A stretch of 64,000 bases of DNA. Source: Ordospora colligata OC4. Taxonomy: Eukaryota; Microsporidia; Ordosporidae. Positions within the stretch are counted from its first letter, which is position 1, and the number at the start of each line of letters is the position of its first letter. A model generated the notes under the pieces. It was not told where the DNA came from. It saw only the letters and a list, made by a program, of their open reading frames with translations, and did not search any database. Positions 1 through 64,000 of this stretch are shown piece by piece. The translations under genes and the position numbers were made by a program. The stretch is from the NCBI RefSeq assembly GCF_000803265.1, contig NW_014575396.1, forward strand, positions 62,001 to 126,000, given 5' to 3'.

Positions 1-628
1 CATCAGAAAACATGATCTGGAAGATCCTCTGTCCAAATACAAACGAAAGTAAATGCAGAAGCAGCACAAGGGCAATCCCTTCAGATGCGCCATTAACCTT
101 TCCAAGCACAAACTGTCCTGTGAACTTCTCCTCAAGCCCTATGATATAAAACTGTATCATTATTGCCAGCAGCAGCACCAGGAAGTTCTGCGATATCCCA
201 AGTCCAAGTGAGGAAGACAGCGCTATGCTTGAGATGAGTGCACTGAATGAATCCACCCCGTGATCAAATAGTTGTCCCAACGGTGATCCAGATCCTGTTC
301 TCCTAGCCTGTGCTCCATCCAGGTTATCACATGTGAAGTATCCAAACATCAATAAAAAATTTGCCAATGCTAAAAATCTCGGTGAATTGTTCAGATATGG
401 ATCAAACACTAGCGTAAGTGCCAAGCTTAGCAGCATCATTGCAAATCCCATCAGCGTAAGCATGTTTGGTGCAATTGATTCAGGTATCTTGTTGATTAGC
501 CATTTCGTATAGTGTCTTATGACATACTTCGATAGAATAGAATTGTCTATGCCTACAAATCGATGGCTTTTCATGTTTGATATCTCTTCAGGCCTGATCT
601 TCATTCTGAGCGATGATTTACTGCTCAT
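1..628 (-). CDS. EPT1: Ethanolamine/choline phosphotransferase, EPT1/CPT1 type (C-terminus cut by window edge)
   Basis: Final Kennedy-pathway enzyme, moving phosphoethanolamine or phosphocholine from its CDP form onto diacylglycerol in the ER membrane. I translated it by hand from the minus strand: 209 codons are visible and the frame is still open at base 1. Residues about 103-126 hold the CDP-alcohol phosphotransferase signature, read as DG-x2-AR-x8-G-x3-D-x3-D. Hydrophobic segments lie on both sides. The ATG at 628-626 follows a CCCC run by three bases. A CDP-ethanolamine synthase gene sits at 27.2-28.1 kb, which favours ethanolamine as substrate, but ethanolamine and choline enzymes cannot be told apart here. 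Confidence 0.88.
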   Translation of the reverse strand, partial: MSSKSSLRMKIRPEEISNMKSHRFVGIDNSILSKYVIRHYTKWLINKIPESIAPNMLTLMGFAMMLLSLALTLVFDPYLNNSPRFLALANFLLMFGYFTCDNLDGAQARRTGSGSPLGQLFDHGVDSFSALISSIALSSSLGLGISQNFLVLLLAIMIQFYIIGLEEKFTGQFVLGKVNGASEGIALVLLLHLLSFVFGQRIFQIMFSD

Positions 629-982
629 TCAGGGGATCTTCATGAATGAATTGCTTTGTGAATGGCAGTGCAACAGTTTGTGTGAGCCACTCATATATGA
701 AAAATGCAAAACATATAAATATGTATGAATACATGCAGAATACAAATATATGCAGTTATTATACCAATCTATTCATATTTCAACCTGTGATTAAATATAT
801 TCATTCTAGTACATGACTAATAATTGGTTGATGCTTTTATGAATCTATCCTTGCTGTGCATTTACATTGAGGTTGGTATATAACATGACACGAATGCATA
901 TGCATTGATTGAGCAGAGGCAATGAGCAAATCATTTTGTACAAATGGGATTTATAATGAATTGACACCCCTGAAAAGCTAAG
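629..982. other. Intergenic spacer between divergent genes
   Basis: AT-rich spacer of about 350 bases that must hold the promoters of the phosphotransferase (minus) and the RBM26-like gene (plus). A CCCC run at 967-970 lies 12 bases before the plus-strand ATG. No RNA gene, repeat or conserved frame was recognised in the rest. Confidence 0.6.
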
Positions 983-1831
983 ATGTCCATGCAAAACGAT
1001 AGAAGAGGCCTACGCAGACAGCCACGTGTTATTCCGATGCCATTACCAGCTGAGCTGAGAGAGATAATCCATGATGAGGCCGGAGACAAGGCTAGTGTAG
1101 TGATAGATGTTTTGGAAGGAGTGTCTTCAACGTTGTCATATGAGAATGCATCAAGTGAGCTACTAGATATTCTAGCGCCAGTTGTTGATGGAAAGGCAAA
1201 GATGCTCGTGGAACGAATTATGGAGTATTCAAGAGAAGAATGTAAAGGTGGAAAGACGTACATGGCAAAGAATAGTTCTTTGTTACATGATGAAAGTGTA
1301 TCTGCACAAACAAGTAGTGATATGCATAGAAACCAAAGAAGAAATGCAGAAAGTGATAGCAAGGAAGGAAGTAAAAGAAGGAAAGCCCCTGAAGGTGTAG
1401 AAGTTATAGTAAGTAAGATGAATGAGGGAAGACACAGTGTAGAGGACCTGAAAGCATATGCAGCGAGGTATGGAAAAGTACTTGGATGTAGAAAGATAGC
1501 TTCAGACAGATTCGTTGTTGTTTTTGAGTTACTGAACTCTGCAGACGAGTTTGTCCGATCGCCTGAGCCTGTCCTGAACGACATTTCAATCAAGAAGTTT
1601 TATCATCTTGTGGATGCTAACACAAAGAGTGATCTTAGAAAGCTTTTTGAAGAGCAAGAGAACATCATGAAAAGGATGCCTGGGGAATTCCATACAACAT
1701 TGCTCAATAGACTTAAAAAGGTGAATATACAGATCAGAAGCCTTGTTATGAATGACAGGCCAAAGGAGGTTGTTGTTGATCACAAGAAAGGATTTGACCA
1801 GGAAAACAGTTTGTACTACAACTGCTTCTAA
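983..1831 (+). CDS. RBM26/27-like RNA-binding protein (PWI-like N-terminus plus RRM)
   Basis: A 282-residue protein. The N-terminal 80 residues look like the small helical PWI-type fold at the start of RBM26/RBM27 and their fungal relatives. Residues about 90-135 are a low-complexity basic linker. Residues about 138-210 form one RRM whose last strand (around EPVLNDISIKKFY) resembles the RBM26 RRM end. The C-terminal 70 residues are helical and charged. RBM26-family proteins act in nuclear RNA surveillance, so a nuclear RNA role is inferred. The ATG follows CCCC at 967-970. The LSM7 gene follows on the same strand after 66 bases. A generic RRM protein is the alternative. Confidence 0.5.
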   Translation: MSMQNDRRGLRRQPRVIPMPLPAELREIIHDEAGDKASVVIDVLEGVSSTLSYENASSELLDILAPVVDGKAKMLVERIMEYSREECKGGKTYMAKNSSLLHDESVSAQTSSDMHRNQRRNAESDSKEGSKRRKAPEGVEVIVSKMNEGRHSVEDLKAYAARYGKVLGCRKIASDRFVVVFELLNSADEFVRSPEPVLNDISIKKFYHLVDANTKSDLRKLFEEQENIMKRMPGEFHTTLLNRLKKVNIQIRSLVMNDRPKEVVVDHKKGFDQENSLYYNCF

Positions 1832-1897
1832 TAAATGATGCATGGGCGTAAAGCACTGAAATATTTGCAGGTTAATTTGAAGGATGTGCGGACCCTA

Positions 1898-2137
1898 ATG
1901 AACCATAAAGACAAGAACAAAAGGATTCAGCTGCTGAATGATTTGGGACGGTTCAAAGGAAAGAAAATAACAGTGACATTTATTGACGGAAAGTCTCTGA
2001 CTGGAAGACTTCTCTCGTTTGATGAGGTTGGAAACTGTGTGCTCAAGAAATGTGGAGAGTGGGTGTATGGAGAATCGGTGGTGTGCTTAGGACGAAGCAT
2101 TGTGCTGGTTTGCATGGGTGTTCCACATGTTCTATAG
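1898..2137 (+). CDS. LSM7: Sm-like protein, probably LSM7
   Basis: A 79-residue Sm-fold protein. Sm1 (residues about 18-48) has GKKITVTFIDG then LTGRLLSFDEVGN; Sm2 ends GRSIVLVCMG, close to the VVLVCPQDG-type end of LSM7. LSM7 belongs to both the LSM1-7 ring (mRNA decay) and the LSM2-8 ring (U6 snRNA). The frame is open upstream to an ATG at 1835, but a CCC at 1893-1895 lies two bases before the ATG at 1898, and starting there gives an ordinary LSM protein, so I chose it. Assignment to subunit 7 rather than another LSM is moderately sure. Confidence 0.7.
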   Translation: MNHKDKNKRIQLLNDLGRFKGKKITVTFIDGKSLTGRLLSFDEVGNCVLKKCGEWVYGESVVCLGRSIVLVCMGVPHVL

Positions 2138-2210
2138 TGCAAAATAATCGCGCTGCCTGCCAAATTGTGACGCAGCTTTGCAGCACAACATCCGTTATAG
2201 AAAGGATGTC
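2138..2210. other. Predicted structured segment after LSM7
   Basis: A stem can be drawn from TGCAAA (2138-2143) with TTTGCA (2177-2182) and, inside it, GCTGC (2152-2156) with GCAGC (2172-2176), the 3' strands being continuous. A second hairpin follows, ACATCC (2188-2193) with GGATGT (2204-2209). It begins at the LSM7 stop codon. It could be a 3' processing structure or a small RNA; no known family was recognised. Confidence 0.3.
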
Positions 2211-2312
2211 TTGAATAAATAAAATATCTAACAATAACAAATCATGTTTTTTGAATACTGTATGTGTTAGTTAGTTCTGTTGAATTGCTGATATTTAAAA
2301 AGTTTAATAACC

Positions 2313-2780
2313 TTACTCAAAGAATCTATAAAATAAACAGAGAATGCCTATCACAAAGCATGTTTGTATTACCAGGCTTGCTACTCCCATTTCTCCTCTG
2401 TGTTTAATGGCACAAGTATTTGCTTCATCCTCTTGATACATTATGCCTATCCTTGATGTCCAGCATGGCTTTGGCGATGAAGCCTTGAGATACTGCTTAA
2501 AGTCGCTGAGTGATCTTCTCCAATCAAACCTATGAACTTCCACTAGGAACTTATGATCGCTGGTTGGGATTGTGCCCTCAGAAAGCGTCACTTCTACTTC
2601 TGCGGATTGCATCGGCATGATCAACCCCATGTTTGGCCTTACAATGTAGTCTCTTGGCTTGGTAGTCTTGATTTTGTAGCCCATGCTCTCCATCGAATTA
2701 TTCTGGATCGTCAATGTAGATGTCTTCTTGCTCTTCTTGACACGTATTGCAGTCTGTGGCACTATCTTGATGTCGAGCAT
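2313..2780 (-). CDS. VAP/SCS2-like ER tail-anchored MSP-domain protein
   Basis: 155 residues. Residues 1-95 form an MSP (major sperm protein) beta-sandwich: a TLTIQNNS-type strand, RDYIVRPNMGLIMPMQSAEVEV and a SDHKFLVEVHRF strand. About 30 polar residues follow, then a C-terminal hydrophobic segment (about 131-150) expected to be a tail anchor. VAP proteins tether the ER to other membranes by binding FFAT-motif proteins and so influence lipid exchange. The usual coiled coil before the anchor is short or missing, giving a reduced version of the roughly 240-residue fungal protein. The start follows CCC by five bases (CCCTTGAAATG on the minus strand). Confidence 0.85.
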   Translation of the reverse strand: MLDIKIVPQTAIRVKKSKKTSTLTIQNNSMESMGYKIKTTKPRDYIVRPNMGLIMPMQSAEVEVTLSEGTIPTSDHKFLVEVHRFDWRRSLSDFKQYLKASSPKPCWTSRIGIMYQEDEANTCAIKHRGEMGVASLVIQTCFVIGILCLFYRFFE

Positions 2781-3026
2781 TTCAAGGGCAGCACATAATG
2801 CACTTCATTAATCTCTCATATGTGTAAACAAGCAAATCACAATTATGCACTCAAAAAATGTGCTTATATGCCAGTGTTCAATAATCTCAATTGGCACTTA
2901 AATATTGCCTATCCAAACATCACACTATAAAATAAATGTTTATTCAATCTTAAGATGCCACTGTAAAGCCTTATTGCCTCACAGTCAATACTAACAGAGT
3001 TTGTTAATTGCATACCAATATACACT

Positions 3027-3980
3027 TTATCTTTTGCGATTTCCTCCTGTATTTTTCTTCCTATTGTCATCTCCGCCAGTAATCTCTGTAGGCTTGAGCA
3101 CCTGGAACGAACATACAAGGTCCTTGTCCACGTCCATTATTGCTCCAGAATTCTCAAACTCCCCGCAATAGTTCGGTGCAGAAAATACCGTAACCAGCGA
3201 TCTGTTTGCAAAAAACTCATATCCATCCTCTACCACCTGATGTGCCCTGCATATCAAATCCAAATTGTGTGTATCAAGAAACTTCTCAACAACATCTGGT
3301 CCAAATGTCACAGAAACTCCTCTATCATTCTCTCCCCATCCCTTTACACTTGCATCGGGATCGCTCCACAGCAAATCACACAACAATCCTTCATCAGGAA
3401 TATCAGTGGGCCTCGTTATCGCACGTATCTGGTCCATACTCTTCAAGTCAGGCGATATTCCTCCATGCATGCACAAAATCCTTCCATCAATAAGCGCACA
3501 TATAGGAATCCAGTTGAAACACTCCGTAAACATCTTCCATATTGTCGTGTCGTACCGTCGCTTGCATTCATCATAAAATCCATATATTCTGTTGATGCTG
3601 GCACATTCATGATTTCCACGCAGTAGGAAAAAGTTGTGTGGATACTTTATCTTGTATGCGAGCAGGAGGCAGATTGTTTCTAAAGATTGCTTTCCACGGT
3701 CAACATAGTCTCCAAGAAACAAGTAGCTGCTCTCGGGTGGATATCCTCCGTGTTCAAACAGCTTCAATAGATCATAGTACTGCCCGTGCACATCTCCGCA
3801 AATTTTGACCGGTGCTTTCACTTCAACCAGTGTTGGCTGCTGCTTAAACACTCCAATCGATCGCTCGCATAGATACTTTATTTCTGCCTCAGACAGATGC
3901 ACAAGCCTTCCTAACTTGCTGTTGCGCACAGCAAGAAGTTTTTCTATTATCTTATCCAAATCTGCCCTTTCTTCGCTCAT
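3027..3980 (-). CDS. GLC7: Serine/threonine protein phosphatase PP1 catalytic subunit
   Basis: 317 residues, the normal PP1 length. Metal and catalytic motifs are intact: GDVHG at 62-66, GDYVDRG at 90-96, RGNHE at 121-125, then a downstream HGG and a late [13 protein letters not shown] segment (here SAPNYCGEF), which is the beta12-beta13 loop of PP1. The short basic tail is typical of PP1 rather than PP2A, whose C-terminus ends in YFL. PP1 acts with regulatory subunits in mitosis, glycogen control and RNA processing. The ATG lies 9 bases after a GGG, not a CCC. Confidence 0.96.
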
Positions 3981-4326
3981 CTAGCCACCCTCATCAAAAA
4001 TTAAAAAAAAACAGATGCGCTTTCATTCCTACATCAACCATGCATTCTTATCAATCATTTCTAATAGAAATAAGTTATAATAGCAATAATTTACAGCACA
4101 ACCATTTACAATAGCAATCTTTTATAGCACAACCATTTATAACTCAGCCACATCAAACGTTACTCACAAACACATACTCTTACACATCATACATGCACAA
4201 AACGTGTATGGCTTTATCCTCTAATAGACTTCAAAGATCCAATAGAAACACAAATTTAATCCAGTTTTATATATCAATCACACAGCCATCCATTGCATTC
4301 CTAACATTTATACTTTACCTCCATCA
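3981..4326. other. Intergenic spacer with a 31-bp tandem duplication
   Basis: AT-rich spacer of 346 bases upstream of PP1 and downstream of eIF2A. Its one clear feature is the two-copy repeat at 4080-4141, listed separately. No RNA gene was recognised. Confidence 0.6.
4080..4141. repeat. Two-copy tandem repeat, period 31
   Basis: Copy one is 4080-4110 and copy two 4111-4141. Both contain ATAGCAAT, then AGCACAACCATTTA, with a handful of substitutions and no length change, so this looks like a fairly recent tandem duplication. Confidence 0.8.
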
Positions 4327-5760
4327 TTATTCATCAATCTTCTTCAATTCGCTCCTCAATTTGGCCTCCTTCAATATCAGATTCAACTCTTTTGTAGATA
4401 ACTCCTCTCCGTTCTTCATCTTCTCTTTAAGATACTTAATCTCGTCCAAATCCTTCAAAATGCTTTCTTTAGTGCATTCGTTTGGCTTGGACATCGATTT
4501 CAGCACACTATTGGCATCGTACGTGTCTTTTCGTTTCTGATCCTTCTTGACATTTCCACCCTTTGCTACTCCTTTGCTTCTAAACTCATGTATAGACGGT
4601 GGGACATACTTCTTTTCAACCTCAATAACCAATTTACTTGGCTGGCTTAACTTCACAAATCCTTCTGCATCTCCATACGTATTCACTGAGCTCAACGCAT
4701 CAAAACATTTCTCATCAATAATCCTCCCAAAATAGTCATACAAGGTAATCTTGTTGTCTTCTTGGAAGTAGCTCGTCGTCGACACATAAAAATACGATCC
4801 ATTCTCACTCCAGTTCACTATCGATGCTCCAAGAACGTTGAACTTCGATATCAGCCTTCGTGATGAAACACAGAACACCTCAATGTCTCCAGACAGATTA
4901 TCAAATCCTGCAAACACCGCTAGGTTCTCGTGATGGTTAAAAAACATCCTGTTCCTCACTCCTTCTGGAAATTTGTACTTCAATCTCCCATCAAATTCAT
5001 GCACACACACATCGCTCGGCTGAGATCCATGGCATACTGCAAATCCATCAGATAGGAAAGCATATGAGTGAACATCTGAATATCCAAGACTTTCAAATTT
5101 ACTTCGTCCTCTGTCATACAAAAATAAATCAGACTCAGGAAAGTAGCTGTTATTAACATACGATGTCATCAATAGAAACAGTAGATGCTCCTTGGTCCTA
5201 CTCGACTTCAACGAAAATCCTTGAAGAACCGGAAGACTGTAAAGAACATCAAGCGCATTCTCTCCAATCCGCAGGATCTTATGACATCCATCCTTCTCCA
5301 GCTTCTTTGTAGCAAGAAAAACATACTCTCCACTGATGTAAAAGTCAAGCAGAGATACCTTGGAATTGTGGAATGCCTCATTAATTACTCCGTCTCTAAC
5401 CTTATGTATGAAAAATGATCCATTCGATGCATAAGCCAGAATATCATCTGAAAGCCTGAACTTACTTACCTCCATGATCTTCATCTTGACTCCGCAGCTT
5501 CCAAAAAGTACAAGTTCTCCCTTGCTGGCCAGTACACCCACATTCTCTCCGTTCTCTGACATCTTAATCTCTCTTGGCATATCCACTTCCATCTCAAAAA
5601 TCATTTCACGCTTCTTCAAGTCATAGTATTTTACACACTTTACACTGCTCCATGCCACCTTACTTGATTCTATACAATAGCACTCGCATTCAATCCATGG
5701 CGCATCTTTTTTGAACACATCAAAGCTCAATCCTTTCTCGCAATGAGCTGCAATAGGCAT
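4327..5760 (-). CDS. Eukaryotic translation initiation factor 2A-like WD-repeat protein
   Basis: 477 residues. Residues 1-370 are repeating beta strands of the eIF2A propeller, including a late YDYFGRIIDEK strand matching the KIWHYTGSIL-type strand of eIF2A. Residues about 375-400 hold a PPSIHEFRSKG linker, and the last 60 residues are a charged helix (EIKYLKEKMKNGEEL...) like the eIF2A C-terminus. eIF2A is a single-chain factor in non-canonical initiation, distinct from the three-subunit eIF2. The ATG lies three bases after CCC. eIF3b, another propeller protein, is less likely because there is no RRM. Confidence 0.8.
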   Translation of the reverse strand: MPIAAHCEKGLSFDVFKKDAPWIECECYCIESSKVAWSSVKCVKYYDLKKREMIFEMEVDMPREIKMSENGENVGVLASKGELVLFGSCGVKMKIMEVSKFRLSDDILAYASNGSFFIHKVRDGVINEAFHNSKVSLLDFYISGEYVFLATKKLEKDGCHKILRIGENALDVLYSLPVLQGFSLKSSRTKEHLLFLLMTSYVNNSYFPESDLFLYDRGRSKFESLGYSDVHSYAFLSDGFAVCHGSQPSDVCVHEFDGRLKYKFPEGVRNRMFFNHHENLAVFAGFDNLSGDIEVFCVSSRRLISKFNVLGASIVNWSENGSYFYVSTTSYFQEDNKITLYDYFGRIIDEKCFDALSSVNTYGDAEGFVKLSQPSKLVIEVEKKYVPPSIHEFRSKGVAKGGNVKKDQKRKDTYDANSVLKSMSKPNECTKESILKDLDEIKYLKEKMKNGEELSTKELNLILKEAKLRSELKKIDE

Positions 5761-5845
5761 TAAGGGTCTTGCTAAAACTGATCAATCCACTAAAAACTTC
5801 TTGCTACATACACTACAGCATAAATCACAAAATCCTCAATAATAT

Positions 5846-6874
5846 TTAATTCATCAACTCCTTAGATATCTTAACATATGTATTCCTATCAACCACCTTT
5901 CCAGGTTCAAATACACTGAGATACTTATTTGCCACTTCCTCAGGTAATCTCTTGATTTCACTTGCTATCCTTCGGTTGCTTTTCCCATTCTTCCACATCA
6001 CAAGGATTCTCAACAACACCATCTTTGCAGAAATCGCAGGTATCTTTGCAATGTCTACGCCTTCATTCAGTCTGTATTTACCATTCTCATCCTTAATGTA
6101 AGCCATATCAATCCATGCACATTCATTGCTCTTATACTTGGTCTCCAAAACATTATATCTAGCAAAGTTTCTTTGGAAATGTATCGGCATAGAAATCGCA
6201 TCAATAATTCCTTCATTATACTCCACAGTCTTCTTTTGACTCTTGGATAGCAAAGGTATGCACACTTCTTGTCCACAAACATTCTTTAGCTGCTCCTCTA
6301 CTATTGTCCCCTTCATCTCTGCTTTCACAGCTTGCATCTTCAAAAACTCAAGAAATCGCTTCTCGTCAAAAAGATGCTCAAAAGACTCATTAAACACCAG
6401 ATCCACCCGTCCTTCTGCACTTTTCATATTATACTCCTTAATATCATCAAATCCATCAACATCATCCATCTTCCTTATCTGGAACCTATTTCCATACTCA
6501 TACAAATTCTTATCTGCTAAAATAGCCATAGACTTCATTGCCTGTAGATTCACCGCTACATCATCGTCCATCTTTATCTTAGAAAGCATCTTATATGCAC
6601 TACCATAATATCCCAAGTAAAACAAACATTGTGAGCTAAGAACTCTGCTCCCTTCGCTGTCTATCCATTTCAGGATTCTAAGCGCTTTCTTGTACTTCTT
6701 TAGCTTGTAAAGTGAATATGCTGCCTCAAAAGATTTCCTCTCCGCATACTTAAGTGCTTCTTCATATCTCCCAAGGAATATGCATGCCACGGCCCTGAAA
6801 CGTCCAAACTCAGGATGTTCAACTGCATATATTTGCTCATGCTGATCGTTTCGGACAAGCTCATATATGTCCAT
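5846..6874 (-). CDS. SRP72: Signal recognition particle subunit SRP72
   Basis: 342 residues from the ATG at 6874, which follows CCC by two bases; an in-frame ATG 12 codons upstream lacks that signal. The N-terminal 110 residues are TPR-like helices (GRYEEALKYAE; AAYSLYKLKKYKKALRIL). Around residues 215-235 is an LSKSQKKTVEYNEGI segment matching the LSKKQ...EFN segment of SRP72. SRP72 with SRP68 binds SRP RNA and helps target nascent secretory proteins to the ER. At about half the length of human SRP72 it is strongly shortened. Another TPR protein is the alternative. Confidence 0.65.
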   Translation of the reverse strand: MDIYELVRNDQHEQIYAVEHPEFGRFRAVACIFLGRYEEALKYAERKSFEAAYSLYKLKKYKKALRILKWIDSEGSRVLSSQCLFYLGYYGSAYKMLSKIKMDDDVAVNLQAMKSMAILADKNLYEYGNRFQIRKMDDVDGFDDIKEYNMKSAEGRVDLVFNESFEHLFDEKRFLEFLKMQAVKAEMKGTIVEEQLKNVCGQEVCIPLLSKSQKKTVEYNEGIIDAISMPIHFQRNFARYNVLETKYKSNECAWIDMAYIKDENGKYRLNEGVDIAKIPAISAKMVLLRILVMWKNGKSNRRIASEIKRLPEEVANKYLSVFEPGKVVDRNTYVKISKELMN

Positions 6875-7187
6875 CAGGGTGTCTAACTCACCAAAATTTA
6901 CCCTGAACATCTTTGGTTTATCTGTACATTATGTATCATCCAATCATATTTACATAGCTTATAAAACTAATATTATAGAAATTTCACATTATATCATATA
7001 CAATATCTAATGAAGCATTTATGCAAGAATTTATAGAATGATTATTAATATAGCATTCACATATAACTTATAAGCACTCATATATAACATCTGATGCAGC
7101 ATCTTATAAACACCTTATAAAATATCTCATAAACCTATACAATTACTTTTGTATATTAATCATGCCTCAATTGTTTACAGCAAGGGA

Positions 7188-8210
7188 ATGGTCCATGTTG
7201 AAGAGAAAACAAAGGCTGTGATTCTTGTAGGAGGATACGGGAGTAGGCTCAGACCATTAACATACACTGTACCTAAACCTCTGGTTCCATTTGCAAACAA
7301 GCCAATCTTAAGACACCAAATAGAAGCTCTTGTGCAGGCAGGCGTTAAAGAAATCATCCTAGCACTAAACTACTACTCAGAGCTCATAATACAAGAGGTA
7401 AGAGATTATTCAGAGGAATTCGGCATCACCATCACATACTCTAAGGAGCAGGATCCTCTTGGCACTGCAGGGCCATTGGCACTTGCAAAAAGACATCTTG
7501 ATGGATGCACTTTTTTTGTTCTGAATTCAGATGTGATATGCAGGTTTCCACTTCTTGAGATGCTTGCATTCCATCACAAACATGGTAAGCAGGGAACAAT
7601 CCTCTCAACAACTGTTGATGATCCAAACAGATACGGAGCAATCGTTCTTGAGCAGAATACAGCCAGTGTCAAGTCATTCCTTGAAAAACCAAAAAACTCT
7701 CCCACAAACAGAATAAATGCAGGCATATATATATTGGAATCCTCAGTGCTAGATATAATAGAATTAAAGGAATGCTCTATCGAGCGAGAGATCTTTCCTG
7801 CAATGGCTGTAGAGAAAGAACTTCAAGTGTTTGATCTCAAGGGATTCTGGATGGACATAGGACAGCCTGCAGATTACATAAAGGCACAGGGACTGTATCT
7901 CAAGCACATACAGGGCAGTGATGCAGTTGAAGACCTCAGATGCTGCATCTCGATTGAAAATAATGTGGTGATTGGAAAGAATGTCAAAATGGGAAGAAAT
8001 GTGACAATCATCAATAGCACCGTCTTTGACAACGTGGAAATAGGAGATAACGTCATCATTAAAGACAGCATTATTGGGTGGTGCACCAAAATCGGTGAAG
8101 ATGCTTCGGTTGTAGGTTTTAGTGTCCTTGGATACGCCACTATGGTTCAAAAGTCCACAACACTTGAATCGGTCAAAATGCCATCGGACACCAGCATCAA
8201 CAGTATATAA
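7188..8210 (+). CDS. GDP-mannose pyrophosphorylase (mannose-1-phosphate guanylyltransferase)
   Basis: 340 residues. It makes GDP-mannose from mannose-1-phosphate and GTP for glycosylation and mannoconjugates. The N-terminus has the nucleotidyltransferase signature LVGGYGSRLRPLT and then PKPLVPFANKPI (residues about 14-38); LNSDVICRFP and GFWMDIGQP follow. The C-terminal 100 residues are left-handed beta-helix hexapeptide repeats (IENNVVIGKN...VTIINSTVFDNVEIG). I start at the ATG of 7188, preceded by GGG; the frame has no earlier ATG. No long insertion or truncation is seen against the 361-residue yeast enzyme. Confidence 0.95.
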   Translation: MVHVEEKTKAVILVGGYGSRLRPLTYTVPKPLVPFANKPILRHQIEALVQAGVKEIILALNYYSELIIQEVRDYSEEFGITITYSKEQDPLGTAGPLALAKRHLDGCTFFVLNSDVICRFPLLEMLAFHHKHGKQGTILSTTVDDPNRYGAIVLEQNTASVKSFLEKPKNSPTNRINAGIYILESSVLDIIELKECSIEREIFPAMAVEKELQVFDLKGFWMDIGQPADYIKAQGLYLKHIQGSDAVEDLRCCISIENNVVIGKNVKMGRNVTIINSTVFDNVEIGDNVIIKDSIIGWCTKIGEDASVVGFSVLGYATMVQKSTTLESVKMPSDTSINSI

Positions 8211-8357
8211 TTGCTGCTTATGGTATAATCTACAACAAATTCATCATCATGGCAACATCATAAGCTTTCTAATAAAACATGTAATTTTACTCAAATCATT
8301 CATCTCCACTTTAATAATATTCTACAGGCATTCCTTGTGAATACATATTACCACTGT

Positions 8358-8624
8358 TCATCTATTAAGGACACTGTATGCTGCAAGAATCTTAGACTGT
8401 AGATATGCCGATCCCTTATTTTCCTTCGAGTTTGCATCATACATCCTGGTAAATACTGCCTTTACCTCATTACGACTCGTACCTGCTTCAATCTGTAGAA
8501 TCATCTCTGCCTCATTCTTGGTCATTCGATTTCTTAGCATAATATCACAAACTGTGGCCATAATTGATCTTCCTATCACCCTGGCACCTTCTCGCATAAG
8601 AACCATTCGCACAGACTCCATCAT
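8358..8624 (-). CDS. PAM16: PAM16/TIM16-like J-like subunit of the presequence import motor
   Basis: 88 residues from the ATG at 8624, which follows CCC by two bases (CCCATATG) and is itself followed by a second ATG; an upstream in-frame ATG at 8651 lacks the signal. The first 20 residues form the hydrophobic-amphipathic helix of Pam16 (VRMVLMREGARVIGRS). Residues about 30-75 are the J-like domain: MTKNEAEMILQIE, then NEVKAVFTRMYDAN and GSAYLQSKILAAY, matching the YLQSK signature. As in Pam16, no HPD tripeptide is present, so it should bind a J-protein rather than stimulate Hsp70. Expected in the mitosome, at the matrix side of the inner-membrane translocase. Confidence 0.85.
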   Translation of the reverse strand: MMESVRMVLMREGARVIGRSIMATVCDIMLRNRMTKNEAEMILQIEAGTSRNEVKAVFTRMYDANSKENKGSAYLQSKILAAYSVLNR

Positions 8625-8721
8625 ATGGGCATTGTATTGAACTGCTTTCATCTTTCACTACGTAAACGTATATGTTATATCTTAAGCTGCACTATAATAC
8701 ACTACATAATTTTATGTTATG

Positions 8722-9705
8722 TTATATCTCAATGCAATCCATCGCTTCTTTATGCGACTTTCCATCAAAGAGATATTCAAAACACACATCCTCGTTCTGT
8801 TCATCACAGATTCGCCTTGTAGAGCATCTTCTCGGCTGCACAGTCCACACATTGTCAGGAAGTCTTAAACATCCTTCAAATTCAGCATACTTTCTAACAA
8901 CACTCTCTACAGCATCTACATCCCTTCTTGCAATCCATTCATGCATTTCCTTCTTTTCTGCCATAAATTCAATAAAATGAATCACAAAGTTGATTGAGCA
9001 TCCTAACTTAATCAACCGTCTAGGCTGTATCCACACTCCTTTGTGATTGCATCTCACTTCAAACATCTCACTCTCATATAAAATCACATCTTTATCTCTG
9101 CCTGTGTCACCTTGTATTCTTTTACTTTCACAAAACTCAGAGATAAACAAACTAAACACCTCAAATCCTAAAAACGATAGGCTCCGGTCAGCATCTCCAA
9201 TGTAAGTAATAAAATAATCAAGGTTGTGGAATATTCCAGTATGTATCATCGTTACCATCTGCTTCCTGGCTAGTTCTTTGCTCTTGCACTCTAAAAGCTT
9301 TATCACCCACTCTTTCCTTGCCTTCATCAACTCAAAAAACGTTCTACATTCATACCACGGATCATACAATAACTTCTTCAGCTTCCCATCAAATTCACGT
9401 ACATTCAACTTCAATATTAGCATCAACATATGGCTCCTTAATGTTTTGCTTCTAAAATGCCTTTGCATTACAGCACTTCTAATGCTTATCTTTGCATCAA
9501 TATCACAAAGAAGACGATAAGAGATTGAAAGAAGAGCTTTGTTCTTAAACACTCTCAACGATTTTACAAGAATCCTCGCTACTTTCTTATGAACACAAGG
9601 GTTTTCATTCAAGTATCTCCGGAAGTGCACAAAAAACTTCTCATAGTCAGACACATCCACATGGTTCTGGTTGATACTTAGGAAATTCATCACCCAATGC
9701 TCCAT
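8722..9705 (-). CDS. Uncharacterised helical protein
   Basis: 327 residues, not recognised. It is almost wholly alpha-helical with basic and aromatic-rich repeats (for example KKVARILVKSLRVFKNKALLS; SHMLMLILKLNVREFDGKLKKLL) that could form an irregular helical-repeat solenoid. There is no signal peptide and no convincing membrane segment. Codon use looks like that of its neighbours and the frame is long, so it is very likely real. The ATG is 18 bases from the nearest CCC. It diverges from the uS10 gene. Confidence 0.75.
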   Translation of the reverse strand: MEHWVMNFLSINQNHVDVSDYEKFFVHFRRYLNENPCVHKKVARILVKSLRVFKNKALLSISYRLLCDIDAKISIRSAVMQRHFRSKTLRSHMLMLILKLNVREFDGKLKKLLYDPWYECRTFFELMKARKEWVIKLLECKSKELARKQMVTMIHTGIFHNLDYFITYIGDADRSLSFLGFEVFSLFISEFCESKRIQGDTGRDKDVILYESEMFEVRCNHKGVWIQPRRLIKLGCSINFVIHFIEFMAEKKEMHEWIARRDVDAVESVVRKYAEFEGCLRLPDNVWTVQPRRCSTRRICDEQNEDVCFEYLFDGKSHKEAMDCIEI

Positions 9706-9815
9706 CTTTATGTAGTGTTATCGAAGGGTGTGCAAAAACAACATGTTGCTATACGCCAGTCAATGCATCCCAATATCTATGCCTGTTGAAAAAAATTGCA
9801 AAGTCAATCCCTCGC

Positions 9816-10181
9816 ATGAGCACCGAAATCATTAAGAAACAGGACATAGAGGTGGCCGATCAGGCTGAGGCAATGACAGTCAACATCGACATGGCAAGCC
9901 TTGAAGAGAAACAAATTGAAAAGGTGTGCAGGGAGTTCTATGACTACGGGAAATCATTCATCACCAACCTTCAACCCGCTGAAGTTCTTCTAAAGAAGGT
10001 TAAGAAAATAACAACACTAAGGAATACTTCTGGTCAAGGTACAAAGACATGGAGCAGGTATAAGATGATTGTATTTCTCAGGAAGTTCCATTTGGATGCA
10101 ACCCACAAGCAATTGGAAAAGGTTGTCCAATTCTTGAAGAATTTCCCACATGTTGAGATCAACCTGAGCATTCAGAATTAA
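9816..10181 (+). CDS. RPS20: 40S ribosomal protein uS10 (RPS20)
   Basis: 121 residues, the length of eukaryotic uS10. The central TLRNTSGQGTKTWSR matches the RITTRKTPCGEGSKTWDRF segment of RPS20, and the end VQFLKNFPHVEINLSI matches its C-terminal strand. uS10 sits in the head of the small subunit. The ATG at 9816 follows CCC by four bases; the frame is open further upstream but without an ATG. Tail-to-tail with the NC2-beta gene, 60 bases apart. Confidence 0.9.
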   Translation: MSTEIIKKQDIEVADQAEAMTVNIDMASLEEKQIEKVCREFYDYGKSFITNLQPAEVLLKKVKKITTLRNTSGQGTKTWSRYKMIVFLRKFHLDATHKQLEKVVQFLKNFPHVEINLSIQN

Positions 10182-10241
10182 AGTTGGTTGAGTGATTCGT
10201 CCGGTTTATTTGTATGTGTTTGGCAATTGCCCGCACCAGCT

Positions 10242-10709
10242 CTATTCGATATCGTCTTCCCCTTCACTGTCGTTGTTGTCAGTACATGGATCATCCTCAA
10301 ATGACTTTTCAAGCTCGATCTTTGCGATTTTGAAGAGCTTTTCTTGCTGGTCATGCAACTCTTCCATGCTCAAGCCAGAGTCCTTGAGCTTGTCAATTTT
10401 CGAAGGTTTCTGCTTGATGTAGCTTTCATAGTTCCGATGCTCCTTGATGCATTCTTCAACATAGCTTTCAAATCCAAGGTTTTTCAATGCCTTGTAGATG
10501 TGCTCGTGGCTCATGGTTTTTTTCTTCTCCTCTTCACATACTTTGTTTGCCTCGAGCGTCAGCATGTTCAAGAAGCAAATGCATCCATTCTGAAACATCT
10601 CTTTCGACTCCTTTGGAACAATCGAGCTTTTTGGAAGCATTGATGCAACCATTCTGTCCACAGTTGCCTTTGGCAGCATATTTTCATCTTCTGGTCTTTC
10701 TGTGTTCAT
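10242..10709 (-). CDS. NC2-beta / DR1 histone-fold transcription repressor
   Basis: 155 residues. Residues 12-90 form a histone fold very close to DR1: LPKATVDRMVASMLP, ESKEMFQNGCICFLNMLTLEAN, KKKTMSHEHIYKALKNLGF, SYVEECI. NC2 (alpha and beta) binds TBP on DNA and blocks TFIIA/TFIIB entry. The C-terminal 60 residues are acidic and end in a run of D/E. The ATG at 10709 has no CCC nearby, an exception here. DPB3/DPB4-type polymerase subunits are less similar. Confidence 0.88.
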   Translation of the reverse strand: MNTERPEDENMLPKATVDRMVASMLPKSSIVPKESKEMFQNGCICFLNMLTLEANKVCEEEKKKTMSHEHIYKALKNLGFESYVEECIKEHRNYESYIKQKPSKIDKLKDSGLSMEELHDQQEKLFKIAKIELEKSFEDDPCTDNNDSEGEDDIE

Positions 10710-11002
10710 TGAGACTCTGCTGGATAAAGGTATTTATTGGAATTTGTTATATGGTGCAACACTATTAATGGATATGGATGCATACATAATAAAGTGCATA
10801 TACGATGTGAAGTAGTGGACAGTGATGCATATGAAGTGAATTCTACTGTAACTAATTATACAAGGAAATGTGTCTGTGTTGAATATGAGGATGAGTATAT
10901 GAGTATGGGAATTTGTTAAGCATAGAAGTATAAATGCGATTTTTATATAAATCAGCATATTGAACATGCATCTGCGTAATGATTTAATTACTGAATGTGT
11001 TA

Positions 11003-11377
11003 ATGCGTATAATGGATATTGAGCTGATAAGTGCTGTGGTTGTCTCGTATTCGAAGATACTGCATGAGATGCAGGAGATGAAGGCAGATATCAAGTCCAT
11101 TACAATGAGTATGAAGAATTATTTGTCCACATCTGCAAACTCGTCAATGGAAAGCAGCCAGGAACCATGCATTCGTATTGAAAGCCAAAGTGATTCGATT
11201 GACATGCATAATACATCTAGAAGCAATGAAATTATTAGAAATACAACTTCTAATATAACATCTGAGAATAATGCAAATACTAACAATAAAGATACCGGTA
11301 ATGCAACTGATGCACTAGTTGATGATCATAACGGCCCGTGTGCCTGGTTTTTCAGTGAGATTGAGAAAGAAATATGA
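11003..11377 (+). CDS. Small uncharacterised protein with Asn/Ser/Thr-rich tail
   Basis: 124 residues from the first ATG (11003); a second in-frame ATG lies at 11012. The first 35 residues form a helix (ELISAVVVSYSKILHEMQEMKADIKSI), perhaps a short coiled coil. Residues 40-110 are low complexity, rich in N, S and T, and the end GPCAWFFSEIEKEI is more ordered. No homologue was recognised and no C-run precedes either ATG. It fills an otherwise empty 700-base stretch before PNO1 on the same strand. Real but fast-evolving is my reading; a chance frame is possible. Confidence 0.42.
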   Translation: MRIMDIELISAVVVSYSKILHEMQEMKADIKSITMSMKNYLSTSANSSMESSQEPCIRIESQSDSIDMHNTSRSNEIIRNTTSNITSENNANTNNKDTGNATDALVDDHNGPCAWFFSEIEKEI

Positions 11378-11436
11378 AGTGGCGTCTATATGCAGTGAAC
11401 GCCTAGCCAATTAATCCTACATGTGTATCGCCCATA

Positions 11437-12024
11437 ATGGATGTCCAGAGTAGATCAGTGCCAATCCGCATGGGAAAGATGAAGAGCATCAAAGATGAGT
11501 GGATGAAGATATACACACCAATAGTTGAGATATGCAAGATACAGATACGAATGAACATCAAGGCGCGGACAATAGAAATGAGGACGTGTGAGCACACTGA
11601 AGATCCAGCATACTTGGAAAGAGCAGTACAATACATCAAAGCAATCAATCTGGGCTTTTCAATTGAAGATTCCATGGCAATCCTCAAGTTTAACGATGTG
11701 TTTCTGGATCATCTTGAGATTTCAGAGGTAAAGACGCTCAGGGGTATTCATGCAGAACGAGCGATCGGACGGATCATAGGACGAGAGGGAAAGACAAAGG
11801 GCGCGATTGAAGAGTTTAGCAAGGCAAAGGTGCTTGTGAAGGATCAAAACGTGCATATTCTTGGAGTGGTAGAGGACATCAGAATCGCAAAAGATGCTGT
11901 GTGCAGACTGATAATGGGATCGAAGCCTGGAAGTGTTTTCAACAGACTACGCATCATTAACTCAAGGCTGAAGGAGAAGTATGGAGGGCTTCAGACAGTA
12001 TATGAGGACCATCTTAGGAAATAA
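11437..12024 (+). CDS. PNO1: PNO1/DIM2 KH-domain ribosome assembly factor
   Basis: 195 residues. The N-terminal half holds the degenerate first KH domain (MKIYTPIVEICKIQIRMNIKARTIEMRTC), and residues about 110-165 the second KH with GRIIGREGKTKGAIEEFSKAKVLV and VHILGVVEDIRIAKDAVCRLIMGS. PNO1 binds the 3' end of 18S precursor RNA and helps position NOB1 on pre-40S particles. The acidic N-terminal extension of yeast Dim2 is missing. The ATG follows CCC by three bases. Other pre-40S factors nearby are UTP14, UTP15 and NHP2. Confidence 0.93.
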   Translation: MDVQSRSVPIRMGKMKSIKDEWMKIYTPIVEICKIQIRMNIKARTIEMRTCEHTEDPAYLERAVQYIKAINLGFSIEDSMAILKFNDVFLDHLEISEVKTLRGIHAERAIGRIIGREGKTKGAIEEFSKAKVLVKDQNVHILGVVEDIRIAKDAVCRLIMGSKPGSVFNRLRIINSRLKEKYGGLQTVYEDHLRK

Positions 12025-12083
12025 ATATTCAGGATTAATAAAGATTTGGCGCCATTTTGATTTTTGTGAGGTGCACTCCCTGT

Positions 12084-13232
12084 ATGGGAATATCTGGATT
12101 GCTTCCCATAGTTTTACCAAAGCTGGTAAGGAAGCACATATCTAGCTATAGATCGTATAGAGTGGGAATAGATGGACACGGATGGATGTATCAAGTTCTT
12201 CCATGTGTTGCCGAAAAGCTGTTTTTCAAGATACCTACAAAGCAGCACATAAGTCTGTTTGAGTCAAAAATCAGGCATCTTGAGAAGCAGGGAATAACGC
12301 CGGTGGTTGTGCTTGACGGAGATAGCTTACTGAGCAAAGAAGCGACTAACATGAGAAGAAAATTAAAGAAGGATCGCTGTAGAAAGGAAGCAGAAGCATG
12401 GCTGATGCAGAACAACCCAATTAAGGCAAAGGCATGCATGAGACAGTGCATTTATGTTACAAACGAGATTTTATTGGACATCACAAGAATGTTGGAGAGA
12501 ATAAATGTAGAGTATATTATTTCTCCATATGAGTCTGATGCAGAGCTGTGCTATCTTCAGAAGATAGGATACATAGACTATATAATGACGGAGGATAGTG
12601 ATTTGATCGCATACGGATCTGAAAATGTGCTCTACAAGTTTGATGGTGCGTTTGTTTATGAATTCAATAGAATATGCCTTGAGCAAGCGAAGGACCGGCA
12701 CTTCAAAGAAAATATACTTGACATTGCAATCTTAAGTGGATGTGACTATCTGAGTTCAGTACATGGGGTTGGCGTGGTGACTGCCCATAAACTGCTTTCC
12801 AGAGAAAAAACTATTGAACGGGTGGTTGAGCATCTGAAGAGCAAGAAACCTGTTCCTAGTACTTATCTAGATGACTTTGCACGTGCAAAAAAGACTTTTA
12901 TGCATCAGGTTGTTTACGATCCTATCCTTGGAAAGCGCAAGCATTTGCATGACACAAATGAAAACCTGTTATTCTTGGGCTCATTTGAAGAAGATGAGTA
13001 TACAGCTGAACGAATCAAAAATATACATGGCTCAGGTGGAAACATTCAAAATCCAATTTTGAGTCTGCTACAAAACGCAATAACAACCAAGATCAAAAGA
13101 CACTTTGTACCTATCGTTAAAAAACGAGCAATGAGTGCAATAGAATCATCTGAATTCAAAAGAAGGGAAACAAGGACAGTAGTAGATACAAACACACACT
13201 CTCCATACTTCAGTAGCAATACAGCACATTAA
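12084..13232 (+). CDS. EXO1: XPG/Rad2-family nuclease, EXO1-like
   Basis: 382 residues from the ATG at 12084, three bases after CCC and giving the expected MGISGLLP start. XPG-N: VGIDGHGWMYQ (Asp30) and VVVLDGD. XPG-I: ISPYESDAELCYLQ and TEDSDLIAYG, then LSGCDYLSSVHGVGVVTAH with the helix-hairpin-helix. EXO1 resects DNA ends and works in mismatch repair. The segment after the nuclease core is short (about 100 residues against 300-400 in yeast), so mismatch-repair contact regions may be lost. The MGISGLLP start and VHGVG segment favour EXO1 over FEN1, which begins MGIKGL. Confidence 0.85.
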   Translation: MGISGLLPIVLPKLVRKHISSYRSYRVGIDGHGWMYQVLPCVAEKLFFKIPTKQHISLFESKIRHLEKQGITPVVVLDGDSLLSKEATNMRRKLKKDRCRKEAEAWLMQNNPIKAKACMRQCIYVTNEILLDITRMLERINVEYIISPYESDAELCYLQKIGYIDYIMTEDSDLIAYGSENVLYKFDGAFVYEFNRICLEQAKDRHFKENILDIAILSGCDYLSSVHGVGVVTAHKLLSREKTIERVVEHLKSKKPVPSTYLDDFARAKKTFMHQVVYDPILGKRKHLHDTNENLLFLGSFEEDEYTAERIKNIHGSGGNIQNPILSLLQNAITTKIKRHFVPIVKKRAMSAIESSEFKRRETRTVVDTNTHSPYFSSNTAH

Positions 13233-13396
13233 TAATAAACAAGGAGAATCAGAACAAAGAATTCATCAGTTGCATCAGCCAGGGATAACTTTAATCATCA
13301 TATTCTCAGGGGTGATGCATATGCTGCTTTTTGTAACTAGTTAATGCATTCAATATCAATTATTTATTGTGCTTGTTTTTGCACCTGGTGCTCCAG

Positions 13397-14878
13397 TTAT
13401 TTTGCCAAGGACTTATTAAACATACTCGATCCAGACGTCTTATTCGGAAACGTAAGCTTTGCACCCAGGAAAATGTGATCAGAAGGAAAGTGGATGCTTG
13501 GAAGACCCACAATCTTTTCTGTATACTCATTATCTACCGGTGACAGCACAGACGTTAGTGTCAATCTATCACCATAGAATATATAATCTATTACATCCTT
13601 GAACTGTGGAGTAAAGTTTGTAAACTCCAGGTCTTCATTTGTATATGCATCCTTCATGCCCAATCCCATTCGTTCCTTCTTTATGCCTTGATAGCATTGA
13701 ATATCTCCAAAGTCTGCGAAGTCCATCTGATGAGTCGTCACAGACTTGTACACAGACGAGCATCTAAGAGAGTTAAAATCGCCCTGTACAATTACAAATG
13801 CATTTGGATGCTTCGACTTAATCCTTTGAATTTCCTCTATTAGCAGCATTGTCTGTAGCAACTTAATGTCCGGATACTCAGGATCCCAGAATATGTGAGT
13901 ATTCACAACCAACACTTGCTGCCCATTCGTCTTCTCTAAAAGCGCAGCAATAGCAACATTATCCTTTTTTCCGTACCTGGCAAGAAGCATTTGGTTTTCT
14001 TCAAATCTAGGATCTTGTGTCATCGTCTGATAAAAATCAATAGGAAACTGCTCAATCAGTCGGAACTTGCTTTTCCTCCAGAATATTGCGCATCCATCAA
14101 CATTCTTCTTTTCAGCAACATTTTTTATCCGTCCTCGAGGATATATAATCGAATCATAGCTGCATCTCATCTCAAGCTGCTCCTTATAAAAATCAAAAAA
14201 ATTGTACAGCTCAATCTCTTGCAAGCACAATATGTCCACATTGTACAGTACAATCTCTTGCAGAACACCTTCTCTTCTGAAATCCGGATTGATCACCCAC
14301 GATGGCGCATATGTAAGTCTAGATGCATAAACATTTGAAAGAATATTGAAGACTCCAACGCTGATTGTATCCCCATGCAGTGCATTTCTACTGGAACATT
14401 CCATCCATGACCTATCGCTTGGTGATGAGTATCCTGTGTTGTGCTCCCTACAAAACGCCAATAGCTTCTTTTCCTTGGCAAGCGTGCTAAAAGGAACTAT
14501 CAACGGATTGTTCGACATCTCAAAAACTTCAAGATTGTACAACGTGCCTATCTCCATCGGTACATTCGAAATCAGGTTGTCACTAAGATCCAACTCCTTC
14601 AGGCTCACCATCTTGCCCATTTCTACAGGAATGCATCTGATCTTGTTCTTGCTCAGATTCAACGACTCAAGATTCTTTAGGTTACATATCTCGCTCGGAA
14701 TCACTTCTATCTCGTTGCCCATCAGATTCAGTGTCCGAATAAACGTGAGATCAAACAGTGCCTTCGATATATTCCTTATTCCCTGAGCACTCAGGTCCAG
14801 ATGCGTCCATCCATCTCCATTCTCATTTGATTTCTTCGGGCATACTTTCCTCACTTGCATCCCTGATTCCTCATTCAT
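13397..14878 (-). CDS. CCR4: CCR4 mRNA deadenylase (LRR plus endonuclease/exonuclease/phosphatase domain)
   Basis: 493 residues. Residues about 25-120 are four to five leucine-rich repeats (LNLMGNEIEVIP; LNLSKNKIRCIP; LDLSDNLISNVP) that in yeast bind CAF1. The catalytic EEP domain follows: SVGVFNILSN, VDILCLQEIEL (metal Glu), VVNTHIFWDPE, VQGDFNSL and the terminal HFPSDHIFLGA. It removes poly(A) tails as part of CCR4-NOT. The long Q-rich N-terminus of yeast Ccr4 is absent. The ATG at 14878 follows CCC by six bases; the frame has no earlier ATG. Confidence 0.95.
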   Translation of the reverse strand: MNEESGMQVRKVCPKKSNENGDGWTHLDLSAQGIRNISKALFDLTFIRTLNLMGNEIEVIPSEICNLKNLESLNLSKNKIRCIPVEMGKMVSLKELDLSDNLISNVPMEIGTLYNLEVFEMSNNPLIVPFSTLAKEKKLLAFCREHNTGYSSPSDRSWMECSSRNALHGDTISVGVFNILSNVYASRLTYAPSWVINPDFRREGVLQEIVLYNVDILCLQEIELYNFFDFYKEQLEMRCSYDSIIYPRGRIKNVAEKKNVDGCAIFWRKSKFRLIEQFPIDFYQTMTQDPRFEENQMLLARYGKKDNVAIAALLEKTNGQQVLVVNTHIFWDPEYPDIKLLQTMLLIEEIQRIKSKHPNAFVIVQGDFNSLRCSSVYKSVTTHQMDFADFGDIQCYQGIKKERMGLGMKDAYTNEDLEFTNFTPQFKDVIDYIFYGDRLTLTSVLSPVDNEYTEKIVGLPSIHFPSDHIFLGAKLTFPNKTSGSSMFNKSLAK

Positions 14879-14962
14879 CTCCAAGGGCTTTGCATGATCC
14901 TTTCTTCACATCATCCCGGCAATCGCCCCAACAAACACAAAACATTTCAAGCTCCAAATACT

Positions 14963-15475
14963 TTAATTCTTCGTATGGTGATTGACATCAACAACACATC
15001 TCTTCTTAAGCAGCTCGCTCAGCACCACTCCTATGATATCCATCTCCGCCTTGCTAAATGCAGTCCGAGCCTCAAGAAGAATATTTGTAACAGACTCGTT
15101 GATGCTATAAACATCGGTACGCACTCCAGTAAGTAAATACGGAAAACATGCATTCGCAATCCAATTACTTTCCCTTTCAGAATATCCCTGCTTAATAGCC
15201 TCTCCATTCTCACGCTCCGCCTCAAAGCTTCTAATAAACATAATAAAATAGTCATGGAACTGTTGCTTAATTGCTTTCACCACATTTCCATAGCTCATAT
15301 GCACTCCCTGCAGGATGACCTTTGGAACCTTCACTACTAACACATTCTCTCCTCCATCACATACCACAGTTTGTATCGATATTCTCTCAAACAGTTCTTG
15401 CTTGATCCCTGTATTTCCAATCTGCTTCTTCACTATCTCTGCAACCTTTGCCTCAGTCTCAGTCTGTTTGCTCAT
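14963..15475 (-). CDS. RPS7: 40S ribosomal protein eS7 (RPS7)
   Basis: 170 residues. The middle has the eS7 strand-helix pattern (GGENVLVVKVPKVILQGVHMSYGNVVKAIKQQF) and the end LLEARTAFSKAEMDIIGVVLSELLKKRCVVDVNH follows the eS7 C-terminal helix and strand. Divergent but consistent in length and order. Upstream regulatory elements are well formed: CCC five bases before the ATG and an AAATTT box just beyond. Confidence 0.72.
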   Translation of the reverse strand: MSKQTETEAKVAEIVKKQIGNTGIKQELFERISIQTVVCDGGENVLVVKVPKVILQGVHMSYGNVVKAIKQQFHDYFIMFIRSFEAERENGEAIKQGYSERESNWIANACFPYLLTGVRTDVYSINESVTNILLEARTAFSKAEMDIIGVVLSELLKKRCVVDVNHHTKN

Positions 15476-15480
15476 CTACA

Positions 15481-15505
15481 GGGTGAAAAAATTTCAATTT
15501 TTCAA
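15481..15505 (-). promoter_or_regulatory. Start-proximal CCC plus AAATTT-like element of the eS7 gene
   Basis: Read on the minus strand: an AAATTT core (15494-15489) inside a longer A/T block, then CCC (15483-15481), five bases, then ATG (15475). This matches the microsporidian arrangement in which an AAATTT-like box precedes the C-run, described mainly for ribosomal protein genes. Confidence 0.6.
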
Positions 15506-15684
15506 CATACCTACAATCATTTTCAATTGCTACGGCTCCTCATCTTGTCCAATGCACATATAATATAATACACAACTCTCAGGCACTCGCTTCTTCTTTA
15601 CTCCTCTTCAACAGTCTCATGATTCACATCCTCTGCATTCTAACCTTATGAAGACTCCAAATACACATACAAAACACAATCTCT

Positions 15685-17820
15685 TTATTCGTTATTCGAA
15701 ACAACTACCCTTCGCAACGCCTCCTCAAACTTCTCATAATTGATGTTCTCCGTAATAATCGAACTTCCTCCGCTGGGATTCACATAGTGGTGGATAATCC
15801 TTTGTTGAGATTTGTTGTGCTCTGTGATACAAAATTGAGGTGATGGAAGTCGGTACTCGCATAAACTCTTTGCCATCTCCTCACTTCTGTTCAATGCACG
15901 CTTAAGTGACTCATAATCAGGCTCCTCATGGTATCCCTCACTCACCCACTCCGCAACATACTCCCCTCTCCATACAACTACGTTATGGAATGTATCCATA
16001 ACAAGAATCACATCGGGCTCAAGAGACTTGCTATCAACCTCAACTGCTTCTGCACCCCTCTGGTAATGATAGGAAATAAGCGTTGGCTTGATAAGCCTCA
16101 ATGCATCATTCACTCTCTGGTTGTATAGCAAACTGAAGTAATATGCCGTCTCATCTGCAGAGTTGTTTTCTGTTTGAACTAGTAAGCTCCTTCTGAAAAA
16201 AAACATAAAGTTCGGATAGTATGCCATAGCATCCGGAAGCACAAGTGTATTTGGATCTCCCTTGTCATACTTAGCAAACGCTTTCACAAACCTTATAAGG
16301 CTCTTGTCAATCATCCGCTCACAGTCCTTTATCTCCTCGTGCTTTTTCATCAGCAAAAGCCTTGCCTGGAAAACAGTTGCTGCCTCCTGGTCAAACCTAG
16401 ACACCACATCCTCTCGATATTCCATAAACATCCTCGAAAACGTCGTCACACGCACTAATAACTTCTTATCACTTCTCTGATACTGCGTAATCAACTGCAC
16501 ATATCCAAACTCCCCACTCTTTATCTCCGACTTTGTATCTGCTTTCCTGTCTAACAGCACTGATATATTGCTTGTACGGAACATGCTTCCCATTCTCCAA
16601 CTCCCCCCAACCATCTTTCCCTGGCCAATCACTCCCTTATACTCAAGATTTTTGCTTGTCTTAACCAACATCTTTGCATTAAACCCTTGTTCTAGCCATC
16701 CTTCCTCGTCCTTATTCATAATCTTCCTGCATGATGATATATATATTTCTTTGTCAAAGTCCTGCGCCATTATCAACATACCTCCTGTCATTCCAGTCAT
16801 TCTTTCCATGTAGCATATTCCAATATCATCTATTGTTGCTGCTAAAATGTCAAGGCTGTGTCCAACGTTAATCATCCTTTCCCCAAGCCCTTCATAGAAC
16901 TTCTTGGCTGAAGACGCATACACTGAGTCACTCTCCACAGACTCATCACCTCTTCCCTTAACCTTGTACCTTATAGATGTAACTGTTCCAGGCCCAAACG
17001 TACACGGTCCTTGTGTAAACAGCATGTGCTTCACTCCCATGTTTGGAAAACATCCCTCCATTAACGACACACCCAACGATACCGCAGATCCTGTGCACCT
17101 CACCGGCTTGTATGCATTCAGCACCGGAAAAGGATCTCTCTCAAGCCCATTTATCACCTCATACAAAAATTCACTACACTCCGACTTCCTTCTAATAAAT
17201 TTCCCATCATGCATATTTTCAGGCTTTCCAGACATATTCAATAACTTCGCTACTTCCGCAGTATACTCCTTCTTACCTGAAAACAAATGAACCCTTCTAG
17301 GTCGCTCTCCACTGAGCTCAAGCAGTTCTACATTCGTTCCATACTTAATAAACCCAACAAAGCAATCCTCAGGTATTCCTTCCATCACAGTCCTTAGTGC
17401 ATCAATAAGTAGTGCATGTCTTTCCTCATCAAATGTGCACGTGTCAACAATAAACAAAAACACACCAGGAAACACACCCTCCCTGCCCAGCACATACTCA
17501 ACCGTCGAGTTGTGTCCAAGTAGCTCAGGTAGCAGATTGTCAGGCGATATACCTCTTGCATGGCTTGGAAACGTCGTATTTCCTTTGCATATCACACAAT
17601 TCCAACTTTGTCTTGCAAAATCAATATTACAATACGGATTCAAAACACTCCCACAGCTCATACAGTATATGGGCTCACACTCAAGAGCCCCAGCTTCTTG
17701 ATGGATATTGTACATGCAAACCAGCGGGACCTTGCTCATCATATCTCCTCTCACCGGCCATCCATTCCATGTCAGTCGGATCCCATCACTCTCCTCTATG
17801 TTTCTGATCTCCTGCTCCAT
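15685..17820 (-). CDS. SEC23: COPII coat subunit SEC23
   Basis: 711 residues (yeast 768). Order of domains: N-terminal beta-sandwich and zinc finger (YCMSCGSVL then WNCVIC, residues about 53-78), the vWA-like trunk (FLFIVDTCTFDEE; LFTQGPCTFGPG), helical domain, and the gelsolin-like end (VILVMDTFHNVVVWRG). SEC23 is the GTPase-activating subunit for SAR1 on ER exit sites; the segment near residue 690 holds the arginine region. The ATG follows CCC by three bases. SEC24 is excluded by the trunk sequence and length. Confidence 0.96.
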   Translation of the reverse strand: MEQEIRNIEESDGIRLTWNGWPVRGDMMSKVPLVCMYNIHQEAGALECEPIYCMSCGSVLNPYCNIDFARQSWNCVICKGNTTFPSHARGISPDNLLPELLGHNSTVEYVLGREGVFPGVFLFIVDTCTFDEERHALLIDALRTVMEGIPEDCFVGFIKYGTNVELLELSGERPRRVHLFSGKKEYTAEVAKLLNMSGKPENMHDGKFIRRKSECSEFLYEVINGLERDPFPVLNAYKPVRCTGSAVSLGVSLMEGCFPNMGVKHMLFTQGPCTFGPGTVTSIRYKVKGRGDESVESDSVYASSAKKFYEGLGERMINVGHSLDILAATIDDIGICYMERMTGMTGGMLIMAQDFDKEIYISSCRKIMNKDEEGWLEQGFNAKMLVKTSKNLEYKGVIGQGKMVGGSWRMGSMFRTSNISVLLDRKADTKSEIKSGEFGYVQLITQYQRSDKKLLVRVTTFSRMFMEYREDVVSRFDQEAATVFQARLLLMKKHEEIKDCERMIDKSLIRFVKAFAKYDKGDPNTLVLPDAMAYYPNFMFFFRRSLLVQTENNSADETAYYFSLLYNQRVNDALRLIKPTLISYHYQRGAEAVEVDSKSLEPDVILVMDTFHNVVVWRGEYVAEWVSEGYHEEPDYESLKRALNRSEEMAKSLCEYRLPSPQFCITEHNKSQQRIIHHYVNPSGGSSIITENINYEKFEEALRRVVVSNNE

Positions 17821-17823
17821 AAA

Positions 17824-17840
17824 GGGCTAACAAAAATTTC
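17824..17840 (-). promoter_or_regulatory. Start-proximal CCC plus AAATTT element of SEC23
   Basis: On the minus strand an AAATTT (17839-17834) is followed by CCC (17826-17824), three T residues and the SEC23 ATG at 17820. It shows that the AAATTT box is not limited to ribosomal protein genes in this genome. Confidence 0.55.
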
Positions 17841-17959
17841 GATAAACATCCTTCAATCAGATCTCCTTCGCTACCCCGTGGTTCAATACATCACTTACTG
17901 CTCTCATAAAACACAGTAGCTCTCCTACCCTTCATAAATAACTATAAAACAATCTCTCA

Positions 17960-20011
17960 TCAGATTAGTATCTTGTACATGTCCTTTCCTTTCTTAATCA
18001 GCACGCCATTGTGGTTCAACATCTCTATAAACTCATCAACATTCTTTTCACTATTAGACTCGCCCATCATCTCGTAAAGTAATTCTTTGCTAATCAATCC
18101 TTCTCCATTCGTGTGTTTATACTCTCTAAGCATCTCATTGAAACCTTTGCTTTTCTTCCTATCAACTACCATCTTCTTCCTGTAAGACCTTGCTCTTTTG
18201 TACAGCTCCACACTAAATAGCGCGTCTGCCTTCGTGGCTATGCTCCGCAGCTCCATCTTCGCCCTCGCTTCTGCAAGCCTTACCAATGCCTCAAGATCTC
18301 TTGTACCTGCTCCAAACTCCTTTCTTATCTCTAAATAATACTCCTTCAGAGCATCCTTTGCAGACTTGCTAAGCATCGGAAACACATTCCCTCTGGCATA
18401 CAGTATGTACTTCCTCAGCACATCACATGAATATGCATCGCCTCCTTTCCTCTTCAAATCCTCAATGAATCCATCGCTTTTGATCAACTTGACTATCTCA
18501 TCAATCTGCTCCTCAGGCACATTAGCTCCCTGCCTCTTCTTGAGAATCCTTGCTGGTATTCCCTGGCATTCGTCCTCAGCCAGATCGTCCAAAAGAACAA
18601 AAACTAGATCAAATCTCGATAACAATCCACTATCAAACCTTACATTCTCCTCCATACCCTTAGTTCGGTCAAAATGCCCATGCCTTGGATTCGTTGCTGC
18701 AACAACTGTGCTCCTCGTAGGGATGCTGCATATCACTCCTCCCTTTGCAACACTCACTCTCTGATCTTCCATCGCCTCAAAAAGAACCGCGTGGTCATCT
18801 ATCTTGTCAAACTCATCAAGGCAACATACTCCATTATCTGTAACAACAAGTGCTCCGGCATCAGCCATGTATTCCCCAGAAATCGGATCATGTGTCAATG
18901 AAACAGTCAATCCTGCAGTTGTTGCAAAGCTGCCGCTGACATAGCTGCTTTTCGGAAGAGCTACACATGTGTTCAGAAGCAGCCTACTCTTCCCAAGTCC
19001 AGGATCTCCAATTATCAGCACATGTATCTCAGAGCGCACCAAGTGTTGCCTTATGCTTTTCCGTGTCCCTCCAAAAAGCGCAAGCATCAACCCTGCTTTG
19101 ATCAATTCATTTCCATAGACAGTCGAGTAGAAACACTCAATAAATAGATTCATTATTCCTTCCCCTTTCGCTATTCTTCTAAACTCCATAAAGTCTGCTC
19201 CCTGGCATTCCAGATTTTCAACAAATAACCCTTTGTTCTTCACAATCTGAATGTTATTCACCTTTACAACTAGCTTGTATAGATTCTCGCTTTCAAGCTC
19301 AACTCCAAGAACACCAACAACTTGTACTATATCCCCAGGTGCCATTGTACCTACAAAATCATCATTGAGTATACATTCCATCATTTTGGGCATTCCGTTG
19401 CCAGTCTCTCCTTCTCCGCTATAAAGCTCTTGTATCTTGATGTCTTGTGTGTCCATGCAATACATTCCAGGTGTTGCCTTCAGTGGCACAAAAACCTTCG
19501 AATTGCACATCGCCCTACATCCCCTGGGTGGCCTGAAGATGTTGTCTTTCATGCTCACTACAAGCACCTCTCCACACTTTGAACACTCAAAATCCATCTT
19601 GGTGCACACAATCCTTCGGAATCCTACTCTACAGACAGTTCCAGATACAAACACAAGCTTTCCGAGGCTCGTTCCATCAACATCCGCAAATCTGCTTTGG
19701 CATCTGAATGTTATTATCCTGATGTGTATCTTAATGCATAAATGTCCTGCATCATATAAAATTTCAGAAAGTGCGCATGATATGCATGAAAGCATATTTC
19801 CTGCATTTGAATCAAGATGCTCCTTAGGTACAAGTGCTTCTAGAGTCTGTATAGACAATTCGTATATCTTTGATGTAGCAATCTCCTCAATGTCTTGCAG
19901 AGAAAGAATATTATTCAACTTATCTTTTATATCTGCCACAATCTGTACAAGCTCGTTGAATGCCGTTAACTCCTCTTCTGGAAAGTACACGGCCCATGTC
20001 TGAATGTGCAT
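17960..20011 (-). CDS. MCM8: MCM8 DNA helicase
   Basis: 683 residues. MCM N-domain with a zinc-binding set (C143, C146, C165, C169) and the MCM8-like KIQEL segment; AAA module with Walker A GDPGLGKS (335-342), ATTAGLTVSL, Walker B CLDEFD (397-402), KGGVICSIPTRSTVVAATNP and arginine finger LLSRFD (463-468). These blocks follow metazoan MCM8 more closely than any of MCM2-7 as I know them. A short winged-helix-like C-terminus is present. MCM8 works in homologous recombination and late fork repair, usually with MCM9. RAD51 lies 1.3 kb away and FIGL1 at 42.7 kb. The ATG lies six bases after CCC. Confidence 0.85.
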   Translation of the reverse strand: MHIQTWAVYFPEEELTAFNELVQIVADIKDKLNNILSLQDIEEIATSKIYELSIQTLEALVPKEHLDSNAGNMLSCISCALSEILYDAGHLCIKIHIRIITFRCQSRFADVDGTSLGKLVFVSGTVCRVGFRRIVCTKMDFECSKCGEVLVVSMKDNIFRPPRGCRAMCNSKVFVPLKATPGMYCMDTQDIKIQELYSGEGETGNGMPKMMECILNDDFVGTMAPGDIVQVVGVLGVELESENLYKLVVKVNNIQIVKNKGLFVENLECQGADFMEFRRIAKGEGIMNLFIECFYSTVYGNELIKAGLMLALFGGTRKSIRQHLVRSEIHVLIIGDPGLGKSRLLLNTCVALPKSSYVSGSFATTAGLTVSLTHDPISGEYMADAGALVVTDNGVCCLDEFDKIDDHAVLFEAMEDQRVSVAKGGVICSIPTRSTVVAATNPRHGHFDRTKGMEENVRFDSGLLSRFDLVFVLLDDLAEDECQGIPARILKKRQGANVPEEQIDEIVKLIKSDGFIEDLKRKGGDAYSCDVLRKYILYARGNVFPMLSKSAKDALKEYYLEIRKEFGAGTRDLEALVRLAEARAKMELRSIATKADALFSVELYKRARSYRKKMVVDRKKSKGFNEMLREYKHTNGEGLISKELLYEMMGESNSEKNVDEFIEMLNHNGVLIKKGKDMYKILI

Positions 20012-20225
20012 GGCTTAGGGCCTATGAGATTGGAAATACTGCAAAAGACATTCCATTAGGATTATAAAGAAGTATATGCAAATATAATAATCTGTTTTGA
20101 TTATGCTGTACGTGCATTCTGTTAAATTTGTCAACATTTATGCACATTTATTCACACATATAAGAAGTTGTCATTATGCATGTGTGAAGATGCGACGTAC
20201 AAATGCTGATTTTTTCCCCCTATAC

Positions 20226-21002
20226 ATGCCACAAAATGACTTTGTAGAAAGATATGTCAAGAAGCATGGCAGAAGACTCGACTATGAGCTCAAGAAGTAC
20301 AAGAAAGAAAGAAGAGAGGAAAAGAGTGTTCAGAAGAAGGCAAGGATACTGATTGGGTTGAAAGCAAAGATGTTTGCAAAGAAACAGCATGCAGAGAAAA
20401 TACAGTTGAAGAAGGATTTGAAGATGAAGGCGTCGAAGCAGAAAGACGTAGAGGTCAAAGTAGAACACGATCCACTGCCACACTTCTTATTGGATAGAGA
20501 AGTTAATGAAAAAGCGAGGAGCATCAACGACAAGATCAAGCAGCAACGCCAAGAAAAAGGATCGAAGTACTCAGTTCCGATACCGAAAGTTCATGCACTT
20601 CCTGAAAAGGAGGTGTTTGGGGTCGTTGCGAGTGGAAAGCGTAATTCGAAGCATTGGAAGAGGATGGTGACAAAGCCATGCTTTGTTGGAGATGGATTTA
20701 CAAGGAAGCCGCCAAAGTTTGAAAGGTTCATAAGGCCAATGGCAATGAGGTTCAAAACAGCACATGTGAACTACCAGGAGCTGAACTCCACATTCAATCT
20801 GAAGATACTTGGAGTAAAGAGTAATCCACACTCTGAAATCTATACAGGGCTTGGTATACTGACAAAGGGTACAATTGTGGAGGTTGATGTAAGTCCTCTT
20901 GGCTTAGTCAATGGAGCTGGAAAAATCATTTGGGGAAAGTATGCGCAAATAACGAACAAACCAGAGAACGATGGGTGCGTGAATGCGGTCCTTCTTTCGT
21001 AG
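20226..21002 (+). CDS. NSA2: NSA2 pre-60S assembly factor
   Basis: 258 residues (yeast 261). The start MPQNDFVERYVKKHGRRLDYE is the conserved NSA2 N-terminus, followed by a very basic helix (ERREEKSVQKKARIL...) and an eS8-like beta domain at the end (TFNLKILGVKSNP; ILTKGTIVEVDVSPLGLV; GKIIWGKYAQITN). NSA2 joins pre-60S particles during 27S rRNA processing. The ATG at 20226 follows a run of five C by five bases; the frame stays open for over 40 codons upstream, but that translation is unlike NSA2. Confidence 0.95.
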   Translation: MPQNDFVERYVKKHGRRLDYELKKYKKERREEKSVQKKARILIGLKAKMFAKKQHAEKIQLKKDLKMKASKQKDVEVKVEHDPLPHFLLDREVNEKARSINDKIKQQRQEKGSKYSVPIPKVHALPEKEVFGVVASGKRNSKHWKRMVTKPCFVGDGFTRKPPKFERFIRPMAMRFKTAHVNYQELNSTFNLKILGVKSNPHSEIYTGLGILTKGTIVEVDVSPLGLVNGAGKIIWGKYAQITNKPENDGCVNAVLLS

Positions 21003-21067
21003 ACTCTTGCTGCATAGCACAATGATTTGCCTTACAAATGAATAATAAGGTTGATAGTCCATAGATA

Positions 21068-21154
21068 ATGCAAATGAACAGTAAATGGATATAACCTGTG
21101 GATCATTCAAATGAACAGTAAGGTGGATCATGCAAATAATAGTAAGTGGATAAC
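21068..21154. repeat. Degenerate three-unit tandem repeat downstream of NSA2
   Basis: Units start near 21068, 21105 and 21130. Each has CAAAT, AGTAA and TGGAT in that order; the first unit carries a 12-base insert. It lies in the 266-base tail-to-tail spacer between NSA2 and RAD51, which otherwise shows nothing. Confidence 0.6.
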
Positions 21155-21268
21155 ACGTAAATAATGCTGCAAAGCATAATTATGCATGACATCCAAAAAC
21201 GAATAAAATCTTCAAACACATATTTTGAATTGCTTTATTAGAAGATGTGATTTAAACATCTTCAGAGT

Positions 21269-22267
21269 TCAATCATCTGTATCAGTCACACCTTCAGGAG
21301 CAATTGTAAACGTGGCCTCGTTTTCTGGGCAACACGGCGAGTTGTATATCTTGCATATCCTTGTTTCTCCTCGACCTTTACGCAGGTAAAGTCTAGTCGT
21401 GCTTGCGTGTGCCATTATATTTCCTCCAATCGGCTTCTTCATGTCTCCTGCAAACATTGCTGCGGCTCCATCAACATTCGATACAACTTGGTTTGTAATC
21501 ACAACAGCCACACGGAACGTCTCTGCAAGATTCACAAGACTTCGAAGATACTTTGCAAGATGCAGCTGTCTTGCTCCAAGCTCTCCTCGTCCACTGAAGT
21601 CCGTCCTGTACAACGCTGTTGCAGAATCAACTATCAGAACTGCATATTTCGACTCAGACATCATTGCAGACGCCTTGATTAGAAGCTGCGACTGATGATC
21701 AGAATTATATGCACGTGCATACGATATGTTGTCCAGTACTTCATTCGGATCTAAGCCAAATCGCTCTGCAATTGGAAACAACCTTTCAGATCGGAACGTC
21801 CCCTCCGTATCTATGTACATCGCCTTTCCACCTGCTCCTCCCTGTTCTACTGGCAACTGGCAGGTAACTGCAAGTGTGTGGCATATCTGTGTCTTTCCTG
21901 TTCTAAATTCCCCAAATATCTCAGTTATGCTTCCAGACTCAAATCCTCCATTCATCAGCTTATCAACCTCAGAAGACCCAGTAGTTAGATACACAAGCTC
22001 GGATCTCCTCTGATGGTATTCTGAAGCAGTGGTAAACCCCATAGGAACCAGCTTTGCTGCCTCCTTGATCAGTTTATCTACCTTCACATCTGAAAATCCT
22101 TTGATCGACAGCAACTGCTTCTTCGGTGCAAATGCCAACGACTCAACCGTAGTAAATCCGGCCTCAACCAGCTTTGCAATGTCTCCCGCAAGAATCCCTC
22201 CGTTCTTCAGCTCAGAGATCGAAATACTTTCCGACTGATACTCTGTATCTTGAAAAAGCTCACTCAT
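21269..22267 (-). CDS. RAD51: RAD51 recombinase
   Basis: 332 residues. HhH N-domain (residues about 22-80), linker [14 protein letters not shown], and the RecA core with Walker A GEFRTGKT (119-126), [14 protein letters not shown], Walker [17 protein letters not shown], loop-1/loop-2 region [10 protein letters not shown] and [17 protein letters not shown], and the [17 protein letters not shown] end. It forms the strand-exchange filament in homologous recombination. The sequence details are those of RAD51; DMC1 was considered and is less similar. CCC abuts the ATG directly. MCM8 and FIGL1, both RAD51-pathway partners, are in the same window. Confidence 0.96.
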
Positions 22268-22448
22268 GGGCGTTTTTTTGATTCTGCATTAATGCACATA
22301 TTCAATATACATGAGATTGCAATGCATTTGTCATTAGTCACTAATTAGCATCACAATAAAATCATTCACATACAATATCACAATTCACAAATGCTCACAT
22401 ATACAACACAAATGCAATAATAACTAAAAACACAATGCCACTCGCCCC

Positions 22449-22775
22449 ATGAAAGAAGACGAATTCAACGAGCTCAAGCACAATCTTGAAAATTACATCC
22501 CGCTGCTCCCAGAATCAGTTATAGACCATTACATGGAGAAAGCAGGCGTGGTCACATCTGATCCAAACATGAAGAAGCTTGTTTCGCTTCTGGCACATAA
22601 GTTCATCACCGATGTTGCCATATCATCCAGACAGTACCACAAAATCAATCAAAAAGCTGCACAGAAGGACAAAAGATTCGCAAACGAAAAAAAAACAACA
22701 TTCCAACTCGCTGATCTTGAAAGCGCTCTAGAAGAAGTTGGAATAAACATATCTAGGCCACACTATTACATCTAG
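22449..22775 (+). CDS. TAF10: TFIID/SAGA subunit TAF10
   Basis: 108 residues, essentially the histone-fold core of TAF10: YIPLLPESVIDHYMEKAGV, DPNMKKLVSLLAHKFITDVAISS, then TFQLADLESALEEVGINISRPHYYI, matching the TLTMEDLTPAL...GINVKKPHYF end. It pairs with TAF3, TAF8 or SPT7-type partners in TFIID and SAGA. The unstructured N-terminus of other TAF10 proteins is absent. CCCC touches the ATG. Head-to-head with RAD51 across 181 bases. Confidence 0.93.
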   Translation: MKEDEFNELKHNLENYIPLLPESVIDHYMEKAGVVTSDPNMKKLVSLLAHKFITDVAISSRQYHKINQKAAQKDKRFANEKKTTFQLADLESALEEVGINISRPHYYI

Positions 22776-22923
22776 CTCAACAGAGCTACACTTCAAACCA
22801 TTCAATTATAATAAAACAAAACTTGCATAAACTCATTTATCAATCCTTTTATTATATCTGTGCAAACATCCTGCCATCAAGACATATAAATAAAGCAACG
22901 CATAATCCTGACGCATTCATTAA

Positions 22924-24414
22924 TTAACAACTACGGTTACGGATCTTATGAATACTCTTCTTGGTGGGCTGATTCTCCTTATGGTCCTTCTTTGGCTCCT
23001 CAAACCTCGGCTCCAGGAAGTAGTAGTCCCTTATTGACTTGTTCACATCAATCTTGCTTCCGTCAGATCCTTTCTTGTTTGGATCGGCATCTTCAAACTC
23101 CTTCCTAAGATCATCCCACTTGACTTCGTTAATCTTTCCATCGTTAGAAAACGACACCTTCTTCAGAATATCAACTATCTTAGACTGCGGCATTCCATTT
23201 GTAAGCTTAACAAGATCAGTGTATCTATCAGTTATACCCTGTGTGTTGTCACATAGATACTGCTCCAGAATCTCAAGTCTCTCGTCATCGTTAGGTGGTG
23301 AAAACTCATATATCGTTGAGAATCTCCTTTTGAATGCAGGATCAAGCTTGTCAAAGTGATTTGTCGCTCCAAACAAAAACACATTTCCTCGTAGGTCGTC
23401 GCAAGCTCCTCCAATCTGATTCAAAAACTCAGTCTGCGCTTTGATAGAGTATTCCTGCGAATTATCGTTCCTCTTCGAAAAGAACGCGTCTATCTCATCT
23501 ATAAATACTATGTTTACCCAGTAGTTTGCATTCTTGGCTGCATTGAACATCACGCGAATGTTCTTCTCAGTCTCTCCAACATATTTGTCGTTCAAAATCG
23601 ACGGCGTCACAAACACTATCCTCACAAGAGATTTCATTTCCTTCGCCTTTATCATCTTCTCGTTGAACTCCATCTGCTTGAAGCGCTCACTCCCAATCTG
23701 GTCCTTCATCTGCAGCATCTTCATGTTCAGATCAACCAGATACACAAGCTTCTTCATAAAGTGAGTCTTTCCAGTCCCCGGTGGTCCATGGAACAAAAAG
23801 TTCCTCTGTGTAGTCTCAATACTTCTTTCAAGATCCTTCAGATTCAGTGTTCGCATCATATTCACCATTCGTGTCATGTGCGAAACCACCTTCACCATCA
23901 TGTCAGTCTTTCCAAAATAAGTCACTTCGTTAAACATACTTCCTTCCTTAAATGACAGTATCTTTGCACGCTCTTTGTCAGAGCTCGACATATTCCCATT
24001 TGATTCTCCTGCACTCTCTTCTCCTTGCATGCTTATCATCTTGTATATCAAATACGATACAATCACTATCCCAATCAGAAAATATACCAGCGACTTCATT
24101 CCTGTTCCATCGCTCTTTCTTCTAGCTCTACTGCTTACTGCTGCACTGTTTGTGCTCTTCGGTCCACTCTTGCTCTTCTCACTCTTCTTTCCATTCTTTA
24201 CTCCAAAGTGTCGCATCATTCGCTGATACATCGCTGCTGCCATTATCTCAAACGACACATCCTTCGATCCGCCTATCCTCGATCCACTATTACTAAATCC
24301 AGATGTTGCATCAGCCATCTCCATCTTCTCTTCTTCCGTGTACTCCTCAATCTCCAGTTCGTCTTCTTTTCTCTGTTTGCTTCGTTCCATTTCTGCTTCT
24401 TGGCTTCCGTTCAT
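22924..24414 (-). CDS. Single-pass membrane AAA ATPase with an enlarged AAA domain
   Basis: 496 residues from the ATG at 24414, which follows CCCC by nine bases; the frame has no earlier ATG. Acidic, basic and Ser-rich N-terminus (1-105), one membrane segment (about 109-127, LVYFLIGIVIVSYLIYK), then one AAA module: [11 protein letters not shown], an insert of about 35 Met/Lys-rich residues, DKYVGETEKNIRVMF, Walker B NIVFIDEIDAF and GATNHFDKLDPAFKRRF. The layout recalls Msp1/ATAD1 or ATAD3, which handle mistargeted or mitochondrial membrane proteins, but the insert and long C-terminus fit neither well. Cell location unknown. Confidence 0.8.
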   Translation of the reverse strand: MNGSQEAEMERSKQRKEDELEIEEYTEEEKMEMADATSGFSNSGSRIGGSKDVSFEIMAAAMYQRMMRHFGVKNGKKSEKSKSGPKSTNSAAVSSRARRKSDGTGMKSLVYFLIGIVIVSYLIYKMISMQGEESAGESNGNMSSSDKERAKILSFKEGSMFNEVTYFGKTDMMVKVVSHMTRMVNMMRTLNLKDLERSIETTQRNFLFHGPPGTGKTHFMKKLVYLVDLNMKMLQMKDQIGSERFKQMEFNEKMIKAKEMKSLVRIVFVTPSILNDKYVGETEKNIRVMFNAAKNANYWVNIVFIDEIDAFFSKRNDNSQEYSIKAQTEFLNQIGGACDDLRGNVFLFGATNHFDKLDPAFKRRFSTIYEFSPPNDDERLEILEQYLCDNTQGITDRYTDLVKLTNGMPQSKIVDILKKVSFSNDGKINEVKWDDLRKEFEDADPNKKGSDGSKIDVNKSIRDYYFLEPRFEEPKKDHKENQPTKKSIHKIRNRSC

Positions 24415-24656
24415 CCTCAGATAGGGGTTCGTTTCCACCTTTACTATATGCTATCCCTCTTTCCTAATCCGCACCAATCGCTTCATTCCACATATCACCT
24501 CTCATCTCCCTTTCTCCTCCTTTCTCCATACCAATCCTATCATATCCCTCTTCCATTCTCAATAGCATGCACATTACTCTACTATTCATACATTAAGCAT
24601 ACATTTTTCAAGTTATCAGCTATACATTCATTAATAAACTCAATCTTATTACATAT

Positions 24657-26660
24657 TCACTTCTTCGTAAATATATGGTTCGCTCCTTTCACAAGATCTT
24701 CTTCACTCACCTCCACACAGTGCTTCACATACTCCCTCCCAGTCTTAAACACACAGTGGTACAGTATATATTTAGCCCTTCTGTTAAACATATTGCTGGT
24801 GCTGTGCACATAACACTGAACTCCATGAAACACCGACACATACCTGTTGTCAACCATCTTCGCAATATTCATAAAATACCCTGCACAGAAAGACTGAACT
24901 ACCTTACTCTCGTCAGACATGCTCTTCACATTGAGCATTGCCACTAACTGCTTCTTTATTTTCTGCGCTTGTTGCATTGCTCGTATATTCAAATACCGCT
25001 TCCGCAGATACGAAGCTGCAAAATTCGCTTCTTTACTTGATCTGTACACGCGCAGAAGCGAAAAATAGTCTCCTCGCACATCAAAATACTTCGTTCGTGC
25101 TTCCATATACTTAGGATACTCAACACTGCTCTTTGCAACATCCTTCCACACATTCTCAACACTCAGCATCGCTGCAATAGTACTTACATCCTCAAGACAT
25201 CCAAGCTCACACGATGCAAGCAGTGATACCGCAAGCTCAGGCTCCACAGGAATCCTTGCTGCCTTCCTTCCAAGTGCTGTTATCCTTCCATTCTCCTCTA
25301 TCGTCCTTAAAAAATACAAAAGCTCAAGCGCCTTCTTCACATTCGATACATCAGGCTTGTCGAGCATCTCAAAACTTGTAATATCCGCAATACCTATCGA
25401 CTTCAGCAACAGTATTATATTTGCAAGATTGCTGCTAAGAATCTCAGGAATCGCATCCGTGTTCATCCGTTTGTAATCGTCCCTAGTGTATATCCTGAAA
25501 ACTTTTCCTGGCCCTGTGCGTCCTGATCTTCCTGCCCTCTGCTTCGCTTGAGACTTGGATATCCATCCAATTTCCAATATGCTCATTCCAAGCAATGCAG
25601 AGTATCTCATCTGCTTGCTCCGTCCACAATCAACAATATATTTCATCCCTTCTATTGTTATCGATGTCTCTGCTATATTCGTTGCAAGAACAATCTTCCG
25701 CTTCTTCAACACCTTGAAAACACGCTCTTGCTTCTCAGGCGCAAGCGTACTGTATATACTACATATCTCAACTTCATTTGCAGGCAGAATGTTCAGTAAT
25801 ACCTCCTCGGCATTGTTGATCTCGTCCTTCCCCGTCAGAAACATGAGTATGTCTCCTGGTCCTTCATTCTTGTGGATCTGAATCACCGTCTTCAGTCCCT
25901 CGCTCAAGTAATCGTCTCCACATCCTTTCTTCATGAAAAAAATTTCAAGTGGAAACATCTTGTGTCTTATCTCAATCCTTTGACATCCAAAAAATGAAAC
26001 AAACTTTTCACTACTCAGAGTCGCACTCATCACAATCACCCGGAAGTCCTTCCTTTTCTTCAGTATCATCTTCAAGTATCCAAGCAGCACATCAATATTC
26101 ATACTCCGCTCATGTGCTTCATCGATTATCACCATATCATATCCGCTCAGATTCTTGTTGTCGTTGATCTCTCTCAACAGAATCCCGTCTGTTACATACT
26201 TCAGCCTTGTCTTCTTGCTACTCATGTCATCAAACCTCACTGAGTATCCAACCTCATTTCCAACACTCACTTTCATATCATTAGCCACTTTCTTAGCAAC
26301 ACTTATTGCTGCTATCTTTCTTGGCTGTGAACATACTATCTTCTTATACTGCTGCAAAAGATATCTGGGGATCTTCGTTGTTTTCCCACATCCTGTGTTT
26401 CCCTGCACAAGTATCACTTGATTCGTTTTCAGCTTCTCAAATATTTCCTGCATCTTATCCTCCACACTCTCTTCTACATCAAGTACACTGCCTCCATCTG
26501 CTTCTCCAAGCAAGTCCAATATCTCTCCCTTTCCAATCACTTCATCCCAATCAGTTTGTGCTTTCTCTGGAAATATCCCTTTCGGCACACTAAGATTCAC
26601 CTCTATCCCAGTGTCTGTATATTCTCCCTTCTCCTGCTCTTTAATTAAGCGCATACTCAT
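24657..26660 (-). CDS. DEAH-box RNA helicase
   Basis: 667 residues. Motif I GNTGCGKTT (unusual Asn and Cys for GETGSGKTT), Ia SQPRKIAA, II IIDEAHERS, III SATL, IV LMFLTGKDEI, V TNIAETSITIEG, VI QRAGRSGRTGPG; then the winged-helix, ratchet and OB-type domains of the DEAH/RHA family (MLSVENVW; LLRVYRSS; HSTSNMF-like end). The Prp2/Prp16/Prp22/Prp43 group act in splicing or ribosome assembly. The N-terminal extension typical of Prp22 or Prp16 is missing, so the exact member is undecided. The ATG lies four bases after CCC. The U5 snRNA gene lies 340 bases upstream, divergent. Confidence 0.88.
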   Translation of the reverse strand: MSMRLIKEQEKGEYTDTGIEVNLSVPKGIFPEKAQTDWDEVIGKGEILDLLGEADGGSVLDVEESVEDKMQEIFEKLKTNQVILVQGNTGCGKTTKIPRYLLQQYKKIVCSQPRKIAAISVAKKVANDMKVSVGNEVGYSVRFDDMSSKKTRLKYVTDGILLREINDNKNLSGYDMVIIDEAHERSMNIDVLLGYLKMILKKRKDFRVIVMSATLSSEKFVSFFGCQRIEIRHKMFPLEIFFMKKGCGDDYLSEGLKTVIQIHKNEGPGDILMFLTGKDEINNAEEVLLNILPANEVEICSIYSTLAPEKQERVFKVLKKRKIVLATNIAETSITIEGMKYIVDCGRSKQMRYSALLGMSILEIGWISKSQAKQRAGRSGRTGPGKVFRIYTRDDYKRMNTDAIPEILSSNLANIILLLKSIGIADITSFEMLDKPDVSNVKKALELLYFLRTIEENGRITALGRKAARIPVEPELAVSLLASCELGCLEDVSTIAAMLSVENVWKDVAKSSVEYPKYMEARTKYFDVRGDYFSLLRVYRSSKEANFAASYLRKRYLNIRAMQQAQKIKKQLVAMLNVKSMSDESKVVQSFCAGYFMNIAKMVDNRYVSVFHGVQCYVHSTSNMFNRRAKYILYHCVFKTGREYVKHCVEVSEEDLVKGANHIFTKK

Positions 26661-26663
26661 CAA

Positions 26664-27000
26664 AGGGTGTCTGCATCATCTCAGTTCTCTACACAATTAG
26701 TACTTCACTCCATAAAGTTATTCCATATTTTATATAAGCAACTTTATACTTTATGCGCATTAATATCAATAAATACCTATCTAAATCATAACTTCATGCG
26801 CATCCACTTAATGTATTGATAATTTTATGCACCTGAACACTTGATACATTCATCCACATTCCATCAAATAAACATTTCATATCTTCACAATTTCATCCAT
26901 ATTTCATATCTTCATAACCTAATATCTTCGTATCTTCATCCACACTCCATATACTCATGTACATCTGTCCCACATTCCATGACATAAACATCACTCATTA
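26664..27000. other. Intergenic spacer upstream of the U5 snRNA gene
   Basis: AT-rich with many short CATAT/CTTCAT-type stretches, for example three near-copies of ATATCTTCA between 26878 and 26936. It must carry the promoters of the DEAH helicase and U5. No frame or RNA gene was recognised in it. Confidence 0.5.
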
Positions 27001-27112
27001 ACACCCCTGGACACTCAGGTCGATAAGCACGAGTCTTTTGCCTTTTACTAAAGACTCCCATGATCTGAGAAACGTCCCACACAAATCTTTGGACTGCCGA
27101 TCACTCGGCTTA
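27001..27112 (+). ncRNA. U5: U5 spliceosomal snRNA
   Basis: The invariant loop I is present: TGCCTTTTACT at 27039-27049, closed by a perfect 8-bp stem GAGTCTTT (27031-27038) with AAAGACTC (27050-27057). A lower stem pairs CTCAGGTC (27015-27022) with GATCTGAG (27062-27069, one G-U), and GGAC (27009-27012) with GTCC (27074-27077). An Sm-site-like AATCTTTGG follows at 27084-27092, then the 3' hairpin GCCGA (27096-27100) with TCGGC (27105-27109). Loop I aligns exon ends in the spliceosome. The ends are estimated. SF3B1 at 30.2 kb agrees with a working spliceosome. Confidence 0.93.
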
Positions 27113-27157
27113 ATTTAAACATCTCCACCATTCAAACAATCACAACACAGCATTTAT

Positions 27158-28129
27158 TCACACTTCCTTCGCAAGCCTTTTCTTCTGTCTTTCCACATAA
27201 TTCTGATAGTTCAGTATTATCCTGTTGACTATATGCTCTGCAGACAAGTAGTTAAACTTGTTCTCTGCATAGCTGTGCTGTACAATCTCCCTGATCGCAT
27301 CATACCTTGAAAGATCCTTAGAGTCAAACGAAGGCGCAACCACATCAATCCCATGAGTGGCAACAAAGTCTCGGTCAATGCAATATGGAGAAATAACAAT
27401 CTCATCAACATACTTACAAGACATCAGCGTAAGCATCCTCTCCTTCAGGTTCATAACAGGATTGCTCTTCGTATACTCCTTTGTTGTCTCATTGTCGTGA
27501 AGTCCCACCACCAAGTAATCTCCCATCATCCTTGCTATCCTCAATGACACAACATGTCCTGCATGGAACAAATCAAAATTACCATCAATAAAAACAACCT
27601 TCCCTTTCCTTTCCCTCTTCATGTCTGCTTCAAGCAATCCCAATAACTCATCATGATAGTCTGTGTGTTCCTGCCCACTTTTATTCAATGTAAGTTGCCC
27701 TCCTCCCATATTGAGCAGCATTCTTCCAACCAACTCTGTAGTAGATATCCCTATAGTTCTCTCCACCTCCCTAAACATTCCTATGTCTCTAACCTGATGA
27801 TACGAGTCTTGGTTATTGGAGTCAAGAACTATGTCATTCCCATGGCAAACTATATCAACTCCGTACTTCTTCATCATGCTCAGCTGTGTAACAAAAGGCA
27901 CATCCTTTGCCACCTCATCGACATACCTGCATCCCTCAAGCATCTCATACCTTTCATCATTGTTCATCACAGGAAGCCCTTTCTCCTTGCAGATGCTCTC
28001 TGACGAATGTACACCTGCTATCAGGTATTCTCCAAGCTTCCTTGACTGATACAGCGCATTCACATGTCCATAGTGGAACACATCAAAACATCCATCGGTC
28101 CACACTACCTTCCTTGCTCGAGATGACAT
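27158..28129 (-). CDS. CTP:phosphoethanolamine cytidylyltransferase
   Basis: 323 residues. Two tandem cytidylyltransferase domains, as in the PCYT2/ECT1 family: residues about 7-140 with WTDGCFDVFHYGH, and about 175-310 with FIDGNFDLFHAGH. Only ECT enzymes have the duplication; choline enzymes have one domain. It makes CDP-ethanolamine for the phosphotransferase at the start of the window. The ATG at 28129 follows CCCC by six bases. The frame is open further upstream through a hydrophobic stretch, but that would run into the MRP-type RNA gene, so I reject the longer start. Confidence 0.94.
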   Translation of the reverse strand: MSSRARKVVWTDGCFDVFHYGHVNALYQSRKLGEYLIAGVHSSESICKEKGLPVMNNDERYEMLEGCRYVDEVAKDVPFVTQLSMMKKYGVDIVCHGNDIVLDSNNQDSYHQVRDIGMFREVERTIGISTTELVGRMLLNMGGGQLTLNKSGQEHTDYHDELLGLLEADMKRERKGKVVFIDGNFDLFHAGHVVSLRIARMMGDYLVVGLHDNETTKEYTKSNPVMNLKERMLTLMSCKYVDEIVISPYCIDRDFVATHGIDVVAPSFDSKDLSRYDAIREIVQHSYAENKFNYLSAEHIVNRIILNYQNYVERQKKRLAKEV

Positions 28130-28176
28130 ACAACAGGGGCTGCAAAGCAATAAAATCAAACAACAAATTACAATTA

Positions 28177-28345
28177 AAATGATGAGCATCTAAGAGTAAG
28201 CCTCATTCCGTTCAGTAGACCCATACCTAACAGCATTAATCTATTCAAATGATAAACACACCAATTAAGGCTGCCTTTCAGCTGCTTCCGAGGACTTTCC
28301 ATGGAGTGTCTCCACTCCAACGCTGTTCTTCAGATGCTCATGGGC
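28177..28345 (-). ncRNA. RNase MRP RNA (RNase P RNA as alternative)
   Basis: Read on the minus strand. P1: a perfect 10-bp helix, ATGAGCATCT (28341-28332) with AGATGCTCAT (28191-28182). P2: AACAGC (28327-28322) with GCTGTT (28234-28229). Between P2 and CR-I lies a hairpin GGAGTG-GAGA-CACTCC (28318-28303), a reduced P3. CR-I is GGAAAGTCCTCGG (28300-28288), like the GAAAGTCCCCGG of vertebrate MRP RNA. Next comes hairpin GCTG-AAAGG-CAGC (28282-28270), overlapping a GARAR-type motif (GAAAG) as in MRP P8. A T4 run follows P1 and a TATAAA lies about 20 bases upstream. About 165 nt, short for the family. It would process pre-rRNA. End points approximate. Confidence 0.72.
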
Positions 28346-28360
28346 TTGGCATCTTTTGCA

Positions 28361-28366
28361 TTTATA
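28361..28366 (-). promoter_or_regulatory. TATA box of the MRP-type RNA gene
   Basis: TATAAA on the minus strand, 20 to 25 bases before the first base of the P1 helix, the spacing expected of an upstream polymerase III TATA element. The divergent MetRS gene begins 120 bases further on. Confidence 0.45.
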
Positions 28367-28486
28367 TTGTTGCATTTACTCCGCTTTGGCTCAATATGCA
28401 TAATTACTGCAGTTGAAATAATACCGTAGAAACTGCATGATCTCTGTTCATGTAATGCGCATAAACATTTTCACAAACCCCATATA

Positions 28487-30118
28487 ATGAAAAAATTGAT
28501 AACAAGCGCACTGCCATATGTCAATAACCAGCCTCATCTTGGAAACATTGTTGGCAGCGTCCTGAGCGGTGATGTATACAACAGGTACTGTAGGATGAAG
28601 GGTGAGGAGTCTATGTACATCTGCGGAACAGATGAATATGGAACAGCAATTGAAATGGAAGCAATAGCACAAGGCACAACGCCGCAAGAGATATGCAAGA
28701 AAAATAGAGAGATCCACAAAAGTGTCTATGAATGGTTTGGAATCAGGTTTGATCAATTTGGACATACATCGTCACCAAGTCACACAGAACTGGTACAACA
28801 GCTGTTTATGAAGATGTATAACAATGGATATTTCAAGGAAGAGGAGATCGAGCAGTTTTACTGTGAGCATTGCAAATTATTCCTTGCAGACAGATATGTC
28901 ATTGGAGAGTGCAAATTCTGTGGAGATTCTCAGGCACGGGGTGACCAATGCGATGCATGTGGACACTCGTACAAGTCAACAGATTTGCTCATTCCGCAGT
29001 GCTCGATTTGTAACAGTAATCCTGTCATCAGGAAAACCAATCACCTGTTTTTTGATCTTGCAAGGTTCAAGCCTCGACTTGAAGAGTTGTACAAGGCAAA
29101 AGGACAGCAGTGGAGCCAGAATGCACAGAATATATTCAATCAATGGATGGCAATAGATCTATACCCAAGATGCATGACAAGGGACCTGAAGTTCAAATGG
29201 GGTGTTCCAGTACCATTGGAAGCATTCAAAGAAAAAGTTTTCTATGTATGGTTTGATGCGCCAATAGGATATCTTACTTTCCTGAAGGATCTTGTTGGTG
29301 ATTGCTTTGAGGATTGGTGCAGGGAAGCTGAGCTTGTGCAGTTTATGGGAAAGGATAATGTGTGTTTTCACACAGTGATCTTTCCGGCAATGCTAATTGC
29401 AACTGGAGACAAACTTCCGCTGGTCAGCAGGCTCTCTGCAACTGAGTATCTACAGTTTGAAAACAAAAAGTTTTCGAAGAGCCGGAGACACGGGATTTTC
29501 GGACTTGATCTGGTGGATGGCAAGCTTGGAAAGGTATGCCTCTGGAGATACTATCTAATGAAGATACGCCCTGAGGGGACAAAGGATGCAAATTTTTCAT
29601 TCTATGATTTCCAGAAGTCTGTATCTGGAGACCTGATTAACAATTTGGGTAATTTTGTTAACAGGGTGTTGAAGTACATCAAGCAGAAGTGCGCAGGACA
29701 AGTACGAATTGAAACACTTGATGAAAGGGATACGAAGTGTGTGACTGTGGTTAACGAGCTCTTTGAAAGATACAGGGAAAGGATGGATGAGATAAAGCTG
29801 AGGGATGGCTTGCAAATGGTGTTTGAAGTCTCAAGGATTGGTAATGAGTACGTGCAAGAAGGGGTTGGTGATGCTTCGAGAAGGAGTCATTGTTTTTGCT
29901 TTGGATTCAGTCTTGTGGTGCATCTGGCCAAGATGATGCATCCATTTATTCCTGAAAGTTCAATGAGGATGCTGAAGATGTGTGAGATTGAGTATGTTGA
30001 ACCTAAACTGGACATGGAGATGAAAGTGTTTTATGAACACTCGATATGCGATGATATTGAGCCATTGTTTGAGAACTTTAGTCCTGAGCAGATTGAGGAG
30101 ATGACGAAGTATGGGTGA
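28487..30118 (+). CDS. Methionyl-tRNA synthetase
   Basis: 543 residues. Class I signature ALPYVNNQPHLGN at 8-20 (HLGN for HIGH), a zinc-binding insert with two CxxC pairs (EHCKLFLADR; GECKFCGDS; DQCDACGH; PQCSICNSN), the VWFDAPIGY substrate segment and KFSKS (about 327-331) for KMSKS. The anticodon-binding helical end is present but there is no C-terminal tRNA-binding extension and no glutathione-transferase-like N-terminus, so this is a minimal enzyme. The ATG follows CCCC by five bases. Confidence 0.96.
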   Translation: MKKLITSALPYVNNQPHLGNIVGSVLSGDVYNRYCRMKGEESMYICGTDEYGTAIEMEAIAQGTTPQEICKKNREIHKSVYEWFGIRFDQFGHTSSPSHTELVQQLFMKMYNNGYFKEEEIEQFYCEHCKLFLADRYVIGECKFCGDSQARGDQCDACGHSYKSTDLLIPQCSICNSNPVIRKTNHLFFDLARFKPRLEELYKAKGQQWSQNAQNIFNQWMAIDLYPRCMTRDLKFKWGVPVPLEAFKEKVFYVWFDAPIGYLTFLKDLVGDCFEDWCREAELVQFMGKDNVCFHTVIFPAMLIATGDKLPLVSRLSATEYLQFENKKFSKSRRHGIFGLDLVDGKLGKVCLWRYYLMKIRPEGTKDANFSFYDFQKSVSGDLINNLGNFVNRVLKYIKQKCAGQVRIETLDERDTKCVTVVNELFERYRERMDEIKLRDGLQMVFEVSRIGNEYVQEGVGDASRRSHCFCFGFSLVVHLAKMMHPFIPESSMRMLKMCEIEYVEPKLDMEMKVFYEHSICDDIEPLFENFSPEQIEEMTKYG

Positions 30119-30202
30119 GCATTAGGAAATTGAGTATTAAATGATTTGTGAAATATGTGTTATGAGAAGTGTATTTGAAACTGATGATTGGATGTCCTTG
30201 GA

Positions 30203-32944
30203 ATGCCGAGTGAAATGCTGGATCATGGCGATGGCAATGATGAGCATACAGATAAACGCAATAAGATGAAAATAGAGATGGCAGAGTGGGAAGAAAAGGA
30301 TGATTTAAGCACAAGAAGAGTAAGTAAGTGGGAAATTACGCCTAGGACGGCAACACAGTCAAAGAGGTTGAAATGGGATCAGACACCGTTGGGATACATC
30401 AAGATGGAGGAGGATGTGTGGAGTGGCGAAGTAAGCAGAATGAGTGCAAGATGGGATACAGATAATGCAAGAGCAGTGAGTGCAGTGTACTCTGAAATGT
30501 CTACTAGAGAAATCAATATGTGTCTTCCAAGCAAGGGATATAAGAGATATGATGTGGCTGATGCTGGTAGAGATGTTTATGATGGCATTGAGATGGCTGG
30601 GCTACCTGAAATACCTGTGGAGGAGAAGGACTTTTTTATGCCGATTTTTAGCCTAGGGAGTGAAAGTGAAGTTAATGTGTACAAAGGAATACTGCTTATG
30701 AAGAATGGAAATAAAGCCATGTGTGCACGTGGACTGGCGATTCTTAAGAATGTAGATACTGAGATAGCGCTGGAAGCTGTGATCCTAATGGGGATGTCAT
30801 TGGAACTTGATGATGGAGATAAGATGAAGCTGGTTGAGATGCTAAAGGCATTACTTGAAGGTTTAGACATGTATAAAGTAAAGTGTTTGCGAGAGATTCT
30901 GTTTGTGTTGGGATCGTATTGCTGGATCAACCTACCAAGAAAGTTGCTGATGTCCACTCTAATGATGATTTATGCAAATGGAATTGAATTTGTAATAAGT
31001 AGAATTGAATCTGACTTTTCAAGCAAGGATTTTCATATCAGAGAAGTAGTTGGCAAGGTAATAGGTACATTTGCACGATGTTTTGAAATGAATGAAGTAC
31101 TTGAGCTTCTGAACAATATGGGATCTAGTCAGAATGTGTATGTCAGGAAGTGCTGTGTTAGAGCAGTATTGGGTATTTGTGATATGCTTGGAAATGAAGT
31201 TTCTTTATATTTAGGGATATTGTTGGATGTTCTTTGCATGCTGATTCAGGATGGAAACAGGTTTGTGAAGATGGATGCAGCAAATGCAATGTCTTATGTG
31301 TTTAGTGTATTAGGTCTGCAGATATCTAGTTCGGATAGAATATTCCACTTGCTCAGAGATGAATTCGTTAATTCAAGGAACATTGAATCTGAGGCGCTGC
31401 TGAAGGCAATGTCCCATTTGTGCCATAACAATGTGGAGCGTTCCAGAGTTGTGTTTGATTTTTTGAGAGCATCTGGAGCAATTGACACAGGATGTGCCAG
31501 GATATTTGATAAGGTGTGCCTTATGATTGATAAGGAGGATGCATTTGAGTATTTTTGCAAATTGTTGTCTGTTATGTTTGACAGGGGCACAAAGGAGTAT
31601 GAAAATGCAATAAGTGCGATGTGTGTGAAGATGTGTGTGGATTCTAGAGTCACAAAGATGATTCTTGCATACTACAGCGATCCCTGGAATGTAAGATTGG
31701 TATCCAAGATTTTCAGTAATGTAGAAAACCTGGAGTTTGATGTAGATGATGCAGACAAATACTACAGGTGTATTTGCAGTGCAATCAGACAGGATACTGT
31801 TAGTGTGAAGCATGCGCATTTACTGACATGTAAGCGCTTTATTGAGAAAAGACACACTGAAATGCTTGTTTCTGAATTTATTGCAATGTTGAAGGATCCT
31901 GTAATAGATACAAGAATCAGAGGACTTTGTGTATTGAGAAAAATTGCAGGGATATTGAGTAAAGCTGAGCTTGTGTTGTGTGGAAATCTACTGATGGAGA
32001 ATATTACGGATGAAAATCAGGATGTATTATCGAATGTGCTGAGAACCATTTGTGTTGTATATAATTGCCACAGGTTCAGGCATGCTTCTGATGTGATATT
32101 GGGGATTTTACCTGTTATCAGGACTAAGGAGCAGGGAGTGACAGAATCTGCTGTTGAGCTCCTCTATGCCATTTGTGTAAATGCACCTGATGAATGTGCA
32201 ATGGTTTCTAGCAAAGAATGGCTGAGGATTTCATATGAGCTGATTGATGTGTTGTCCTCGTGGAGCAGAAGAATGAGAAGAAATGTTATTGGCTGCCTTG
32301 GATGCATATCAAGAATTGTAGGTCCGCAGGATATCCTTAACATATTGATGGATGGACTTGAGTCTGAAAATAGATGCCAAAGAATCGGTGCGTCTATTGC
32401 GATTGCAATTGTAGGAGAATATAATGGATTTCATTCTGTCTTACCTACTCTACTGGCTGATTACAGAATACCAAGTGTATTTGTCCAGCAAGGGATAATT
32501 AAGGCTATGGAATGTTTTATGCAAAGAGTGCCTGATGTGCCATGGGAATATATTTATTCGATGGTTGCAGTGATTGAAGACGCATTGATGGATAAGGATC
32601 CAGCATACAGAAGTGCGGGAATTATACTTGTGAAACATGTTGTGTTGAATCACAGGAAAGTTAACACTGATGTGGTTTTTGTTACGCATTTGTTGAATAT
32701 GGTATGGATAAATATTCTTGACAGCACACCGATAGTCAAGGCATCGTTTGATGAATGCATGGAGGCATTTTCTGTTGTGCTTACATCACGGCTTCTATAC
32801 ACGTATGTTTTAGGAGGTCTTTTACATCCTTCAGGCATAGTCCGGCAGAGATATTATGAAGTGCTTGCAATATTAGAGCACTTCGATAGCACAAGCCTTT
32901 CGCAATCGTACCTTCTAGAAAATGACTTTTTTATGCGCATGTAG
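30203..32944 (+). CDS. HSH155: Splicing factor SF3B1 (HSH155)
   Basis: 913 residues against about 1300 in human. The N-terminus keeps SRRVSKWEITP-like and LKWDQTPLG segments (Trp motifs that contact U2AF-type domains) and a PSKGYKRYDV segment like the p14-binding PSEGYKIL. Residues about 150-910 are HEAT repeats; the last ones (PWEYIYSMVAVIEDALMDKDPAYR; LLNMVWINILDSTP; GLLHPSGIVRQRYYEV) align clearly with SF3B1. It clamps U2 snRNA on the intron branch site. The first in-frame ATG is 30203, with another at 30215; no C-run is close. The shortening lies in the N-terminus and early repeats. Confidence 0.93.
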   Translation: MPSEMLDHGDGNDEHTDKRNKMKIEMAEWEEKDDLSTRRVSKWEITPRTATQSKRLKWDQTPLGYIKMEEDVWSGEVSRMSARWDTDNARAVSAVYSEMSTREINMCLPSKGYKRYDVADAGRDVYDGIEMAGLPEIPVEEKDFFMPIFSLGSESEVNVYKGILLMKNGNKAMCARGLAILKNVDTEIALEAVILMGMSLELDDGDKMKLVEMLKALLEGLDMYKVKCLREILFVLGSYCWINLPRKLLMSTLMMIYANGIEFVISRIESDFSSKDFHIREVVGKVIGTFARCFEMNEVLELLNNMGSSQNVYVRKCCVRAVLGICDMLGNEVSLYLGILLDVLCMLIQDGNRFVKMDAANAMSYVFSVLGLQISSSDRIFHLLRDEFVNSRNIESEALLKAMSHLCHNNVERSRVVFDFLRASGAIDTGCARIFDKVCLMIDKEDAFEYFCKLLSVMFDRGTKEYENAISAMCVKMCVDSRVTKMILAYYSDPWNVRLVSKIFSNVENLEFDVDDADKYYRCICSAIRQDTVSVKHAHLLTCKRFIEKRHTEMLVSEFIAMLKDPVIDTRIRGLCVLRKIAGILSKAELVLCGNLLMENITDENQDVLSNVLRTICVVYNCHRFRHASDVILGILPVIRTKEQGVTESAVELLYAICVNAPDECAMVSSKEWLRISYELIDVLSSWSRRMRRNVIGCLGCISRIVGPQDILNILMDGLESENRCQRIGASIAIAIVGEYNGFHSVLPTLLADYRIPSVFVQQGIIKAMECFMQRVPDVPWEYIYSMVAVIEDALMDKDPAYRSAGIILVKHVVLNHRKVNTDVVFVTHLLNMVWINILDSTPIVKASFDECMEAFSVVLTSRLLYTYVLGGLLHPSGIVRQRYYEVLAILEHFDSTSLSQSYLLENDFFMRM

Positions 32945-33116
32945 TATAGCATTGTAGTAAGAAACATATAAATTTAATTCAGTGGATAAAGTGCATATAC
33001 ATATACAGCTCATGAATATAAACAAACCGTACTTGCAAATATACACGTGTGTGAATAGAAATAATTGTATTTACAAAAATAAAGAGTTCTTGTATATTGG
33101 TTTATATAAGTGAAGC

Positions 33117-34145
33117 TTATTCTGGCACATAATGGAACGGTTTAATTGCCTCTCCATTGGTGTTTGTAGATCTGGATTTTACCAGCTTTCTGAATACTCT
33201 CAGTGTATTCTTTTCTTTTGACACACACATGTCGATCTTCTGCTCATAATCCTTTTCTGTGTATCCAAATGGAAGTTGTGCCATGAACTTTTTGTCAATG
33301 CATTGTGATTTTTCATTGATTATCACATGCGACTTGTTGAAGTCCTTCCTATTGCAATATTTCACTCCCTCAATCACATTCCTTACTGTGTTGTATTCAG
33401 TCTTGACAACTTCAATCCCAGGTCCGGCCCAGTCTCCCCATCCTGGAAGGACTGTTTCTTCTATTCTTGGCGCCTCTTCATTTACAATCTGTTGTTTTTC
33501 ATTCACAAATTCATTTTCATTCCCATCCTCACTTTCTTTGAATGCAAGCCTTACGAGTTCCTCCTGCTTGCACATGTTGTCTGTGGATTCATGCTCTCCA
33601 CCGAAGCTAAATATCGGTGTATCGTTCCTTTCTGTCTCATTATTCTCCTTTTCAACATCTATTTCTTTCAATAACGCATCAGGAACCCGAGAAGATCTTT
33701 TTTGTACATCATGAGACTTTTCATGTGCATCACTTTCTTGGCATTTATTCTGAGTATCAATCGATTCATGCAATTCATTTGCAAGCTTCTTCATTCTTCT
33801 GATCTTCCTGTATGCCTTGCTCTTGATCCGCTTGATTCGCTTCATTTTCCTGTCAAATTCATCTTTGAAGTTTTTTTCATACTTTAACTTTTCAATATCG
33901 ATCATCTTTTCGTTGTCAAGTACTCTTGACATCATCTTCTCAAGCGCAGTCTTTGGAATTATTTCATAGAAGTTCTCGCCAATGCTGCTCTTTGGCTTTC
34001 TTTTTGCTTGCTCCATCGCCATGAACATTTCTTCTCTTACAACAGCATATATGCCGTCCGTGATACTTGCATCATGTGATTCACCAGTAATCTGCCCTTT
34101 ATCGAGTTGCAAGAGATCTGCAATTGATATTTTGTTGTCTGTCAT
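33117..34145 (-). CDS. UTP14: UTP14 small-subunit processome protein
   Basis: 342 residues, less than half of yeast Utp14. Conserved blocks are kept in order: KRIKRIKSKAYRKIRRMKK (about 105-123), an acidic middle, LPGWGDWAGPGI (about 230-241) and VIINEKSQCIDKKFMAQLPFGYTEKDYEQ near the end. UTP14 activates the DEAH helicase Dhr1 in pre-18S assembly. CCC is directly adjacent to the ATG. Divergent from PSF3 by 127 bases. Confidence 0.93.
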   Translation of the reverse strand: MTDNKISIADLLQLDKGQITGESHDASITDGIYAVVREEMFMAMEQAKRKPKSSIGENFYEIIPKTALEKMMSRVLDNEKMIDIEKLKYEKNFKDEFDRKMKRIKRIKSKAYRKIRRMKKLANELHESIDTQNKCQESDAHEKSHDVQKRSSRVPDALLKEIDVEKENNETERNDTPIFSFGGEHESTDNMCKQEELVRLAFKESEDGNENEFVNEKQQIVNEEAPRIEETVLPGWGDWAGPGIEVVKTEYNTVRNVIEGVKYCNRKDFNKSHVIINEKSQCIDKKFMAQLPFGYTEKDYEQKIDMCVSKEKNTLRVFRKLVKSRSTNTNGEAIKPFHYVPE

Positions 34146-34272
34146 GGGCTTTTCAATAGCTCAAAATGATGTGTTTTCTGTGGATGTAGGTGCATGACTA
34201 TAATATATGCTATGCATATATGCAATACTTATTAATGCTGTTCTACAGAAATCCTGATCTACAGAAATCCCA

Positions 34273-34755
34273 ATGCGATCAAGTATGACGTATTATGATA
34301 TTGATGACATCATGCTTAATGAACAAAAGATTCCTATTACATTCAATCACACTGTATTAAACTTTGGGTTACTGGGATCAAGAGCGTGCAAGACTATTTC
34401 AGCAGGCAAGAAGGTCGATGCACCTTATTTCCTTGTTGGCTTTTTACTCAGAAATGGACATTGCAATCTTTCGAGTGAATTCAACAACGAGAAGGTGATG
34501 GAAGACATCCGCGCAAAACCCTCTGCAGTTGATCTAAGATCTGTGTGTCCATATTTTTTCTATCTGCATTCAATACTTGCAGACAGCAATGCTCTACTTG
34601 CTGAGTTCTTCTATGAACGAATAGGCGATTACTCGCCACTCATTCTCAAAGATACTTTCTCTGAAGACGATGTGTGGAAGCTTGAGATGACAGAAAGACA
34701 ACTGATAATCCGAGCCAGAAGAATATTTCAGAGATTTAAGATATTCTTTATGTAA
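34273..34755 (+). CDS. PSF3: GINS complex subunit PSF3
   Basis: 160 residues. The start MTYYDIDDIMLNEQKIPITF is the conserved PSF3 N-terminus, followed by GKKVDAPYFLVGFLL as in other PSF3 proteins, then the GINS A-domain helices. GINS with CDC45 and MCM2-7 forms the replicative CMG helicase. Two ATGs four codons apart are possible; the first follows CCC by one base. eIF2-alpha follows after 47 bases on the same strand. Confidence 0.85.
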   Translation: MRSSMTYYDIDDIMLNEQKIPITFNHTVLNFGLLGSRACKTISAGKKVDAPYFLVGFLLRNGHCNLSSEFNNEKVMEDIRAKPSAVDLRSVCPYFFYLHSILADSNALLAEFFYERIGDYSPLILKDTFSEDDVWKLEMTERQLIIRARRIFQRFKIFFM

Positions 34756-34802
34756 GAGTCTACTTCTGAGATGCCAATAAAATATTTTCAAAATGTTTGG
34801 CC

Positions 34803-35690
34803 ATGCTGAAGTATGAATGCAGGCTCCATTCAAGAATTTATCCTAGAGAGGGGGAGCTTGTGATAGCAAGAGTTTCGTCAATAGATACTGATGGGCTGAC
34901 TTTGGATCTGTTGGAGTATGGAGATGTACAAGGGCTTGTGCTATTGGGCGAGCTGTCTAAGAAGAGGGTAAGAACAATCCAGCAGGTAACAAAGGTTGGA
35001 TGTATTGAGATATGCCTTGTGATAAAGGTAGATGAGGAGAAAGGGCATGTGGACTTGAGCATGTCAAAGGTTACAGACAGTGAGAAAGCATCATGTAAGG
35101 AAGCAAGTGCAAGAAACAAGCTCGCGTATTACATTATGGCGAAGGCATCAAGAAAGCTGGAAATACCTGTTTCTGAGCTTTATGAGAACATGGGATATGA
35201 GAAGGAGGTCGAGTACGGATCGCTGTATTGCTTTTTTGCAAAGGCTAAGGATAACGAAGGGATTCTTGCAGATGATGAGATTGGGATGACAATCAAGGAG
35301 CTGATAAAGGAGCAGTTCCAAGCATCCACATACAAAGTGCGTGCAGATGTTGATGTGCTGTGTGCAGCGAAAGGAGGTGTTGAGGCAATAAAGAATGCAT
35401 TTGAGGATGCAATTTTAATTGATCCAAAACTGGAGTTTAACCTTATAAAGACGCCTACGTACTCTATCACACGTGTGTCCAGTAGTAAGGATAAGGCATA
35501 TGAGTCTGTGAGCAAGGCTTGCGAAGCTCTAATGCACAGGATTGCTAAAGAAGGAGGCACGGCAACAGTGGTGAGTCAAGCAAGACTGTATGGAGAGAAG
35601 ACAAGGCACAGCCTGCTGAATTTTGAAGATGAAGAGAAGAAACTGCCTGAAGATGAATCAAGCAGCAACGAAGAAGATTCAGAACAATAA
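34803..35690 (+). CDS. SUI2: Translation initiation factor eIF2-alpha
   Basis: 295 residues. S1 domain (1-85) with EGELVIARVSSIDTDGLTLDLLEYG and LLGELSKKRVRTI, helical domain, and C-terminal alpha-beta domain ending in an acidic tail (EDESSSNEEDSEQ). The regulatory serine, Ser51 in other species, is kept in GELSKKR (Ser52 here), so control by eIF2 kinases is possible; the neighbouring Ser48 position is Gly. The ATG at 34803 follows GGCC rather than CCC, and an upstream ATG at 34792 is out of frame. Confidence 0.96.
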   Translation: MLKYECRLHSRIYPREGELVIARVSSIDTDGLTLDLLEYGDVQGLVLLGELSKKRVRTIQQVTKVGCIEICLVIKVDEEKGHVDLSMSKVTDSEKASCKEASARNKLAYYIMAKASRKLEIPVSELYENMGYEKEVEYGSLYCFFAKAKDNEGILADDEIGMTIKELIKEQFQASTYKVRADVDVLCAAKGGVEAIKNAFEDAILIDPKLEFNLIKTPTYSITRVSSSKDKAYESVSKACEALMHRIAKEGGTATVVSQARLYGEKTRHSLLNFEDEEKKLPEDESSSNEEDSEQ

Positions 35691-35782
35691 ATAACTGTTT
35701 ATCTCAACTAAATGCACAGTTTACTTTTGAATTTATGCCTGATCATCATGCAATGTAGCATGTATGAGTTGGATAGCCCCTG

Positions 35783-35983
35783 ATGGATAACAAGATGATA
35801 ATGCATGGCATTGTGGAATTTCTTGAGGATATCTGTGAATACAAGGGAATCATGTTTGATTATGGAGCAGATGTAGCAACTGGAAAGCAGGATTTTAACC
35901 AGGGCATGCTTCAGAGTAAGATCAGAATTAGTTATTTATTGAGTTTATCCGAAAAAGCATCAAAATCAAAGCATGATTGGTAA
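35783..35983 (+). CDS. Small orphan protein, 66 residues
   Basis: Not recognised. Two helices are likely (IMHGIVEFLEDICEYKGIMF and GMLQSKIRISYLLSLSEKAS) around a polar loop, with a Lys/Ser/His end. No cysteine motif beyond a single Cys and no membrane segment. The ATG follows CCCC by one base (CCCCTGATG), the genome's usual start arrangement, which is the main reason to believe the gene. It may be a small subunit of a larger complex. Confidence 0.6.
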   Translation: MDNKMIMHGIVEFLEDICEYKGIMFDYGADVATGKQDFNQGMLQSKIRISYLLSLSEKASKSKHDW

Positions 35984-36018
35984 TGCCATGCATGAACTTG
36001 CCACTTTTTATTATATCT

Positions 36019-36354
36019 CTACTGTTGGTCAAGAGCAGCTATTATAGCCTGAACCTTGTGCCTCTCCTGCATTCCAAAGAACACACAAGTGAATCTGTTT
36101 GGAATGCATGTCTTATCATTGACAAACACATACCTGATTCCTCTCTCCTCGCAAAGCGAAGGAAGATGTGTGATTAGGTCCATGGGTGTTGTATCGGCAG
36201 TCAGCACTAACAGACCTTCTGATTCATGCTCTATGTGCTTTAGACACTTCTTTATTCCAGTCACCAGTATGGCCTTGTTTGCATATTCACTGACCAAAGC
36301 GGCTATCATTTGCTCTGTTGCGCCCTTAGCAAGAGGATGTGCAATTGGAATCAT
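36019..36354 (-). CDS. NHP2: L7Ae-family protein, probably H/ACA snoRNP subunit NHP2
   Basis: 111 residues from the ATG at 36354, three bases after CCC. L7Ae fold: PIAHPLAKGATEQMIAALVSEYANKAILVTGIKKCLKHIEHESEGLLVLTADTTPMDLITHLPSLCEERGIRYVFV read in pieces, with the RNA-binding GIKKC and TADTTP segments. PIAHPLA at the N-terminus and HLPSLCE favour NHP2 over SNU13 or eL8. NHP2 serves rRNA pseudouridylation. An earlier in-frame ATG at 36420, preceded by GGG, would add 22 residues and push the start to within 13 bases of the divergent PAT1-like ATG, so I prefer the shorter one. Confidence 0.8.
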   Translation of the reverse strand: MIPIAHPLAKGATEQMIAALVSEYANKAILVTGIKKCLKHIEHESEGLLVLTADTTPMDLITHLPSLCEERGIRYVFVNDKTCIPNRFTCVFFGMQERHKVQAIIAALDQQ

Positions 36355-36433
36355 TCTGGGCAAATTTTGAATGTAGTTAAATCGATAATGCCTGTATGGC
36401 AATAAATGTGTTTTGAACATCCCTCTGATTAGA
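36355..36433. promoter_or_regulatory. Bidirectional start region, NHP2 / PAT1-like
   Basis: Only 79 bases separate the two ATGs. The minus-strand CCC is at 36360-36358 and the plus-strand CCC at 36421-36423, each serving one gene. Confidence 0.5.
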
Positions 36434-37342
36434 ATGTCTATCAGCAACTTCATGACCACGAAGGAGAAGGACTATGTTGCAGAATGTCTACGGAAAAACA
36501 CTCGGCACTTCCGTGCAAACATAGACTGCTCTGCTCTATTTGATCCGAATGCAGGAAAGATTGAGGTTAAGGAGGAAGAAGGAGAGCCCAGGAAGAGTGT
36601 ATGTTTGGTCTTTGGAAAGAAGGGGAAGAAGTCGTCAAAGGCATCCAGGATTTCGTTTGGAATTGAGCCCGAGTGTGCCAGAATAGAGCTCCGCAATACA
36701 CTTATGCTTGAAGAAATAATTGACCTTTACACGATTAACAAGCACTGCAAGATAAGTGAAACTGATTTTGAAGAGAATAGAAGACTAATTGAATCAAGAA
36801 TGCAATCTAATTTTGATGCGCTTGTTACGAACAGAAAGTTTTTCTGGTTTCTTAAGGATTATCTTATGAATGCAAATAATAGCCAAAAGCATGAGGTTCT
36901 GAACCATTTACAGAGAACGTTTCAGCATGTGAAGGATGTGCCTGCCTTCTATGAACTTATTGGGACATTAGTTGATGACATCCCAAGGATACCTTATGAA
37001 GACCTTGATCCTGGATTTGTCTCTACATTTATATTCTTTCCATGCGGAGTCATTCTAGCAACTCTACTTCTTCTACAGAACAATGAGCTTTGCAGCGTTA
37101 TGTATGAGTCTACAGTCAGTAAGTCGATTGAATTGTACCCGAGTGACAGATACAGTTGGCAGTTTTTTTCGGTTCTAATTTCATTGGTTGATGCAGACAA
37201 GCAGAGTGAGATTGTAAAGCTGTTGAAGCCATGTATTATTGAAGCAGTTAATAGATACAATGAAACAGAGGAGTGTTATGTAAAGTTATTCTTGGATGCA
37301 ATAGGAATCGGAATAGAGGAGATACAAGAGATACCAATGTGA
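36434..37342 (+). CDS. PAT1-like mRNA decay factor (C-terminal region)
   Basis: 302 residues. Residues about 30-55 (FDPNAGKIEVKEEEGEPRKSV) resemble the GKLTVSSVNNPRKMI segment of PATL1, and what follows (LRNTLMLEEIIDLYTI, then FEENRRLIESRMQ) fits the order of Pat1 before its helical C-domain. The rest is helical repeats ending IGIGIEEIQEIPM. Pat1 links LSM1-7 and DCP1/2 to promote decapping; DCP1 lies 1.1 kb away and LSM7 is in the window. The similarity is weak, so an unrelated helical protein remains possible. CCC lies 10 bases before the ATG. Confidence 0.5.
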   Translation: MSISNFMTTKEKDYVAECLRKNTRHFRANIDCSALFDPNAGKIEVKEEEGEPRKSVCLVFGKKGKKSSKASRISFGIEPECARIELRNTLMLEEIIDLYTINKHCKISETDFEENRRLIESRMQSNFDALVTNRKFFWFLKDYLMNANNSQKHEVLNHLQRTFQHVKDVPAFYELIGTLVDDIPRIPYEDLDPGFVSTFIFFPCGVILATLLLLQNNELCSVMYESTVSKSIELYPSDRYSWQFFSVLISLVDADKQSEIVKLLKPCIIEAVNRYNETEECYVKLFLDAIGIGIEEIQEIPM

Positions 37343-37400
37343 TATGTATCTGATTTAAATAAACCCTGTGATATAACAATTCTTATGTGATTATGATACA

Positions 37401-38378
37401 TTATTTATTTTCTCTATTCTGGCATCTTCTTTTGTATTGAGTATCCTGCTCTTTTTCATGGCTAAAGCGGACTTCCGAACTATCTGAGCTGAAGTATTTG
37501 TTTCCAAGGGCCTCATCTGCCGTTATTCGTTTACATGGATCAATACATAGCATTCTGCTGACTATGTCTACTGCTGATACATCGTATTTTTCAATTATGC
37601 TTTCTATTCGTCGTGGTGACTGTGGTAACCTGAAACTATTGATTCCAGCAATATCCTTGATTCCAGGAAATGTTTTTTCATTTATTGATCCACATGCATG
37701 AATAATCATCTCAAGCTGAGCAATTTCTGTGCTTCCCTGAAAAAGCATACTTCCTAGGTACATTTCAACCAGAACGCATCCCATAGACCACACATCTACA
37801 GCATATGTGTAAGTTGGCCGTCCCAGCAGAATTTCAGGAGCCCTATACCAGAGAGTCACCATCCCTGGTGTGTAAATTCCTGCCTTTGTTGTACGCCTTG
37901 CCATTCCAAAGTCTGCTATGCTTACATTCAAGTTCTGGTCTATTAAGATGTTTGCGCTTTTTAGGTCTCTGTGCATTATTCCTTTGCTATGCATGTAGCA
38001 TATTCCTTTTGTTATCTGTAAGAACACATGCTTAATATTGGCTGTGCTCATTTTTTTGTTCCTAATGAACTTGTTGAGATCATGCTGCACATATGGAAAT
38101 ACCATGTATATTTTCCCTGAGTCAACCACTACTTCAATTAGCCTGATGATGTTTGGATGATGCATTTCCCTCAATGTCTGTATTTCGCGTATTGTTGTTA
38201 TTGGTATGCCATCCTCTGTTCTGTTGACTTTCTTCAGTGCGTACTTTGCTCTATTTCGTTTTGCAAGGATTACCTGTCCAAATGTGCCCTCGCCTATTGT
38301 TCTGATCATTTCATACTCCATGGATGTTTGTGTGAATCTTTGGAAGACAGGTATTTCGCCTTCTTCCGGCTCAAGCAT
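37401..38378 (-). CDS. Cyclin-dependent kinase, transcription-type (CDK9/10/11-like)
   Basis: 325 residues. Gly loop GEGTFGQVILA, VAIK-type Lys in KYALKKV, PITTIRE helix (PSTAIRE equivalent), HRDLKSANIL, DFG in IADFGMARR, and an activation loop YTPGMVTLWYRAPE with the T-loop Thr. PITTIRE and the YTPGMVTLWYRAPE loop place it near the CDK9/Bur1, CDK10 and CDK11 groups rather than CDK1. Such kinases usually phosphorylate RNA polymerase II CTD or splicing factors. CCCC lies three bases before the ATG. No cyclin gene was seen in the window. Confidence 0.9.
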   Translation of the reverse strand: MLEPEEGEIPVFQRFTQTSMEYEMIRTIGEGTFGQVILAKRNRAKYALKKVNRTEDGIPITTIREIQTLREMHHPNIIRLIEVVVDSGKIYMVFPYVQHDLNKFIRNKKMSTANIKHVFLQITKGICYMHSKGIMHRDLKSANILIDQNLNVSIADFGMARRTTKAGIYTPGMVTLWYRAPEILLGRPTYTYAVDVWSMGCVLVEMYLGSMLFQGSTEIAQLEMIIHACGSINEKTFPGIKDIAGINSFRLPQSPRRIESIIEKYDVSAVDIVSRMLCIDPCKRITADEALGNKYFSSDSSEVRFSHEKEQDTQYKRRCQNRENK

Positions 38379-38423
38379 GGCGGGGAGCGCTCAATAAGTT
38401 TTATTGCATGCAGCGCCCTCGTG
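38379..38423. promoter_or_regulatory. 45-base bidirectional start region, CDK / DCP1
   Basis: CCCC for the CDK is at 38385-38382 (minus) and CCC for DCP1 at 38416-38418 (plus). Both start signals fit in 45 bases, leaving room for little else. Confidence 0.5.
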
Positions 38424-38834
38424 ATGAATGATAGAGAGAGCCAGGTGCTAAGGTCTGCGATTGAGAGCATGGACAGCTTACTTGATGAAATTGAGTATGT
38501 GGCAAACTTTACGTGCGTATATCATTATGGCGGGGATAAGTGGCTTAAGATGAATGTTGAGGGGACATTTGTGATGTATAGAAGAAAGAATATGCCATTG
38601 ATTGTTATAAGAGTGCTAAACAGAAAAAGCTTGGATGACTTTGTGTTTGAGTTGAGTGAAGAAACCAAGCTGGGGATGGGGGAAAGTTTGATGACGCTGA
38701 GTAATGGAGAAGGAGGGATATATGGGCTTTGGTTTAAGAGCAGTGAGTATCCGAAGGAAATCATGAATCACTTGAAGAAAGAGCAATTTATAGTCGAGCA
38801 TAATCCAGTAGATAAGAGTGATTTGCATGAATGA
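38424..38834 (+). CDS. DCP1: Decapping activator DCP1
   Basis: 136 residues, an EVH1-type fold. Order of DCP1 landmarks: N-terminal helix (LRSAIESMDSLLDEIEYVANFTCVYHY), WLKMNVEGTFVMYRR (matching W-x-K-x-x-VEGTLF), VLNRKSLDDF, then GGIYGLWFKSSEYPKEIMNHLKK (matching SIYGIWF). It stimulates DCP2 in removing the mRNA cap. The ATG at 38424 follows CCC by five bases; the frame continues upstream, antisense to the kinase, but does not resemble DCP1 there. Confidence 0.9.
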   Translation: MNDRESQVLRSAIESMDSLLDEIEYVANFTCVYHYGGDKWLKMNVEGTFVMYRRKNMPLIVIRVLNRKSLDDFVFELSEETKLGMGESLMTLSNGEGGIYGLWFKSSEYPKEIMNHLKKEQFIVEHNPVDKSDLHE

Positions 38835-39191
38835 GGATAAGTATGAATGAAGTAGCATGAAGGATGATGGTATAGAAGAGTAATTTGCATTAATGAATGA
38901 GCATGAAATAATATCAACAAACATAACAGAGTATGAATGCATACATACTTGAATGAATACGAATAATTGAATACATACTTGAGTAAATATCAATAGTAAT
39001 GTACATGACATAGAATAATTAATAAGCATGATTGAACACATACTTTAATATTTGAATGATTGAATAAACACTTGATGAATATTCGAATACTTGAATTTAT
39101 TTATCAATGAATACATACTTCAATGCTTAAATATAATAGATGCATAACAAGAAGGAGAGAATAGAAAATTAGAGATATTTGTGATCCCTAG
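38835..39191. repeat. AT-rich spacer with degenerate repeats
   Basis: About 355 bases with over 70 percent A/T. The sequence ATACATACTT recurs at 38941, 38971 and 39111, usually after GA and before GA or CA, with weaker copies near 39035 and 39063. The whole segment looks like decayed tandem repeats of a 25-30 base unit. No RNA or frame recognised. Confidence 0.55.
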
Positions 39192-39824
39192 ATGACGATT
39201 TTGTATACACAGATAATGAGAATGAACGATTATAAGATACTTTCTGGTGAGTATTCACCGCAAAGCAACTCTCTAAAGCCCGGGAATGAAGTAGTAAAGG
39301 AGTTGAGAGATGCAGTAAAGTCTATTACGAATGAAAGTAAGCAGATGCACACATTGAATTGTTCTGATAGCAGATTTGTGTTTTATCTGAAGACAGTTTC
39401 TGGATTAGTGATTGCAGTGATAGGAGATCGATATGCATCTTCCAAGCTTGAGAGCGGATACATGGAGCAAGTGATTGGAATATTTATGAAGATATACAGT
39501 GATGATGCAAAAGCCACTTACTATGCGTTTGATCCAACGATCAAGTGTGCGTCTGATAAGTTTAACAGAGATTCAAGCTATGAGCAGGGAATGGCTGTTG
39601 TCAAGGAAACAAAAGGAGCGCTTGCCGAGTCTCTGAACATGATAACAAAGAGAGGCGAGAACATCAACAATCTGAACAAGCTTGTTAGCAAGATGGCTGA
39701 CGAGGCAAAGATGATGCAAAAGAACATACACAGGATGCATCTTAAGAGCATGCTGAACGACTACTGGATATATGTTGCGCTGGCTGTGTTTATGATGATG
39801 TTTCTGTACTATGTAGCGTATTAA
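39192..39824 (+). CDS. Longin-type R-SNARE (SEC22/VAMP7-like)
   Basis: 210 residues. Longin domain (1-120), SNARE motif (about 125-185) with the central arginine in NMITKRGENINNLNKLVSKM, and a C-terminal membrane anchor (DYWIYVALAVFMMMFLYYVAY) with almost nothing after it. The R-x-G-x-x-I pattern is that of SEC22 and VAMP7. It should act in ER-Golgi or endosomal membrane fusion. CCC lies three bases before the ATG. YKT6 is excluded because it ends in a prenylation motif, not a membrane segment. Confidence 0.85.
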   Translation: MTILYTQIMRMNDYKILSGEYSPQSNSLKPGNEVVKELRDAVKSITNESKQMHTLNCSDSRFVFYLKTVSGLVIAVIGDRYASSKLESGYMEQVIGIFMKIYSDDAKATYYAFDPTIKCASDKFNRDSSYEQGMAVVKETKGALAESLNMITKRGENINNLNKLVSKMADEAKMMQKNIHRMHLKSMLNDYWIYVALAVFMMMFLYYVAY

Positions 39825-39911
39825 AGTTAGCTTGATAAGTTTGTATGTTGTTCTAATATAATTTGAGTAACAATGAGGATATGGACAAATGATGCGCGAA
39901 GCATCCCTTGA

Positions 39912-40388
39912 ATGAACGAGAGTGGGGAAGATCTGGAGCAACTGCTTACTGAGGATGTTACTAATGATGCAGACATGCAAGAGAAGAAGACTGATACTGT
40001 GATGAAGAAGAACAGGAGTGTTGATTTTTCCCAGGTGCTGATTTCTCAAGCAGAGGCGGCCAGTGAATGCCGAAAAGAAGAGATCAGACGGTTCTCCAAA
40101 GTTCCAGTTGAAGTTGAGACACTTGGTGGCGAGCCATTGGTGTTTATGATGTGGGCTACTGAAAGTAAGCCTGTTCATAGAAAGAAGCAGATAGAATGCC
40201 GTAAAAGCACATTTGATTGTGAAGTGTGTGAGAATGTGTTTGATACGTCTAAGAAGCTTGAGACACATGTGAAAATGATTCATAAGAAGTCTGACGAGTC
40301 TGCTAAGACGCATATTTGCTCGGTATGTGGAAAAGGATTTGATGAAGGCCGGAAGCTTGCGCTGCATTCGAATTACCACAAAAATTAG
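39912..40388 (+). CDS. Protein with two C-terminal C2H2 zinc fingers
   Basis: 158 residues. Fingers at about 102-123 (CEVC...LETHVKMIH) and 136-156 (CSVC...LALHSNYH). The acidic and polar N-terminal 95 residues contain FSQVLISQAEAASECRKEE and WATESKPVHRKKQIE. The pairing of fingers at the extreme end could mean DNA or RNA binding; the function is unknown. CCC lies four bases before the ATG. Confidence 0.85.
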   Translation: MNESGEDLEQLLTEDVTNDADMQEKKTDTVMKKNRSVDFSQVLISQAEAASECRKEEIRRFSKVPVEVETLGGEPLVFMMWATESKPVHRKKQIECRKSTFDCEVCENVFDTSKKLETHVKMIHKKSDESAKTHICSVCGKGFDEGRKLALHSNYHKN

Positions 40389-40496
40389 GAAATAAAGAAT
40401 GTGTTTGTTACTATATTTTTGCAGTGATATTTGAAGTTGTTCAATTATGAAAGATGTGTTGGAATAGATATGTGAATTGTTTTATACATGCATTAA

Positions 40497-40615
40497 AGAG
40501 CTGTAGAGCTGTAGAGATTTTAAGATCTGTGTAATGCATGAAAAAGAGATTTTAAGACATGCATAAAAGATCTATAGAGTCTATAGAGATTAATGTCTAT
40601 TGCATGAAAGAGGTA
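40497..40615. repeat. Short degenerate repeats before the RING-H2 gene
   Basis: AGCTGTAG occurs twice in tandem near 40499-40514; AGAGATTTTAAGA occurs near 40513 and 40548; CTATAGAG occurs near 40570 and 40578. The spacer otherwise shows nothing. Confidence 0.45.
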
Positions 40616-40624
40616 TAGAAATTT

Positions 40625-40903
40625 ATGCATGCATTAACACAGATGAATAAAGTGTTTGCGGATGATGAGTACCTGATCAGGATATTGAACGATCTTTTTG
40701 ATGTTGAAGAGTATGGCTGTGTCAGAAGTGTATCTCATGCAACTGATGAACAAGAAAGCGTAATATGTAGTGTGTGTCTTGATGCAACAGTAGATAAGTT
40801 TGTTTTTCTTACTTGTGGTCATCGCTTCCACTCAAAGTGCATTGAGATGTGGCTACAAGCGAGAAAAAATTGTCCATATTGTAGACAGATGGTCAACAGT
40901 TGA
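40625..40903 (+). CDS. RING-H2 finger protein
   Basis: 92 residues. The C-terminal 45 are a complete RING-H2: CSVC, CGHRFHSKC, NCPYC, with a Trp in the E2-binding position (MWLQ). This predicts a ubiquitin ligase. The N-terminal 45 residues are helical. No membrane segment. The ATG overlaps an ATGCATGC palindrome and has no C-run; an in-frame second ATG lies six codons on. Confidence 0.8.
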   Translation: MHALTQMNKVFADDEYLIRILNDLFDVEEYGCVRSVSHATDEQESVICSVCLDATVDKFVFLTCGHRFHSKCIEMWLQARKNCPYCRQMVNS

Positions 40904-40929
40904 GTGTTTGCCCTGATATTCATTAGTGC

Positions 40930-41379
40930 ATGAAATGCGGAAAATACAACATTCTATATGACGGCTACAAATGTAATGAATTAAACGATAGTGGAATCAT
41001 AGACACATCGCTGGATCAGGAGACAACACTACAGCAAACAGATGTAAAACAAAGCGATCTAAGCTTAACACATGAGGCGTCTGTTGTACTATTAGGTACC
41101 AAATATACAAAACCTAGACCCAGACTTACATTCAGCTTTATTGCAACAGCAGAGGCAAATGTAATCAAGCTTTTCTTTGTTACAATCACACATGCCATGA
41201 GAAACGGGATATACTACGGATACGATTCTTCTAGTGGATGCGTAATTGTATCCATAACAAAGTTGTACCCCGGAAGAAGATATCAGATGTATGGGAGACT
41301 TAAAGGACGTCATAATCGTCTTCATTGCATCTGGGCACGCAAGATTTGCTACAGAAGCATGTGCCATCAGATATTCTAA
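40930..41379 (+). CDS. Orphan protein, possibly interrupted by a frameshift
   Basis: 149 residues as read. Residues 60-125 look like a beta-rich domain (RPRLTFSFIATAEANVIKLFF; CVIVSITKLYPGRRYQMYGRL). After about residue 124 the composition turns odd (many His, Cys, Trp, Arg). A +1 shift at about 41300, inside CTTAAAGG, would continue instead as KDVIIVFIASGHARFATEA and stay open to 41512. No homologue recognised in either form, and no C-run close to the ATG (nearest CCC 17 bases before it). Confidence 0.45.
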   Translation: MKCGKYNILYDGYKCNELNDSGIIDTSLDQETTLQQTDVKQSDLSLTHEASVVLLGTKYTKPRPRLTFSFIATAEANVIKLFFVTITHAMRNGIYYGYDSSSGCVIVSITKLYPGRRYQMYGRLKGRHNRLHCIWARKICYRSMCHQIF

Positions 41380-41516
41380 ACCACACATTATATATAAAGA
41401 TGTATTTAAGATACTTTTCTATATCAATAAGTTTTCATATCTTTCTTACTATGCACAAATAATCATCAATACAAACATGTGCAGGATCAACATAAATTTA
41501 ATAGAAACATAAGCAA

Positions 41517-42620
41517 TTACTTCGTAGTCGATCCCTTCTTAATTATCTGCTTATTTCCAAGTAATGGGGCCTTATTAGTCTTCATGGACCTTGAAATTAC
41601 ACTCTTTGCTCCAGTCTTCCAATTAATCCCAGCTCCCCATTTCTGATCGTTTTCTTCATTTGCAAGCTTCCCAACAAACTTGGACTTCATAGTATTGAGC
41701 ATTTGATCAATCGACTCAAATTGCGTATTCATCCATCCATACGTCACGCTTTTCGGTATAGATCCATTCATCTTCTTCTCATCTGTCACTCCTATGCTTC
41801 TACCTACTTCCCCTTTTCTTTTATCTTCTCTGTTGCTTCCGTCTATAAATCCAGAGCTTTCTGTACCTGTCTCATGTGACAATCCTTCAATCTCTATCAC
41901 CATCTTTCTTCTAACTGTGTTGTTCTTCAGTTTCATTGCTTTGTCCTTTCTTCCTTCAAACGATGTTTCAGTATGTATTGCATCCTCAGTACCCTCTGTT
42001 TTTCTAATCACGCTTGAATATGCATCTTCCTCTCTGTTTACCTTCACTCCTCGCTCCTCAAGTATATGCTGATCATTTGTTGCTGAGTGCATTATTTCAT
42101 TCTCAATTTTTTTTGCAATTAATATATTTGCCTTATAAACTTCACATGTCCTGTCAATCACCTCCATGTACTCTTGCTCATCAAACTTTCCGTCTATATT
42201 AAAAAGCTTTGAGTTTGCTTCAAACTGATTCCAATCCTTTCCTTCTTGTTGTGCCTCAGCATAGTTATGCGTTACTCCACAATCACCTGTTGCAATCTTA
42301 CTTACTCCACCTGTACTTGTTCTTTTTGCATTAGAAATCTCAGAATCTATTTTAAACTCCCCATCCACATGTTCCAATCCTTCGTTGCTTACGTTCTTGC
42401 CACCACTCTTCTCAGCTATGCTTCTTACCTCGCAATCCTCAACTCTCATCACTCCCACAATATCACTCTCGGAAATCACAATCGTAGGAAACACAATCTT
42501 CGAGTTTGACTCAAAAAATGCATTCTCAAGCTTTACCATCCCGTCCTCGTTTGCAAAAAACGTCCCTATCATCTTACTTGGGTTGTTCTTGAGGCATATT
42601 GCTATCCTGTAGCTGTCCAT
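41517..42620 (-). CDS. Ataxin-2/PBP1-like protein
   Basis: 367 residues from the ATG at 42620, which follows CCCC by seven bases. N-terminal Lsm-type domain ([35 protein letters not shown]), then the LsmAD domain at about 130-180: [28 protein letters not shown], matching the DQFAANEKLFGV...FDENLYTTKLD block of ataxin-2. The rest is low complexity. Ataxin-2/Pbp1 binds poly(A)-binding protein and tunes poly(A) length and stress granules. The PAM2 motif was not identified with confidence. Confidence 0.82.
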
Positions 42621-42696
42621 CACTCTAGGGGCTGCTTGCCAGATGTTTAAATATTTCTGCATCAGCGTATCCACAAGCGCATATCAGTGGCCCTCG
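42621..42696. promoter_or_regulatory. 76-base bidirectional start region, ataxin-2-like / FIGL1
   Basis: CCCC for the minus gene at 42631-42628 and CCC for FIGL1 at 42691-42693, three bases before its ATG. Confidence 0.5.
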
Positions 42697-43977
42697 ATGG
42701 ATGATAGCTTCTATGTTTTACAGGCTATACTTGAGAAACACAACATCCCTGAGTTTCCTACGCTTCTACCCAGTGAGTTAAGAACCGATGAGGTTGTGCA
42801 ATACCTGCAACCACTGTATGCTGAGCTGCTTGCTGATGTTGCCAGAAACAACGACATACTTCCACTTCTTGCATCATTTACTGCAATTCCTGAAGAGTTG
42901 AACATTAAGGAAGTGGAAGCACTATTGAATGGCAACAAATCTGCCAAGGGAGATTTCTTTACACCTGAAGCTCAGTGTTTATCATCTCCTGTACCAGTGA
43001 AGAACGAATATCCAGAATTCTCAACGGCTGCTGGCGCAAAAATCGCCAAGAAGGATCAGAAAGGTAAAGAGGAAGTCGATAACGAATCGAATATCGAAAG
43101 CTACATACTCGACAGGATCAGAAACGAAATACTTGAAGCAGTTGTGAATATTGGCTGGGATGACATAATAGGCCTAGAAAACGTAAAAAAAACAATTAAT
43201 GAGATTGTGCTGTGGCCAATGCTACGCCCAGATCTATTTACAGGACTTAGAGGCCCGCCACGAGGATTACTTTTATTTGGACCTCCAGGAACAGGAAAAA
43301 CAATGATAGGAAAGTGCATTGCAAGCCAGTGTAAGGCAACATTCTTTTCGATCAGTGCATCATCACTGACATCGAAATGGGTTGGCGAAGGTGAGAAAAT
43401 GGTTAGGGCATTATTCTATCTTGCAAGGACAATGCAGCCATCTGTGGTGTTTATTGATGAGATAGATTCGTTACTGTCTCAGAGATCAGACAATGAGAAT
43501 GAGGGCAGCAGAAGGATAAAAACAGAGTTCCTTGTGCAGTTTGATGGTGCAGCGACCTCTGGAAACGACAGAATACTGGTGATAGGCGCAACAAACAGAC
43601 CGCATGAAATAGATGAAGCAGCAAGGCGAAGACTAGTCAAGCGAATATACGTTCCATTGCCTGAACCTCTGGGTAGAAGAAAGATGGTGGAACATCTGAT
43701 CAGAGAATACAGCAATGTCCTTTGCAATACTGACATGGATAAGATTGCGCAGATTACAGAAGGATATTCTGGATCGGACATATTTAATTTGTGCAGAGAA
43801 GCATCACTGGAACCTCTGAGGGAGATTGACGACATAAATGACTTCAAGAGCGACGACACAAGGCCTATAAACCTCGAAGACTTCATAAAAGCAACTAGAC
43901 AGATCAGAAAAAGCGTTTCTGAAAGTGATCTGGAGACTTATGTTGAATGGAACTCAAAGTTTGGCTCAGTACCTTAA
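42697..43977 (+). CDS. FIGL1: FIGL1 (fidgetin-like 1) AAA ATPase
   Basis: 426 residues. The AAA module starts at about 152 with [33 protein letters not shown]; Walker A GPPGTGKT (195-202), [21 protein letters not shown], Walker B VVFIDEID and [16 protein letters not shown] follow, and the VPS4-type C-terminal helix ends [28 protein letters not shown] and [20 protein letters not shown] identify FIGNL1/FIGL1 rather than spastin, katanin or VPS4. FIGL1 dismantles RAD51 filaments in other eukaryotes. The N-terminal 150 residues are divergent; the FxxA-type RAD51-binding segment was not found with certainty. Confidence 0.95.
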
Positions 43978-44177
43978 CATCCTCTGTACACATCATGATG
44001 CATTAGAGCATTTATGCCAAGACCATTAAATATTTACCTACAATGCAATAGTGATATATACTTAACAATGAAGATATTTATCATTCAAATAAAATAACGA
44101 ATATCTTCAATAAATCAGAATTTATCATTCAAAAAAAGTAAAGATACATGATTAACATCTAAAATTCATCATTCAAT

Positions 44178-44283
44178 CATAACAACGAATGTATTTATCA
44201 TCCAAGCATAACGACTAAAAGTTCATCATTTTAAACATAACAACCAAAAGTTCATAAAGCACAACAACTAAAAGTTTGTCAAT
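44178..44283. repeat. Four-unit tandem repeat, period 29/29/24
   Basis: Units begin at 44178, 44207, 44236 and 44260, each starting CATAACAAC or CACAACAAC-like, then a TAAAAGTT or similar core, then CAT. The last unit covers the stop codon of the orphan gene at 44268. The upstream 90 bases look like older, more decayed copies. The spacer from 43978 to 44267 is about 290 bases and holds nothing else that I can see. Confidence 0.7.
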
Positions 44284-44750
44284 GAAACACTCAGCGTATT
44301 CTTAAATTCATTTAAACTTAATGGCGTGTTTTCATCTGAATTACAATTCAAATGCTCAGATAGTAATAAAATTGTTTTCTGTTTAGTTATGCATACCTGC
44401 CGCATAAACTCATGCTCAAAATCATTGAACTCACATGAGAACACCACAAACACACTGAAGTCATCTATCTTGTTTACTATGACATCAAATGCATGATGTT
44501 CAGTAATCAATATCTTTACTCTTCCTTTGAGCCTTCTTAAATGCTTCAATGAAAATGGAAAACCTGTGCTGCTGTGAATTATCAGAACTTCAGGTCCGCA
44601 TTCATACAAGATATCATACATAACCATCCTTTCATGATCACCACGGCTGTATTTCATACAGGTACACCGATGATACAAATCACCATACTCAATATCTGTT
44701 AGATTTATCTCTGATATGCTATTGAGCACATAATCACTTTTATTGTTCAT
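44268..44750 (-). CDS. Orphan protein, 160 residues
   Basis: Not recognised. Predicted alpha/beta with alternating strands (PEVLIIHSSTGF; GRVKILITEHHAFDVIV; FSVFVVFSCEF; KTILLLSEHL) that could make a small Rossmann-like sheet. Five cysteines, no clear metal motif. Its 3' end overlaps a tandem repeat unit. A CCC lies 16 bases before the ATG. Divergent from the peptide transporter gene. Confidence 0.65.
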   Translation of the reverse strand: MNNKSDYVLNSISEINLTDIEYGDLYHRCTCMKYSRGDHERMVMYDILYECGPEVLIIHSSTGFPFSLKHLRRLKGRVKILITEHHAFDVIVNKIDDFSVFVVFSCEFNDFEHEFMRQVCITKQKTILLLSEHLNCNSDENTPLSLNEFKNTLSVSLTNF

Positions 44751-44798
44751 GCTAAAACAGGTTTAAGGGTTAATAACAACAAATGTACACGAAAAACA

Positions 44799-46211
44799 AT
44801 GAATACCAAGACACTCGTGCTGATCGTGTCAAACGAACTATGTGAGAGATTCTGTTTCTACGGACTGCGCTCAATTCTGTTCTCATTCCTGCGGGTACAA
44901 TATTCTTTCTCTGCTAAGAGCTCAACAGCATTCCTCCACTTGTTCATCTCAATGAGCTACTTGTTTACATTACTGGGTGGAATTGTGTCTGATATGGTAT
45001 TGGGGAAATACAACACCATAGTCATTCTAGGCTCTGTGTATCTTGTAGGTACTCTCCTCCTTACATATGTCTCCATGGAATATGCATCTCAGGGATTGAT
45101 CCTGACAAGTCTATTGCTTATATCGCTTGGAACAGGAGGAATTAAACCATGCGTTGCTGCATTTGGTGGAGACCAGCTTGGACAGGCTAGCACATCTGAC
45201 AGAAAACGGTTCTTTGATCTTTTCTACTTCGCAATTAATATCGGAAGCATGGCCTCAATGATTATGATGCCGGTTTTATCTGATGTTGGGTGCCTTGGAA
45301 AGCAATCGTGCTATCCTTTGGCATTTGGAGCATCAAGCACACTACTTGGAGCATCAATGCTTCTATTTATGTCTGGCAAAAGTTCATATATAATAAAACC
45401 TCCTAGGAAGCAACAACTTGCAGACACATTTAGAATACTTGGCACTGCAATAAAGACAATGATCAATAAAAAACAAGAAGTAGCTCAAGAAAATGAAATT
45501 AAAGCAGCCACCGCATCTGAAAAGGTACATCATTTGGTATCAGTAAGTGATCAGCAAAAGCTCGTGCAGATTTCCAAGGTACTTTTACCTGCTGTATTCT
45601 TCTGGATGCTGTATGACCAGCAATCTTCGTCATGGATAGAACAAGGCACCAAAATGAGCACACATGCAAACATATTTGGAATACAGCTCGAGATTGTTCC
45701 TTCACAAATGCAGGCATTCAATTCAATATTCACCTTAGCACTTATTCCAATCTTTTCAAAGGTAGTTTATCCAATACTTGATGCAATAGGCATTCACCTT
45801 CGGCCAGTTGTGAGGATGAGTACAGGAATTGGATTTGTGTCAATCAGTTTCTTCATATCTGCATTCATACAACATAGAGTAGATGTGCTTGCATACAATC
45901 ATCAGCAGCTATCAATACTATGGCAGTTGCCTCAGTATATTTTGCTGACTGCTGGTGAAGTAATGCTGAACATAACAGGCTTGGAGTATATTTACTCAGA
46001 AGCTCCTGAGTCAATGAACTCACTATCACTATCAATGTGGTTGTTGACCGTTGCTGCAGGAAACATCCTTGTCATGCTTCTTTCGATGATTGATGTGGTT
46101 GCCTTGCTGTCTATTCCACATCACGACACCAGCACGTTCATATTCTATGGCACAATAGGCTTGCTTGCATCGATTAGAATGTTCTTAGCAAGAAGGCCAG
46201 CCAATAAATAG
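44799..46211 (+). CDS. Proton-dependent oligopeptide transporter (POT/PTR2 family)
   Basis: 470 residues, about 12 membrane segments. The ExxER proton-coupling motif is in NELCERFCFYG (Glu13, Glu16, Arg17); GTGGIKPCVAAFGGDQ and FDLFYFAINIGSMASM are the family signatures. It should import di- or tripeptides or related solutes with protons across the plasma membrane, fitting a parasite that takes host nutrients. Fungal PTR2 has about 600 residues; cytosolic loops are trimmed here. It is the only obvious solute importer in the window. Confidence 0.95.
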   Translation: MNTKTLVLIVSNELCERFCFYGLRSILFSFLRVQYSFSAKSSTAFLHLFISMSYLFTLLGGIVSDMVLGKYNTIVILGSVYLVGTLLLTYVSMEYASQGLILTSLLLISLGTGGIKPCVAAFGGDQLGQASTSDRKRFFDLFYFAINIGSMASMIMMPVLSDVGCLGKQSCYPLAFGASSTLLGASMLLFMSGKSSYIIKPPRKQQLADTFRILGTAIKTMINKKQEVAQENEIKAATASEKVHHLVSVSDQQKLVQISKVLLPAVFFWMLYDQQSSSWIEQGTKMSTHANIFGIQLEIVPSQMQAFNSIFTLALIPIFSKVVYPILDAIGIHLRPVVRMSTGIGFVSISFFISAFIQHRVDVLAYNHQQLSILWQLPQYILLTAGEVMLNITGLEYIYSEAPESMNSLSLSMWLLTVAAGNILVMLLSMIDVVALLSIPHHDTSTFIFYGTIGLLASIRMFLARRPANK

Positions 46212-46312
46212 CAACAGATTTTATATTATTCAGTTCATAACAGCATTACAGATCATGCTTACATATGTATTATTGGTTTAGGGATTTACAAGTGTAGTTG
46301 AACCCATGCCAC

Positions 46313-47254
46313 ATGATACGGACAACATTAAAAACATTGTTTTTACTGCTTGCCAACATTCTTATGCTCATGAACTGCTGTGTTCTTGGGACACTGCTCA
46401 CATCTGTAGACAACTTTAAGAAAGCTTATCGCAATATAAATGAGCAGCTCATGTATCTGCTACTGCTTGCAAATACAGGACTTGTTGTATTTACATTTGT
46501 AATTGTACAGAACTTAAACGACTTATTTTTGCGAAGGAGCCGCTCTTCGAGAGGCGTGGAGACAAAGCTCAAAGTTCAGTGGATTATTTTGCTCACAGCC
46601 ATGATTTTCCACATTGCATTTCTTATGCCAGGCGTAGCCACAAACATCGACAAACTCCTAAGTATAGATTTAATACTGCTGATGATAGTTGGAATATTTA
46701 TATTACAGGTAAGTGAAAGTATTAATTTTAGATTGCCAAGCTTGTTATCATATACTCAATACATCCAGATCTATTTGGATCGCAGCACAGAAGAAATATC
46801 CAGGAACACATCGACAAAACAGAAAGAATGTCCGAATATGCATTCTAACACAGCTATAGGTAATAAAGAGTGCACGCAAACAACCACAGCGATGTATGTA
46901 AAACTAATTGCATACATAATAAGTAGTAAAAACGGTATACAAGAGTTTATTGTGCAAATTAAACAAGGGCATAGTCAGGCCTGTATCTTGTCATCGATTC
47001 TACTTTTCATTTTGGATAGGATGCTACGATACCTTGTGTTGTCACACACCACACCGCTTATCGAGTTCATTCCCATCTCTCGCACAAGATACCTGATCTT
47101 TTTGCCGATGTTCATCCTGTACCTTTCCTCTTTGATGCCAAAGTCTTCTAAGACAGGTCTTGAAGGTGATGAATGTGTACCTGACTTTAGAAAGTTGGCG
47201 GTCATCAGAACAAAAATAAATCATTTATTTATACTTTGTGTTTCAGGTGTATAG
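46313..47254 (+). CDS. Uncharacterised multi-span membrane protein
   Basis: 313 residues from the ATG at 46313, seven bases after CCC. Four hydrophobic segments lie in the first 145 residues (LFLLLANILMLMNCC; LMYLLLLANTGLVVFTFVIV; WIILLTAMIFHIAFLMP; LILLMIVGIFIL) and two weaker ones at about 225-270. Between them is a Ser/Thr/Asn-rich hydrophilic stretch of about 70 residues. No transporter signature or N-terminal signal peptide separate from the first segment. Follows the transporter gene on the same strand by 100 bases. Confidence 0.72.
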   Translation: MIRTTLKTLFLLLANILMLMNCCVLGTLLTSVDNFKKAYRNINEQLMYLLLLANTGLVVFTFVIVQNLNDLFLRRSRSSRGVETKLKVQWIILLTAMIFHIAFLMPGVATNIDKLLSIDLILLMIVGIFILQVSESINFRLPSLLSYTQYIQIYLDRSTEEISRNTSTKQKECPNMHSNTAIGNKECTQTTTAMYVKLIAYIISSKNGIQEFIVQIKQGHSQACILSSILLFILDRMLRYLVLSHTTPLIEFIPISRTRYLIFLPMFILYLSSLMPKSSKTGLEGDECVPDFRKLAVIRTKINHLFILCVSGV

Positions 47255-47437
47255 GCGTTTCAATTGCAGGCAGATGTGCAGAATCCAGTATCTAACGATC
47301 TTAACTGACATATGTGTCCAAACTATTTAATTACAACAAACCTTGTAAATTATGATTTTGCATAATTGCATTTCATTTATTGCAAATGATGATCAATTAA
47401 TCAATGCATTGATTATGTTATTGGAGTACACAAACAC

Positions 47438-48292
47438 ATGCTTGCAATTGTGCTTTCGCTTGGCATACTAGGATTAAGCATTGCACGTGTGTTTTTCAGA
47501 AGACATTGTATAAGAAACAAACAAGTTCTGATTGTTGGTGGAAGTAGCGGGCTTGGGCTTGCTTTTGCAAAGATACTGAAGAAGGCAAGCAACACTGTCA
47601 CAGTAACATCAAGAAACGCTGAAAAGCTTAAAGCATTGGAGAAGGAGTGGGGATTCAACACCAAGATGATGGATGTTAGTTGTTTGGATATATGCCTTGA
47701 TTCCACAGAATACGACTACATATTCTGCTGTGCAGGGATTGCACATCCATCATACTTCATTGATCAGCCATTTGATCATTTTAAAGAATCCATCGATACA
47801 AATTACCTGGGCACTGTTGCAGTCCTGAGCCATTATGCCAGAGTCAACAAGCGACCGTTTTCATTTGTTATGGTAAGCTCAACCTTGTCATTGTTTACTT
47901 TTCCTGGATTTGGATCGTATTCACCATCAAAAGCTGCACTTGTGTCTCTATTCTATACTATTCAGGATGAAATGGAAAAATTAGGTATCCATCTTTACAT
48001 ATACAATACTGCATCTATCCTTACACCTGGATACATCAGAGAAAACACAACAAAGTCGTCCTATACAAAATCAATAGAAGAAATGTCGGCTCCGTGCACT
48101 GCAGAACAAAGAGCTATGACATTCCTGAATGCCATGCAAACAAGAAGAGCAATTCCATCAGACACATTCACGTATCTATGTCAGATAAGACACAACTGTG
48201 AATGCATGATCGACTACTTTCTCTTTCCGATTGCAGTACTTGCTGTTTATGCATCAAAAGTATTTTGTAGATGGAGATTCAGAAGAGTATGA
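47438..48292 (+). CDS. TSC10: 3-ketodihydrosphingosine reductase (TSC10/KDSR)
   Basis: 284 residues, short-chain dehydrogenase. N-terminal membrane segment (3-20), cofactor motif GGSSGLG, CAGIAHP-type segment, catalytic Ser in VMVSSTLS and Tyr/Lys in YSPSKAAL, then a hydrophobic C-terminal stretch (YFLFPIAVLAVYASK). This topology is that of TSC10, which makes dihydrosphingosine on the ER face using NADPH. An ORM homologue, which restrains sphingolipid synthesis, is encoded 9 kb downstream. Another membrane SDR is the alternative. Confidence 0.82.
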   Translation: MLAIVLSLGILGLSIARVFFRRHCIRNKQVLIVGGSSGLGLAFAKILKKASNTVTVTSRNAEKLKALEKEWGFNTKMMDVSCLDICLDSTEYDYIFCCAGIAHPSYFIDQPFDHFKESIDTNYLGTVAVLSHYARVNKRPFSFVMVSSTLSLFTFPGFGSYSPSKAALVSLFYTIQDEMEKLGIHLYIYNTASILTPGYIRENTTKSSYTKSIEEMSAPCTAEQRAMTFLNAMQTRRAIPSDTFTYLCQIRHNCECMIDYFLFPIAVLAVYASKVFCRWRFRRV

Positions 48293-48374
48293 ATGGTGTA
48301 GCACATTGCATTTATCAATACTCTCTTGTGTATCTCATGCATTTCTACATGACCAAAGAACTCGATTCAATCAA

Positions 48375-49052
48375 TCAAACAAATTTAATAGAACCATCTG
48401 ATTCAACAATCATTCTCTTGTCATTCAGAACAGTCTGTTCAAACAGTCTGTTGACAAATCCCCAATTCACAACATTCCACCAATTCTTTATGTACTCAAT
48501 CCTCGAGCTTCTGTACTTCAAATAGTATGCATGTTCCCACACATCCAGTCCAAGTATTGGGATCATCCTCGAGTTGCTCATGCATATTGTATCTTGGTTG
48601 TATGTTTTCCTCACTACAAGCCCATCTTCTTCTGGTCTGTAGCAAAGCCACACCCATCCAGATCCAAAAAGCGATGCTGAATTCTCATTAAACAGCTCAA
48701 TCATGCTTTCATGTGACCCAAATGATTTCTTAATCATCTCACTAAGCGCATGGCTTATGGGTTTGCTTGTACCAGGCGGGCACATCATTCTCCAGAACAA
48801 ACTGTGGTTGTAGTGTCCTCCTGCAAAGTTGCCTATCGACTTCCTTATGCTTGTACGGACACTTTTGATTCCACGACTGTTCTTGACATAGTGCATCAGT
48901 TCTGCTTCCTCAAGATCATTGTTGGCAAGAACCTTCTGCAGATTAGTAATGTATGCCTGGTGATGCTTTGTATGGTGGATCCGCATTGTATCTTGGTCAA
49001 TCACAGGTTCAAGCGCATCATATGGATACTCAAGTGTAGGTAATGTGAACAT
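48375..49052 (-). CDS. Manganese/iron superoxide dismutase
   Basis: 225 residues. Metal ligands are intact: His26 in the HHTKHH helix, His83 in YNHSLFW, Asp170 and His174 in DVWEHAYYL. It converts superoxide to peroxide and oxygen. Met-Phe-Thr-Leu-Pro at the very start means no transit peptide, so it is probably cytosolic. FAGGHYNHSLFW favours manganese but metal choice cannot be read safely. The start follows CCC by three bases. Ends 82 bases from the convergent TSC10. Confidence 0.95.
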   Translation of the reverse strand: MFTLPTLEYPYDALEPVIDQDTMRIHHTKHHQAYITNLQKVLANNDLEEAELMHYVKNSRGIKSVRTSIRKSIGNFAGGHYNHSLFWRMMCPPGTSKPISHALSEMIKKSFGSHESMIELFNENSASLFGSGWVWLCYRPEEDGLVVRKTYNQDTICMSNSRMIPILGLDVWEHAYYLKYRSSRIEYIKNWWNVVNWGFVNRLFEQTVLNDKRMIVESDGSIKFV

Positions 49053-49190
49053 GATGGGTTGCTCATTTTGACATTATTTGTGCATCTATGCATTCATGCA
49101 TAAAGTCATTATTATAAATTACAATATACCTGGCATGCTAGTGTTGTGTTGGAATGCATTATAAGATGCCCTTGATAGTAAGATGGATAA

Positions 49191-49538
49191 ATGAAGAAGA
49201 GCGTGGTCTGTGTACAAATCCCTAGAGATCCCAGAACAAATAAGATTGCATTTGTGACTGAGATGCCAAAGATGGTTGCAGATAGAATTGATGGTGATAC
49301 TTGGACCAAGATCATTTGTGAGTTGAACAAGATACTGGAGGATGCCGAAGCTGTATCTTTTTTGTCATTTTTGAAGACTGCTCTTGTGTTTCCACTGTTG
49401 ATTGGCCGTAGAAAAAGTATATTTGATTCAGTCAATGCATACCTTGAGTGTATGAATTTGCATCTGAAAAGCTATGGGATATGTATTTTACATCCTGGGA
49501 TTCACCAATACATTGAGCTTGAGCTAGAGCTAAGGTAA
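49191..49538 (+). CDS. ERF4/GOLGA7-type subunit of a palmitoyltransferase
   Basis: 115 residues covering the whole ERF4 domain: RDPRTNKIAFVTEMPKMVADRIDGDTW, LNKILEDAEAV, then TALVFPLLIGRRKSIFDSVNAYLE and ILHPGIHQYIELELEL, matching GOLGA7 in order and spacing. These proteins pair with a DHHC enzyme (ERF2/ZDHHC9) to palmitoylate Ras-like proteins. The two cysteines GOLGA7 carries for its own acylation are not obviously kept. No DHHC gene is in the window. Confidence 0.75.
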   Translation: MKKSVVCVQIPRDPRTNKIAFVTEMPKMVADRIDGDTWTKIICELNKILEDAEAVSFLSFLKTALVFPLLIGRRKSIFDSVNAYLECMNLHLKSYGICILHPGIHQYIELELELR

Positions 49539-49741
49539 TGCAAACATTAAATTGTTTTCTTTGTTTCTGATTGAATGCTAATACATGGAGAAGTTCATTG
49601 ATATTTGGTGATATGTGATACGAACCGATTAATTTGATGATTTACAGCATTCATGCTCGCGTGGATTAATTTAGTAGTGCATAGCATGAATATTTGGATC
49701 AATTGAAAGCTTCAAATGAGTAGAAATCTGCATCCTTAAAA

Positions 49742-52700
49742 ATGTACAGTAAGAATGCAGATTTTGTAGAGTGCGAACAGAAAGTGCTGGAGTACTGGAA
49801 AGAGAACAGGTGTTTTGAAAGAAGCTGTGATTTAAGCAAAGGACGGGAGAAGTTTACCTTCTATGATGGTCCACCATTTGCAACAGGACTGCCGCATTAT
49901 GGACACATTCTTAGCGGAACAGTTAAAGACACTGTGACAAGGTTTTTCTACCAACAAGGATTTGATGTAGACCGCAGGTTTGGGTGGGACTGTCACGGGC
50001 TTCCTGTTGAGTATGAGATTGATAAGAGCCTGGGAATAAGCAGTAGAGAAGAGGTGCTAAAGATGGGAATAGCAAAGTATAATGCAGAGTGCAGAGGAAT
50101 AGTGATGAAGTACAGTAAGGAGTGGGAGGCAGTTGTTGAAAGGCTTGGACGATGGATAAGCTTTGAGAATGGATACAAGACGATGGATCTAGATTTTATG
50201 GAGAGTGTGTGGAATGTCTTTAAGAAGCTTTTTGAGAGGGGATTGATATACAGAGGGTTTCGAGTGATGCCGTTTTCTACAACATGTTCCACGCCGCTGA
50301 GTAATTTTGAGTCGAATCAGAACTACAAGGATGTAAGTGATCCATCAGTTCTGATCGCTTTTCCGTTGCTTGAGTCACTTGAAGGACAGAAGGTGAGTAT
50401 GATTGCATGGACGACTACTCCATGGACACTGCCAGCTAATTGTGCGCTTGTGGTGAACCCGGAGTTTGTTTATGTGATGTTTGAGCACAAAACAGGATGC
50501 TACTTGATGTGTGAACAACGAGTTGACGAGTATTTCAAAGATGTGAAGGTGATCAAGAAGATGAATGGAAATGTACTTGAGGGTTTGGAATATGAGCCAC
50601 CATTTAGGTATTTTGAAGAGTACAGAAAGAAGGACTTTTTCAAGGTACTTGGGTCTGGATTTGTTACGAGCACTGATGGAACAGGAATAGTGCATTGTGC
50701 ACCTGGATTTGGAGAGAGCGACTACAATGTATTTGTTGAGAAAGGATTAATACGTGAGAATGATCTTGTGCCGTGCCCTGTTGATGAGAATGGAAAATAC
50801 ACGGACGAGGTAAGCGAATATGCAGGAATGTATGTGAAAGATTGTGATAAGAAGATTTTAGAGGCGATAAAATCTAAAGTAATGATGAATAACAGGATAG
50901 TTCATAAATATCCGTTCTGTTGGAGATCTGATACACCTCTTTTATATAAGCTTGTTCCGAATTGGTTTGTTAGAGTCAAGGACCATGTTGGAAGGCTTTT
51001 ACGTAATAATGAAAAGATCAACTGGGTGCCTGAGGGAATCAAATACAAGAGATTTCACAACTGGCTGGAGAATGCAAGAGATTGGTCGATTTCTAGGAAT
51101 AGGTTCTGGGGCACGCCGATACCTTTATGGGTTACGGGAGACTACGAAGATGTGATTTGCATTGGATCAGTTGCAGAGCTTGAGGAATTGAGTGGGAAGA
51201 AGATTGTTGATATACATCGGGAGAGCATTGACGACATTGTGATTGTGATAGATGGAAGAGAGTATAGGAGAGTTGATGAGGTTCTTGATTGTTGGTTTGA
51301 GAGTGGAAGCATGCCATATGCTCAAGACCATTGGCCATTCAGTGAGTCTAATAAGAATAATGAAGGAAGCAATAATGCAGAGAGTTTGGAAGATAGGATT
51401 AGGAAGATGGGTATAGGAGAAGAAGGTAATCTAGTGAAGCAAGGATTCCCAGCGAATTTCATTGGGGAAGGACTTGATCAGACACGTGGATGGTTCTATA
51501 CGCTACATGTGATCTCTTCGCTTTTGTTTGACCAGCCAGCGTTTCTGAATGTGATAGTGAATGGAATAGTGCTTGCAGAAGATGGATTGAAGATGAGCAA
51601 GAGGTTAAAGAATTATCCGGACCCATGCCATATACTGAATACATATGGGGCTGACTCTCTAAGGATGTACCTGATATCTAGTCCAGTTGTTGAAGCTGAG
51701 AATCTACGATTCAATGAGAATGGTGTGAAGGATGTGCTGAAGACATTGATTATTCCATGGTATAACTCTCTAGGGTTTTATATTGAAAGTAAGAATGGAT
51801 TGGATAATGTAGAGCAACATTGTGAAGTGAAACAGCACAAAGGAGCACTTGCGCTTGATGAATGGATCAAAATGTCTCTGGGAAACTTTGTTAAAGCTGT
51901 GGAGACACGAATGAAGAAGTATGAGCTTTCTGGAGTGCTGAGTCTAGCACTTGAGTTTTTGGATGATTTATCGAATTGGTACATTAGGATGCACAGGAAG
52001 GAGATTAAGGCAGGGCATTATGAAGTACTTGGAGAAGTATTGAGGATGTTTTCAATTGCCATGGCGCCATTTACGCCGTTTTTCAGTGAGTATTCGTACC
52101 AGTCGGTGATGCCTGGAGAAAGTGTGCATTTCCAGAAGTATCCTGAGTGTAAAGGAGGAAGCCATGTATTTGAAGAAGCAAAGAAAGTTATATGTGCAGT
52201 AAGACGGCTCAGGGAGGCAAATGCGATATCATTGAAGACACCACTGAAAAGTGTAATGCTGCTATGTACTAGTGAATTATATAGCCAGATACAAGAGTAC
52301 CTTGATGTCATTATGAAAGAGTGTAATGCTCTTGATGTGATTCATAAGGAGGATGATTTGAGTATGCTTGAGATCAGTGTAAAGCCGAATTTTCAGGGAT
52401 TGAAAAGTAGCGGTGAATGCATGAAGAAAAAGATGGAAATTATACGAGGTCTGTCAAAAGATCAGGCAGCAGTGCTTATGAATGGAGCATTGAATATTGA
52501 TGGAATGGAGATTCTGCCGAGTGATGTGCTTATTAGCAAGAAGATTTTATGCGATTCTGGGATATCTCAAGCATTTGATGGATTTGGCATTATTATTGAT
52601 AATACAATGAATAGTAAGGTTATTGAGATGAAGATAGCAAGGGAATTCCACAGCTATATTCAGAAACTCAGGAAGAGTTCAGGGTTGAGTGTGAGCGATG

Positions 52701-52852
52701 ATGTGGATGTGGATGTTGAATGTCAAGAGCTTAAAGAAACTGTTTCGAGGCATTTTGGAATATCATTTGGTGATTTGGGTATGCTAGCAGGAGAAGGCAC
52801 ATATGAATTCAATCAGTCTGTGTATCGTGTCTGTCTTTACAAGAGACATTGA
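49742..52852 (+). CDS. Isoleucyl-tRNA synthetase
   Basis: 1036 residues, cytosolic type. HYGH at 52-55 within GPPFATGLPHYGH, then GWDCHGLPVEYE; the editing domain holds TTPWTLPANCAL and GTGIVHCAPGFGE; LDQTRGWFYTL precedes KMSKR (about 617-621). An anticodon-binding helical domain and a C-terminal tail of about 200 residues follow. Charging and proofreading motifs look intact. The C-run here is only CC, ten bases before the ATG. Confidence 0.97.
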   Translation: MYSKNADFVECEQKVLEYWKENRCFERSCDLSKGREKFTFYDGPPFATGLPHYGHILSGTVKDTVTRFFYQQGFDVDRRFGWDCHGLPVEYEIDKSLGISSREEVLKMGIAKYNAECRGIVMKYSKEWEAVVERLGRWISFENGYKTMDLDFMESVWNVFKKLFERGLIYRGFRVMPFSTTCSTPLSNFESNQNYKDVSDPSVLIAFPLLESLEGQKVSMIAWTTTPWTLPANCALVVNPEFVYVMFEHKTGCYLMCEQRVDEYFKDVKVIKKMNGNVLEGLEYEPPFRYFEEYRKKDFFKVLGSGFVTSTDGTGIVHCAPGFGESDYNVFVEKGLIRENDLVPCPVDENGKYTDEVSEYAGMYVKDCDKKILEAIKSKVMMNNRIVHKYPFCWRSDTPLLYKLVPNWFVRVKDHVGRLLRNNEKINWVPEGIKYKRFHNWLENARDWSISRNRFWGTPIPLWVTGDYEDVICIGSVAELEELSGKKIVDIHRESIDDIVIVIDGREYRRVDEVLDCWFESGSMPYAQDHWPFSESNKNNEGSNNAESLEDRIRKMGIGEEGNLVKQGFPANFIGEGLDQTRGWFYTLHVISSLLFDQPAFLNVIVNGIVLAEDGLKMSKRLKNYPDPCHILNTYGADSLRMYLISSPVVEAENLRFNENGVKDVLKTLIIPWYNSLGFYIESKNGLDNVEQHCEVKQHKGALALDEWIKMSLGNFVKAVETRMKKYELSGVLSLALEFLDDLSNWYIRMHRKEIKAGHYEVLGEVLRMFSIAMAPFTPFFSEYSYQSVMPGESVHFQKYPECKGGSHVFEEAKKVICAVRRLREANAISLKTPLKSVMLLCTSELYSQIQEYLDVIMKECNALDVIHKEDDLSMLEISVKPNFQGLKSSGECMKKKMEIIRGLSKDQAAVLMNGALNIDGMEILPSDVLISKKILCDSGISQAFDGFGIIIDNTMNSKVIEMKIAREFHSYIQKLRKSSGLSVSDDVDVDVECQELKETVSRHFGISFGDLGMLAGEGTYEFNQSVYRVCLYKRH

Positions 52853-52947
52853 TTAAATTGATCTAGGAATCAGATTGCATGATATAATGTGTTTATTTTA
52901 TTAAATGGCATTTTTCTTGAAAATATTGCTTTACTTACGATTCCTAT

Positions 52948-54351
52948 TTAGTTTCGTTTTATAAGGCAAAGAAAATCGGCTATTCTTCTTTCATAGTCTT
53001 CGATCTGTTGGCCCAATCTATCTCTTTCATGAACGTTGGTTTCCTGGTTGATTTGTGTCTTTAGGTCGTCTACTCTTTCTTGAAGTTCGTTCATTGGCAC
53101 CAAGTACTCTTCTCCAACACGAGATTGAAGGACATCTATTATATTCTTCTGTTTGCTTATTGTTGCATTCTTAGATTTTATTGCCTCGTTTGCTTGCTTT
53201 AGCATGTCTCTTGCTGTAATCAAATCATTCTTTGTCTTTGAATTCTTGCTGCAAAGCTTTGTAATGGCCTCAGAAAATCGAATGTTTTCATTCAATAGTA
53301 TTTCAAGCTCCTTTTTTGTCTCTTCATTCTTTCCAACCTGTTGTTTGTAATTCTCAATCGTCTCTTTCATACCAAGGTTTTCTTGATGTAATTCATCAAT
53401 TCTTTGCTTCATTCTTTCAACGCTCTGCTTCATATCCATATATTCATTTCTAGCATTGCTTAATATTTGCATTGCTACAGCTGAATGTAATTCATTCTGA
53501 TAGTCACATTCACTAGTCATTTCCATTCCATTGCATGAATCACTACTCATCTGTCTCATACTGTTAATAATCAGTTCTTCATTTGCTTTCAATGCCTCAA
53601 TCTCCTTATCTCGTCCTGCAAGCTCTCTTGAACATGCATCAAGTTGTCTCGTTAAGTCACTGCATGTTCTTGACAAGTTTAGCTCTACCTCAAGAACCTC
53701 TCGCTTTGCCTCTGCATACATCCTCCTCAGCTTGCTACCAATCTTAGCAATGTATTCTGCATCATCCATCATTCCCTGTACATCCTTAATCATGCTGCAC
53801 CCATCTGTCATATAATGCATTTGCTTGCATTCTGATTGCTTACGCTCCATTCTTTGTGCCTGATATTTATTCACATCAAACAGTGGATCTCTATCGCGCA
53901 TCTCCTTACAAATCATGCCTCTTATCCTAGCTGCATTTCCAATACATGCTTCTTCCAGTATCTGCTTCATGAATGTTTTATCAAAATATTCTCTTGTAAA
54001 CAGCTTGTCAACTTTCATATTCAACTTTGAGTATATCTCATAAATACTGCTAAGATACACATTGTCTCCTGTATCTGCATTCTCACCAAACAGATCCCTA
54101 TATTCAAATAATCCATCGCTTTTCAGGTCCTCAGTGCTCGCATCTTCATCTATGCATTGATGCTTATCAATCGAAATCTTCATATCTGAGAGCGAAAGAA
54201 TGTCAAGTCCGTTTGCAATATATTTTCCCAATTGCTGTGATGTGTTCGGAGACTTTGGTGTGCATGTGTCATGATCTTTATCAATCAAATGCGATAGATG
54301 TGTTTTTTGAGTTTTAGAATGCTCTTGGTCAAATGCCTTTGCAAACTGCAT
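52948..54351 (-). CDS. Long coiled-coil protein, unrecognised
   Basis: 467 residues from the ATG at 54351, to which CCC is directly joined. Residues 1-150 are polar and probably partly folded (GLFEYRDLFGENAD; YLSSIYEIYSKLNMKVDKLF). Residues about 195-460 are nearly continuous heptads rich in E, K, M and Q (RRMYAEAKREVLEVELNLSRT; IETYKQQVGKNEE-like). Such proteins in fungi include spindle-pole, kinetochore and Golgi tethers. No domain decides among them. Confidence 0.8.
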   Translation of the reverse strand: MQFAKAFDQEHSKTQKTHLSHLIDKDHDTCTPKSPNTSQQLGKYIANGLDILSLSDMKISIDKHQCIDEDASTEDLKSDGLFEYRDLFGENADTGDNVYLSSIYEIYSKLNMKVDKLFTREYFDKTFMKQILEEACIGNAARIRGMICKEMRDRDPLFDVNKYQAQRMERKQSECKQMHYMTDGCSMIKDVQGMMDDAEYIAKIGSKLRRMYAEAKREVLEVELNLSRTCSDLTRQLDACSRELAGRDKEIEALKANEELIINSMRQMSSDSCNGMEMTSECDYQNELHSAVAMQILSNARNEYMDMKQSVERMKQRIDELHQENLGMKETIENYKQQVGKNEETKKELEILLNENIRFSEAITKLCSKNSKTKNDLITARDMLKQANEAIKSKNATISKQKNIIDVLQSRVGEEYLVPMNELQERVDDLKTQINQETNVHERDRLGQQIEDYERRIADFLCLIKRN

Positions 54352-54443
54352 GGGAGCAATGCATAGCCAAATAAAAGTATCAGACAAACAATTATCTTAC
54401 AATTTATGCTAGAGACAATCATGAAACAACAGACAGCCCTTGA

Positions 54444-56492
54444 ATGGACTCTGGCAGCACTCTGACCATAACGAGCATAGTCGCACACATCGATCACGGA
54501 AAGACGTCTGTTATAGACAGCCTGATTGCATCTCAGGGACGCATCTCAAAAACACTTGCAGGCTCAATCAGATTTCTGGACACAAGAGAGGATGAGCAAG
54601 TAAGAGGAATAACCTTGAAGCTAAGTGCAATATCTCTTCAGCATGCTGGGCAACAGCATATATTCATAGACACACCAGGACATGTTGACTTTGAAGCATT
54701 AATCCAGGTAAGCTCCATATTGTCAAATAGTTTTCTTATTCTCATAGACATCAACGAGGGAATAACACCCAGGACACTTTCACTTGTTAAGTACACGAAG
54801 GGAAAGCGGTGTGTGCTGATGATCAACAAAATAGACAAGATCAGCACGTCTGAAGAGATGTACGGCAAGGCCATGGCAGTTGTGTCTGCAATCAATGGAC
54901 TGGTTGGCAAAGATGTATTTGAATGGACAAGAAATAATATTATATTGTGCTGTGCAACGATGTGTTATGGAATCAGCAATTCAGGTTTTGAGAGCGTTGT
55001 GCAAACAAAAGGGACAATCAAGGATGCAATCAAATTTATTTTTCATTTGCATAAACGAATCGATAATGGAGATATAGGCAGACTGCAGGAAAGATTCAAT
55101 ATATGCGGTCGAAGCAAGAAAAACATACTTTCTACAGTTCTTCCGCTGTCTGATGCAATATTTAATTCAGTGAAGTGTGATAGAATTGATGAATGGAAGC
55201 TGTTTCTACAGTCTGATGCTGTAAATCTAAGAGCAATGCCACAGTGTGAAGCACGCTCGCCTTCAGTGATGGGCGTAACAGTATATTCAGTTCTGAAGAA
55301 TGCTGGAATGTATTCAAGAGACTCGCTGCTTTTTGTAACACGGATCTTCCATGGCACAATAAAAACTGACCAGACGTTGTTTTCTATCAACCACGAAAGC
55401 ACAGTTGAATTTGTTGTTGAAGGTTTGTATTGCTTTGGGATAAATGAACTAATTGAGGTAGAACAAGCATCGGGACCTGCATTGGTGTGCATCAAAGGGA
55501 ATTTGATGAAGAATTCATTGGTTATGGATGTTCCCACGCATTCGATGGATTTCGAAAGCAAAGTCACGCCTTTCTACAAATTCAAGGTTGTTCTTGAAGA
55601 TCCTCAGCTACTAGATGAGTTGAAGAGTGTTCTGCGCGTGATGTCATGTACAGAGCAATTTCTCAAGGCAAAGGTCAACAAATATGGAGAAGTGGAGGTC
55701 TCATGCACAGGAAAGGTGCAGTCTGAAAAAATCATCACTGACCTAACATATTTAGGATTTAAGTTTTCTGTAATGGGTTTAGATGATCGCTTCTGTGAGT
55801 ATGCGATTGATTACTCGAGTGACGTATTTGAGATGGGCAACCTTATACTCAAAGTTGAGGTATGCAAGTCAATCGGAGATGATGAATGCTTCATCCAGCA
55901 TAAAGGATGGAGAGACAGTGATGGAAATGAGTTTGTTGTGGTATCTGATGTATTCATACAAACAATCAGTAGTGTTCTTGAAACATTTGCTTCATGTGGC
56001 CCGCTAATCATGGAGAGGATCTGCCAAACAAGATTTGTTGTTGATTTACAAGGATACGCTGAAGATATTCAGACTGATATAGTTTATTCATTTGTCAGGC
56101 AGTCTATTTCATCAGTGTATCTTTCATGCAAGCCAATGATATCTCCATCATTTTATGAGTGCACCATATCTATGCAAGAGGAATTTGTTGGAGAAACATA
56201 TAAGTCTCTTTCTAGGCACTATTGCATTGTACAGCGGGAGGAGTATGAGGAATCCACTGGGTTCTGTGTGATTGTTGCGTTTGTTCCACAGCTACAATAC
56301 TCTATGTTTCTAGAAGACATTAAAATCAAAACCAAAGGAACAGGATATCTGCTTCTGAAGGAAAAAGGATACATGTGTGTCCAGGATGCCATGTTCAACA
56401 AGCATATTGATGAGATAAGAAAGAAGAAGGGAATGATGACTGAAGAAAAGATTGTGCAAGAGGCATCCAAGCAGCGAACACACAAGAAATAA
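54444..56492 (+). CDS. EFL1: EFL1 (RIA1) elongation-factor-like GTPase
   Basis: 682 residues against about 1100 in yeast. GTPase motifs: AHIDHGKTS (G1), REDEQVRGITLKLSAISL (G2 region, the EFL1 form), DTPGHVDFE (G3), NKID (G4). EF-2-like domains follow, through a final IKIKTKGTGYL segment. EFL1 with SBDS releases the anti-association factor eIF6 from new 60S subunits. REDEQIRGIT-type sequence separates it from EF-2. The long insertion in domain II of yeast EFL1 is absent. CCC lies four bases before the ATG. Confidence 0.93.
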   Translation: MDSGSTLTITSIVAHIDHGKTSVIDSLIASQGRISKTLAGSIRFLDTREDEQVRGITLKLSAISLQHAGQQHIFIDTPGHVDFEALIQVSSILSNSFLILIDINEGITPRTLSLVKYTKGKRCVLMINKIDKISTSEEMYGKAMAVVSAINGLVGKDVFEWTRNNIILCCATMCYGISNSGFESVVQTKGTIKDAIKFIFHLHKRIDNGDIGRLQERFNICGRSKKNILSTVLPLSDAIFNSVKCDRIDEWKLFLQSDAVNLRAMPQCEARSPSVMGVTVYSVLKNAGMYSRDSLLFVTRIFHGTIKTDQTLFSINHESTVEFVVEGLYCFGINELIEVEQASGPALVCIKGNLMKNSLVMDVPTHSMDFESKVTPFYKFKVVLEDPQLLDELKSVLRVMSCTEQFLKAKVNKYGEVEVSCTGKVQSEKIITDLTYLGFKFSVMGLDDRFCEYAIDYSSDVFEMGNLILKVEVCKSIGDDECFIQHKGWRDSDGNEFVVVSDVFIQTISSVLETFASCGPLIMERICQTRFVVDLQGYAEDIQTDIVYSFVRQSISSVYLSCKPMISPSFYECTISMQEEFVGETYKSLSRHYCIVQREEYEESTGFCVIVAFVPQLQYSMFLEDIKIKTKGTGYLLLKEKGYMCVQDAMFNKHIDEIRKKKGMMTEEKIVQEASKQRTHKK

Positions 56493-56519
56493 ACTGATAT
56501 AAAAAAGATTCTATATTTA

Positions 56520-57035
56520 CTATCCACCAAGCAGATACGACTTCAAGGTTATTGCTACAAAAATGCATACAAGCATAAACGTTCCCATTACTGTTCTGTA
56601 TGAAAGCACCTCAGGATTGTACTCTAGCAGCACCATGCTTCCAATAAGTCTTCTGTCGTTCGCCTTCCATCCAGGCATAATCACCTTGGTAAGTTTTTTC
56701 CCATTCACAGGTTTTGGAGGTATTCGTCCGCATCTTTTCTTACTGCACACCGACAAAACAGGTATAAGTTCCTCAATTTCCATCTTTGATCTACACACTG
56801 GGCAGAACCTGCATCCACCAACAGATTGCGACCATGCATGTATACATCCCCAGCAGTAAAGATGTCCACAAAGCGTTACAACTGGCTCATCAGGTGACAT
56901 ATAACATATGCTACATGCATACTTGTCTGCCTCGTATTGCTGTTCAGGTTGTTTACCAGCTTCTCCATAAATATGGTTAGTACCTCCCATATCCTGATAT
57001 TTCCTAAGGTTCTTAAAAAACCTGTCTATTTCCAT
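56520..57035 (-). CDS. RMA1/RNF5-type membrane RING E3 ligase
   Basis: 171 residues. RING of C3HC4 type at about 41-80 (CSICYMSPDEPVVTLCGHLYCWGCI...CPVC), then a linker with KVIMPGWKANDRRL and a C-terminal membrane segment (MGTFMLVCIFVAITLKSYLL). RNF5/RNF185/RMA1 proteins mark ER membrane proteins for degradation. CCC adjoins the ATG. It ends 27 bases from the convergent EFL1 stop, so the two mRNAs almost certainly overlap. Confidence 0.88.
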   Translation of the reverse strand: MEIDRFFKNLRKYQDMGGTNHIYGEAGKQPEQQYEADKYACSICYMSPDEPVVTLCGHLYCWGCIHAWSQSVGGCRFCPVCRSKMEIEELIPVLSVCSKKRCGRIPPKPVNGKKLTKVIMPGWKANDRRLIGSMVLLEYNPEVLSYRTVMGTFMLVCIFVAITLKSYLLGG

Positions 57036-57285
57036 GGGATATCCGTTCCATCCATTAATGAATAACGGCCAACAATCTTAGAATCTGTGTGAAATGCATT
57101 CGAGCAAAGCTCTTTCAGAACCACGCTATCACTCAGGATCAACAATTATTCATATACACGTGCTAATGAAATTGATGCACCACTCGAGCATTATTCACCA
57201 CCAATCAATGCAATACAGCCCCTAAATTCCATTCACACGTCAATCAAACCCATTCTATATTTTACATCCATAATGCTTGCAAATC

Positions 57286-57729
57286 ATGCCCAGCAATCGA
57301 CCAAAAAACGTAGACATCTCTCAAAACATCGCATGGACTCTAAACAAAAGCAGCTGGCTCATCCATCCACTAGCACTCGTTTTCATCCATCTCACACTTT
57401 GTATCGCTTTCAATTCAAACACTAGTTTGCAGCTAACATTGACCATTTACAACATTTCAACATTCATACTCTTTCATATGATTCCTGGTATTCCATTCAA
57501 CGACAGATACTCAACTCACACATTCTGGGAGCAGCTTTCAGAGCAGCTTGAATCTTCTTCAGGTCTCATATTCATATCTATATTCCCGATCATTGCATTC
57601 TTTGCAATCAATCTCATCGTCTGTTGGTGTCCTGGCCTTCTATATACATGCATCGCATCTCTAGTCCTTGTGACAATCCCAAAGCTCGGATTCATGCATT
57701 TAAGGCGCATGCTCAGCATTAGCAAATAA
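57286..57729 (+). CDS. ORM/ORMDL sphingolipid regulator
   Basis: 147 residues. Pattern of ORMDL: N-terminal NIAWTLNKSSWLIHPLALVFIHL, YNISTFILFHMIPGIPFND (matching FLHTVKGTPFE), THTFWEQLSEQLESSSGLIFISIFPIIAFF (matching LTHWEQMDYG...SRKFLSISPIVL), then VTIPKLGFMHLRRM. Four membrane segments. It inhibits serine palmitoyltransferase in the ER. The Ser-rich N-terminus that is phosphorylated in yeast Orm1/2 is missing. TSC10, a sphingolipid enzyme, is 9 kb away. Confidence 0.9.
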   Translation: MPSNRPKNVDISQNIAWTLNKSSWLIHPLALVFIHLTLCIAFNSNTSLQLTLTIYNISTFILFHMIPGIPFNDRYSTHTFWEQLSEQLESSSGLIFISIFPIIAFFAINLIVCWCPGLLYTCIASLVLVTIPKLGFMHLRRMLSISK

Positions 57730-57771
57730 ATCACACATTGAAATAAACACATCTATTCAGTATAAAACATC

Positions 57772-59205
57772 TTATTCAATTATATCCATTACCATCTCTT
57801 TCTTCTTACTATATGATTCTCCTCTATATTCAACACACTCTAGAACATCCATCGCAAGTTTTGCCTGGCTCTTCAATACAAGAACCTCAACAAGCTCAAG
57901 TACCAAGAATTCTTCTACCTCCCTGAACCGCCCTTTCTTACCCACAACCCATCGCACAATCTCATGCACGTCTGTATCGCTCATTCCAAATGCGTCTGCA
58001 AACACATTCATAGACTCGTCCACACGTCCTCTCTTTGTATAGAATTTCATCACATGCACCTTGATTTGCAGATTCCCTGGATTGGTTTCCACTGCCTTCC
58101 TCAAAAAATACTCTGCATTGTCAAGCTTCTCAGTCTTCATATATACAAGTCCACTACCAAACATTGCCCTGTAATTGCCTTCATGCATGCGCAATGACAT
58201 GTTGAAGTATTTCATTGCATTGTCATACTCATTCCTCTGAATAGATTCATATCCAAGAAGCGTGTATGCATATGCATCTTCTTCAATACACAGACTCCTT
58301 TTGAAACACACTACACTTCTTTGATAGTCTCCCTCGTGGCTGTAGAAGTTTCCAAGCGCCTTCCATGTATTTGCCGATCCAGGCATGTGCTTAATAAGAC
58401 CTTTGCACAGGCTTCCAAGCTCTACTGCATCCTTACTATGCCAAAGAATAGTCGAGTAGTAGTCCATATTCTTCACAAACATCGGATCCTTCCTTCTAAC
58501 CAGCTCAAAGCACATCTTGCTCTTCTCGTTCATTCCAAGATTGAAATACATCCTTGCAGCATTACTGATGAAATACGATCCTACACCAGGCACCTTATCT
58601 AGGTATTTCTTCATGTGCTTATTCAATACTCCATCTCTTCTATCAATACTATCATGCAAATATTCCTCAATAATATCCTCCAAATCTGTTGACTTTCCAT
58701 TCATCTTCATTACACACAGATGCGCCTTATTCTCTTCCAAAAGGTTCTCAAATGATGAAAACACATATCCTTTGCTTAAAGACATCTGGTATTTCTCAAT
58801 TGCTTCTTCTCTATTGCCACAGAATGTATAGAGATCTCCAAGTAGTGAATGCAAATACTCTGCATCCTCCGCATCGATAAACATCTCCCGAATCCATTCA
58901 GATGCTTCAGGATCATCAACAACCTTCTTCTCAAAAATCTCTTCAATACAGCCAATTGCTTTCTTGTACTCCTTCTGTTTCTTGTAGCACAGACATTCAT
59001 AGTACTTCGAAGTGTATGTGTTCATGCATTGTAGATGAAATAACGCTCTCGAATACTCTCCATTCATATACAGCAGCATTCCGATCAGAATCTTGAACTC
59101 ATCTCCGTGCTTAAGCATGCATGCACTGGCAAAAATACCTGTCTCATAGTCCCTGTATCTAATCGACTTCTGTATCCTACTGGCCATCAGATCCACAGCG
59201 TTCAT
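57772..59205 (-). CDS. CDC27: Anaphase-promoting complex subunit APC3/CDC27
   Basis: 477 residues, TPR repeats throughout. The central blocks NMDYYSTILWHSKDAVELGSL, ANTWKALGNFYSHEGDYQRSVVCF, AYAYTLLGYESIQRNEYDNAMKYF and AMFGSGLVYMKTEKLDNAEYFL follow CDC27 (MDIYSTTLWHL; AYTLLGHE). APC3 binds CDC20/CDH1 tails in the ubiquitin ligase that drives mitotic exit. The low-complexity middle of yeast Cdc27 is gone. The ATG at 59205 lies two bases after CCCC; the frame has no earlier ATG. Confidence 0.9.
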   Translation of the reverse strand: MNAVDLMASRIQKSIRYRDYETGIFASACMLKHGDEFKILIGMLLYMNGEYSRALFHLQCMNTYTSKYYECLCYKKQKEYKKAIGCIEEIFEKKVVDDPEASEWIREMFIDAEDAEYLHSLLGDLYTFCGNREEAIEKYQMSLSKGYVFSSFENLLEENKAHLCVMKMNGKSTDLEDIIEEYLHDSIDRRDGVLNKHMKKYLDKVPGVGSYFISNAARMYFNLGMNEKSKMCFELVRRKDPMFVKNMDYYSTILWHSKDAVELGSLCKGLIKHMPGSANTWKALGNFYSHEGDYQRSVVCFKRSLCIEEDAYAYTLLGYESIQRNEYDNAMKYFNMSLRMHEGNYRAMFGSGLVYMKTEKLDNAEYFLRKAVETNPGNLQIKVHVMKFYTKRGRVDESMNVFADAFGMSDTDVHEIVRWVVGKKGRFREVEEFLVLELVEVLVLKSQAKLAMDVLECVEYRGESYSKKKEMVMDIIE

Positions 59206-59313
59206 TTGGGGCACTCCACATCCTTCATTTCATTCACACCAAAAATAATCAATTGCTCCATTTATTATCTTCTCTTATAAAAGCAGCATCAAACCACTTA
59301 TCATCTGCTACAT

Positions 59314-60684
59314 TCAGCACACATCTGCCTGAAAACACTCAAGCAACGAAATAGTGCGCAGGTTCTCCTCCTGAAAAAAAATCTCTTCATCGATCACTCC
59401 AGCCAATACTTCCATCTTGCTGCTCAGTCTCCTGTCATCACAAATGTCCCTCTCGTACTGACTGCATATCTCTTCAAAACACTCTATAAATATCGGAATA
59501 AACTCCTTGATACTGAAAAACTCAGTCATTGCATCAATCACTTCTCCTAATGCCCCTCGGTCAAGATCAAGAAATGCATGCTCAAACTCCCTTTTCTCTT
59601 GTATATAGCTCATCACTGCAAAAATCTCTTGCATGTCTCTCTTCCGGATTGCTCCCATCATCGACCTCTTATATTCATATCTATTTAGCTTCCCTTCAAC
59701 TGCATCGTATTTCTTCTTCAGCGACTTCACCACCTCAACATCTATTTCATCTTCTAGGTCATCAACACTCTTCTTATAAACCTTTCTTCTCTTCTTGACT
59801 TGTTCCTTTTCTTTTTGAAGCTTTTGGATTTGTCCATCCACCAGCCCTATCCATAATACACCGTCCAGTATGTTAAGACTTAGTATGCCATATCTAGTTC
59901 TTACCTTAGATATCATCACAAGATCTTTTGTAAACACACGTATACTTGCATCCAGTGACGAGGTATATAGTCTTCCTTCATAGTATTTCATTCCTGTAAC
60001 CTCCTTGATGTGCATGCTTTTGCCAATCTCTTCAACTTCTCCACAATCATTCGCTTCAATCACTCGCACCTCGTTAAGACATGAAAACGCCACTCTAAAC
60101 CCTCCAAGCCCACATACCTTAGACACCTTACATCTAGAGTCATACGAAAATACCCTTTCTTGCCTATCCAATATATATCCATTGACATGCCCATCATAAG
60201 ATCCAGAATACAGAACTCCATCCATCACATCAATCCCCTTCACATAGTCATTGCTATCAGAAACAGTCCAGACACTCTCCTGCTTTCCTATGTCAAATAC
60301 TTTGACTGTCATGTCATCACTGCAGCTTATCACCATCCGTTCATTCACTTTTAACTCATTTATTCTTGCAGTGTGTTCGCAATATCTTCTCAGTGTGTTT
60401 CTTCTGTTTATAACCACTCTTACCTGTCCAGACTCGTCTCCACACGCAATCAAATCACCATCCGTTGCTACACATGTCACGTTCCTATCAAACTTGCCAA
60501 CTATCTTTGTCTCCTGCTCCTCACTTTCATTCTTCACAATAATCGCCTTCTGTTCAGACGCAAGCAGCACTCCAATCTTTGTGATGTACAGACTATCAAT
60601 ACCATGCTTGTTCTGATAGACCGTTTGGAAACATTCGCGAGAAAAGTCCATTATCCCAAAATTCTTGCTCCTGAAGTACACCAT
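59314..60684 (-). CDS. UTP15: UTP15 WD-repeat protein of the small-subunit processome
   Basis: 456 residues. Six to seven WD-type blades (1-300) including CVATDGDLIACGDESGQVRVV, VISCSDDMTVKVFDI and YSGSYDGHVNGY; then a charged linker (KEKEQVKKRRKVYKK) and the UTP15 C-terminal domain (LNRYEYKRSMMGAIRKRDMQEIFAVMSYIQEKREFEHAF in pieces). UTP15 is in the t-UTP subcomplex that starts pre-18S assembly. The ATG at 60684 follows CCCC by two bases and shares a CATATG palindrome with the plus-strand gene at 60685. Confidence 0.85.
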   Translation of the reverse strand: MVYFRSKNFGIMDFSRECFQTVYQNKHGIDSLYITKIGVLLASEQKAIIVKNESEEQETKIVGKFDRNVTCVATDGDLIACGDESGQVRVVINRRNTLRRYCEHTARINELKVNERMVISCSDDMTVKVFDIGKQESVWTVSDSNDYVKGIDVMDGVLYSGSYDGHVNGYILDRQERVFSYDSRCKVSKVCGLGGFRVAFSCLNEVRVIEANDCGEVEEIGKSMHIKEVTGMKYYEGRLYTSSLDASIRVFTKDLVMISKVRTRYGILSLNILDGVLWIGLVDGQIQKLQKEKEQVKKRRKVYKKSVDDLEDEIDVEVVKSLKKKYDAVEGKLNRYEYKRSMMGAIRKRDMQEIFAVMSYIQEKREFEHAFLDLDRGALGEVIDAMTEFFSIKEFIPIFIECFEEICSQYERDICDDRRLSSKMEVLAGVIDEEIFFQEENLRTISLLECFQADVC

Positions 60685-60936
60685 ATGGGGCTTGAACACC
60701 AGCAAAATAACTACAAGTATACAGGTGATGATGTGGATGCGAACGAAGTAATCCATGTGCTCAATGAATACATTGCATCAATGACGCAACGCAATCACGA
60801 ATTCACTAAACAAAAAACCCTACCTGTGTTAACTGACAAATGTATTGACATCGCTGCATCACTGACTCCACCAAGGCAGTATCCTAAATCTGCATATGCT
60901 GATGAACTTGAAAGGTATCCCGTCATTAAAGACTAG
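60685..60936 (+). CDS. Small orphan protein starting back-to-back with UTP15
   Basis: 83 residues from the ATG at 60685. Probable helix DANEVIHVLNEYIASMTQRNHEF, then LPVLTDKCIDIAASLTPPRQYPKSAYADELERY. Not recognised. The frame is open further upstream, antisense to UTP15, with other ATGs (for example 60628), so the true start is uncertain. If 60685 is right, the two genes begin on the same CATATG and the C-run of UTP15 is read as codons of this one. Confidence 0.45.
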   Translation: MGLEHQQNNYKYTGDDVDANEVIHVLNEYIASMTQRNHEFTKQKTLPVLTDKCIDIAASLTPPRQYPKSAYADELERYPVIKD

Positions 60937-61086
60937 CTATTGCATGCAACTAAGTCAACAGCATTTTATGCGCTTCTATTTTAGTTATTCTAATATAATG
61001 CATTGCATAACAAGTAAATAAATATGTTACGAATCCATAAACAACTTTATAAATGCATTCCTTAAACTTCACAGCATGAAGCCCAG

Positions 61087-61989
61087 ATGGATGAAGCTTG
61101 CAATGACGCATCAAAACATCCGTGCCCAGGACCAAGTAGCAAAGATGCTGGGAAACTCAATGGATGTAAAGAATGCCCAAATGCTTCTCTGTGTGCTCAA
61201 CCAAAACAACTGGATCCAGACATACTGTTTATTCAGCAAAGACTCAGCGATATAAAAGCCGTGGTTGCCGTAATGAGTGGAAAGGGCGGAGTTGGAAAAA
61301 GCACAATAACCAGGAATATAGCAGAGGTGCTTTCGCGGATGAACATCAGGACATGCATATTAGATCTGGATCTGTCAGGTCCAAGCATTCCTAAGCTTAC
61401 AGGAACAAACGATCAAGTAATGTGTGAAGTAAATAACATAATCAAGCCAATCAAGATCAATGAATTCCTCAGTGTTGTATCGATGGCATACCTGGAAGAG
61501 CGTGAAGATCAAGGAACCGCATTCAGCTCAAACCTGAAGACAGGAATAGTGAAGAAACTGCTGAAGTGCTGCGATTACAAAGATATAGAGGTGTTGTTGA
61601 TAGATACACCTCCAAACGTCACAGATGACCATCTGGGAATGGTTGAGTTTATCAAGCCACGCCATGCAATACTTGTATCTACACCACAGAGATTTTCATT
61701 ACAAGATGTAGTGAGGCAGATTGGATTCTGTAAAAAGACAGGAATACAAGTGATTGGGGTTGTTGAAAACATGAGGACATTTGTTTGTGCATCCTGTAAT
61801 CACAAGACAGAGGTGTTCAACAGTGTTGATGTGCAGAAGTACTGCATAGAATGTGGACTTGAGTATATTGGATCTGTTGACTTGAAGCAAAGTATTGCGA
61901 AGCAATCAGATCTTGGAATGCCTGTCCAAGAGGAAATCTTCCATAGATTGGCATGTATAATTGTATCAACATGCCTAGAAAGCAATTAA
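61087..61989 (+). CDS. NBP35: NBP35 cytosolic Fe-S scaffold ATPase
   Basis: 300 residues. N-terminal ferredoxin-like cluster motif C13-x13-C27-x2-C30-x5-C36, which CFD1 lacks. MRP/NBP35 P-loop MSGKGGVGKST (63-73), LDLDLSGPSIPKLTG, VLLIDTPPNVTDDH, and C-terminal CASC near 244. With CFD1 it builds 4Fe-4S clusters for cytosolic and nuclear proteins such as replication and tRNA enzymes. CCC lies two bases before the ATG. The convergent neighbour is the ATM1-like exporter, whose product feeds the same pathway. Confidence 0.95.
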   Translation: MDEACNDASKHPCPGPSSKDAGKLNGCKECPNASLCAQPKQLDPDILFIQQRLSDIKAVVAVMSGKGGVGKSTITRNIAEVLSRMNIRTCILDLDLSGPSIPKLTGTNDQVMCEVNNIIKPIKINEFLSVVSMAYLEEREDQGTAFSSNLKTGIVKKLLKCCDYKDIEVLLIDTPPNVTDDHLGMVEFIKPRHAILVSTPQRFSLQDVVRQIGFCKKTGIQVIGVVENMRTFVCASCNHKTEVFNSVDVQKYCIECGLEYIGSVDLKQSIAKQSDLGMPVQEEIFHRLACIIVSTCLESN

Positions 61990-62181
61990 ACAACAAAAAA
62001 CAGCTCTTGAAGCTTTAAAACAATCGATAGCATTGCTCAGCAACAATTACAAAAATATCTACACAATAATGATGTGAGCATACTCATGCTACTTGATATT
62101 AACTACGAATTATACCTTACTTCTACATTATAAAATCCTCTAAATTGAATTATATTTATTGCATAACTCTTCAATATCTGC

Positions 62182-63945
62182 TTAGAAGTTTCCTTGTACT
62201 ATCTCATTTGCGGTGTTAATTGCACAATCTCGAGTACTCAGCTTGCTCATAATCGCAGAAAGTGCATTTGAAGAACTTTCAAGAATAGTTGCATTTCCAT
62301 TGTCAACCACACAAACCTTGTTGAAAAACGAAAGAAGCTCAAGGTTGTGAACAATTGCTATTACAGTCATGCTGCTACATGAATTCATTATCGTGCGAAT
62401 AATGCTCTTCTCTGCCTCTTTGTCAAGACTCGATGTTGGCTCGTCCATCACAAGCACCTCGGGATTCTTCAGAAGCGCCCTCAGGATCGCAATCTTCTGC
62501 CTCTCTCCTCCGCTGATATGCTTTCCTGATTCCCCAACATTCGTAAAATATCCCTTCTCAAGCCTCATTATACTGTCATGCACATTAAACCTCTTTGCAA
62601 GCTCAACAACTGAATAATCAGATACACTAGGACATCCATACTTGATATTGTACATCACTGTCTCATTGAAAAGCAGCGAGTTCTGTGGAACATATCCCAT
62701 CATCCTTCTGAATGCCCTTTCCTCTATAGCCTTAGTGTCGATCTCATCAACAAGTATAGCTCCTTGCATGCTATTCAGTTTCAGCAGCGCTTTGAGTATC
62801 GTCGACTTTCCTGATCCATTGGACCCAATAACTGCAACACGATCTCCTTTCATGATCTGTAGATTCACTCCATTAAGCACCCGCTTGTCTTTGTAATAAC
62901 AACTAACATCCTTGAACATAATGCCTGTCTTGAGTTTTGCCAAGCATAGTCCAACTCCTCCCTTTGACTCTCCATCTTCAAAAACAACTTCCTTAATGCT
63001 CAGCATTGCCTCTGAAAGCCTGCAATATGTGTATCCAAGATTACTTAGACTGCCTAGCAGCATTCTGCTCATAGTCACATAGAAAAGCAGCACTCCCTTA
63101 TCCATCTTACCCCACAGAACCCCATATGCTCCAAGAGCTATCACAGACGAGTTCATAAATGCAAATATCAGTTTCTGGAGCATATTCAACAGATAAAGCC
63201 CTCTAAACAACGCTGTCCCATGCCTCTCAATATCTATCAGCTTTCGGTCATATCTGCTTACCTCCACATCATAGCCATCAAAAGACACCACGGATTCATG
63301 GTTACTCAGTGTATCATGCATAAGATTTGATGCACTATTCTCTGCTTTGTTCAGCATCCTTCGGACCTTGTTTCTAGACAATGCTATCGATATCGTCACC
63401 ATCGCATACAGCACCACTGCAAACGCAACTATCATAAATGCAATCACTCCAAGATTCGAATACAAAGAGTACCAGATAAGAATAATAGACACAGACATCG
63501 GCAGGATATTCTGCACAAACACCTCCACAAGATCACTCACCGCTCTGCTCTTTCTACCAACAATGTTCTGTATCGTTCCTGTTCCATAGCCTTCAAAATC
63601 CTCTGTTTCCAAGCGTATGAAATGCTCAAACGTTGTCCGGAGAGTATTCCTATACACACTCTGCATAGTGCCTGCAAAAAATAATCCCTGCAACTCACTG
63701 AACATTATGTCCATCAGTGAAATTGCAAGAAATATAGCAATGCTTCTGTATGGGACAGAATCGTTGTCCAAGCCGTCTGAAATCCTCGTAATGCTCCCTG
63801 CAAGCCGAGTCTCAAAATACTTCCCCACACATATGCTTAGAACCACAGGAAACAGAATCACTCTCACCTGAGGCACTACAAACACATATCTTCCTAGAAT
63901 CCATCCAATCGTTTGGTATTCGCCAATCCTCTTCTTCATGCTCAT
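62182..63945 (-). CDS. ABC half-transporter, ATM1/ABCB7-like
   Basis: 587 residues. Six-helix membrane domain (about 20-310) with the SRNKVRRMLNKAENSASNLMHDTLSNHESV segment typical of ATM1 (NKADN...DSLINYE); nucleotide-binding domain with Walker A GSNGSGKS, Q-loop VPQNSLLF, signature HISGGERQ, Walker B VLVMDEPTSSLD. ATM1 exports a sulfur species from mitochondria for cytosolic Fe-S assembly. There is no visible transit peptide. Other B-family half-transporters are possible, but the helix sequence and the NBP35 neighbour favour ATM1. No CCC: the ATG follows GGCC. Confidence 0.8.
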   Translation of the reverse strand: MSMKKRIGEYQTIGWILGRYVFVVPQVRVILFPVVLSICVGKYFETRLAGSITRISDGLDNDSVPYRSIAIFLAISLMDIMFSELQGLFFAGTMQSVYRNTLRTTFEHFIRLETEDFEGYGTGTIQNIVGRKSRAVSDLVEVFVQNILPMSVSIILIWYSLYSNLGVIAFMIVAFAVVLYAMVTISIALSRNKVRRMLNKAENSASNLMHDTLSNHESVVSFDGYDVEVSRYDRKLIDIERHGTALFRGLYLLNMLQKLIFAFMNSSVIALGAYGVLWGKMDKGVLLFYVTMSRMLLGSLSNLGYTYCRLSEAMLSIKEVVFEDGESKGGVGLCLAKLKTGIMFKDVSCYYKDKRVLNGVNLQIMKGDRVAVIGSNGSGKSTILKALLKLNSMQGAILVDEIDTKAIEERAFRRMMGYVPQNSLLFNETVMYNIKYGCPSVSDYSVVELAKRFNVHDSIMRLEKGYFTNVGESGKHISGGERQKIAILRALLKNPEVLVMDEPTSSLDKEAEKSIIRTIMNSCSSMTVIAIVHNLELLSFFNKVCVVDNGNATILESSSNALSAIMSKLSTRDCAINTANEIVQGNF

Positions 63946-64000
63946 GGCCAGATGTTTTCAAAAATATTTATTGATATTGAATGTCAAGTGTTTTGGAAGT

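What the first reader, a model, noticed from the sequence alone, without database searches (positions are those of the whole stretch)
28177..28345. Unannotatable-by-frame RNA with RNase MRP architecture, only about 165 nt long
The minus strand closes on itself with a perfect 10-bp P1 and a 6-bp P2, and between them lie an MRP-like CR-I (GGAAAGTCC...GG), a small P3 hairpin with a GAGA loop and a hairpin overlapping a GARAR motif. TATAAA sits 20-25 bases upstream and T4 directly after P1. This is shorter than typical MRP RNAs, with P3, the usual protein-binding domain, reduced to one 6-bp hairpin. It may be among the most compact MRP or P RNAs.
Basis: partly seen in the sequence, partly recalled or inferred. 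Interest (0 to 1): 0.82.

Follow-up and report, generated by a model that had tools for sequence, protein, structure and literature searches.

The report
Compact microsporidian RNase MRP RNA gene
This is the RNA part of RNase MRP, an enzyme that helps mature ribosomal RNA, in a tiny-genomed parasite of water fleas; its small size is typical of its group and already known there, though a few details of its core look unusual.

Summary
Minus strand 28341-28176 is the RNase MRP RNA gene of Ordospora colligata (Microsporidia), 160 nt from P1 to P1. Rfam RNase_MRP matches end to end, E 5.6e-11, but at 42.6 bits, under the curated cut-off of 50. It is the only RNase_MRP match reported in the genome; a clear RNase P RNA lies on another contig. 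P4, which the Rfam model does not pair, forms with its bulged U; in P1 and P2 all 16 pairs hold, 10 changed on both sides against the Rfam consensus. The compactness is not new: microsporidia are stated to have the shortest MRP RNAs and to lack P3b.

Worth a look: P3 is a lone hairpin in both the P and MRP RNAs, and Rpp20 and Rpp25 profiles found nothing, although Pop1, Pop5, Rpp29, Rpr2 and two adjacent Rpp30 genes were found. CR-IV reads AGAUUAAU, the 8-nt spacing ascribed to RNase P rather than MRP's 6; an AU-rich hairpin over it is a rival reading. No expression data or relatives' DNA were available, so neither transcription nor covariation was tested.

The parts
28176..28341 (-). RNase MRP RNA gene (P1 to T4; mature RNA about 160-165 nt, ends inferred)
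   Evidence: RF00030 match 28340-28184, model 1-266/266, 42.6 bits, E 5.6e-11; one DNA match in the genome, itself
28330..28341 (-). P1 5' strand AUGAGCAUCUGA
   Evidence: 12 contiguous pairs with 28182-28193; 7 of the 10 modelled pairs changed on both sides against the Rfam consensus
28182..28193 (-). P1 3' strand UUAGAUGCUCAU
28322..28327 (-). P2 5' strand AACAGC
   Evidence: 6 pairs with 28229-28234; 3 of 6 changed on both sides against the consensus
28229..28234 (-). P2 3' strand GCUGUU
28302..28319 (-). P3 reduced to one 7-bp hairpin with GAGA loop
   Evidence: fold alone -10.6 kcal/mol, z -3.68
28287..28300 (-). CR-I GGAAAGUCCUCGGA, with the P4 5' strand AAG(U)CCUC at 28297-28290
   Evidence: Rfam alignment; P4 pairing 7 of 7 with one double change
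28270..28282 (-). P8 hairpin GCUG-AAAGG-CAGC containing GARAR (GAAAG 28279-28275)
   Evidence: folding of this part alone is not significant
28235..28242 (-). CR-IV, AGAUUAAU, directly before P2 3'; 8-nt AGNNNNAU spacing in the register that keeps A1, G2 and A7
   Evidence: sequence; register compared with PMC13184271. The Rfam alignment itself uses the ungapped 6-nt register
28235..28265 (-). alternative 12-pair AU/GU-rich hairpin that would pair CR-IV
   Evidence: -6.5 kcal/mol, z -2.47, 3 of 200 shuffles as good; pairs listed
28194..28213 (-). CR-V GAACGGAAUGAGGCUUACUC, with the P4 3' strand GAGGCUU at 28204-28198
   Evidence: Rfam alignment
28361..28366 (-). TATAAA, putative promoter TATA box
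   Evidence: sequence; function inferred
28176..28179 (-). TTTT, putative RNA polymerase III terminator
   Evidence: sequence; function inferred

Best explanation
The locus is the functional, single-copy gene for the RNA subunit of RNase MRP in Ordospora colligata. It is probably transcribed by RNA polymerase III from a TATA-containing upstream promoter and stopped at T4. The RNA folds into P1/P2 and the P4 pseudoknot that carries the catalytic core, with a minimal P3 hairpin, a P8 hairpin and almost no further specificity domain. With Pop1, Pop5, Rpp30, Rpp29 and perhaps the Rpr2/Snm1-type protein it would cut pre-rRNA in single-stranded stretches. Shown: the RNA architecture, no second copy found, a separate RNase P RNA, and genes for five shared subunit types. 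Inferred: transcription, protein assembly, cleavage and substrate.
For: RF00030 end-to-end match, E 5.6e-11 locally, and the only RF00030 match reported in 2.28 Mb, E 6.8e-11, all 10 first-look candidates scored. RF00030 is the best-scoring family of its clan at this locus. RF00009 at E<=1 reports only another locus, C8:84363-84597, 103.7 bits, so RNase P RNA is accounted for. P4, a pseudoknot not paired in the Rfam model, forms 7 of 7 pairs with the bulged U and one double change; P1+P2 have 10 of 16 pairs changed on both sides against the consensus and all 16 still pair (one sequence against a consensus). GAAAG sits at P8. TATAAA 20-25 nt upstream and T4 downstream; the RNase P RNA gene has ATAAAT 27-32 nt upstream and a T4 four bases downstream of its match. 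Genes for Pop1, a Pop5/Rpp14 type (46), Rpp30 (47), Rpp29 (48) and an Rpr2 type (49), each over its Pfam cut-off. The Pop1 histidine of the +4 anchor (human His146, yeast His103) aligns with a histidine, residue 63 by my count (those alignment stretches are weak on their own, i-Evalues 0.026 and 0.21). The gene lies in a 357-bp space between MetRS and the cytidylyltransferase.
Against: Score 42.6 is under Rfam's gathering score of 50. A lower-scoring overlapping match to another family of the same clan was left out's list, so its score was not seen; only 15 of 93 RNase P candidates were scored. No transcript evidence. No DNA of related microsporidia could be fetched, so there is no cross-species covariation. 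No clear P5, an ambiguous P8 pentaloop register and a non-canonical CR-IV. The unconstrained minimum-energy fold lacks P2 and pairs across CR-IV; forcing P1, P2, P3 and P8 costs about 8 kcal/mol (-45.1 against -53.4). Rpp20 and Alba/Rpp25 families not found.
Confidence: 0.94

Rival explanations
1. The RNA is an RNase MRP RNA whose substrate anchor has been rebuilt: CR-IV is RNase P-like in length (8 nt, AGNNNNAU with A at position 6), so its -2 anchor and substrate choice differ from known MRP. This is a variant of the best explanation, not its opposite.
For: AGAUUAAU lies directly before P2 3'. Only the 8-nt register keeps A1, G2 and A7; the 6-nt register (AUUAAU), which the Rfam alignment uses, loses G2 and has A, not U, at N6. 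PMC13184271 gives 6 nt for MRP and 8 nt for RNase P.
Against: One sequence only. The same bases can pair in a 12-pair hairpin. P2 could gain two pairs (G.U, U-A), leaving AGAUUA, 6 nt. PMC1796607 says that the motif AnAGUnA varies and is not recognisable in some taxa.
Confidence: 0.3
2. A second, diverged RNase P RNA or a P/MRP pseudogene.
For: [quoted passage not shown] CR-IV spacing is P-like; the score is below Rfam's cut-off.
Against: MRP is the best-scoring clan family at the locus; at E<=1 RF00009 reports only the C8 locus (15 of 93 candidates scored); CR-I and CR-V follow the MRP consensus; GARAR is present; all P1, P2 and P4 pairs are kept, unlike a decaying copy; no second copy was found.
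Confidence: 0.04
3. A chance fold or untranslated-region structure of a neighbouring gene.
For: The locus lies between two protein genes; an upstream ATG at 28189 extends the cytidylyltransferase frame into P1.
Against: E 6.8e-11 genome-wide; the O. pajunii relative P0004 is 323 aa, the length of the protein that starts at 28129, and covers 100% of it, so the 20-residue extension is not supported.
Confidence: 0.02

Closest known systems
RNase MRP RNAs of Nosema (Antonospora) locustae and Encephalitozoon cuniculi
   Same: Named as the shortest MRP RNAs; P3b and P6 absent in microsporidia. From recall, paper not held: Piccinelli et al. 2005 give 160 nt for N. locustae, the same as the P1-to-P1 length here.
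   Different: PMC1796607 says P10 is found throughout all MRP RNAs then characterised; here only 13 nt lie between P8 and the UUUAUCAU that aligns to the Rfam consensus, too few for a P10 unless the AU-rich hairpin is P10.
Rfam RF00030 RNase_MRP consensus
   Same: End-to-end match, CR-I, CR-V, P1, P2, proximal P3, P8
   Different: Model segments of 33, 16 and 72 positions are replaced by 6, 8 and 6 nt
RNase P RNA of the same genome (C8:84363-84597)
   Same: Core layout; P3 as a single hairpin; ATAAAT upstream and T4 four bases after the match
   Different: 235 nt, P-type CR-I (GGGAAGGUCUGAGA), a larger specificity domain, 103.7 bits with RF00009

Membership tests
RNase MRP RNA (RF00030) | Covariance-model match, end to end | tested here: met
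   Model 1-266/266, E 5.6e-11, the only match reported in the genome
RNase MRP RNA (RF00030) | Rfam gathering score of 50 (a curation cut-off, not a biological trait) | tested here: not met
   42.6 bits; absent from the gathering-score scan
RNase MRP RNA (RF00030) | P1 and P2 enclosing the core | tested here: met
   12 and 6 pairs
RNase MRP RNA (RF00030) | P4 pseudoknot from CR-I and CR-V with bulged U | tested here: met
   AAG(U)CCUC 28297-28290 with GAGGCUU 28204-28198
RNase MRP RNA (RF00030) | GARAR motif at P8 | tested here: met
   GAAAG 28279-28275
RNase MRP RNA (RF00030) | GARAR as an unpaired pentaloop | tested here: inconclusive
   The 4-bp stem closes on the first G, leaving AAAGG; Rfam and the local fold prefer GCU/GGC with a GAAA loop
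RNase MRP RNA (RF00030) | 3-bp P5 immediately next to P4 | tested here: inconclusive
   Options starting at the base after P4 (28289) need two G.U pairs; from 28288 one; the one all Watson-Crick option (28287-28285 with 28269-28267) starts two bases later and may only extend P8
RNase MRP RNA (RF00030) | Six-nucleotide CR-IV (PMC13184271) | tested here: inconclusive
   The register that keeps A1, G2 and A7 has eight nucleotides, AGAUUAAU; the Rfam register has six but loses G2; an alternative hairpin covers it
RNase MRP RNA (RF00030) | Bipartite P3 that binds Rpp20/Rpp25 | tested here: not met
   One hairpin only; stated to be so in microsporidia, so not required of members there
RNase MRP RNA (RF00030) | Transcribed, bound by Pop1 and partners, cuts pre-rRNA | not testable with these tools
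   No expression or biochemical data
RNase MRP RNA (RF00030) | MRP-specific proteins Rmp1/NEPRO | not tested
RNase P RNA (RF00009) | Best covariance-model match in its clan | tested here: not met
   MRP scores best at the locus; RF00009 at E<=1 reports only the C8 locus (15 of 93 candidates scored; one lower-scoring clan match to this locus was left out, family not shown)

The most novel reading that the evidence does not exclude
A minimal RNase MRP that has shed the P3/Rpp20-Rpp25 module from both its P and MRP enzymes, has lost nearly the whole specificity domain, and whose CR-IV has the eight-nucleotide RNase P spacing, so that the -2 anchor said to be invariant in MRP is not universal and MRP/P specificity must rest on P8, Pop1 and other elements.
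Probability: 0.25. Interest if true: 0.55.

Novelty: new member of a known kind. Interest (0 to 1): 0.27.

Why it matters
It fills in one RNA gene of a reduced eukaryotic genome and shows how little RNA an MRP enzyme may need. If the 8-nt CR-IV and the joint loss of the bipartite P3 and Rpp20/Rpp25 hold in relatives, they would contradict a current statement that CR-IV is rigorously six nucleotides in all MRP RNAs, and give a natural minimal system for asking what separates MRP from P.

Tried and rejected
DNA relatives for covariation: a viral contigs pattern scan gave 0 matches. So the cross-species covariation test was not possible; I compared with the printed Rfam consensus instead, which is weaker.

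rRNA substrate: the pattern ACACACCGCCCGTC has no exact match in the held genome, so ITS1 was not inspected; I draw nothing from this absence.

RNase P identity, pseudogene and chance were considered and rejected (see rivals). A mir-4178 match (18.1 bits, cut-off 90) and a SNORD94 match inside the MetRS gene (25.9 bits, cut-off 60) were taken as chance. A P19-like stem, 28227-28214, is not supported (28228-28206 alone: z +1.06, 171 of 200 shuffles as good).

Absence of Rpp20 and Alba/Rpp25 rests on Pfam profiles with 0 first-look candidates here. As controls the Alba profile rang over its cut-off in 2 of 14 named genomes and Rpp20 in 1 of 14, not over its cut-off; none is a microsporidian, so a diverged protein could be missed. 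It is a lead only. Rmp1/NEPRO was not searched.

The two Rpp30 protein searches did not return each other's copy although the two are 37% identical, so they miss relatives at that distance; 'only in Ordospora' is therefore not established for copy 2. In the structure search for copy 2 most of the 24 rows were designed Pizza proteins (chance); human p30 had E 2.2e-4 and yeast Rpp1 E 0.22.

Full report
What is there. On the minus strand the sequence 28341-28176 carries P1 (12 contiguous pairs), P2 (6 pairs), a 7-bp P3 hairpin with a GAGA loop, CR-I, a P8 hairpin with GAAAG, CR-IV, CR-V and a T4. It is 160 nt from P1 to P1 and 166 nt to the end of T4.

Which organism. A protein of this genome, the second Rpp30-type protein on C9, is 100% identical over 98% of the query to one named Ordospora colligata, and so is the first over 95%; the protein of the gene beside the RNA is 88% identical to its O. 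pajunii relative. The genome held is 2,279,121 bases in 13 contigs.

Which RNA. Rfam RNase_MRP matches from end to end with 42.6 bits, E 5.6e-11. This is under the gathering score of 50, and the gathering-score scan of the window lists only a U5 RNA. The cause is probably the missing parts: three model segments of 33, 16 and 72 positions are replaced by 6, 8 and 6 nt. Genome-wide it is the only RNase_MRP match reported (E 6.8e-11), and a DNA search finds only itself. RNaseP_nuc at E<=1 reports a different locus only, C8:84363-84597, with 103.7 bits (15 of 93 candidates scored). In one search one lower-scoring overlapping match to another family of the clan was left out of the list, so MRP is the best family but the margin was not seen. 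Of 14 control genomes 1 rang for each of the two models, none over the cut-off.

Independent support. The Rfam model does not pair P4. Here AAG-U-CCUC (28297-28290) pairs with GAGGCUU (28204-28198): 7 of 7 pairs with the bulged U, one of them changed on both sides against the consensus. P1 has 7 of 10 modelled pairs and P2 3 of 6 changed on both sides, and all 16 pair, one as G.U. These counts set one sequence against a consensus, P1 and P2 being aligned with knowledge of structure; they are not a phylogenetic covariation test, which I could not do. Against: the unconstrained minimum-energy fold lacks P2 and P4 and is about 8 kcal/mol better than the fold with P1, P2, P3 and P8 forced, as can happen for an RNA whose core is held by a pseudoknot and proteins.

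Gene signals. TATAAA lies 20-25 nt upstream and T4 2 nt downstream. In single-base shuffles of the two flanks a TATAAA in a 26-nt slot came up in 2.8%, a T4 in a 10-nt slot in 3.9% and both in 0.13% of 20,000 (a rough control with slots chosen afterwards). The RNase P RNA gene has ATAAAT 27-32 nt upstream and TTTT four bases downstream of its match. RNA polymerase III transcription is inferred.

Compactness is known. [quoted passage not shown] PMC1796607 (passages, section 7) reports P3b and P6 absent in microsporidia. From recall, Piccinelli et al. 2005 give 160 nt for N. locustae; I could not open that paper nor Belkorchia et al. 2017 on microsporidian non-coding RNAs. A search for Ordospora with RNase MRP found 0 papers in the library, which does not exclude annotation elsewhere.

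Enzyme context. Profiles find Pop1, one Pop5/Rpp14-type protein (46), two Rpp30-type genes (47), Rpp29 (48, just over its cut-off: 27.8 against 27) and one Rpr2-type protein (49). Alba (Rpp25) and Rpp20 profiles find nothing. Both P and MRP RNAs have P3 as one hairpin. Pop6/Pop7 bind P3 and help engage Pop1 in yeast (PMC7351766, passages). Joint loss of the bipartite P3 and its protein pair is thus a coherent inference, but the protein absence is a profile negative in a fast-evolving lineage. The Pop1 histidine of the +4 anchor (His146 in human, His103 in yeast; PMC13184271, section 10 read) aligns with a histidine here, in alignment stretches that are weak on their own.

Deviations from MRP. 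PMC13184271 (passages; sections 9 and 10 read; its supplement not seen; 'microspor' occurs 0 times in its main text) names three MRP-specific RNA traits. GARAR is present, but neither of the two likely hairpins shows it as an open pentaloop. P5 next to P4 is not clear: options directly after P4 need two G.U pairs. CR-IV, said there to be rigorously six nucleotides, reads AGAUUAAU here: keeping the conserved A1, G2 and A7 requires the eight-nucleotide form given for RNase P. Against this, the Rfam alignment takes a six-nucleotide register without a gap, the same bases fit a 12-pair AU/GU-rich hairpin, 28265-28235 (-6.5 kcal/mol, 3 of 200 shuffles as good), and P2 could take up two more pairs. 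I rate the 8-nt reading at about 0.3.

Verdict. A genuine, functional-looking RNase MRP RNA of a microsporidian; a new member of a known kind whose main claimed novelty, small size, is known for the group. The CR-IV register, the joint P3/Rpp20/Rpp25 reduction and the adjacent pair of Rpp30 genes are the parts worth a specialist's look.

Noticed in passing
Genome C9:124493-125871 (+), locus L009:1477-2945: Two adjacent Rpp30/Rpp1-type genes, 37% identical to each other. Copy 1 has Encephalitozoon relatives (11 proteins); copy 2 found only O. colligata and O. pajunii (2 proteins), but neither search returned the other copy, so more distant relatives may be missed. Yeast RNase MRP holds two copies of one Rpp1, so the two positions may have been split between two genes.
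   Followed up: partly
window 27007-27111 (+): U5 spliceosomal RNA, 60.6 bits over a cut-off of 40, convergent with the ethanolamine-phosphate cytidylyltransferase gene 27158-28129 (-). The E. cuniculi relative of that protein carries the name 'U5 ASSOCIATED snRNP', possibly a naming error.
   Followed up: no
Genome C8:84363-84597 (-), locus L002:1501-1735: RNase P RNA, 235 nt, 103.7 bits, with P3 as one 8-bp hairpin and TTTT four bases downstream.
   Followed up: partly
window 28130-28189 (-): The cytidylyltransferase frame is open upstream to an ATG inside P1 of the RNA gene; the O. pajunii relative has the length of the protein that starts at 28129, so automatic gene calls could overlap the RNA gene.
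   Followed up: yes
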